Below, piece after piece: positions 1 to 32,384 of a DNA stretch of 32,384 nt. The notes below the pieces were generated by a model. It was given only the letters and a program-made list of their open reading frames with translations, did no database searches and was not told where the DNA came from. The stretch is from a virus, in the IMG/VR virus record IMGVR_UViG_3300025570_000061, positions 1 to 32,384 of that record; one strand, given 5' to 3'. The position numbers and the translations under genes were made by a program. The number at the start of each line of letters is the position of its first letter. Within the stretch, counting starts at the first letter, position 1.

Positions 1-64
1 AAAATAAGTGCCGATATATTTTTTTATGTCAATTATTATTCGTATATTAGTACTGTAATTAAAA
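1..64 (+). promoter_or_regulatory. 64-bp repeated promoter-like element, copy 1
   Basis: This element matches 861-924 at about 56 of 64 positions and also matches the reverse complement of 26068-26131. All three copies share a T-tract followed by ATGTCA and then an invariant block, CGTATATTAGTACTGTAATT, here at 41-60. It ends 10 nt before the start codon at 75. TATATTAG at 43-50 resembles the Bacteroidota -7 box (TAnnTTTG) with one mismatch, and the T-tract lies near where the -33 box would be. Promoter function is inferred from position and conservation. The element may begin upstream of the window. Confidence 0.7.
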
Positions 65-74
65 CGATAAAGAA

Positions 75-542
75 ATGAAAAAAGTAATATTTGATTTAGA
101 CGGAACTTTAGCCCTCATCGACAAGAGGAGAGCTATCTCTACTAAAGACAACGGTAAAATGGATTGGGACACTTTCTTTGATCCTAAGAACATCGATCTT
201 GACTTACCACATCAAGCTGTAATTGATATGGCTAAAGTACTTAAAGACTCTGGTCACATGATTGTTATTTTTAGTGGAAGATCTAAAGCTACTAAAGATG
301 CAACAAATGCTTGGTTAAAGAAATTCGATGTACCATGTGATGTATTAAAGATGAGACCTACTAGCAAAGACTTTCAGTTTATGCCAGATGACGATCTTAA
401 GAAGAAATGGTTTAACGACTTATTTCCAACACAAGATCATATTGATGATGTAGTTTGTGTATTTGATGATAGACAAAAAGTAGTTGATATGTGGAGAGAT
501 ATGGGTTTAACTTGTATGCAAGTTGCTCCTGGTAATTTTTAA
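75..542 (+). CDS. HAD-family phosphatase, PNKP 3'-phosphatase-like
   Basis: The 155-aa protein has the HAD motifs. Motif I is D7-L-D9-G-T-L near the N-terminus, motif II is S67-G-R, and the acidic motif III lies in FDDRQKVVDMWRDMG (about 130-144). The last motif closely resembles the C-terminal phosphatase domain of T4 polynucleotide kinase (PseT), which removes 3'-phosphates from nucleic-acid ends. The length fits that domain alone; no P-loop kinase domain is present. The likely role is healing DNA or RNA 3' ends so a ligase or polymerase can act, but a nucleotide phosphatase role cannot be excluded. It lies directly behind the first 64-bp element, with only 10 nt between, so it is probably the first gene of that transcript. 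Confidence 0.75.
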   Translation: MKKVIFDLDGTLALIDKRRAISTKDNGKMDWDTFFDPKNIDLDLPHQAVIDMAKVLKDSGHMIVIFSGRSKATKDATNAWLKKFDVPCDVLKMRPTSKDFQFMPDDDLKKKWFNDLFPTQDHIDDVVCVFDDRQKVVDMWRDMGLTCMQVAPGNF

Positions 543-552
543 AATAAAAGAT

Positions 553-837
553 ATGAAATTTAAAGACTTAAAATTTAAGAAACAAACACACGGCGGTGTC
601 GGAACTGTTGTAGAATTTAAAGATATTTCAGTAAGTATTCAGGCTGGTAATTTTGTCTATAGTACTCCTCGTGAAAATCTATTAGATTCTAGTATGTACT
701 CATCATTTGAAGTTGCTGTATTCGATAAAGAAGGTAGATTTATTACTGAAAAATTTATTGAAGATTGTAGTGATGGTGAAGTTTCAGGATGGACACCTAA
801 AGAAAGAATAGAACAATTACTTGAAGATTTATCCTAG
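553..837 (+). CDS. hypothetical protein
   Basis: I do not recognise this 94-aa protein. The start at 553 is preferred because it lies 10 nt after the upstream stop and opens a lysine-rich amphipathic N-terminus (MKFKDLKFKKQTHGG). An upstream in-frame ATG at 523 would overlap the phosphatase gene. The protein is a mix of beta-prone segments (VGTVVEFKDISVSIQAG) and an acidic C-terminus with no cysteines arranged for metal binding. It is probably co-transcribed with the phosphatase from the element at 1-64. No function is proposed. Confidence 0.65.
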   Translation: MKFKDLKFKKQTHGGVGTVVEFKDISVSIQAGNFVYSTPRENLLDSSMYSSFEVAVFDKEGRFITEKFIEDCSDGEVSGWTPKERIEQLLEDLS

Positions 838-860
838 AAATAAATTGTTAATAACTTTGC

Positions 861-924
861 AAAATAACTGCCATATAATTTTTTTATGTCAGTTATTTTT
901 CGTATATTAGTACTGTAATTAAAA
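861..924 (+). promoter_or_regulatory. 64-bp repeated promoter-like element, copy 2
   Basis: This is the second copy. Its last 24 bases are identical to copy 1, and most differences sit in the TGCC-flanked AT stretch (871-880). It ends 13 nt before the ATG at 938. Just upstream, TAACTTTG at 852-859 matches the Bacteroidota -7 consensus TAnnTTTG exactly, so a second, host-like promoter could overlap here; I see no convincing -33 box for it. Confidence 0.75.
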
Positions 925-937
925 ACAAACAAAAACT

Positions 938-1252
938 ATGTCAAACATTTTAACATTCGTACTTAGAAACTCTTTAGGAGATTCAACAGCAAACGGTTTA
1001 ACTTCTAAAGTAAACCAAGTAGACTTACACTATGGTGACACTGTAGATTTAGCAGATCTAGATAATATCCCAGATGATGAATTGGTTTTAGTAGAAAGAC
1101 AACTATTCGGAAAGGAAGCATGGTATGCAGTTCCTGCTGGAATTTACAAGAGTAATAAACATTCAATGTTCGGTGGTAATTTTATCCACACTTCAGATTC
1201 AAGGTTTCCTGGCAGAGCGCCGATTCCTGTTCACGATAGAGTAGAATCATAA
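938..1252 (+). CDS. hypothetical protein
   Basis: This 104-aa protein has no family I recognise. It is acidic in its middle (DTVDLADLDNIPDDELVLVERQ) and its C-terminal part (KHSMFGGNFIHTSDSRFPG) is rich in Gly, Phe and His. It is the first gene after the second 64-bp element. Its stop codon overlaps the next start by one base (TAATG at 1250-1254), so translation of the two is probably coupled. Expression as an early or middle host-takeover protein is a guess from the promoter class only. Confidence 0.65.
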   Translation: MSNILTFVLRNSLGDSTANGLTSKVNQVDLHYGDTVDLADLDNIPDDELVLVERQLFGKEAWYAVPAGIYKSNKHSMFGGNFIHTSDSRFPGRAPIPVHDRVES

Positions 1253-1461
1253 TGGGTATCTACTCACTACCAAAAGGCACTTCGTGGTATTACCGCGAGA
1301 TGGGTTCCAGAAGCAAAAAGACTGGTAAGTTATCTTACTATAATGTAAAGGTAACAGATCATAAAATTGTAGACTGTGAATGTAAAGCCAGAGAGTTTAG
1401 CCGATATACTCCATGTAAGCACATGAAAAGATTACATGAAAAAATTGGCCATAGTTTGTAA
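1252..1461 (+). CDS. small SWIM-type zinc-finger protein
   Basis: The 69-aa protein ends in a CxCx(n)CxH pattern: C-E-C about 43-45, then C-K-H about 56-58, with the phrase YTPCKHM. This is the SWIM zinc-finger signature, found in proteins that bind DNA or protein partners, including some nucleases, transposases and ubiquitin ligases. Here the finger is almost the whole protein, preceded by a basic N-terminal half (RSKKTGKLSYYNVKV). A nucleic-acid-binding adaptor is plausible. It is translationally coupled to the gene before it and is followed 30 nt later by a nuclease-like gene. Confidence 0.6.
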   Translation: MGIYSLPKGTSWYYREMGSRSKKTGKLSYYNVKVTDHKIVDCECKAREFSRYTPCKHMKRLHEKIGHSL

Positions 1462-1491
1462 ATTTTAAAAAAAGCATGTAATTATACTAAT

Positions 1492-2013
1492 ATGGAAGCA
1501 ATAAAACAAATACAATCACTTCTGCAAGAGGCAGAACAAATCGCCAAAGATCAACTAGGACTTGACAATATATTCTATAATGAGAGGTTCATAGAGATGT
1601 TTATGGCTAATCATTTAGGCCATGAGTATGGTAACAATACACAGGGTGGCGATGCCTTAGATGCCACTGAAACGCCAACAGAATATAAGGCAATCAACAT
1701 GAGAAACAAGGGTAAATCTGGTACATTCCAGTTCCATTGGTTATCTGAAAACAAAATTGAAAAATACGCGCAGACGAATAATATGTACTTTGCCGTCAGA
1801 GATGGAGTTACCATCAAGAAAATCTACGAGGTACCGACCGAGGTTATCATGCCAGTCTTAGAAGCGAAAGCGACTGGAGGTAAATCAATCCATGGCCACG
1901 CAGGTTTTAATGAAAAGAAATTAATCGAAACGTTTAACGCAACACTAGTTTATGACAGCGAGAAAGAATACTGTGCATATTCTGGTCTAACATCACCCGC
2001 AGCTTATGAGTAA
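1492..2013 (+). CDS. candidate PD-(D/E)XK-type nuclease
   Basis: This 173-aa protein has an acidic pair, D54/D57 (GGDALD), followed by E64-Y-K66 in a predicted strand. A basic loop and two further beta-prone stretches follow (NMYFAVRDGVTIKKIYEVP, about 97-115). Spacing and order fit the D...ExK core of PD-(D/E)XK endonucleases, and the overall layout resembles small type II restriction-like enzymes. I see no partner methyltransferase nearby, so host-DNA degradation or a recombination role is as likely as restriction. The family call rests on the motif only. The coding region overlaps the next gene by 8 nt. Confidence 0.5.
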   Translation: MEAIKQIQSLLQEAEQIAKDQLGLDNIFYNERFIEMFMANHLGHEYGNNTQGGDALDATETPTEYKAINMRNKGKSGTFQFHWLSENKIEKYAQTNNMYFAVRDGVTIKKIYEVPTEVIMPVLEAKATGGKSIHGHAGFNEKKLIETFNATLVYDSEKEYCAYSGLTSPAAYE

Positions 2014-2254
2014 AAGAAAAACACCAGTCTCGTTACTAATCGAGGCAATGCAAGAAGAATTAGAAAGTAGTCCAAAAGAAGTTTGGCAAGGAATGGAATA
2101 TGCAATCGCAATTGCTAAGACGTTCTTAGACGAAGAAAAGAAAATCATGTGTGATTTTGCAAATGATTGGGCAGACGCAAGAGAAGAATCAGATAGAATA
2201 CGTAAAATAGAAGAAGATGAATTCAACAGCCACTTAGGCAAATTTAGACCATAA
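2006..2254 (+). CDS. hypothetical protein
   Basis: An 82-aa, charged and mostly helical protein, with a basic start (MSKRKTPVS) and a long acidic C-terminal helix (RKIEEDEFNSHLGKFRP). The start overlaps the end of the nuclease-like gene by 8 nt, which suggests translational coupling and perhaps a joint function. Its small size and charge would suit a nuclease-associated or inhibitor protein, but nothing in the sequence shows that. Confidence 0.6.
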   Translation: MSKRKTPVSLLIEAMQEELESSPKEVWQGMEYAIAIAKTFLDEEKKIMCDFANDWADAREESDRIRKIEEDEFNSHLGKFRP

Positions 2255-2283
2255 ACAATTAATAACTTTAAACTATAATAATT

Positions 2284-2496
2284 ATGACATTAGAAAATCT
2301 TAAAAAATACGCAGAAGGAATGTCCAACACATATCCTGACTTAGACGACAATATTAGAGACCTTTACTTTTTAGCAGAGATGGAAGTAGAAGATGGAGAG
2401 TCTGAAACCAATGAATGTGAATTAGCAATACGAGATATTAAACAGCTTATTGCTAAATGGGATTACGAAGTACAAAAATTAAAAAGAGGTGAGTAG
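2284..2496 (+). CDS. hypothetical acidic protein
   Basis: A 70-aa acidic, helix-rich protein (YPDLDDNIRDLYFLAEMEVEDGESE) that I do not recognise. It is preceded by an AT-rich 29-nt gap with no clear ribosome-binding site; TAACTTTA in that gap is one base from the Bacteroidota -7 box. Its end overlaps the next gene by 8 nt. Confidence 0.6.
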   Translation: MTLENLKKYAEGMSNTYPDLDDNIRDLYFLAEMEVEDGESETNECELAIRDIKQLIAKWDYEVQKLKRGE

Positions 2497-3076
2497 ACAA
2501 TTCACATGGTGGCGTAGATTCTGGGGAGTACGTAAAATCCCTAAGAAGTATCTTTACAAAGGAGCAAGTGAACTCTTACAACGAATCGAGTTCGGTGAAT
2601 TTGAAGTTAATAACTTGGGTAGAGAAATCTACTTAGAAGATTCAATCTATGAAGCTGAAGTAAAGAGAATACAAAAGGAGTCGCCGTGGCTTAAAGACGA
2701 AACATTAGACGAGGCAATTGCTGATGCTAGGAAACAACGTAATAAGCGTAAGACTAAAATGATGGAGGCTCACTTAAAGGCAGAACATTTATTACTAAGG
2801 GATATTATGACTAAATTTGCAGAAGAGTTTAAGATAGATCCAGAGATAGTAAAAAATGAAATGGAAGAGTTTGACGGAACTACCAGAGAGTTTTATTTCC
2901 ATATTAAATCAATTGCCTTAAATAGATTATACGATCCCAATAAACAACCAAGATTAATTTTAGAACAACCAAGACATATACTAAAACCTAAAGAGAGAAA
3001 GTATATTGTTCTTTGGACAAAGTTAATTAAAAAACACGATTGGCGAGAGTTCTTAAACTGGAACAATTACCAATAA
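2489..3076 (+). CDS. hypothetical protein, GTG start
   Basis: This 195-aa protein starts at a GTG inside the end of the preceding gene (8-nt overlap), so it is probably translated by coupling. The N-terminus is aromatic and basic (QFTWWRRFWGVRKIPKKY). The middle is a highly charged helical region (about 65-110, KQRNKRKTKMMEAHLKAEH), and the C-terminus is basic with several tryptophans. The charge pattern suggests nucleic-acid or polymerase-binding ability, but no fold is recognisable. Confidence 0.6.
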   Translation: MSRQFTWWRRFWGVRKIPKKYLYKGASELLQRIEFGEFEVNNLGREIYLEDSIYEAEVKRIQKESPWLKDETLDEAIADARKQRNKRKTKMMEAHLKAEHLLLRDIMTKFAEEFKIDPEIVKNEMEEFDGTTREFYFHIKSIALNRLYDPNKQPRLILEQPRHILKPKERKYIVLWTKLIKKHDWREFLNWNNYQ

Positions 3077-3085
3077 ACCACTATA

Positions 3086-4027
3086 ATGAATAAATCTAGC
3101 CTTATGACAAACTATGGATATTGTTGCATTAATATGCAACTCAGAAAACAGAAGCCCAGTGTTACTACAAATCGTAGTATGATTAAACGTACATTCCAAG
3201 CTAAGGGCATGGACTACGCTTCAGAACTTATTGTACAAAACGTACGAGATCTACGTGAAATCATTAAATGGAATGAGGTTAACGGTATTAAACTTTATCG
3301 TATGTCTTCTGATATTATGCCATGGATGTCAGAGTACAATATTTTAGATCTAAAAGACTTTAGAATTATTCAAACTATTCTAGAGGACTGTGGCGATCTG
3401 GCTATGGAGTACGGACAGAGGATTACATTCCACCCTGGACCATTCGATGTCCTCGCATCACTAAATGAAAACGTTGTCACCAAATCTATTGCTGATCTCA
3501 ACAAGCATGGTGAAATATTTGACCTTATGGGTCTACCTCGTACTCCCTATGCTGCGATCAATATACATGTCAATACTACACAAGGTGGTAAAGAAGAATC
3601 TATGCAAAGATTCGTAGATGCATTCAATGAACTTAACCCTTCTGTTAAAAGCAGACTTGTAGTAGAAAATGACGACAAACAAAAACAATATGCAGTAGAA
3701 GATCTTTATCAAGGTATCTACAGCAAGGTTGGTATTCCAATTACATTTGACTACCATCATCACTGGTGCCACCCAGGTGAGTTGACGCAGGAAGAAGCAC
3801 TTAAAATGGCTTCAACAACTTGGCCTAAAGACATCAAACAACTTTGCCACTACTCCTCGTGCAAGCAAATACACGAGGATGCTTCCGTAATGGCAAGGGC
3901 TCATGCAGATTACATTTATGAGCATATCAATACTTATGGACTTAACTTGGACATTGAGTTAGAAGCAAAGGCTAAGGAATTAGCTGTACAAAAATACGTG
4001 AAACAATTTGCATCACAATTAGTATAA
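3086..4027 (+). CDS. uvsE: UV damage endonuclease, UvdE/UvsE family
   Basis: The 313-aa length and TIM-barrel motif series match UVDE enzymes, which nick DNA 5' of cyclobutane dimers and 6-4 photoproducts to start alternative excision repair. The early signature GYCCINMQL (11-19) is followed by candidate metal ligands: H116 in TFHPG, H161 in NIHVN, E194 in VVENDD, D222 and nearby histidines in FDYHHHWCHP, H255 in CHYSS and H273 in HADYI. All expected acidic and histidine positions seem present, so the enzyme is probably active. A second in-frame ATG at 3104 (MTNYGY) is an equally good start. T4 uses a different enzyme (DenV) for this step, so this is a functional replacement. Confidence 0.88.
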   Translation: MNKSSLMTNYGYCCINMQLRKQKPSVTTNRSMIKRTFQAKGMDYASELIVQNVRDLREIIKWNEVNGIKLYRMSSDIMPWMSEYNILDLKDFRIIQTILEDCGDLAMEYGQRITFHPGPFDVLASLNENVVTKSIADLNKHGEIFDLMGLPRTPYAAINIHVNTTQGGKEESMQRFVDAFNELNPSVKSRLVVENDDKQKQYAVEDLYQGIYSKVGIPITFDYHHHWCHPGELTQEEALKMASTTWPKDIKQLCHYSSCKQIHEDASVMARAHADYIYEHINTYGLNLDIELEAKAKELAVQKYVKQFASQLV

Positions 4028-4045
4028 CCATTAAATAATATCATT

Positions 4046-4258
4046 ATGACAAAGTTTTTAAAAACGGCAACATCAGTACTTACATCAACTCTTAAATCAG
4101 CAGCAGACCAGTATTTTTACCTAATCGGTATAATCTGGATGGGAGCTTCTTTCCTTTATATAGGAGAGCCTCAATTCTGGAATGTTTTAGGATTTGCAAT
4201 TATATTTACTGGAGTACAAAGCATTATTAATGAAATCAAATTAAAGAAATTAAATTAA
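4046..4258 (+). CDS. small membrane protein, two predicted helices
   Basis: The 70-aa protein has two hydrophobic stretches, about 24-40 (FYLIGIIWMGASFLYIG) and 45-61 (FWNVLGFAIIFTGVQSI), joined by a short turn, with a lysine-rich C-terminus (NEIKLKKLN). By the positive-inside rule both ends may face the cytoplasm. No signal peptide cleavage site or lysis motif is evident. Holin-like, superinfection-exclusion or other membrane roles are possible, with no direct evidence for any. Confidence 0.6.
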   Translation: MTKFLKTATSVLTSTLKSAADQYFYLIGIIWMGASFLYIGEPQFWNVLGFAIIFTGVQSIINEIKLKKLN

Positions 4259-4263
4259 ATTAT

Positions 4264-4512
4264 ATGAGTTTAAAAGTAGAAGCTCTTAGAGCAAAGTACC
4301 AAGCTGAAAAGCTTGAAGCAGTAGCAACCCTTGAAGTATATGTAAAAAATGCAGTTGGTATCGGTGAGCACCCGCAAATCATCGAAGAAATGGCAAAGCT
4401 TGTAGAGCAAGTAGCCAACGCTAACGACTGTATGGAAGCAATAGATGAGATTTTTATTCAATCTGATAATGCTGAAACAAATGTAGCTCAAGAAGGCTCC
4501 GTAAATAGTTGA
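4264..4512 (+). CDS. hypothetical helical protein
   Basis: An 82-aa acidic protein with long helix-prone stretches (ALRAKYQAEKLEAVATLEVY and EEMAKLVEQVANANDCMEAI). It has no recognisable domain. It is the last gene before the terminator at 4546-4577 and starts 5 nt after the membrane-protein gene, so the two are probably expressed together. Confidence 0.6.
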   Translation: MSLKVEALRAKYQAEKLEAVATLEVYVKNAVGIGEHPQIIEEMAKLVEQVANANDCMEAIDEIFIQSDNAETNVAQEGSVNS

Positions 4513-4545
4513 TTTATTTAGGCTAGACTAGAAAGACTAAGGAGC

Positions 4546-4577
4546 AAAGGGATCTATTAATTTAGGTCCCTTTTTTT
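4546..4577 (+). terminator. rho-independent terminator
   Basis: AAAGGGA (4546-4552) pairs with TCCCTTT (4567-4573) over 7 bp around a 14-nt loop, followed by a run of seven Ts (4571-4577). It lies 33 nt after the stop at 4512 and ends the first gene block. Confidence 0.7.
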
Positions 4578-4581
4578 GTTT

Positions 4582-4590
4582 GATATATAA
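4582..4590 (+). promoter_or_regulatory. candidate late-type promoter box, GATATATAA
   Basis: TGATATATAA lies just after the terminator and 3 nt before the ATG at 4594. The same GATATATAA string lies before 9307 and 27114, with variants before 17490 and 28457. It resembles the T4 late box TATAAATA. If it works here, the transcript would begin at or inside the start codon, giving a leaderless or nearly leaderless message. Confidence 0.35.
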
Positions 4591-4593
4591 TAA

Positions 4594-5607
4594 ATGAATA
4601 CATTCACTGGAAAAGAGGTGGCAGATCATATTGAGTATATTACTCCAGAAGATTCTGACATCCCGGATTATTTTATTAGCAAGTATATTCTACCTAATAA
4701 TGGTTGGAAGAATACCCCCATTAAACTAAAAGATCTACTAAAAGATAGAGACTTTAAAGACTACTATAAATCTGGCGAAGAGCGTTATGATCAGTATGAA
4801 GTTAGTGGTGATGACCTATACCAAGAGTTAGTTGTCTATAAAGGTCAATTGCTAGATGGTTATTCTAGAGCAGCGAGAATGTTGAGGCTTGGTGATAAGA
4901 CCGCAGCTGCATTTGTATTAGAACATAATAAATTTGTTATGGAGTCTAAGGTATTTGAAAGATATACAAAACTAGATTCTATCTCTAATAAATTATTAGG
5001 TGATTGTTTTAGACAGTGGGTATTAGATTTTGAGAATGGTAAGAAGTCTTCTAGCTACTCATTTGAAGTACAGAATCCAGGACTGACATTTGACTTAAAT
5101 TGTTCTATCTATTTTAAAGGTAAAGGATTTGAAGTCCTAAACTCTACTGGAGCTGATGGTAGAGATGAAGATGATGACGGTGATTGGCAAGATCCATTTA
5201 TTAATGTAGACTTTGCTTGTAACCCAGATTGGTTACCTACTTATTGGGAAGAGATTTACTTTCTTTTAGCAGATGTCTTAAGACATGAGATCGAACATAT
5301 TACACAAGATGGTATTGATATTGGTAATTATAGAAAGGGTAAGCCTAATGAGCCAGATGATATGATGAGGGCTTTAATTAATAATGGTATGTTACCAAAA
5401 ATGCATTATTTACTATTACCTAAAGAAGTTGATGCAAATCTACAAGGCTTAAGATTTGAAGCTAAGAAGAGAGGCGAGAAGACTATTGATGCTGTAAATA
5501 GGTATTTAGACTCAAAAGAGGAAATGGGAGAGATAAATAGTAAAGAAAGAGCTGAGGTCCTAGTTAAATGGGAAGCTCGTGCAAAACAATTAGGATTTAA
5601 ACTATGA
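4594..5607 (+). CDS. ParB-like domain plus HExxH metallopeptidase-like protein
   Basis: In the N-terminal third of this 337-aa protein, the phrase VVYKGQLLDGYSRAARML (80-97) looks like the ParB/sulfiredoxin-type core, with its typical G-x-x-R turn. The central part is acidic (DGRDEDDDGDWQD, 188-200). Then comes LRHEIEHITQDG (229-240), an HExxH zinc-peptidase motif with H231, E232 and H235; a third ligand may lie in the following acidic helices. No signal peptide is seen. The gene opens the structural block and overlaps the next by 4 nt (ATGA). Processing of virion proteins is conceivable, but both domain calls rest on short motifs. Confidence 0.5.
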   Translation: MNTFTGKEVADHIEYITPEDSDIPDYFISKYILPNNGWKNTPIKLKDLLKDRDFKDYYKSGEERYDQYEVSGDDLYQELVVYKGQLLDGYSRAARMLRLGDKTAAAFVLEHNKFVMESKVFERYTKLDSISNKLLGDCFRQWVLDFENGKKSSSYSFEVQNPGLTFDLNCSIYFKGKGFEVLNSTGADGRDEDDDGDWQDPFINVDFACNPDWLPTYWEEIYFLLADVLRHEIEHITQDGIDIGNYRKGKPNEPDDMMRALINNGMLPKMHYLLLPKEVDANLQGLRFEAKKRGEKTIDAVNRYLDSKEEMGEINSKERAEVLVKWEARAKQLGFKL

Positions 5608-5846
5608 GACATATAAAACCCATGTACGAGTCTACTAAGGCTGAATACAATACTAAGATTAGAGATCTTCAGGGTAAGATTAAAGATACTCATAATAAAA
5701 TGGATGATATTGCTGATAAACTTAGAGATGAAAAAGATCCAGTTAAAAATGAATTGTTAACTCTTAGTTTACAAAAAGAAGATTTAAAGATAGAGATGTT
5801 AAGAGTAGATCTTAAGATTAATAAAATCAAAAGAACCCAACTATAA
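5604..5846 (+). CDS. small coiled-coil protein with tag-like N-terminus
   Basis: The 80-aa protein begins MRHIKPMYES and is otherwise one long charged helix with heptad-like leucines and isoleucines (about 15-78), so it is probably a coiled coil. The opening resembles those of the next two genes and of the gene at 11399 (MK-aromatic/His-I-K...E), a pattern that may be a capsid-targeting tag. It is joined to its neighbours by a 4-nt overlap upstream and a 1-nt overlap downstream. An internal core or scaffold role is inferred. Confidence 0.6.
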   Translation: MRHIKPMYESTKAEYNTKIRDLQGKIKDTHNKMDDIADKLRDEKDPVKNELLTLSLQKEDLKIEMLRVDLKINKIKRTQL

Positions 5847-6202
5847 TGAAGCATATAAAAATATTTAATGATTTTGTTTCTGAGAATAGAAAGAACCAAC
5901 CCAATACTAAAAAGGCGGTTAAGAAAATTCAAAAGGTTATTGCTAAGCAGGGTGAGAAAATAGAAAAAGAATCTGCTAAAGCACAGAAGCTTGCTCAATC
6001 TAGTGAAGTTGTAGATAAAATGTCTGCTACTCTAGCTAAAATGAAAGTACAGCTTGCACAGGCTGAAGCTCAAAAGCAATCAGTAAAACAGAATATAGAA
6101 ATTAAGAAGGGTCAAATTAGAACTGCTAAAGATCAAGCTAAATCAGGTGATGAATTAGAAAAGAAAGCTAAAGAAACTAAAAAAGAAGAGTCTGATAAAT
6201 AA
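5846..6202 (+). CDS. coiled-coil protein with tag-like N-terminus
   Basis: A 118-aa protein that starts MKHIKIFNDFVSEN, like the neighbouring tag-bearing proteins. It continues as a lysine-, alanine- and glutamine-rich coiled coil (about 18-110, QKVIAKQGEKIEKESAKAQK and KVQLAQAEAQKQSVKQNIE). It is basic overall with a charged tail (KKEESDK). Such proteins often serve as core, scaffold or DNA-associated internal proteins in large phage heads. The position, with 1 nt shared upstream and 3 nt from the next gene, ties it to the 1016-aa protein. Confidence 0.6.
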   Translation: MKHIKIFNDFVSENRKNQPNTKKAVKKIQKVIAKQGEKIEKESAKAQKLAQSSEVVDKMSATLAKMKVQLAQAEAQKQSVKQNIEIKKGQIRTAKDQAKSGDELEKKAKETKKEESDK

Positions 6203-6205
6203 CCT

Positions 6206-9200
6206 ATGAAGTATATTCAAACTCTTAGTGAAAAAGGTAAACTTGAGTGGCAAGACTCTGATGCACCAGATGCAAATGGTAGGTTTAAAGACTTAAGTCC
6301 TAAAGATCTAGCAGCATGGTTAATTAAAACCAGAAAGGGTGATATGAAAAAGATCAGTGGTTCATTAAGTCAACAAGTTGCATTTAATAAGAACGACGAT
6401 CCTGAATACGCAAAGAAAATGGATAAGACTAGAAAAGAAGTTTACAAACAATTAGATAGAGAAGATCTATTAGAATCTGTAGATATGGATGATTTAGATA
6501 ATGCAAAGGAACAACTATCAAATCCACATACTATATTAGATATAACTTATGATAAAACCAGAAGAGGTGATAAGTTTGTTAGATTTGATTATGAAAATAA
6601 ATATGTTCCTGGTAAAATGTTAGATTCAGGTCCTCATTTTGTTAACGTACGCTATGATAGCAATAAAGACCTAAAGAAAATTAGTAAAGAACTTGGTATG
6701 GATCTTAAAGAATCTGTATTAAACGAAGAAGATACTTGGAATGACTATCCTGCTGCTGCAAAGAAGAATGCTCAAAAGGCAATTGACTGGAAAGAGGAAC
6801 ATGGTAGAGACGAAGTCGATGCTGGAACTCCAGTAGGTTGGGCAAGAGCTCATCAACTGGCTAAAGGTGAAAACCTTAGTACAGATACAGTTAAAAGAAT
6901 GTCAGCATTCAATAGACACAGAAAAAACTCATCAATCAAACCTGAATTAAAAGAAACTCCATGGAAAGATAGAGGCTATGTAGCCTGGTTAATCTGGGGT
7001 GGAGACGAAGGTGTTGATTGGGCAATTGAAAAATCAAAAGAAATAGACGCTATGAAAGAGTCAAAACAACTAAAGTACATTAAACCACTCAATGAAGCTG
7101 AGAAGTATATTACCGATGAATTTAAAGTAGGTGATAAAATCAAAACTAATTTTGGTGAATGGGAAGTAATTGAAACTGACTATGCACCTAATAAAAGTTT
7201 TATAGCACCTTTTATATTTAAAGGAAAGGATATGAAAAGAGTACCCATACCTAATCCTCCTAAGACTAATAAGAATGCTGTAGGCTATAAAGTTACTGAT
7301 GGTGACAAATATCCTATTATTGGTTTCTTATATCAATATAAAGATATAACTAAACTTGCAACAGTTGGTGTTGATGAATCAGTAGTTACTGAAGGTAAAA
7401 TTAAATACGCTAAAGGGAAGACATATCAATCAGAAGGCCATTGGACTGTAGTTGTTGATAGTAATTCTAGTGGTTTAGATATTAGAGTTAATCATTCAGC
7501 TGGTTGGAGATTAGATCCACATGATGAAAAAGAAGAAACTTTTGAATTATTAGATAATGGAAGACAAAGAGCTACGTTATATTTTAAATCAGGTAATATC
7601 GATAAGTTTGCTAAGCAGATGTTCGATCTTAATGATAGAACCACTCATGGAAATGCAACTAAATTAACTGCTAAAGATTATGGAGATATTCTTAGGGTTT
7701 GGATAGATATGAGAATGGCTAACGAATCAGTTAATGAAGCAGTAAAACCCATTAAGCTTTCTGGCAACTTAAATAAAGACTTAAAGGCTGTCACAGCTAT
7801 GGCAGAAAAAATGGTTAAGTATGCTAAAGACAACTTCAATACATATATACCAACAGGAGAAAAGCTCAGTCAACTAGAGCTCGGAGGTACTACAGAAAAA
7901 GATGTTTTGAAATACAATATCAATCACCTAGCAAAAGCAATCAATAAAGACTTAACAAAGAAGTATATGAAAGACTTTGTAGCTGAATCAGTTAATGAAG
8001 CATCTAGACGTAAAGTACACAAGGCTGCAAAGCAGGGAAGTTATCCTGCAGTAATCGTAGTTGTACAAGATGGTGATGTAATTCACCAAGAACCAGTATC
8101 TACTCCAGATGTTGCTCCTGCTACATTTAATGTAATGCAAGAGAGATACCCTAAAGCTGTATTGCATTTAGAAGATAATACGGGTAAGAGATTATTTAGT
8201 GAATCTGTTGCTGAAGGCATATATGCTAAAGAAAGTAAAATTGTACCTGGTGAATATATTAAAACTCAATATGGTTATTTCTATAAAAGAGTTGAAGGTA
8301 AAGTAGGAGGACAAGATGCTTATGTTGAAATAAAGAAAGGAAAAGAAGGAAAGAGAAAGACAAGTATTCATGATACAGTTGATTTTGATATAGTTGATAA
8401 ATCTGTAGCTCTTGGAGAATCTGTTACTGAAGGCATGTCTAAGTCTGCTATTAAAAAAGCTATTAAAGTTATCGATCAACAGATTGAAGACGAAGAGGGC
8501 GGAGATGGTGAGCCATTAGATAATGAAACTCTTCAAGCACTAGAGCAAGAAAGAGAAAGATTACTAAAAATGAATGAAAGTAAATTCTCACCTTTAGGAT
8601 ATGCTAAGAGAGTTATCTCTGGTGAAATTTCTTTAAAGGCCGCAATGAAAGAGGCTGGTATTTCTTTTAGTAATATAAGTAAATTAATTAAGCAAATCGA
8701 TAAGAGTTTTGATCTTGATGCTGCAGTTGCCGAAAACCGTAAGTATATTAAATCACTTAATGAAGGTTACTGGTCTAGTTACGACTATGAAAAGTGGACT
8801 AAAGAGAATGGTAAACCTAAATATCCAAAATGGGTAAAAGTTACTCTAAAGGAAATTGTTAAAGGTGGTTTCATGGATCCAGTTTATGATGACGAACACA
8901 ACTATATGGTTTTATGGTTAGCTTCATTAGAGACTAAAAGAAGATCTGAAATGTATGCTTATGATAAGAAAGGTATTAAAGAGTTTGGTAAAGTAGGTTA
9001 CGCGATGTATCAAAGATTCTATAATGACCTAACGGGCTACAACATGTTTTTTATGCAGGGAGCAATGTATGCATTAGAAGTTTCTAAACATATTCAAGAT
9101 AGAATAGCTAATGGAGAAGCTGTAGAACCAGCATACTATATGATGAAAGAATATTTTAATGGTTTTGGTATGAAGACTGATAGAAGTAGAGTTTTTAACG

Positions 9201-9256
9201 CTGCTTATGAGAAACTAGAGAAGTGGATGAAAGACAATCAAATCAAAACACTATAA
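6206..9256 (+). CDS. 1016-aa modular protein, candidate internal-head polyprotein
   Basis: It starts MKYIQTLSE, like a T4 capsid-targeting peptide. Linkers with E-S-V-x-E or L-N-E followed by A/G recur, with the final E near 174, 297, 396, 511, 598, 670, 742 and 853. Two of them (290-297 and 846-853) repeat the tag K-Y-I-K-P/S-L-N-E. Each linker is followed by a seemingly unrelated small domain. The piece after 174 (NDYPAAAKKNAQKAIDWKEE ... GTPVGWARAHQLAKGE ... MSAFNRHRKN ... VAWLIWGGDEGVDWA) resembles a module found in phage head-morphogenesis and protease proteins. Pieces after 598 and 671 are short and beta-rich, and the last piece (854-1016) is aromatic. T4 prohead protease cuts after hydrophobic-x-E, so a polyprotein cut into about nine pieces is proposed. 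Cleavage itself is inferred. Confidence 0.6.
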   Translation: MKYIQTLSEKGKLEWQDSDAPDANGRFKDLSPKDLAAWLIKTRKGDMKKISGSLSQQVAFNKNDDPEYAKKMDKTRKEVYKQLDREDLLESVDMDDLDNAKEQLSNPHTILDITYDKTRRGDKFVRFDYENKYVPGKMLDSGPHFVNVRYDSNKDLKKISKELGMDLKESVLNEEDTWNDYPAAAKKNAQKAIDWKEEHGRDEVDAGTPVGWARAHQLAKGENLSTDTVKRMSAFNRHRKNSSIKPELKETPWKDRGYVAWLIWGGDEGVDWAIEKSKEIDAMKESKQLKYIKPLNEAEKYITDEFKVGDKIKTNFGEWEVIETDYAPNKSFIAPFIFKGKDMKRVPIPNPPKTNKNAVGYKVTDGDKYPIIGFLYQYKDITKLATVGVDESVVTEGKIKYAKGKTYQSEGHWTVVVDSNSSGLDIRVNHSAGWRLDPHDEKEETFELLDNGRQRATLYFKSGNIDKFAKQMFDLNDRTTHGNATKLTAKDYGDILRVWIDMRMANESVNEAVKPIKLSGNLNKDLKAVTAMAEKMVKYAKDNFNTYIPTGEKLSQLELGGTTEKDVLKYNINHLAKAINKDLTKKYMKDFVAESVNEASRRKVHKAAKQGSYPAVIVVVQDGDVIHQEPVSTPDVAPATFNVMQERYPKAVLHLEDNTGKRLFSESVAEGIYAKESKIVPGEYIKTQYGYFYKRVEGKVGGQDAYVEIKKGKEGKRKTSIHDTVDFDIVDKSVALGESVTEGMSKSAIKKAIKVIDQQIEDEEGGDGEPLDNETLQALEQERERLLKMNESKFSPLGYAKRVISGEISLKAAMKEAGISFSNISKLIKQIDKSFDLDAAVAENRKYIKSLNEGYWSSYDYEKWTKENGKPKYPKWVKVTLKEIVKGGFMDPVYDDEHNYMVLWLASLETKRRSEMYAYDKKGIKEFGKVGYAMYQRFYNDLTGYNMFFMQGAMYALEVSKHIQDRIANGEAVEPAYYMMKEYFNGFGMKTDRSRVFNAAYEKLEKWMKDNQIKTL

Positions 9257-9275
9257 TTTAATAATATATTAGTAA

Positions 9276-9285
9276 GATATATAAA
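9276..9285 (+). promoter_or_regulatory. candidate late-type promoter box, GATATATAA
   Basis: AGATATATAAAC lies in the 50-nt gap before 9307, leaving 22 nt between the box and the start codon. This is a comfortable spacing for a late-type promoter with a short leader. The gap has no terminator hairpin. Confidence 0.45.
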
Positions 9286-9306
9286 CAAACGAAACAACAA
9301 TAAGAT

Positions 9307-10674
9307 ATGCCAGGTACACATCAAAAAACAGTTACTGTAGTCCCAGTCGATGACGCTTATGCGTGGTCTGCAATAGATGACTTATCAAATTCAACTGCGA
9401 CTTGGGTAACTATAGCTCAACAAGGCTCAACTGATACTTGGGATTTTACAGTAGTTGATAATCCAAGTTCTGCAGCAAGATCTGCTACATGTACTGTATT
9501 ACATTCAAACGGGGTTACGTCTGATTTTTTTACTATAGATCAAGCAGGTAGTGGTGGCGTAAGTACGCCGACAGGATCCTATGATACTTTAAACGGAACT
9601 CCTAGCTCTATTAATGAAGACGGTAGTTCGGTAACATTTACAGTTGCAGGTTCTAACTTACAAGCAGGAACTATACAATACGCATTAACTGGTACGGGTA
9701 TTACATCTAATGATGTTGGTGTTGGAATGAATGGAACTATTACTATGACTGGAGGTGTAAGTAACACAGGTTCATTAACAGTTCCAATCCTTGCGGATAA
9801 CTTTACTGAAGGTGCTGAAACACTTGTATGTACACTTGCAGGTACAGATTCGAATGGGATTTCAACTGGTAATTTAAGTACATCTGTAGTTATTAATGAT
9901 ACTTCTCAGAACCCTACATATAGTTATCAGATAAATTGGGATGAAAGTACTGCAACTCAATCAAACTGGGTAATTTCTAGTACAGCCGTAACAAGCAATA
10001 ACGTTACTAACGTAAGTAATGGTGCAGTAGTAACATCATTTACTGGAACGCCAGGTGATACAGTTTTAATTACTCTTACTGCCGGAGCTACTACTGGAAT
10101 GGACTTTACCCAGGTAGGTTCTAATGCAGTGATTACATCGGCAAACAATTCCGGACTTTCTATATTATCTGAAGATTTAACTATGTCAGGGTGGCCTGAT
10201 CAGTTAACTTTCTCAGTATCATGGGTTTTACCAGGTAGTAGTGCTGTAACAAACGCTACTTATGATGCAACTACTATAGCAGAAAGTTCTACTAGACTAA
10301 TTGCACTACACGGGCCTTTAGCAGGTTCATGGACTTGTAACGAAACTACGGTTGATATTACAGCTAATTATGAAGACATCGGTCCGGCGCCTCAGCCAGC
10401 AGTTGGAGACTCGCTATCAGGTGTATCTCCAAATGGACAAGCAGACTATTTAGTTGTCGCCGGTTCTGGATTACAGTCGACCACAGGTTCCGCAACTGGA
10501 CTGATAGGACAAGTACTATCAATTACGGAACAAGAAATTATGTTTATAGCTCCATGTAATCCTAGTAATCCCAGCACTACACTAATGTTTAGTCCTGGCC
10601 CGAGTCCGTCACCGTACAGTCCGTCACCAAGTCCGTCACCAAGTCCGACACCGTACAATCCGAATATCGGATAA
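9307..10674 (+). CDS. BACON / Calx-beta domain virion surface-type protein
   Basis: Residues 1-81 of this 455-aa protein have the BACON pattern: W-V-T-I near 33-36, a D/N-x-x-x-x-A-R-S-A strand, and a closing FTIDQAG. BACON domains are common in Bacteroidota and their phages and are linked to glycan or mucin binding. Residues about 90-198 resemble a Calx-beta repeat, with the typical DNFTEGAETLVCTLAG ending. Two more beta-sandwich-like segments follow. The last 30 residues are a Pro-Ser repeat (PSPSPSPTP type). No signal peptide is seen, as expected for a virion component. A capsid decoration or fibre-type adhesin is likely. Confidence 0.6.
   Translation: MPGTHQKTVTVVPVDDAYAWSAIDDLSNSTATWVTIAQQGSTDTWDFTVVDNPSSAARSATCTVLHSNGVTSDFFTIDQAGSGGVSTPTGSYDTLNGTPSSINEDGSSVTFTVAGSNLQAGTIQYALTGTGITSNDVGVGMNGTITMTGGVSNTGSLTVPILADNFTEGAETLVCTLAGTDSNGISTGNLSTSVVINDTSQNPTYSYQINWDESTATQSNWVISSTAVTSNNVTNVSNGAVVTSFTGTPGDTVLITLTAGATTGMDFTQVGSNAVITSANNSGLSILSEDLTMSGWPDQLTFSVSWVLPGSSAVTNATYDATTIAESSTRLIALHGPLAGSWTCNETTVDITANYEDIGPAPQPAVGDSLSGVSPNGQADYLVVAGSGLQSTTGSATGLIGQVLSITEQEIMFIAPCNPSNPSTTLMFSPGPSPSPYSPSPSPSPSPTPYNPNIG
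10603..10656 (+). repeat. short tandem repeat encoding a Pro-Ser tail
   Basis: Units of AGTCCGTCACCA or AGTCCGTCACCGTAC are repeated four times with minor changes, encoding S-P-S-P and S-P-S-P-Y steps at the end of the BACON protein. The stretch is visibly richer in G and C than its surroundings. Confidence 0.7.
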
Positions 10675-10690
10675 ACAATATTAAAACAAA

Positions 10691-10698
10691 TATAAATA
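10691..10698 (+). promoter_or_regulatory. candidate late promoter box, TATAAATA
   Basis: TATAAATA is an exact match to the T4 late promoter -10 box. It lies in the 36-nt gap between two genes and 12 nt before the ATG at 10711. In AT-rich DNA such a match can occur by chance. Confidence 0.4.
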
Positions 10699-10710
10699 AA
10701 AACATATAAA

Positions 10711-11391
10711 ATGGCTAAAAAAATATTATCATTTCAAGAGTATTCTGAAACTATAAAGGCAGATGCTAAAAATGAAATCTCTGAAGAAGAGAACGAAGAG
10801 TGTCCATGTGGTACTGACGAAGACGGTAACTGTATAGAATGCGAAGAAACTACTGAACTTCCTGCTGAAGAAGAGGAAGAAGAAAAAGAAGAAGATGGCG
10901 ATGATGACAGCGATGATGATTCTGATGAAGATTCTGATGACGACGATGACGAAGATGGTGACGATGATGAAGACGAAGATGACGATGAAGATGATGATGA
11001 AGAAGGTGAAGAAGAAGCTGGTGAAGAAGAGTCTGAAGAAGATGGTGACGAAGGAGAAGAAGTAGAAGAAGCTCCTGAAGCTGAAGCTGCTCCAGCAGAA
11101 GCACCTGCTACAGTAGAAGAAATGTTAACTGAAGCTCATCATAAAGTAAAGGAAGCTGCATGCGCTTATGAAAAAGATGAATATCAAGATCATACTTTAG
11201 AAATGTATATGAAGGAAAATGCTGCACTAATTGCTACTCTTGCTGCTACTGCAATGGAAGAGGGTTATAGTGAAGTTAGAGAAACTGAATTAACACAAGA
11301 AATGTACGAAGCAATGTTAAACGAGATAAAAGATGCTTATGCTAAAAAAATAGATGAGCTAAAAGAAACTTACGGCGCTGGAAAAGAATAA
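10711..11391 (+). CDS. extremely acidic low-complexity protein, possible head-core scaffold
   Basis: This 226-aa protein opens MAKKILSFQEYSE, which resembles the tag-like starts of its neighbours. It then has four cysteines (C31, C33, C41, C44; CPCG...CIEC) that could bind a metal. Residues 53-127 are almost entirely Asp and Glu. A hydrophobic-x-E-A step (VEEMLTEAHH, 135-143) then leads into a helical C-terminal domain to 226. Acidic core proteins such as T4 gp67 fill proheads and are cut by the prohead protease, so a scaffold or core role is plausible. DNA mimicry is an alternative. The function is inferred from composition and neighbours. Confidence 0.6.
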   Translation: MAKKILSFQEYSETIKADAKNEISEEENEECPCGTDEDGNCIECEETTELPAEEEEEEKEEDGDDDSDDDSDEDSDDDDDEDGDDDEDEDDDEDDDEEGEEEAGEEESEEDGDEGEEVEEAPEAEAAPAEAPATVEEMLTEAHHKVKEAACAYEKDEYQDHTLEMYMKENAALIATLAATAMEEGYSEVRETELTQEMYEAMLNEIKDAYAKKIDELKETYGAGKE

Positions 11392-11398
11392 TACGACT

Positions 11399-12031
11399 AT
11401 GAAATTCATAAAATCAATTAACGAATTAAACGAGGCAAGACAAGCTCCTGCTAAAACACTATTTAAAATGATAGTTAAGGGTAGTGCGTCCGAAATTGAA
11501 GGAGTTAAGATTTCTTCAGCAATGGCACAGGCTGCTTTAGATTGGTTTGATGGATCAGTCTACGCTAGAAAATACGAGAAGCAAGTTAAGACTGCAGGAA
11601 TGGGAGCTGTTGCTCCATTAATCTTTGGTGACAACTGGGGTATTAAGAAAAGAATTCCTTCTAAACTTAAAGCGGAATTTAAAGAATTGCAAGCTAAGTA
11701 TAAAAGAGTAAGACCTGAAAATGAGTCAGTTTTAACTGAAGCAGACGCTACTCCAACTATGTTATTAGCACAAGAGATTGAAGGTGCTGAATATCACATG
11801 GCTTTTTCAGATGGTGATATTGGTGTAGATGCTAGATCGACTAAGAAGACTTGGGACGATGGAGTACCTGTACTTAAGTATATTGCTAGAGCGCCTAAGA
11901 AATCTGTAGAAATACCAAAGGGTAAATTTGAAGTAGTTATCGATGATAAATACGGATGGTATTACTGGGAACATAAAGGTACCTGGTATGGAATGGAGCA
12001 AGATGGAGAAACACCTCCGTTTGAGTATTAA
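11399..12031 (+). CDS. two-part internal-head-type protein with cleavage-like linkers
   Basis: The 210-aa protein opens MKFIKSINELNE|A, the clearest tag in the window, and carries E109-S-V-L-T-E114|A, the same linker used in the 1016-aa protein. Part one (about 14-114) is basic and helical (KKRIPSKLKAEFKELQAKYK). Part two (115-210) is beta-rich and aromatic (VVIDDKYGWYYWEHKGTWYG). Both sites fit a hydrophobic-x-E prohead-protease rule. It lies 7 nt after the acidic protein and ends just before a strong terminator, so the genes from 10711 to 12031 form one unit. Confidence 0.6.
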   Translation: MKFIKSINELNEARQAPAKTLFKMIVKGSASEIEGVKISSAMAQAALDWFDGSVYARKYEKQVKTAGMGAVAPLIFGDNWGIKKRIPSKLKAEFKELQAKYKRVRPENESVLTEADATPTMLLAQEIEGAEYHMAFSDGDIGVDARSTKKTWDDGVPVLKYIARAPKKSVEIPKGKFEVVIDDKYGWYYWEHKGTWYGMEQDGETPPFEY

Positions 12032-12060
12032 TATTTGAGTATCATCGAATTAAACTTTTT

Positions 12061-12101
12061 AAAGAGTCTATGTATAACAATAGTAACATAGACTCTTTTT
12101 T
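12061..12101 (+). terminator. strong rho-independent terminator
   Basis: AAAGAGTCTATGT (12061-12073) pairs perfectly over 13 bp with ACATAGACTCTTT (12086-12098) around a 12-nt loop, followed by a T run to 12101. The T run ends 2 nt before the next start codon (12104). Confidence 0.9.
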
Positions 12102-12103
12102 AT

Positions 12104-12610
12104 ATGCCTAGAATACCAGTAGACTTAATTTATATGCAGATGGCTTATCAAATAGCCAAACTATCCTATGCTAAACGTAGGCGCGTAGGTTGTATTATTG
12201 TGAAAGATACACAAGTTATATCAACTGGATATAATGGTACGCCACATAAGTTCGAAAACGACTGTGAAGAGATACAGGTTAGAGAGATAGAGAATGATAA
12301 CCATAAAAAAGTATTAGAAGAAAAGGGTTATGAATGCGATGATGGTTGTTGTTCTAAAGAGGTAACTAAAAGAGAAGTCCTACATGCAGAATCAAACGCA
12401 TTAGCAAAAGTAAGCAAATCAACACTAAGTTCAGAAGGAGCAGATATGTATGTTACAACATGTCCCTGTTTTGATTGCGCAAAATTAATTATTCAAGCAG
12501 GTATTGCAAGAGTATTCTATTCAGAAGACTATAGAGATATGGGAGGAGTAGAACTACTAGAACGTGCAGGTATCGAAGTAAAAGAGGTTATATGTTGGAA
12601 CGCGGAGTAG
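12104..12610 (+). CDS. deoxycytidylate (dCMP) deaminase
   Basis: The 168-aa protein has the zinc-deaminase motifs H94-A-E96 and P121-C122-x-x-C125 (TTCPCFDC), with C54, C78 and C82-C83 in an insert that often binds a second zinc in phage dCMP deaminases. The early phrase RRRVGCIIVKD...STGYNGTPH (25-48) is typical of the family. The enzyme makes dUMP from dCMP and so feeds dTTP synthesis, which suits an AT-rich phage genome. The T4 counterpart is gene cd. The start codon directly follows a terminator, so expression depends on read-through or an unseen promoter. It overlaps the helicase gene by 19 nt. Confidence 0.9.
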   Translation: MPRIPVDLIYMQMAYQIAKLSYAKRRRVGCIIVKDTQVISTGYNGTPHKFENDCEEIQVREIENDNHKKVLEEKGYECDDGCCSKEVTKREVLHAESNALAKVSKSTLSSEGADMYVTTCPCFDCAKLIIQAGIARVFYSEDYRDMGGVELLERAGIEVKEVICWNAE

Positions 12611-14325
12611 ACGCTATTATTAATGAGGCACTTGCCACTGGTACATTTGGAAAAGATTTCAAATTCAGAGAGGGGCAGAGAGAAGTTATTGAAGCTATCT
12701 GTAATCATTACATTGAAGATCCACAAGGAACTATTATTTTAGATGCCCCAACTGGAAGTGGTAAATCACTAATTGCTATGTGGTCCGCGCACGTCCTAAA
12801 AGAACTGGGTAAAAGAGGTTATTTAGTAACCTCTGATCTAATGTTACAAGATCAATATGAAGAAGACTTTAAAAGGCTAAAACTTAATTGGCCAAGTATA
12901 AGAGGAGTAGACAACTATAATTGTAACGTAAATGATCTGCCATTCTCACTTGCTGATTGTAAGATGAAAGGGATTGGGTATGAAGCTGCAGAGAAATTAC
13001 CTTGCTGGGGAACCTGTGGGTATCTTCAGGGCAGAAAGCGCGCGAAGGAGCTACCTGTAGCTCTCTTCAACTATTCATACTATCTAATACAAAGGAATTA
13101 CGTAGAGGATAAGATGCAAGAACAAGATAGAGAGGTACCATTCCCTATAAGAGACTTTGTATTCTTTGATGAAGCACATAAGGTAGACAGTATAGTACAA
13201 TCACACTTTAGTCCTAGAATAGACAGAACAACCACAAAGATATTTAAAGAGGTAAACAAGTTTATACAGAAACAGGCCATTAGTGCTGCCTGGGTATCTG
13301 AGAACAGAATAGAAGATATAGTCGACCGCTTAATGCGGGAAGACGATCACCAGGAGTTGATGAGCCACATCAGAGAATTCAGAGGTATTGCCGTGGTTTA
13401 CCGCAAGGTCAGATCGGCAGCCCTAAAACAAAGTAAGTCTAGATTCAAAGGGGGAGATGTCCCTAAGGATTGGCAGACTTTTTTTGGACGACTCGATAGA
13501 CTAAAAGATATATGGTGTAAGTTTGATGACTATCATGATATAATAAAAGAACTTGGTATGGATGCGATTGTTATTGATCGTAAAGAAACTGAAACTAAAT
13601 TCTTATGTTTGGAAGAGGCAATGATGATTGATAAATTCTTACAAAAGAAAAGTGGCTTTAAAGTCTTTATGTCAGCAACATTAGGTGATATTAGATCTTA
13701 TGCAAAACATACTAAAATGGGTAATGCTAAAGTTATTAGAATGAGTAATAATTTTGATTACAAAAAATCCCCCGTGGTTTTCATTAATAGGCACAAATTG
13801 TCTTTTAGGGAACGCGAACAAAATCTCCCTCATGTAGTTAAGACTCTGGATAAGATCTTAGAGAAACACAAAGGACAAAGTGGAATTATTCACGCCGGTT
13901 CCTACAATTTCACAAACTACATCAATCAACATTCTAAACATAGTTTTGATTTCATCACCTATGATTTAGCAAAAGAGAGACAAGGGGCAATTAGAAACTT
14001 TAATGAACAAGATGGTAAAATACTTATGGGACCATCACTATTAGAAGGGTTAGACTTAAAAGATGACAAATCTAGATTTCAAATCTTTTTTAAAGTACCA
14101 TATCCTTCTCTAGGAGATCCGCTTGTAAAAGCTAAAATGTCTGCATTTCCAGATTGGTATGATTGGAAAACAGGGATAGCAATACAACAAGGAGCTGGGC
14201 GATCTGTTAGATCTAAAGACGATTGGGCAGTAACATATATCCTGGATGCGTGCTTTAGAAGCTTGATAAATAAAAAAGGGTTATTCCCACCTTCGTTTGA
14301 AGAAAGACTTAAAACAATATACTAA
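12592..14325 (+). CDS. XPD/DinG-like superfamily 2 DNA helicase
   Basis: The 577-aa protein has Walker A APTGSGKS at 52-59, a DEAH box at 193-196 (FFDEAH), the MSATLGD motif III-type phrase and motif VI QQGAGRSVRS near the C-terminus. Four cysteines, C111, C123, C138 and C142, lie between Walker A and the DEAH box where XPD and DinG carry their iron-sulfur cluster. This points to a 5'-3' helicase acting on DNA forks, R-loops or damaged DNA. It begins inside the dCMP deaminase gene and ends directly before the next ATG, so it is part of a tight operon. T4 itself lacks an XPD-like helicase. Confidence 0.85.
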   Translation: MLERGVDAIINEALATGTFGKDFKFREGQREVIEAICNHYIEDPQGTIILDAPTGSGKSLIAMWSAHVLKELGKRGYLVTSDLMLQDQYEEDFKRLKLNWPSIRGVDNYNCNVNDLPFSLADCKMKGIGYEAAEKLPCWGTCGYLQGRKRAKELPVALFNYSYYLIQRNYVEDKMQEQDREVPFPIRDFVFFDEAHKVDSIVQSHFSPRIDRTTTKIFKEVNKFIQKQAISAAWVSENRIEDIVDRLMREDDHQELMSHIREFRGIAVVYRKVRSAALKQSKSRFKGGDVPKDWQTFFGRLDRLKDIWCKFDDYHDIIKELGMDAIVIDRKETETKFLCLEEAMMIDKFLQKKSGFKVFMSATLGDIRSYAKHTKMGNAKVIRMSNNFDYKKSPVVFINRHKLSFREREQNLPHVVKTLDKILEKHKGQSGIIHAGSYNFTNYINQHSKHSFDFITYDLAKERQGAIRNFNEQDGKILMGPSLLEGLDLKDDKSRFQIFFKVPYPSLGDPLVKAKMSAFPDWYDWKTGIAIQQGAGRSVRSKDDWAVTYILDACFRSLINKKGLFPPSFEERLKTIY

Positions 14326-14901
14326 ATGAGAGACTTAATTATTTGCGATAACTTTTACTCTAATGTGGATGAGGTAAGAGCGTATGCACTAAAACAAGAT
14401 TTTGATGTGGATGGTAATTACCCAGGCCATAGAACAAAATCATTTTTAAATGACAATATAGCTGAATGGATTTCTAAAATCGTAGGAGCTGAGATGGATA
14501 CGGAAACCTTAGGAGCTGATACTTACTGTGGTGCATATCAATATACCACTGCTAGTGATAGAACATGGATTCATGCTGATGGCTGGAACCAATGGGCTGG
14601 TGTAGTTTACTTAACTCCTGATGCGCCCGCATCTGGTGGTACTGGTATTTATAGACATAAGCCAACAGGAGCTTACAAGATGCCAAGATTAGCAAATGGT
14701 AGTCGTAATGATACCTTATCTGAACTAATTAATAATGATGGACAAGATTATACTAAATGGGAATTAATTGACCAAGTAGGTAATAAGTATAATAGAGCAG
14801 TATTCTATAAAGGAGACTTATTTCATGCTTCAATGGATTACTTTGGTAAAGATCTACAGGACGGTAGATTATTTCAAACATTTTTCTTTAACACTAAATA
14901 A
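14326..14901 (+). CDS. 2OG-Fe(II) oxygenase-like protein (DUF6445-type)
   Basis: The 191-aa protein has a double-stranded beta-helix layout with H83-x-D85 (WIHADGW), a distal H167 (GDLFHAS) and R181 (GRLFQTFFFN). These are the iron and 2-oxoglutarate positions of Fe(II) dioxygenases. The central phrase AGVVYLTPDAPASGGTGIYRHK matches a family of small phage and marine bacterial proteins annotated as DUF6445. The substrate is unknown; hydroxylation of protein or modified bases is possible. Its start codon directly follows the helicase stop with no gap. Confidence 0.65.
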   Translation: MRDLIICDNFYSNVDEVRAYALKQDFDVDGNYPGHRTKSFLNDNIAEWISKIVGAEMDTETLGADTYCGAYQYTTASDRTWIHADGWNQWAGVVYLTPDAPASGGTGIYRHKPTGAYKMPRLANGSRNDTLSELINNDGQDYTKWELIDQVGNKYNRAVFYKGDLFHASMDYFGKDLQDGRLFQTFFFNTK

Positions 14902-14908
14902 AACAAAT

Positions 14909-15142
14909 ATGGGGTTTAACAAATTACACATTCCAGATCTAGATTACTTAAAAGAAAGTCTAAAAGAAAAGGGCAATGAAGAGTTTACAGAATTCTGGAA
15001 AGCTAGGTATTTTAAGGCAGATGCGATCATGGGTCCACCTGAATCTATGGACTTTATTAAACAATTTCTAAATCGTGAGTATAATTATAGAACAACTGGT
15101 CAAATCGAGTTTGATTTTGATCAGGTTAATGACAAAAAATAA
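14909..15142 (+). CDS. hypothetical protein
   Basis: A 77-aa protein starting MGFNKLHIPDLDYLKESL. The start at 14909 is chosen because it follows the upstream stop by 7 nt, while an earlier in-frame ATG at 14825 would lie inside the oxygenase gene. The protein is charged and helical, ending in an acidic Phe-rich tail (IEFDFDQVNDKK). The acidic aromatic C-terminus recalls clamp- or polymerase-binding tails, but this is only a resemblance. No family was recognised. Confidence 0.6.
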   Translation: MGFNKLHIPDLDYLKESLKEKGNEEFTEFWKARYFKADAIMGPPESMDFIKQFLNREYNYRTTGQIEFDFDQVNDKK

Positions 15143-15146
15143 AGAT

Positions 15147-15743
15147 ATGTCTGAACAAACAGAAAAACAAAAAGCAAAAACTTACGTTTGGGTTAAGACT
15201 GAACGTGCTGGAGATACAGTTATAGTAGAAGGAACTGAAGGTCAGTTTACTACTTTTACTGATGGTACTAAATGTGCAACCGCATTAATTGGTGAAATGT
15301 TAATGGAGGCTAGAGATGAAGCTAACGCAGCTTCATTAGCTAAATCATTTAAAACTGTAAAAGAGGTTGCAACAAAACCAGTAACTGAAACTAAAACTAC
15401 TCAACCAACTGGCGAATTAAACGTAATGTTAGAGATGCTAAAGAAGATTAGCGCTAAGAATACAATTACAATGCCCTTAGAACTTAATGTTCCATCTAAA
15501 GATGTTTATGATTTATTTAAAGATCAGATGGATATTACAAAAGCAGATCTAAACGAACAGATATTGCTACTGGTACAGAGCCAGATAAATAACTTACAAG
15601 AACAATTAAAACCTCAAGCAGAAGAATTCATTAAAAATTATTACAATGGCAAAACAAAAAGAAGAGTCAGTGCAACTGACACCGGAGCAACAACAAGCAA
15701 TAGATCAAGCAGTAACACAGCCTCCGACATCCCAACCTACTAG
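15147..15743 (+). CDS. hypothetical protein with overlapping 3' end
   Basis: The start at 15147 (MSEQTEKQKAK) lies 4 nt after the upstream stop; an earlier in-frame ATG at 15075 would overlap the previous gene. The 198-aa protein has a beta-rich N-terminal part (YVWVKTERAGDTVIVEGTEG) and a Thr/Pro linker (about 98-118). A helical domain follows (NVMLEMLKKI ... EEFIKNYY) with a Ser/Thr-rich tail. The tail (residues about 167-198) lies in the 98-nt overlap with the next gene and may simply be shaped by the other frame. No family was recognised. Confidence 0.6.
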   Translation: MSEQTEKQKAKTYVWVKTERAGDTVIVEGTEGQFTTFTDGTKCATALIGEMLMEARDEANAASLAKSFKTVKEVATKPVTETKTTQPTGELNVMLEMLKKISAKNTITMPLELNVPSKDVYDLFKDQMDITKADLNEQILLLVQSQINNLQEQLKPQAEEFIKNYYNGKTKRRVSATDTGATTSNRSSSNTASDIPTY

Positions 15744-16110
15744 TTACAATAGACGTCAAAGACGTCACATGATGAAACAACAAGGTGTGCTTAAGTATTT
15801 AAGTAATATGAGTTTCTTAGGTGAGGTTAGGTCTAACTTTCGTAAGCAAAATATAGAGAATGGTAGAAAGATTCATCAGCAAAATTTAGATGCTATGGAT
15901 AAAGTTAACCATGCTGTATTAGAAGATAAACTAAAGTCTATGAAAGAGACTTGGAATTCTATGGGCTATAATAAAAGCGAGATAAATAAATTAGAAGAGG
16001 CTTGGTCTTTATCTGTAGTAAAAGATAAAGAGTCTATAAAAGAAGACAAAAGGGCTATTAAGAAATTACAGAAAGAAGTGAGAGAATCATTTCAATCTAG
16101 AAAAAAGTAA
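15646..16110 (+). CDS. hypothetical basic helical protein, overlapping start
   Basis: The 154-aa protein begins with a Gln-rich disordered stretch (LTPEQQQAIDQAVTQPP, about 11-27), then a basic patch (NRRQRRHMMKQQ), then long charged helices to the end. The start lies 98 nt inside the previous gene, in the +1 frame relative to it. The in-frame start at 15646 seems real because the sequence before the basic patch looks protein-like, but a later start cannot be excluded. A frameshift fusion of the two genes is an alternative. No family was recognised. Confidence 0.55.
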   Translation: MAKQKEESVQLTPEQQQAIDQAVTQPPTSQPTSYNRRQRRHMMKQQGVLKYLSNMSFLGEVRSNFRKQNIENGRKIHQQNLDAMDKVNHAVLEDKLKSMKETWNSMGYNKSEINKLEEAWSLSVVKDKESIKEDKRAIKKLQKEVRESFQSRKK

Positions 16111-16118
16111 CAGGCAAT

Positions 16119-16442
16119 ATGGTATCTATTCAAATCGAACCCGCTGATAACGGGGTGGTCAAATTTTTAATTGACGATAATGTAAACGGCGGAGGTGAAG
16201 AATATACTTCTAGGATGGTTTATGATTTCGATGGTTACTTAGGTAGACAACAACAAGTTAAATTCTTAAGTGATTTAATTTTAGATCTAGGACTAAGTAC
16301 TGGTAGTGATATTGATCGTGACAAGTTGGAGATTAAACTGAATTGGGGAGACAAGTATAACGCTTCCGAATCTGAAATTAAACAAAGAGTAACGCTACTC
16401 CAAAAAGAAATAAAAAAGCTTACTCGTATGATAGAGAAATGA
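16119..16442 (+). CDS. hypothetical protein
   Basis: The 107-aa protein has an N-terminal beta-rich half (MVSIQIEPADNGVVKFLIDD) and a C-terminal coiled-coil-like helix (ESEIKQRVTLLQKEIKKLTR, about 83-102). No family is recognised. It overlaps the next gene by 4 nt (ATGA), so the pair is probably translationally coupled. Confidence 0.6.
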   Translation: MVSIQIEPADNGVVKFLIDDNVNGGGEEYTSRMVYDFDGYLGRQQQVKFLSDLILDLGLSTGSDIDRDKLEIKLNWGDKYNASESEIKQRVTLLQKEIKKLTRMIEK

Positions 16443-16846
16443 AACTACACGTAGAAGGCGTATGGTGCAAAACTAGAACTGAGTTTGAGAGATTAGCTAA
16501 GTCTGGTGAGTATGATTTAACGGTCTCATATTTTGATATATTCAATAGACTAATTAAATCAGATCCTTATAGTAAGGAGCCATCAGATATTATTGTATCT
16601 CTCTATATTAGAAAGTTAATACAAAGGCTACTTAGTGATACTCTAGAAAAAGAGAAAGAAGGTGCTAAAATTTTATACATGTTTAAAACTTTAGATACTG
16701 GATCTGTATCCGGATTTAAAGATTTTGTAAACGACCTAATCGAAGAACCTTTTGATTTGGATCTTATTATCATTAATAGATGCGACTATCCTAAAAGAGG
16801 AGTGTTGAGTAAATTTGATAACGTAAGATTCATTGACCATGATTAA
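16439..16846 (+). CDS. hypothetical protein
   Basis: A 135-aa alpha/beta protein (MKLHVEGVWCKTRTEF ... DLDLIIINRCDYPKRGVLSKF). The C-terminal strand-loop pattern (DLDLIIINRCDY) could belong to a small Rossmann-like or nuclease-like fold, but no catalytic set is clear. It overlaps both neighbours by 4 and 8 nt and belongs to the same transcript. Confidence 0.55.
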   Translation: MKLHVEGVWCKTRTEFERLAKSGEYDLTVSYFDIFNRLIKSDPYSKEPSDIIVSLYIRKLIQRLLSDTLEKEKEGAKILYMFKTLDTGSVSGFKDFVNDLIEEPFDLDLIIINRCDYPKRGVLSKFDNVRFIDHD

Positions 16847-17435
16847 GCATAAGATATTTACCAAAGGTGAATTAATACAAGCTCTAATCTCTACTACACA
16901 AGCACCTAATGTATTGATTCCTGTAAGGGCTATGATACACGACGTTAAATTTGATGACGTCAATCCTCAATACCAAATTAAGATTAGAAAGTTTTATGAC
17001 CCAATTAGTTTTCTTAAGCGAAACTTATTCGGTGGAAGATTCCTTAAAAACTTTGATGGTAAAGATACTAGGATTAACTTAAAGAGACAAGAATATAATA
17101 CTGTTAAAGAACTAGAAGATAGAGTATTTAACGGTAACAAATGGAAACAATACTTAATTGTTGTAGATTCAGTATTCTGTGTTAAGACCAGAGCTGAACA
17201 AACAAAACTATTTAATAAAATACAAGATTTTCAGGTAGAAACTAATATTAGGGATCTATTTAATCTAGTAAATCGAACTACATATACTGGTAATTACAAC
17301 TTTCATACAAAAGGAGAGTTCGTTAAAGCACTTCAAAAGTTTTTAGGAGATAGATACCCTAAGGACGATGATTGGTCTGACTCTATATTATATAGACCTA
17401 ATCACGATGAAATGGACCGCGGAGAGTGGGTCTAA
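16839..17435 (+). CDS. hypothetical protein
   Basis: This 198-aa protein probably starts at the ATG at 16839 (MIKHKIFTKGEL), overlapping the previous gene by 8 nt; a TTG two codons upstream is less likely. It has an internal echo of its start: FTKGELIQAL near the N-terminus and HTKGEFVKALQKFL near 155-168, which suggests a duplicated helical motif. The middle is basic (KRNLFGGRFLKNFDGKDTRI). It is the last gene before the late-type block. No function is assigned. Confidence 0.55.
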   Translation: MIKHKIFTKGELIQALISTTQAPNVLIPVRAMIHDVKFDDVNPQYQIKIRKFYDPISFLKRNLFGGRFLKNFDGKDTRINLKRQEYNTVKELEDRVFNGNKWKQYLIVVDSVFCVKTRAEQTKLFNKIQDFQVETNIRDLFNLVNRTTYTGNYNFHTKGEFVKALQKFLGDRYPKDDDWSDSILYRPNHDEMDRGEWV

Positions 17436-17460
17436 ACATATTACTGTAATATATTGCACA

Positions 17461-17473
17461 GATATATATAAAA
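17461..17473 (+). promoter_or_regulatory. candidate late-type promoter box, GATATATATAAAA
   Basis: The 54-nt gap before 17490 holds this TATA-rich box 16 nt ahead of the start codon. It opens the baseplate block and resembles the boxes before 9307 and 27114. No hairpin terminator lies in the gap. Confidence 0.45.
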
Positions 17474-17489
17474 AACAAAGAGACTATTA

Positions 17490-19238
17490 ATGCCTGTACC
17501 TAAATATACACTTAATAACATAACTCCTGGACCTCCTACTAAGTTTTCTTATACGGAGATTGCAACCGGTGATCTGATTGTTAGGAATGGCCCGTTTCCA
17601 GATGACCAAGTAGCAGGTAATGAGCCTCAAGATGGAGGCGATGCAGCTATTACTTCTGGGCATACTACTTTTATTGAAGATGGTGATGGAGGTTCAGCAT
17701 CTTTATATGGCACAAACGCCATTGCTTCTAGGACTTTTAAAGCTAAAGACCCAGATAAAGATATTAATATGGGGGATGGTGTAAGGTCTCTATATAATAA
17801 ATGGTCTCTTCATAATTACAATAATAGAGCCGGTGGTGTTGCTAATGAAACAGATGCGTATACAAACTATAATAAAACTGTTTTAGATGGTGGCGAAGAT
17901 AATATTCTTAATCCTACTGCTAGAAGAATTGTAAACTATTCTCAAGAACAAGGAGGTATTGGCTACTCGTATAAATTTGGTGATTTTGCAGCAACAGAAC
18001 ATTATGGTCAAATATCAAATGAATACTTAATTACCTTAAGGCGTTTTGCATATCCAACTGGAGATGACATTATGAATACTATGGGTAAAGATTCTAAAGG
18101 GGGAGATATAGATTTATCCCAACCGGATTTAGCTAGAGTTCTAACATGGATGTCACCTGCTTTAGGTAACGACATGAAAGAGGTGTTAAAGTTTGGTACT
18201 GGATTTCCATGGAAAGATGTTGAGTCTAAAATTCAAGAAGTTGCAGGTAACTCACAGAGTAGAGGTAAACTTGGGGCAATGATGGATTCATCTTCATTAG
18301 GCCGTGCTGTTGAAGCTGGTCTTAATGGTAAGTCTGCTTCGGAAGCTGCAACTATTAGAGATAAAGGTGGGGGATTTGACCCTATGAAAGAAACTTATCC
18401 TAATAAAGTATTTGGACCGTTGAATGTAATTAAGAACGTTTTAGCTAGAGAGCAAGGCCTTATTTTTGAAAGTTCATTTACTCTAACATTCCATTATGAT
18501 ATTAAAGGTATTGCAGGTACTTCACCTAAGGTTGCATTTATGGACCAACTGGCGAATATCTTAGCCCTAACATATAACAATGCTCCTTTCTGGGGTGGTG
18601 CTACCAGATATACTGGAAGTGGCTCAGTAGGTAAGCCATTTGGTGATTATGATAAATTAAAGAATGGAGACTATGCAGGTTTTATGGGAAGTTTAACTAC
18701 TCAGTTAAAATCTTCAATGGGTGCTGCGTTTGATGATATAGGTAAGGCTGCGAGTGGTTTATTAAATGGTAAAGGTATAAATGCATTAGGTGACTCTAAG
18801 ATTATGGATAACATCGTCGGTGGTGGACTAATGAAATTAATGAATGGTCCTCAGGGTGGTGCAGTAATTAATGCATTCTTAACTGGAGATCCGACAGGAC
18901 AATGGCACATGACAGTAGGTAATCCTATGAACCCAATGATGGTTTGTGGTAACCTAGCTTTAGAAAAGTCTGAAGTAGAATTTGAGGGACCTCTAAGTTA
19001 TGAAGGTTTCCCTAGTAAATTAAAATTAACATGTACCTTAAAACCAGCAAGACCTAGAGATAAAGGTGAAATTGAAAGTATGTTTAATGCTGGTAGAGGT
19101 AGAATGTATTTACAACCAGAAGTTGAAGGATCTGTTAGTCTTGATGACGTAGTAGATGTATCATCTTATGGAAATAAAGATAGAGGTAAATTTACCCCTG
19201 GCTTTACAGAAAAATTATCGAACTTCGGTCACGGATAA
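17490..19238 (+). CDS. baseplate / tail-tube junction-type structural protein
   Basis: The 582-aa protein has NEYLITLRRFAYPTGDDIM (around 175-195), a phrase typical of tail and baseplate proteins of large myoviruses. Its C-terminal segment, GQWHMTVGNPMNPMMVCGNL followed by the S-Y-E-G-F-P-S-K-L-K-L-T-C-T-L strand pattern, resembles tube-cap proteins of the gp48/gp54 type. The middle is Gly-rich. It is first in the baseplate block and is followed by LysM/gp53-like, gp27-like and gp5-like genes. The exact T4 equivalent is uncertain. Confidence 0.55.
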   Translation: MPVPKYTLNNITPGPPTKFSYTEIATGDLIVRNGPFPDDQVAGNEPQDGGDAAITSGHTTFIEDGDGGSASLYGTNAIASRTFKAKDPDKDINMGDGVRSLYNKWSLHNYNNRAGGVANETDAYTNYNKTVLDGGEDNILNPTARRIVNYSQEQGGIGYSYKFGDFAATEHYGQISNEYLITLRRFAYPTGDDIMNTMGKDSKGGDIDLSQPDLARVLTWMSPALGNDMKEVLKFGTGFPWKDVESKIQEVAGNSQSRGKLGAMMDSSSLGRAVEAGLNGKSASEAATIRDKGGGFDPMKETYPNKVFGPLNVIKNVLAREQGLIFESSFTLTFHYDIKGIAGTSPKVAFMDQLANILALTYNNAPFWGGATRYTGSGSVGKPFGDYDKLKNGDYAGFMGSLTTQLKSSMGAAFDDIGKAASGLLNGKGINALGDSKIMDNIVGGGLMKLMNGPQGGAVINAFLTGDPTGQWHMTVGNPMNPMMVCGNLALEKSEVEFEGPLSYEGFPSKLKLTCTLKPARPRDKGEIESMFNAGRGRMYLQPEVEGSVSLDDVVDVSSYGNKDRGKFTPGFTEKLSNFGHG

Positions 19239-19241
19239 AAC

Positions 19242-20054
19242 ATGGATCTTAAAACACTCATAAATAAAACAGTAAGTGGAGTTAAATTTATTTTGGCTCA
19301 ACCTACTATGATGTTTAGGAACAGAGAAGTTGTTCCTATTATTGCTACTCATATTGTAAAAGAAGATGAGGTTGGTAGACCTGACCTTATTTCTTTGGAA
19401 TACTATAATACTGATAGCAAAACAGATATTATTCTAAAATGGAATGGTATATCAGATCCGTTTTCTTTAAGCCCAGGAGAAGAGCTAGAGATACCGACTG
19501 ATGAAGTACCATTCTATAAACTAGATAGACCTAGTAAGTTTGAGGATAATAAAATTAAGAACGAATTTGTACAGGGTAAAAAACTAAATAAGAGAGATCT
19601 TGCTAGAATAGAAGCCTTAAAAAAGAAATATAATAAGGAAGTGTTATTACCACCTAATGTTATTGCTGTCGGCAAAAAGAATTTTAAGTTTACTGCAGAT
19701 GGAAATGTTATATTAGGAGCACAAGCTCAGAACGATGAGGTAACTGAATCAATAGTTTCAGATCTTTCAAATCAATTAATTCAAGATAGGATAGATCAGT
19801 TAGAAGGTCAGATTGATGATTTACAAGATGCGTTAGGCAGTGGATCTGGAGCTGGAGCAGGTGGTAGCGGTTTGACGGAAAGTCAATTAGATAAAAATTT
19901 ACAAAACCAAGCTGGTAAAGGCGGAGTGTCCGCACCTAACGGAGCTGGGGCTGGAACTGCAGATGAAACTGGCGGAGCGGCAGGAGACGGTACTGCACCT
20001 GAATCTACAGGTGGCGGAACCGGCATTGCTAACGACGGTGCACCTTGTAACTAA
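19242..20054 (+). CDS. gp53-like / LysM-like baseplate protein
   Basis: Residues about 35-86 of this 270-aa protein (ATHIVKEDEVGRPDLISLEY ... ILKWNGISDPFSLSPGEELEIP) match the grPDLIS-x-x-YY...W-N-x-x-D-P-x-x-L-x-x-G-x-x-L-x-I-P pattern of LysM-like tail proteins such as P2 gpX and T4 gp53. In phage tails these clamp baseplate parts together. A basic helical middle and a short coiled coil (about 170-195) lead to a long Gly/Ala/Ser-rich tail (196-270) that is probably flexible. It starts 3 nt after the previous gene. Confidence 0.6.
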   Translation: MDLKTLINKTVSGVKFILAQPTMMFRNREVVPIIATHIVKEDEVGRPDLISLEYYNTDSKTDIILKWNGISDPFSLSPGEELEIPTDEVPFYKLDRPSKFEDNKIKNEFVQGKKLNKRDLARIEALKKKYNKEVLLPPNVIAVGKKNFKFTADGNVILGAQAQNDEVTESIVSDLSNQLIQDRIDQLEGQIDDLQDALGSGSGAGAGGSGLTESQLDKNLQNQAGKGGVSAPNGAGAGTADETGGAAGDGTAPESTGGGTGIANDGAPCN

Positions 20055-20064
20055 ACTTTAGAAT

Positions 20065-21573
20065 ATGGAGTTAGATAATCATTTATTAGCGGTCGTAGAA
20101 CCGGCTATATTACCTACAGAAATCAAAATTGATAACCTCGGTGAAGACGGAGGTGGCGCTAAGCAAACTAAAGCAATAGGTACTTTAAAACCTTTCGTTC
20201 TAGTAAACTCTTATCAATTTGGACCTGATGATATTCAATCTTTTAAATTGGATTGTAGCGGTATTGCGCCTAAATGTGCAGTAGTAGTAATGGATAATAA
20301 AAATGCTTTCCAAGTAGAGTCTTATCCAAGAGATGGAGACTTCTTTACTATTCTACTTAACTCTAAACACCAAGAAACTTTTAAGTCTATTCACATGGAC
20401 TTTGATATTATTGAAATTGAAACTTCACCAGAGGTAGAAGGTGGAAATCCTACAATTACACTAGAGGGTATTGCAAAGATACCTAGACTTTACGCTGAAG
20501 ATTGCCAAAACTTAGATGCAGATAATTCATTAAATCATTTAGAGTTAATAGCAAGAGATTTAGAACTAGGCCTAGCAACAAACGTAGAAGCTCCAGATGA
20601 TAATCAACCTAGATTGCAGGCTTATATTACTTATGCAGATTTCATAAAGGAAATTGTAGATGATAGTTATATTTCTGATGATGCGTTTACAAAATACTAC
20701 ATAGATCAATATTATTATTTGACCTACGTAAATATTAACAAAATATTTAATGCTCCTAATCCTAAGTTAGATGAGGTAATGTCTGTATTGGCTTCTTTTG
20801 CAGCATCAATGTCCGAAGGACATGATCAGGAAGAGGGCGGTGAAAATAAAGGAGATCAGGTTGAAGTACCATTAATGTTAACTAACCACAAAGACACAAA
20901 TGGGCTATCCTGTTATGTTGATAAGTATGAATTGATAAACAACTCATCTAAGGTTAGTCTTGCAGCTGGATACGCTAGAAACATTCAGATATACGATAAT
21001 AACTCTGAACCTGGTGAAAGACTACAAGAGTTTAAAGTAGAAGCTCTAGTAACTGAAGATCTTCCTGATATTGAAGCACCTTTAAAAGGTAATGAGAAAG
21101 ATAATCGATATGAGTCTCAAGTAAAACATAAGTACATGGGTAGACAAAATGCAGGTGAAGATGGATTGGGTAATACTCATGCTAATGCTGCATTCTCAAA
21201 ACTACACAATACACAGAATCAAATGGAGATTGAAAAAATGAAAATTAGAATGACGCTATCTTCATTTAATCCATCGATCTATAAATTTCAAAAGATTCCA
21301 GTAATAATGTATCATTATGATGGTATTAGAGCAGAAGCTTCTAAACAAGGTGATTTTAAAAGAGATGAGGCTGGATTTACAGATAAACCATTTGGCGCTG
21401 GAAAAGCAGAAGATGCCAATGATGCACAACAGGTAATGGATAGGTTCATAAGTGGCCATTATATTATAGAGAATATTGACTATGTTATTGATAATCCAGA
21501 TGATGGTCTAAAACAGATGGTTACATTAATTAGAAGAGAGTGGCCAACGAGGATTAAGAATTTAGAAGATTAA
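20065..21573 (+). CDS. baseplate hub protein, gp27-like
   Basis: In this 502-aa protein, the pattern of an N-terminal beta domain, a central domain with YADFIKEIVDDSYISDDAF and YYIDQYYYLTYVNINKIFN (about 190-230), and a C-terminal beta domain ending GHYIIENIDYVIDN resembles the gp27/gpD/VgrG hub family. Such hubs link the central spike to the tail tube. An acidic Gly/Glu-rich loop lies near 250-270. The context supports the call: it is flanked by a gp53-like and a tube-junction-type protein, with the gp5-like spike gene two genes downstream. Confidence is limited by low visible similarity. Confidence 0.6.
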   Translation: MELDNHLLAVVEPAILPTEIKIDNLGEDGGGAKQTKAIGTLKPFVLVNSYQFGPDDIQSFKLDCSGIAPKCAVVVMDNKNAFQVESYPRDGDFFTILLNSKHQETFKSIHMDFDIIEIETSPEVEGGNPTITLEGIAKIPRLYAEDCQNLDADNSLNHLELIARDLELGLATNVEAPDDNQPRLQAYITYADFIKEIVDDSYISDDAFTKYYIDQYYYLTYVNINKIFNAPNPKLDEVMSVLASFAASMSEGHDQEEGGENKGDQVEVPLMLTNHKDTNGLSCYVDKYELINNSSKVSLAAGYARNIQIYDNNSEPGERLQEFKVEALVTEDLPDIEAPLKGNEKDNRYESQVKHKYMGRQNAGEDGLGNTHANAAFSKLHNTQNQMEIEKMKIRMTLSSFNPSIYKFQKIPVIMYHYDGIRAEASKQGDFKRDEAGFTDKPFGAGKAEDANDAQQVMDRFISGHYIIENIDYVIDNPDDGLKQMVTLIRREWPTRIKNLED

Positions 21574-21593
21574 AAAAGAGAGATAGATAATAC

Positions 21594-22958
21594 ATGGCAG
21601 ACTTTAAAAGAACACAAGATTTTAGAAAAGGATCGTTGCTTCGTAAGATAAACGAAGACCCAACGTATCTTAGCTTCTTTCTGGTATTTGATACTCAGAA
21701 TAGAGAAGAGTCTCCCCTGTTTGCCGGTCCAGCTATGGATTATTTAACAAAGGTTTTAAATCAAGACCATGCAAAGAAATATTCTTTAGCACTTGAAAAC
21801 TTTCAAAAAGTTTTATTAAAGATTAATAAAGAGTTGCCTTGGTTTTGGCAAACAATTTCAGGTGTTGATGCAGCAATGACTTATGAAAAAATGGTTGACC
21901 CTTGGTGGGGTGCAAATAAACCTAAATTAGAGATTGAGTGTTTAGAAGAGAATGTTGAATTAACTGCAATCGGTCTAATGGACTTATATAAGAGAGCTTG
22001 TTTTGATTTTACTAGATGGGTAGAAGTTATTCCACCAAACCTAAGACATTTTCAAATGCAAGTTTGGGTTAGTGAGGTTAGAGCTTTCCAACAGGATTCC
22101 GATGCTAAGAATCTAGGATTTTTTGATAATCCTGAAAATTCTGGCAATGGCGGTAATGTTAAAAAGATGAACCAAGACTTTAGTCTATCAGCTAAGCCTT
22201 TTATACAACTTAACTTTTCACATTGTGAATTTGATATAGACTCTATTGCTCCTATGTTTGCAGATCTAGGTAAAAACCCTGAGTTAAAAAAGCCTAAGAT
22301 TGCAATTGAATGGGGTTCTGTACATCAGATTAATCAACAACTAGGAGCGAATCTAGTTACTGAGGTAAATGATTCTCCATTAGAACAAGCAGCTCAAGGC
22401 GACTATAACCCATTTGATCCAAGTGCAGATAGAAGAACTATTAGTAAAGATGGTGATGGAAAGGGTGGTTTCGCATTACCTGGAGATCCTACTTTTAAAT
22501 CTGTACTTAAAGATAATACTTTAGGTAAAATTGGAGATGCAGTAGATAATGCCGTTGATGGTATTACAGGTAGAGTTAATAGCGCAGTAAATTCATTAAC
22601 ATTACAGAACAATTCTGATATTGGTAATGTATATGGTAAGACAACAGGCTTAGCATCAACCTTAATTGGTAGAGTTACAGATTCTGTTATGAGTAAATTA
22701 TTATTAGGTAATGTACATGGACTTTCCGGTGGTTCATTACTAGATGCAGTTCAAGCAGGTTCAATAAATGCAATTGCAAATCAATTAGGAGGTTTGTTTG
22801 GTGGTAACAATAACTCTGGCGGTAGCGGTAGTATAAACGAAAAAATTCATCCAGCAGGAGTTGATTCATCACCAGATGGTTTCTTAAATTATAGAATACA
22901 TGAGCCTGGTGTAGACTCAACACCGGATGGTAACTTAAACAATAACGTACATGAATAA
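21594..22958 (+). CDS. baseplate / tail-tube-associated protein with C-terminal repeats
   Basis: The N-terminal 230 residues of this 454-aa protein carry FWQTISGVDAAMTYEKMVDP, then LEENVELTAIGLMDLYKRA and VEVIPPNLRHFQMQVWVSEV. This is a motif chain I associate with baseplate or tail-initiator proteins of large myoviruses and contractile injection systems. A Gly/Asn-rich linker follows, then two and a bit copies of a 17-residue repeat (I-H-x-x-G-V-D-S-x-P-D-G-x-L-N, 418-454). The gene overlaps the gp5-like gene by 8 nt. Its role next to hub and spike is probably hub assembly or spike attachment. Confidence 0.55.
   Translation: MADFKRTQDFRKGSLLRKINEDPTYLSFFLVFDTQNREESPLFAGPAMDYLTKVLNQDHAKKYSLALENFQKVLLKINKELPWFWQTISGVDAAMTYEKMVDPWWGANKPKLEIECLEENVELTAIGLMDLYKRACFDFTRWVEVIPPNLRHFQMQVWVSEVRAFQQDSDAKNLGFFDNPENSGNGGNVKKMNQDFSLSAKPFIQLNFSHCEFDIDSIAPMFADLGKNPELKKPKIAIEWGSVHQINQQLGANLVTEVNDSPLEQAAQGDYNPFDPSADRRTISKDGDGKGGFALPGDPTFKSVLKDNTLGKIGDAVDNAVDGITGRVNSAVNSLTLQNNSDIGNVYGKTTGLASTLIGRVTDSVMSKLLLGNVHGLSGGSLLDAVQAGSINAIANQLGGLFGGNNNSGGSGSINEKIHPAGVDSSPDGFLNYRIHEPGVDSTPDGNLNNNVHE
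22845..22955 (+). repeat. 51-nt in-frame tandem repeat, about 2.2 copies
   Basis: Two 17-codon units and a partial third end the upstream protein. They share I-H-x-x-G-V-D-S-S/T-P-D-G-x-L-N at protein level, while the DNA differs at many wobble positions. Selection on the peptide, not recent DNA duplication, therefore keeps the repeat. Confidence 0.65.
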
Positions 22959-23667
22959 CAGTGAATTATTTAGAGACAATTTACGTGATGCTCATTGGTT
23001 AGGAGAGGTAGTTGATATTGAAGACCCTCTTCTTCAAGGTAGGGCAAGAGTAAAGGTATACGGTAAATTTGATAAACTTACAAACGAAACTATTCCATGG
23101 GCTACTCCACAAAATAGAGAAGCACCTGGTATGCATATTGTACCTAGAGTTGGAGATATTGTTGCAGTAAGATTTGATAACGGAAACATCTACCACCCAG
23201 AGTACTGGTTTCAAGTAGATCAGAACGAAGAATTAAAAGCAGACATTCTTGAAGCATCAGGAGAACCACATAATGTAATTAGTTTGGTTTACGATGCAGA
23301 AAGAAATGTAAGAATATATCATTCTCCTGAAGATGGCCTAGTAATTACTAGAGGTGAAGGTGCAAAAGAAAGACCTATGATGCAAATCGACGAAGAAGGT
23401 TTTATTAAGATCTCAACAGATGCTAAAATCTTTATGGACTGTGGAGATATATTTATATCTAACGAAGGTGAACCTGGAGCAGATGAAACTGAACCAGCAG
23501 TAAGAGGTCAATCTCTACAGGATTGGTTACAGATGTGGTTAGATGATTACAATGCACATATACACCCAACGGGCGTAGGACCATCAGGTCCTCCAATGCC
23601 ACCTACTCCAGTAACAGTAGCAAAATTATCAGGTACTCATATTAACTATCAACAAAGAAACAAGTAA
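22951..23667 (+). CDS. gp5-like baseplate central spike protein, no lysozyme domain
   Basis: Residues about 12-100 of this 238-aa protein (HWLGEVVDIEDPLLQGRARV ... TIPWATPQNREAPGMHIVPR ... GDIVAVRFDNGNIYHPEYWF) form the OB-fold of the gp5/gpV/VgrG spike family. Beta-helix-like strands follow, then the typical end AVRGQSLQDWLQMWL with a H203-I-H205-P-T-G-V-G-P-S-G-P-P motif. The spike punctures the outer membrane. Unlike T4 gp5, no lysozyme domain is inserted, so wall degradation must be done elsewhere or not at all. The 8-nt overlap with the previous gene suggests coupled synthesis. Confidence 0.75.
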   Translation: MNNSELFRDNLRDAHWLGEVVDIEDPLLQGRARVKVYGKFDKLTNETIPWATPQNREAPGMHIVPRVGDIVAVRFDNGNIYHPEYWFQVDQNEELKADILEASGEPHNVISLVYDAERNVRIYHSPEDGLVITRGEGAKERPMMQIDEEGFIKISTDAKIFMDCGDIFISNEGEPGADETEPAVRGQSLQDWLQMWLDDYNAHIHPTGVGPSGPPMPPTPVTVAKLSGTHINYQQRNK

Positions 23668-23670
23668 GCT

Positions 23671-25662
23671 ATGCCTGCAAAGTGGCCTCCATTTATTAAG
23701 GACTTAGCGAGTACGCTACAAAGTCAAGAGTTTACTAAACCAGGCGGTGCAGGAGTTTCTTATGACCCGCCTGAAATTGGTGCGACTAAAGTTTTAGGTA
23801 AAGACTTTAAACTGAATGATAAGGGCGAGAGAGAATTCTTTGAACCTATAAGTATTTTAAGTGGCAAGAAGGGTCCAGTTGGTAATCCAGCAAATGCAGT
23901 CCTAGCAACTAACCCTGCAACTATGGTTAATGCAAATGATATTAATCCACTTTCCGGTAGATATGACTTTGGTAAACAGGTTGCTCAACACTATTTAGAT
24001 GCAGTTAAAGGCGCGGCGCAAACTCATGTTGGAGAATTCCATATTAATAACGGGGGTGCTGAGACTCTTTTAAAAGAGGGGTATGGTATTGCATTCGAAA
24101 GACTTTTAAGAGAAGGTGATATACCTTTACAAGACCAATACGATGAGGATGGTAATCTAATTGAGATGGGTAAAGAGTCACATCCTGCCTATGCTGATTT
24201 CTGTCCTGAAGTTGAAGAACCAGATGCAGAAACTATAGCAGCCCTAGAAGTAGAAAATAATAAAGCTTTTAACAAGTTTGCCACTGGTGAGAATGTACAA
24301 AACTATAACTTATATAAATTTAAGTTTTATCAATTTCCATGTTTAAGCGGAGCTGAAAGCCAAGAAGAACTAGAAGTAATATTTGCTAATAGACTTCTAA
24401 TGGGTTATCAATTTATGACGACTGGAAACGCAAGATGGGATTATTTTGTATGGGCATGTCATTTAGGTAAAGAGAATTACTCTAGTAGCTCCAGTTTTGG
24501 TAATAATAACTCTGGCTATGAGAATATTAGTAGTAATTGTAGAAACGATATTGAAAATGCAGGTTATGACTATAAGTTACTAGCTGACAATGTATCTAAA
24601 ATGGTTAAGTACGGAATATTGGCTGCTCATCCAAAAAATGAAAATGATTTCCAAACTGTAGGTACTAACTCTGAATTAGAAAAGAGAATCAAGCGAACTC
24701 CTGCAAAAGATCTTGAGTTTCCAAAAATAATAAACGATGAAGAGGTAGATGTAACTCCAGCAGTTTGTCCTATTAATCGATATAAGATTCAAGTGGCTAG
24801 AGATTTTGAAGGGGATACATCTTTAAAACCTAAAATCTTGACCATGAATGTAATCGCAACATTTACATATTATCCTGGTGTTAGAGATAACATAGGTTTA
24901 AATAATACAACTCCTTATGTTGTTAATAATCTCAAAGCTCAATTTGGAAAAGATCGTATTAAATATCCTAAATCTAATAACTGGGTAAAACAAAAATATA
25001 GAGATGCTGAGTGGAAAAACAAATGGAGAAAATGCCCACCTAAAGAAAAGTTAGATGCAGCAGCTAGAGCTACTGACGATCTTAAGTTTATGGGTAAGTC
25101 AAAACCTGGCTATGCATTCTTAGCCCTAGGTTGGAATGGAGACAATTGGAATGGCGGCGCTGCAGGTACTCAATATAAATTTGAATATCATAGAGTTCTT
25201 TGTGCGATTAGAGCTGCAGAAAATTGTGAAGAACCAATGACTGATGTTGGACATCCATGGGATCCAAGTGGTTCAACGCCTGGAGGTGAGTCTTATAGTG
25301 GAGATCCTTATATGATGATGGCGAGAGTTACAATAGCATATTGGTATGCTTGTATTGTTAAACCATTTAAACCAACACCCTCTGCTCCACCAGCTTTAAT
25401 TGCACCGCCTCTAACAGGTATTTACATTCCAATTTATTATGGTAGTGCAAATCGTTTAGCAAATAATCTAAGAAGAGCTTGGAATACAGGTAAGTCTTTT
25501 GCAACACCTGGAACTCAAGCGCCAGCATCTAATGCTACGGCAACAGCAGTTGCAGGAGCTTATGCCCTACATCTACTAGAATTTAAACTACTTTATCTTG
25601 GTGGTATTCCAACTCCTGCTGGACCAGTTCCAATGGTAGGTTTTGTACCGATTGTATTTTAA
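23671..25662 (+). CDS. large putative baseplate / tail structural protein
   Basis: I do not recognise a family for this 663-aa protein. It starts MPAKWPPFIKDLASTLQSQ and has a middle rich in aromatic residues and cysteines (FPCLSGAESQEELE, YFVWACHLGKENY). A segment near 350-420 (KPKILTMNVIATFTYYPGVR) looks like a beta-strand protein domain. The C-terminus is hydrophobic and Pro/Ala/Gly-rich (about 560-663), including a Pro-rich stretch and a final GGIPTPAGPVPMVGFVPIVF. Position, 3 nt after the spike gene and at the end of the block, suggests a baseplate or tail-tip part. Its stop shares TTAA with the opposite-strand gene. Confidence 0.5.
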   Translation: MPAKWPPFIKDLASTLQSQEFTKPGGAGVSYDPPEIGATKVLGKDFKLNDKGEREFFEPISILSGKKGPVGNPANAVLATNPATMVNANDINPLSGRYDFGKQVAQHYLDAVKGAAQTHVGEFHINNGGAETLLKEGYGIAFERLLREGDIPLQDQYDEDGNLIEMGKESHPAYADFCPEVEEPDAETIAALEVENNKAFNKFATGENVQNYNLYKFKFYQFPCLSGAESQEELEVIFANRLLMGYQFMTTGNARWDYFVWACHLGKENYSSSSSFGNNNSGYENISSNCRNDIENAGYDYKLLADNVSKMVKYGILAAHPKNENDFQTVGTNSELEKRIKRTPAKDLEFPKIINDEEVDVTPAVCPINRYKIQVARDFEGDTSLKPKILTMNVIATFTYYPGVRDNIGLNNTTPYVVNNLKAQFGKDRIKYPKSNNWVKQKYRDAEWKNKWRKCPPKEKLDAAARATDDLKFMGKSKPGYAFLALGWNGDNWNGGAAGTQYKFEYHRVLCAIRAAENCEEPMTDVGHPWDPSGSTPGGESYSGDPYMMMARVTIAYWYACIVKPFKPTPSAPPALIAPPLTGIYIPIYYGSANRLANNLRRAWNTGKSFATPGTQAPASNATATAVAGAYALHLLEFKLLYLGGIPTPAGPVPMVGFVPIVF

Positions 25663-26057
25663 CCCCAGTCTTTTTCGAACGTATACCAATGGTCTGCAGA
25701 CGCACAGTCCCTACAAGCATCAGCAACAAGTATTACCTTTTCTTCCATAGTTAACATCGGTAGAATGGCTCCTACGTGCATCTCGAGTAACTCACTGTTT
25801 GGCATATACTCAGATGCATGATTTGCAATTCCGGTGATAAGCCTATAAGCATTATCTTCTACAGAATTAAACCTAGTACCTTGGTGGTAATCAACATTAG
25901 GATCTACTGTTGCTAGTTCCCATAGTTTTTCAATACCAATAAGATCTCTAACATCTTGGCAGATTTCTTGAATTGCATCTTTATGTTTAAGAACAGCCTG
26001 GTAACCATGACCGCCTACTCCGTTGCAAGTTACTTCGTTTACATTAAATTTACTCAT
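25659..26057 (-). CDS. hypothetical protein, only minus-strand gene
   Basis: A 132-aa helical, acidic protein with scattered cysteines and histidines (TCNGVGGHGYQ and ADACRDCASADHW) that could bind metal but match no pattern I know. It is driven by the reversed third copy of the 64-bp element, whose end is 10 nt from its ATG. It converges on the baseplate block and shares the 4 nt TTAA with the end of that block's last gene. Sharing the promoter class of the genes at 75 and 938 suggests similar timing. Confidence 0.7.
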   Translation of the reverse strand: MSKFNVNEVTCNGVGGHGYQAVLKHKDAIQEICQDVRDLIGIEKLWELATVDPNVDYHQGTRFNSVEDNAYRLITGIANHASEYMPNSELLEMHVGAILPMLTMEEKVILVADACRDCASADHWYTFEKDWG

Positions 26058-26067
26058 ATTTTTTTGT

Positions 26068-26131
26068 TTTTAATTACAGTACTAATATACGAAAAATATC
26101 TGACATAAAAAAATATTTTGGCAACTATTTT
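26068..26131 (-). promoter_or_regulatory. 64-bp repeated promoter-like element, copy 3
   Basis: Read on the minus strand, it matches copies 1 and 2 along its full length, including TGCC at the upstream side, the T-tract with ATGTCA and the invariant CGTATATTAGTACTGTAATT. Its orientation follows that of the minus-strand gene it precedes, which argues strongly for a directional promoter and not a neutral repeat. Confidence 0.8.
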
Positions 26132-26289
26132 GTAAAAGAAGCCAACTTTTTTTGATACATATAATAACCTAATCACATACTCTTATTATCTTTAAAAAAC
26201 TACTGTTTATATCAACCTTGTTTTTGTTTTGTCTTCAAATAATACATGAATTCAAACCAGAAAAATCTAAAGTTCCAACCTTTAGAAAG

Positions 26290-26688
26290 ATGCCTACAGT
26301 TGCAGAAGTTTTTGATAATGAAAGTACATTAAGATTCATAGAAGATTCTATTCTATTTACACCACCTAGAATTTCACCAATAGTTAAAACTAAAATGGGA
26401 CCTTTACACCCTAGGATAATTGGGTTAACAACTGAGGTTGCTAGAGGTGTTTATCTTATTCAATTAAATAGCATATATTCTGTTCAAGTTTTACAAAGAA
26501 CTTTATTTCATGAATTAGCACATGTCTATCAATTTGAAAGAGGGATATTACAGGATATGGGTAATATGATAATTTGGAATGGTAGAATATATGGTTGGGA
26601 TCAGCCATGGGCAGATAGGCCATGGGAACAACATGCAGAGAAATTAGTTGAAGAGCTTTTTGTACCCCTCTGTGTAGATGATATATAA
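26290..26688 (+). CDS. small HExxH zinc-metallopeptidase-like protein
   Basis: From the ATG at 26290 the protein is 132 aa, with H74-E-L-A-H78 (TLFHELAHVYQFERG) and a downstream E in RPWEQHAEKLVEEL (E113) that suits the third zinc ligand of gluzincin-type folds. No signal peptide is seen. The open frame extends upstream to a TTG at 26218, adding 24 plausible residues (HEFKPEKSKVPTFRK), so the true start is uncertain. The 26132-26289 gap holds only AT-rich DNA and no clear promoter. The next gene follows 5 nt later and also has an HExxH motif. Confidence 0.65.
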   Translation: MPTVAEVFDNESTLRFIEDSILFTPPRISPIVKTKMGPLHPRIIGLTTEVARGVYLIQLNSIYSVQVLQRTLFHELAHVYQFERGILQDMGNMIIWNGRIYGWDQPWADRPWEQHAEKLVEELFVPLCVDDI

Positions 26689-26693
26689 AATGT

Positions 26694-27059
26694 ATGAAAA
26701 CACCAATTGTTAAGTATAACGATAAATTTTTAAATAGTATTAGTTGGTTTATGAGAATCGGCGGCATTACCCTTTGGCCATTCGTGGTTTTAAGAGAAAG
26801 ATATAACTCTTCTTCTTATTGGAAGAAGAAGGCTGCGAGAATTATTAACCACGAGTCTATCCACATTAAACAACAAGAAGAACTTTTAATTATACCATTC
26901 TACATTCTTTATATTACAGAGTGGTTTATTAAACTATTTTTCTATGGCAAGCAATCTTACTACAATATCTCGTTTGAGAGAGAAGCCTATGATAATGATG
27001 ATAACTTAAGTTACTTAAATTCTAGAAAAAAATACGCTTGGATAAAAAGAATATTTTAA
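26694..27059 (+). CDS. small HExxH metallopeptidase-like protein with hydrophobic segment
   Basis: The 121-aa protein has H53-E-S-I-H57 in INHESIHIKQQEE. A hydrophobic segment follows (LLIIPFYILYITEWFIKLFF, about 64-83), then FEREAYDND (94-102), whose glutamates could give the third zinc ligand. A second hydrophobic patch lies near residues 18-33. The family layout (NHE-x-I-H ... FEREAY) is one I have seen in phage and Bacteroidota genomes without known substrate. The charge distribution suggests membrane contact. A tail-fibre, lysis or membrane role is a guess. Confidence 0.6.
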   Translation: MKTPIVKYNDKFLNSISWFMRIGGITLWPFVVLRERYNSSSYWKKKAARIINHESIHIKQQEELLIIPFYILYITEWFIKLFFYGKQSYYNISFEREAYDNDDNLSYLNSRKKYAWIKRIF

Positions 27060-27061
27060 GT

Positions 27062-27070
27062 GATATATAA
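27062..27070 (+). promoter_or_regulatory. candidate late-type promoter box, GATATATAA
   Basis: TGATATATAATATG begins directly after the stop at 27059 and lies 43 nt before the ATG at 27114. This is the longest leader among the boxes of this type. A TAGTATAACC stretch at about 27087-27096 could be another promoter element. Confidence 0.4.
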
Positions 27071-27113
27071 TATGTTACTAACATGGTAGTATAACCTTTT
27101 AAATAAAAAATAA

Positions 27114-28406
27114 ATGTCAGCAAACGCTAAAAGAAAACGCATCGGTCAAGATGTAACCACAACAATCGCAGTCGAAGAAAAGACTCAAAATACACAAGAG
27201 CAGGTAGAAGCTAAAACAGAAGCTAAAGAAAAACCTGCAAACCCCCACGCAGAATTTTATGATGAAAACGGAGAGTTCCTTTGGGAAGCTTACGAAGGTA
27301 CGTGTCCTACTAGAAATAGAACTCCTAATCCGCATATTAAAACTAATGACGGTGATAAGGTATACTCGAGAGAGCCCTATGCACAAGAGTTATATGATAT
27401 GATGGAAAATTACGGCAAAGATATTAAGCCGGTTGTTAATGAGGGTGAAATCCACGAGGGTACTATTTACGCGATTGATCGAGACTATATAACTGTAGAT
27501 ATAAGTTATAGAGAATTAGTCTATGTTAAGTTTGGTAAAGAGTCTGCTGAGGTTCAAGCATCTTCTGTTGGAGATGAAACTGCAGTCTTAATTACAGAAA
27601 CAAAAGGTACTTTAACAGGTACGATTACAGGTGGTGTCAAACATAAAACATTCATGGATCTTAGAGATGCAATTGATGAAGGTAGAACTGCATGGATTGG
27701 TACTGTTAATAGTATGATTGATAAAGGTGGTTATGTAGTTACAGTACAAGGTATTAGTTGCTTTATGCCAGGTTCATTAGCAGGTATAAATAAATTATCT
27801 GATTTCAGCTCTATTGTTGGCGAAGAGATTTATGTAGTACCGGTTAGTTTCTCTCCAGATAGAGGTACGATTGTAGTTTCACATAGAAAATATTTACAAG
27901 CACTTATACCAACTGCAATAGAAGAATTAAAACAGAGCATTGAGATAGAAAGAGAAGGGCTAGTAACAGGTACAGCTAAGTATGGTGTATTCGTAGAGTT
28001 TAGCAAATGTTTAACTGGTATGATTCACAATAATGACCTAGACGAAGAAACTTTAACTAGATTTAAAGCTAGAGATATTAAACCTGGAGACCCAATTAAG
28101 TTTAAGGTAAAAGATATTATTAGTAATAGGAAGATTACACTGACACAAAAAGATGTGGTTGAAGTTAATCCTTGGATTAATATTTCTACAAGATACCAAA
28201 TACCTTCTGTAGTAGAGGCAACTGTAAAGTCTAAAAAAGATTATGGTTTATTCATTACAATCGAAGAGGGTGTGACTGGATTGCTACATGTTAGCGAAAT
28301 AGGTGAGGAGACTATGTCTGTATTTAACCCTGGTGATAAAATAACCGTTCAGATTACTAGAATTGACGAGGCAACAATGAAGGTCTTTTTAAAGATGCCC
28401 CAATAA
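27114..28406 (+). CDS. S1-like RNA-binding protein with four S1-type domains
   Basis: A 430-aa protein. After a basic, Glu/Lys-rich disordered N-terminus (1-100), S1-type OB folds lie at about 110-165, 193-257, 280-346 and 362-428. The last two are the clearest: GLVTGTAKYGVFVEFSKCLT and VKSKKDYGLFITIEEGVTGL, each ending in an L-H/I-H phrase. This is the domain layout of ribosomal protein S1, which brings mRNA to the 30S subunit. The gene lies in a late-type block between HExxH and virion genes, so it is made with virion proteins. Likely roles are steering ribosomes to phage messages or protecting RNA. No nuclease domain is present. Confidence 0.8.
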   Translation: MSANAKRKRIGQDVTTTIAVEEKTQNTQEQVEAKTEAKEKPANPHAEFYDENGEFLWEAYEGTCPTRNRTPNPHIKTNDGDKVYSREPYAQELYDMMENYGKDIKPVVNEGEIHEGTIYAIDRDYITVDISYRELVYVKFGKESAEVQASSVGDETAVLITETKGTLTGTITGGVKHKTFMDLRDAIDEGRTAWIGTVNSMIDKGGYVVTVQGISCFMPGSLAGINKLSDFSSIVGEEIYVVPVSFSPDRGTIVVSHRKYLQALIPTAIEELKQSIEIEREGLVTGTAKYGVFVEFSKCLTGMIHNNDLDEETLTRFKARDIKPGDPIKFKVKDIISNRKITLTQKDVVEVNPWINISTRYQIPSVVEATVKSKKDYGLFITIEEGVTGLLHVSEIGEETMSVFNPGDKITVQITRIDEATMKVFLKMPQ

Positions 28407-28423
28407 CTATCTCAGAAGAGATT

Positions 28424-28433
28424 GATATATATT
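28424..28433 (+). promoter_or_regulatory. candidate late-type promoter box, GATATATATT
   Basis: TTGATATATATTGAAAG lies in the 50-nt gap before 28457, with about 23 nt to the start codon. It is a variant of the GATATATAA box. Confidence 0.35.
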
Positions 28434-28456
28434 GAAAGTAATATTATACTCTCAAT

Positions 28457-29770
28457 ATGCAAAAACTAAATAGAGACTCTAGTAGAATTTCGATACTGAA
28501 CGGAAGTCAAATGGGTATCGAGTTTGAATTCTATTCTAACTTAGAGATCGAAGAGACACAGAAAGCTTTATCTAAGCTACTTAATCGCAAGATTAAAGTA
28601 GAAGATAAGGCCCATTCTGACTTTCAACCTAGCAAAGATGTTTTTAAAATGGAACCAGATATGTCTGGTGGTAAAGGACTAATTGAATTAGTTACTGGAC
28701 CTATGCCATATCGAGATGCTAGATTAGTTATTATTAAAATGTTAGGATGGATTAAAGCAAATGGTTATACAACTGACCGTGCTTCTATTCACCTTAATAT
28801 GTCTTTCAATCCTGATTTTTTAATAGACCCTATGATGGTATCTAAAATGAATATTTTAAAGTTTATTTTAGAATTTGATGAGAAAAGGGTTTACAAATAT
28901 TTCCCTAATAGAGAGAATTCAACTTATGCAAAGTCTATTAAATGGGTTATGCCTAAAAATGAAGCCTTTTATTACAATGAAAATCTAATTAGCTCAGATA
29001 ACTTTACGTTTGCCAATACTAAATATTATGGTATTAACTTTGAAAAAGCTCAAAGTAATTATTTAGAGTTTAGATATGTTGGTGGTAAAGATTATGAAAA
29101 AAGAGGTGATGATATTTTACATTTAGCGGAAATGTTTATTATGTCTGTATGGAAATCTTGCTTTAATCCTAAGTTTACTGCCGAGAATAAAATCGAGATG
29201 AAAAGGATTTTGCAGAAAAATGCACCGCTTTCAGCAGTATTAAAAGACTATACCGCCGTAAATAAACATTGGCCTAAGATACATATACTAGTAGATTTGC
29301 AAGATAATCCGCAGGTTATTAGAGTTCAATGGGAAAGATTTAAGTTAAAAGTACTAGATCTATTGTCAAACGGAGGAATGGAAGAGGGCACAATTAACTA
29401 TGATTCTGATTTTTCAGGGGTTCAGGTTAAGGATGGTAAGTTTAAAACTTCATATTTATTAGATGGTTTTGAATTTGTAGACTGTGAATTATCGGGTAAT
29501 ATTGAAAACTGTGATTTATACGGATGTAAAATCAAAGGTGCTCAAATATTAAGATCAAATCTATACCAAGGTACAGAGGTTTGGGACTCTAAAGTAGAGT
29601 CTAGTTTTGTACATGGGAGTTGTACTTTGAACAACTGTTTTGTTTTTGGCAGGGACGGTATATTTAAAGGCAAAATGAATGGAGGTATTTTCAGAGAAGG
29701 TGGGGTCGGGCCTCATGTTAGATTCTCTGATGAGACTGAAGTTATTGTAAGTAAAAAAATTAAAGCGTAA
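28457..29770 (+). CDS. amidoligase-like protein fused to pentapeptide/beta-helix-like domain
   Basis: The N-terminal 130 residues of this 437-aa protein carry the GCS-fold amidoligase motifs: G20-I-E-F-E24 (metal or ATP site), an M-E-P-D68-M-S acidic motif, E77 in LIELVTGPMPYRD and H112 in ASIHLNMSF. Such enzymes join carboxyl to amine groups using ATP. Residues about 330-437 have short alternating strands (FEFVDCELSGNIENCDLYGC ... KIKGAQILRSNLYQG) like a pentapeptide or right-handed beta-helix protein. The two parts are joined by a charged helical middle. The position beside baseplate wedge genes suggests a late, perhaps virion-associated enzyme, but the target is unknown. Confidence 0.55.
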   Translation: MQKLNRDSSRISILNGSQMGIEFEFYSNLEIEETQKALSKLLNRKIKVEDKAHSDFQPSKDVFKMEPDMSGGKGLIELVTGPMPYRDARLVIIKMLGWIKANGYTTDRASIHLNMSFNPDFLIDPMMVSKMNILKFILEFDEKRVYKYFPNRENSTYAKSIKWVMPKNEAFYYNENLISSDNFTFANTKYYGINFEKAQSNYLEFRYVGGKDYEKRGDDILHLAEMFIMSVWKSCFNPKFTAENKIEMKRILQKNAPLSAVLKDYTAVNKHWPKIHILVDLQDNPQVIRVQWERFKLKVLDLLSNGGMEEGTINYDSDFSGVQVKDGKFKTSYLLDGFEFVDCELSGNIENCDLYGCKIKGAQILRSNLYQGTEVWDSKVESSFVHGSCTLNNCFVFGRDGIFKGKMNGGIFREGGVGPHVRFSDETEVIVSKKIKA

Positions 29771-29772
29771 GA

Positions 29773-30615
29773 ATGAGCGAAATTAGAGAAGGTAACAATA
29801 CTAACTTAGGCACTGAAAGAGATTTTGGGCAAAACTGCCAAAATGAGTTTTTAGCAGAGCTTGGGGATGATTTAACAGGTGCTTGTATGGTTCCAGTTAA
29901 TTTACCACAAAGAGAAATCATGAACATTATTAAGAGAGCTAAAAAATGGTTCTATAAGCAATATGAAGATTCTGTATTAGAAAACTATTATGTTGTTCCT
30001 AAAAATGTTTTTGAATCCGATTATTTTAAAACGCATAGATGTTTAAACCTACCGGGAGCTAACGCTGATGGTGGAGGCGCAGTCTATTCAGTTTTTGGAG
30101 TACATGATTTAGCTTCTGGCTTTAATGGAACAGGCCAAGGTATGGATGTTAGATTTCAAGGTGGTGGTGATTTTTCGCTAGACAAAATGTTATTTAGAGG
30201 TATGTATGATGGATCTGGTCCAGCAGAAGCAGCCGAAGAATTACAATATTATGTACTAAATGCGTCATTGGCAGATATGTCAAGACAGATTTTAGAAAAC
30301 CCTATTAGCTTTCAGTATGCTAGACTAAATGGTAAGCTGAAAATAATGGGAGACACTCCGAAAGGAGATTGTATACTACAGGTATACGAAACTATATCTG
30401 ATTGTGCACTTTATTCAGATGAGATTTTCTTTAGATATTGCTCTGCAAAGATAAAGCAATCTTTAGGTGCTAAATTAGGTATATTTAAGTTTGCATTACC
30501 AGGTAATGTAGAATTTGATTATGATGCTATTAAAGACATGGGAGACACCGAGTTAGAGTCGATAGTAGAGGAAATTAAGGGCGACGAAGGTGTGGACTAT
30601 ATGTTCCACTCATAA
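29773..30615 (+). CDS. putative virion structural (neck/tail) protein
   Basis: The 280-aa protein has a helical N-terminus (REIMNIIKRAKKWFYKQYED, about 48-67), a Gly-rich beta middle (DVRFQGGGDFSLDKMLFRGM) and the C-terminal motif ALYSDEIFFRYCSAKIKQSL...FKFALPGNVEFDYDAI, ending in an acidic helix. I associate this layout with structural proteins of T4-like phages near gp25. It starts 2 nt after the amidoligase-like gene. The precise role (neck, sheath terminator or baseplate) cannot be told from the sequence. Confidence 0.5.
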   Translation: MSEIREGNNTNLGTERDFGQNCQNEFLAELGDDLTGACMVPVNLPQREIMNIIKRAKKWFYKQYEDSVLENYYVVPKNVFESDYFKTHRCLNLPGANADGGGAVYSVFGVHDLASGFNGTGQGMDVRFQGGGDFSLDKMLFRGMYDGSGPAEAAEELQYYVLNASLADMSRQILENPISFQYARLNGKLKIMGDTPKGDCILQVYETISDCALYSDEIFFRYCSAKIKQSLGAKLGIFKFALPGNVEFDYDAIKDMGDTELESIVEEIKGDEGVDYMFHS

Positions 30616-30635
30616 TAAGCCGAATACATATATAA

Positions 30636-30992
30636 ATGGAATTTTATATTAAATACATAGGTGACCCAAATTACAACGCGACGCAGTTACAAAATAACGG
30701 TGAGATCGAGCAGTTAATTACTCAAATTGAAACCACCTTATTTACTAGAAAAACTGAAGTCTTGGGTTCTCCAGGGTTTGGTTGTAATCTTGAGGATTTA
30801 GTTTACTCATTAAATCAAAATGAGTTTAATATTAAACAAGAAATTACAAATCAAATAAGAACTTATTGCCCACTTGCTACAAAATATAGGGTTGCAACTA
30901 ATGTAAAATTCTTTAAAGGTACTGTGAGAGATATTGCTTATATTGATATTACAATTGACAGTAAATATCTAGTACAAATAAACCTAAGATAA
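30636..30992 (+). CDS. 25: gp25-like baseplate wedge protein
   Basis: The 118-aa length fits gp25. The phrase EIEQLITQIETTLFTRKTEVLGSPGFG...EDLVYSLNQNEFNIKQEITNQ carries the family's T-R-K-x-E...P-x-F-G-C-x-L core, and ends in the usual two beta strands. T4 gp25 is part of the inner baseplate wedge that triggers sheath contraction; the fold is lysozyme-like but not catalytic. CATATATAA directly precedes the ATG. The gp6-like gene follows 16 nt later, an order common in contractile-tail systems. Confidence 0.8.
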   Translation: MEFYIKYIGDPNYNATQLQNNGEIEQLITQIETTLFTRKTEVLGSPGFGCNLEDLVYSLNQNEFNIKQEITNQIRTYCPLATKYRVATNVKFFKGTVRDIAYIDITIDSKYLVQINLR

Positions 30993-31008
30993 AAGAGATA
31001 AATAATAA

Positions 31009-32384
31009 ATGGCACAACTAAAATTTTTAGAGACAGTTAGAAATAACGCAGCAGCAATTAAAGCTGATACAAGAACCTACATAAGTAGAGTTTACAAAAG
31101 GGCTAATACTCTTTTTACAGAAGCTTCTCCTTTTGCTCAAATTATTTCTGTATTCTCAGAGCTATATGAACTTATCATGTTTTATATTGAGGATGCTGTG
31201 GTTGAACAAAACATATATACTGCGCAACAAGCAGAATCTATATATGGTATGTCGAGACTAACAGGCCACGATGCAACAAGAGGTTTTGCTTCAACTGGTG
31301 AGATTCAATTTAGATGGAAGCCAGGAGCTGACCTAGGTAAGATTGCAGGTACTGGATTAAATATAGATGCAAGAGCTGAGTTAAAATGTGAATTAAATAA
31401 TTTAACTTATACTTTATTATCTTCAAACGATAGATACCGATTAGAAAAATCTTCTATGAACATGGTTAAGTGTGGTATTATTCAAGGTAAATATGAAAGA
31501 CAAACATTAACTGGTACTGGTGAAAAGCTACAATCTTTTAATGTACAAACAAAGAAATTATCAGATCACTCTAAAGTTAGTGTTTCTGTAAACGGTGAAA
31601 AATGGACTAAACATGTTTCATTATATGACTTATTAAATAAAGAAAAAGGTTATTTATTAAAAACAGGTATCTCCGGAGGTATTGATGTTTATTTTGGTAA
31701 TGATGCATTTGGTGCAATACCGCCACTAGGATCTACTATTGAAGTAGAATATGTAAACCATGATGGTGCAATGGGTAACATTGATGATGGTAGAGATATT
31801 ACTTTTAAATGGGATGCAGAGGGAACTGATTCTTTAGGAGGCGAACATGACCTAAATGAGTTCTTAGATATTACATGTACTTCATCTCCAAAAATGGGAG
31901 CAGAAAGAGAGTCTACTGACTTTACAAAAATCATGACACCTCTTGCTTCAAAATCTTTTGTTTTAGCGACTCCAGATAATTACGAATACTTCTTATCAAG
32001 ATATGGATTATTCTCGTACATAGATGCTTACAATACTACTTCGGATGAGTACTTAGATGATGATAACGTAATCTATATTTTTGCGATTCCGGATGTAAAA
32101 AAGAAATTAATTTCAGGTCAAGATTACTTCTCTATCCCAGAGAATGAAATGTTCTTTGACCAAAATGAATATGATAAAATGGGACAAGTAATTCAGGATA
32201 GTGGCCAGCAAATGGTTACGACTGAAGTTGTATTTGTAAAACCTCAGGTTAGAAAATATAGTATGGATATTAATATTAGATATTTTTCAGGGTTTAACAA
32301 AGAAGAGATTTTTAATGATGTCAGAGCAAAGGTAAGTGATTACATGTTAAATGTAACAAGAAGAGATAAACTGCCTAAATCTGA
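31009..32384 (+). CDS. 6: gp6-like (J-type) baseplate wedge protein, 3' end cut off
   Basis: The frame opens at 31009 (MAQLKFLETVRNNAAAIKAD) and stays open for 458 codons to the window edge. It has the wedge N-terminus (YELIMFYIEDAVVEQNIYTA) and the J-like core PKMGAERESTDFTKIMTPLA followed by FVLATPDNYEYFLSRYGLFS. These fit T4 gp6 and P2 gpJ-type proteins, which form the dimers holding the baseplate ring. No stop or frameshift is seen. About 460 residues are present; T4 gp6 has 660, so roughly 200 residues may be missing. The position directly after gp25 supports the call. Confidence 0.75.
   Translation, partial: MAQLKFLETVRNNAAAIKADTRTYISRVYKRANTLFTEASPFAQIISVFSELYELIMFYIEDAVVEQNIYTAQQAESIYGMSRLTGHDATRGFASTGEIQFRWKPGADLGKIAGTGLNIDARAELKCELNNLTYTLLSSNDRYRLEKSSMNMVKCGIIQGKYERQTLTGTGEKLQSFNVQTKKLSDHSKVSVSVNGEKWTKHVSLYDLLNKEKGYLLKTGISGGIDVYFGNDAFGAIPPLGSTIEVEYVNHDGAMGNIDDGRDITFKWDAEGTDSLGGEHDLNEFLDITCTSSPKMGAERESTDFTKIMTPLASKSFVLATPDNYEYFLSRYGLFSYIDAYNTTSDEYLDDDNVIYIFAIPDVKKKLISGQDYFSIPENEMFFDQNEYDKMGQVIQDSGQQMVTTEVVFVKPQVRKYSMDINIRYFSGFNKEEIFNDVRAKVSDYMLNVTRRDKLPKS

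Follow-up and report, generated by a model that had tools for sequence, protein, structure and literature searches.

The window analysed here is the whole 32,384-base stretch of an IMG/VR virus record, and its open reading frame (ORF) listing contains one frame of 1016 amino acids without a stop (P0001, Table 1). As read from its sequence, P0001 begins with a short targeting-type peptide that ends in a site of the kind cut by gp21, the prohead protease of phage T4. Eight linkers follow, six of them of the ES-V type and two of them KYIK(P/S)LNE copies of the tag, which divide the protein into nine segments. Two further tagged genes lie nearby. The one encoding a Lys-rich protein is separate in the window and forms the N-terminal part of the polyprotein in four relatives (L023, L026, L031, L037), while the other, at 11399-12031, is a two-module version whose second module occurs alone as a tagged gene in G028 and its relatives. 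Homologues of the putative zinc metallopeptidase at 4594-5607 are present at 15 further loci, several of them with the head-targeting-like tag MKHIKAYESFVNEG, and in L022 the HEIEH protein forms the C-terminal end of a longer chain that bears a tag. Adjoining the polyprotein on its downstream side, positions 9307-10674 encode a 455-aa protein, possibly a decoration or adhesion protein, with relatives of 92 to 803 aa in related loci. Positions 10711-11391 encode a very acidic protein with the start MAKKILSFQEYSE, whose homologues start with MAK(K/Q/S)ILSFEEY and lie near the polyprotein in many relatives.

Table 1 Features of the polyprotein gene and of neighbouring genes in the window (↓, predicted cut).
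Feature	Position	Strand	Basis
HEIEH putative zinc metallopeptidase (LRHEIEHITQDG)	4594..5607	+	upstream of polyprotein
Tagged Lys-rich coiled-coil-like protein (MKHIKIFNDFVSE)	5846..6202	+	sequence comparison with relatives
Modular polyprotein gene, 1016 aa	6206..9256	+	ORF and relatives
N-terminal tag MKYIQTLSE (residues 1-9)	6206..6232	+	sequence; like tags on many ORFs of related genomes
Segment 1 (aa 1-174)	6206..6727	+	first ~95 aa are a stand-alone tagged gene in L029, G017:46148-46675
Linker ESVLNE, predicted cut after E174	6710..6727	+	motif
Segment 2 (aa 175-297), phrog_2859-type module	6728..7096	+	opens 228-aa tagged gene, L148/L151/L152
Internal tag copy KYIKPLNE, predicted cut after E297	7073..7096	+	motif
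Segment 3 (aa 298-396)	7097..7393	+	recurrence in relatives
Linker ESVVTE, predicted cut after E396	7376..7393	+	motif
Segment 4 (aa 397-511)	7394..7738	+	recurrence in relatives
Linker ESVNE, predicted cut after E511	7724..7738	+	motif
Segment 5 (aa 512-598)	7739..7999	+	recurrence in relatives
Linker ESVNE, predicted cut after E598	7985..7999	+	motif
Segment 6 (aa 599-670), small alpha/beta fold	8000..8215	+	recurrence, AlphaFold
Linker ESVAE, predicted cut after E670	8201..8215	+	motif
Segment 7 (aa 671-742)	8216..8431	+	recurrence in relatives
Linker ESVTE, predicted cut after E742	8417..8431	+	motif
Segment 8 (aa 743-853), helical	8432..8764	+	recurrence, AlphaFold
Internal tag copy KYIKSLNE, predicted cut after E853	8741..8764	+	motif
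Segment 9 (aa 854-1016), all-helical	8765..9253	+	recurrence, AlphaFold of piece alone
Second tagged protein, one internal linker ESVLTE↓A	11399..12031	+	sequence

The window linkers are not chance occurrences. A strict linker motif, ES[VILM]x?[NTAS]E, occurs six times in P0001, compared with a mean of 0.025 and a maximum of two in 5000 shuffles of the protein, and once in the 9339 aa of remaining ORFs of the window, at the linker of the 11399-12031 gene. Its density is 3.66 per 1000 aa in related multi-linker proteins and 0.24 over 447,570 aa of other ORFs. Over 77 linkers the P3 residue is Val in 44, Leu in 23 and Ile in 7 (V/L/I in 74 of 77), and the linker core ESVVNE differs by a single residue from ESFVNE, the tag core of other genes in the same genome. 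A preliminary description of this DNA had reported one uninterrupted frame with eight linkers, nearly all of them before alanine or glycine. The end residues are exactly as it gave them, and A or G follows seven of the eight linkers in P0001 (E follows the site at residue 174) and 53 of the 96 linkers in a wider count (background 13%, p = 2e-22).

A search of IMG/VR viral contigs returned 17 loci, and those of their homologues that are of the polyprotein type measure 466 to 1247 aa and have the shared blocks in other orders. This set was enlarged by scans with the C-terminal piece, piece 4 and one extra module, and removal of near-identical copies left 25 non-redundant multi-linker proteins. 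These comprise 139 segments (24 recurrent modules and 43 singletons) whose order and number differ from protein to protein, and all nine window segments are found again elsewhere. A particularly long string is the L201 chain of 1315 aa, whose frame reaches the locus end and which holds nine internal linkers by one regular expression and twelve by a broader one. Homology breakpoints were counted in strict alignments, centred on the linkers and spanning −8 to +3, which replaces a noisy version based on default BLAST. In separate alignment work, MAFFT put fragments in the wrong places on the full chain, and a collinear set was used instead. Counted in this way, a breakpoint lies at 70 of 77 internal linkers, compared with 18.0 (sd 3.6) for random positions and 19% of other glutamates, and P0001 has a few extra breakpoints at weaker ES/NES positions near residues 92 and 792. 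The shift in sequence character that had been noticed at each linker is thereby borne out more strongly than first described, in that homology to relatives begins and ends there. Among near-identical phages, G028:C1:104230-106101 and L192:7791-9839 have one cassette exchanged for an unrelated one between flanks of 95.9% and 97.4% DNA identity, with both junctions at linkers (left in FESFGS followed by LDE↓G or TNE↓A, right in ESVNE). On the evidence of these sequence comparisons, the polyprotein is of modular build and is shuffled at its linkers, and it is because of the IMG/VR relatives that the architecture of P0001 is settled. The multidomain, shuffled architecture of polyvalent proteins is present here, as are separable pieces divided by recurrent cut-like sites, a feature of viral polyproteins, the cutting itself being predicted.

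Pieces 1, 2 and 9, in the search for stand-alone segments that the preliminary description had suggested, were found also as separate short genes with an MKxIKxF tag of their own. Alone, piece 9 is a gene of 160-179 aa with the tag MK(H/Y)IKLFE in about twenty or more records, piece 2 is the start of a 228-aa tagged gene (L148, L151, L152), and piece 1 is a tagged gene of 95 or 175 aa (L029 and G017). Most relatives have segment 9 at the C-terminus, and others have it as a separate gene with its own tag. In six relatives, the internal tag in front of piece 3, or of the piece in its place, has kept its initial Met (KESKQMKYIKPLNE), and the window has the codon CTA at this position; judged from the sequence, the retained internal Met is likely a fossil start codon. 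For internal translation starting at the retained Met codons, which was considered as well, inspection by eye revealed no clear ribosome-binding site. The earlier suggestion that the gene joins, as a concatemer, tagged proteins that were once separate is thus well supported by the stand-alone genes for pieces 1, 2 and 9, the likely fossil internal starts and the shuffling at linkers.

Searches of the window segments against Pfam, NCBIfam, PHROGs and solved structures returned no function, the sole match being that of segment 2 to phrog_2859 (unknown function). Nothing in P0001 scored above the cut-off in Pfam/NCBIfam, scans in which no peptidase domain was found inside the polyprotein, and DUF5824 was the only match above the cut-off in other polyprotein members. 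The segment 2 module is a widespread head-associated domain of unknown function: in haloviruses, roseophages and Synechococcus phages it occurs in ORFs whose annotation reads portal, major capsid protein or prohead protease, and Salicola phage SCTP-2 has it as a small gene of its own close to a homologue of T4 gp4. AlphaFold modelled the full chain with a mean pLDDT of 60 and a pTM of 0.31, from an alignment that is poor for pieces 5-7. Stretches of low confidence (170-182, 283-306, 500-526, 584-596, 667-740, 845-854) contain or border seven of the eight linkers, and residues 322-463, which hold the linker at 396, are of low confidence throughout; the more confident units are 94-163, 610-665, 740-842 and 856-1016. 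One continuous fold across several linkers, which the preliminary description had named as evidence against its own reading, is not seen in this model, which is of low confidence for segments 2-5 and 7. When segment 9 was modelled alone, from just after E853, the prediction (pLDDT 94.4, pTM 0.87) shows an autonomous, compact fold. Foldseek searches with the full model and segment 9 gave no significant PDB match. A likeness to T4 Dmd (5hy3_B) over a stretch of ~57 residues, most plausibly segment 6, was rejected as weak (E 1.8, target TM 0.66).

The three longest polyprotein-bearing relatives (at least 100 kb; G006, 126 kb; G008, 101 kb; G017, 212 kb) each contain Peptidase_S77 and a gp23-family gene in addition to the polyprotein. 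Neither gene was found in the window, the 32-kb record being a fragment, and since control genomes gave no match to PF03420 or PF07068, the lack of a match in a short record does not show that the gene is missing. The prohead protease, which the preliminary description had wished to see placed in the full genome, was thus located in related genomes and not in the 32-kb record. Between portal and protease, a small protein carries the same tag, e.g., MKIIKTFEDFISE↓EALRAGEDS; this core-position protein has no Pfam match, so that equating it with T4 gp67 rests on its location (the gp67/gp68 position). The gene order in L149 is Portal_T4 (7.5e-72), an 838-aa polyprotein (7582-10098) and Peptidase_S77 (1.3e-12), and the polyprotein consists of the same modules with the core-position protein as its C-terminal end. 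An assembly error as the source of the L149 fusion was weighed against the independent contigs L181-L185, which show module insertion and a linker junction in the same core-position gene: their order is portal, core-position gene (with tag, inserted module and VLSE↓A junction) and S77, with gp23 after S77 in the longer records L182 and L184. L186, from a different T4-like lineage, has two multi-linker ORFs (4445-6618) between Portal_T4 (1.9e-70) and S77 (3.2e-26). The N-terminal region of the major capsid protein holds the conserved candidate sites MANL(I/L)NE↓(A/S) and KLYE↓DA. The relation to the T4 head programme that had been suspected from the window is supported by the S77 and gp23 genes in relatives, the tag on the protein of the portal-protease interval and the fusion of the polyprotein to it. 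In a further group of records (L018, L019, L068-L147), the S77 domain makes up the N-terminus of a long acidic protein that resembles a fusion of protease and scaffold (gp21-gp22).

The linkers read (V/L/I)-x-E, usually before A or G, and from this comes our proposal of prohead uptake by means of the tag and cutting into about nine pieces. P0001 is probably a polyprotein of prohead-core cargo built from cassettes, with the prohead protease cutting it after (V/L/I)-x-E. We infer targeting, cleavage, release and ejection as follows. The MKYIQTLSE tag, its internal copies or both would target the chain to a T4-type prohead core, and during head maturation an S77-family prohead protease would cut each (V/L/I)-x-E↓(A/G) linker on the C-terminal side of its Glu. 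About nine small proteins would thereby be set free in the head and remain with the DNA; these pieces would be packaged with it and, by analogy with the T4 internal proteins, at least some may be ejected into the host. The linkers would be short forms of the targeting tag and, at the DNA level, sites of cassette exchange between phages; with cassette swapping at linkers, each phage has its own selection and order of pieces. A point that counts against the proposed cutting is the P3 residue, mostly Val in the linkers, whereas T4 gp21 is described as cutting at L/I-x-E. We lean, with somewhat less confidence, towards the broader reading of a tailed-phage polyprotein: a head-packaged cassette array in one gene, with the prohead protease releasing the pieces in trans, one short sequence acting as targeting signal, protease site and recombination seam, and the injected set rebuilt by cassette swaps.

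Shuffling at linkers could be had from DNA-level homology alone, and P0001 might then be an uncut, beads-on-a-string multidomain protein that works as one chain in head or host, with linkers that are flexible joints and recombination seams. A single nucleotide form dominates the ESVVTE linkers (18 of 24), so that linker conservation may partly reflect DNA-level recombination and not selection for cutting, and T4-like marine phages do have long multidomain proteins with some shared modules (HTVC008M gp130, Melnitz). We nevertheless consider an uncut chain unlikely, given that the linker form is specific, (V/L/I)-x-E with A or G after it (p = 2e-22), and resembles the N-terminal tag core, that linkers were counted in 22 amino-acid and 52 nucleotide forms, that pieces occur elsewhere as separate tagged genes and vary freely in order and number, and that a T4-type prohead protease is present in related genomes.

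Cutting could also take place to another end or by another enzyme. The conservation, recurrence and sequence diversity of the modules, the upkeep of segments 1, 2 and 9 as separate genes and the compact fold confidently predicted for segment 9 all speak against a role as scaffold or core material that is cut up and lost in the manner of T4 gp22 and gp67, with no delivery of functional proteins; that L149 and L181-L185 have modules fused to the core-position protein fits such a role, as does the cutting of T4 gp22 and gp67 to several fragments by gp21 (PMC9026906), and we regard it as very unlikely overall. There is scarcely any chance, in our estimate, that P0001 is a polyvalent-type injected protein cut not by the prohead protease but by the neighbouring HEIEH metallopeptidase. 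Its gene lies just upstream of the polyprotein or of the split form, its homologues recur at the 15 further loci, and polyvalent proteins have been proposed as cut by embedded MPTase domains (PMC5512222), but several of the homologues bear the same head-targeting tag, so that the enzyme looks like cargo itself. Moreover, (V/L/I)-x-E cutting is the signature of gp21-type serine proteases, and a peptidase domain within the polyprotein was not found.

Prohead-core cargo cut by the prohead protease has its closest described parallels in T4, where gp21 cuts after L/I-x-E (the first site found was Glu-Ala) and N-terminal tags of 10 residues are enough for targeting (PMC9026906). The T4 internal proteins IPI, IPII, IPIII and Alt likewise have a short N-terminal tag with a hydrophobic-x-E end before the mature protein, genomes with an S77 protease, gp20-type portal and gp23 (here in the relatives), and a conserved tag in front of highly diverse cargo (PMC9026906, PMC3012670). 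They have one tag and one protein per gene, with the C-terminus of Alt also trimmed, whereas P0001 has nine segments in one frame with repeated internal tag/cut motifs and cassette exchange at these. T4 gp22 and gp67 are core-associated and cut by gp21 at multiple sites, and the L149 polyprotein is fused to the gp67/gp68-position protein; in contrast to the polyprotein, no exchangeable modules are known from these core proteins, and most of their fragments leave the head. Several Glu-ending motifs per propeptide are also found in phiKZ gp93-gp95 and SPN3US gp53/gp54, cut by gp175/gp245 (PMC10052503). In these giant-phage ejection proteins, however, the motif is S/A-x-E and the cuts strip propeptides from one mature protein (PMC10052503, PMC9026906), with no chain of several mature proteins, and the linkers here do not follow the S/A-x-E motif, their P3 being V/L/I in 74 of 77. 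Polyvalent proteins (Iyer et al. 2017, PMC5512222) are similarly long and multidomain, with domain shuffling and probable packaging and processing. They contain known enzymatic domains with proposed processing by embedded metallopeptidases (PMC5512222), in contrast to the prohead-protease-like linkers here, and neither an embedded peptidase nor other typical conflict domains of such proteins were found in P0001 with Pfam/NCBIfam. Finally, the Kyanoviridae “cytidyltransferase” multidomain proteins (HTVC008M gp130, Melnitz) share with relatives of the window protein DUF5824 and, by eye, a PGDK...KKYHELYG-like module, but have fewer pieces, a catalytic N-terminal domain and no regular ESVxE linkers. 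Our searches of open-access papers yielded no account of such a phage polyprotein, and a polyprotein-style cargo system with this combination of features appears to be undescribed in bacterial viruses.

To our knowledge, bacterial viruses do not use polyproteins in the way that many animal viruses do. The present data suggest that the source of the window is a T4-type marine phage that carries about nine small proteins in one chain, in the style of a cargo polyprotein. If true, a single promoter, start and targeting event would be enough for a phage to keep and reshuffle a large set of head cargo. Long proteins of marine phages could then be divided at (V/L/I)-x-E↓(A/G) linkers as a route to unknown phage cargo, and the specificity of prohead proteases outside T4 would become directly testable.
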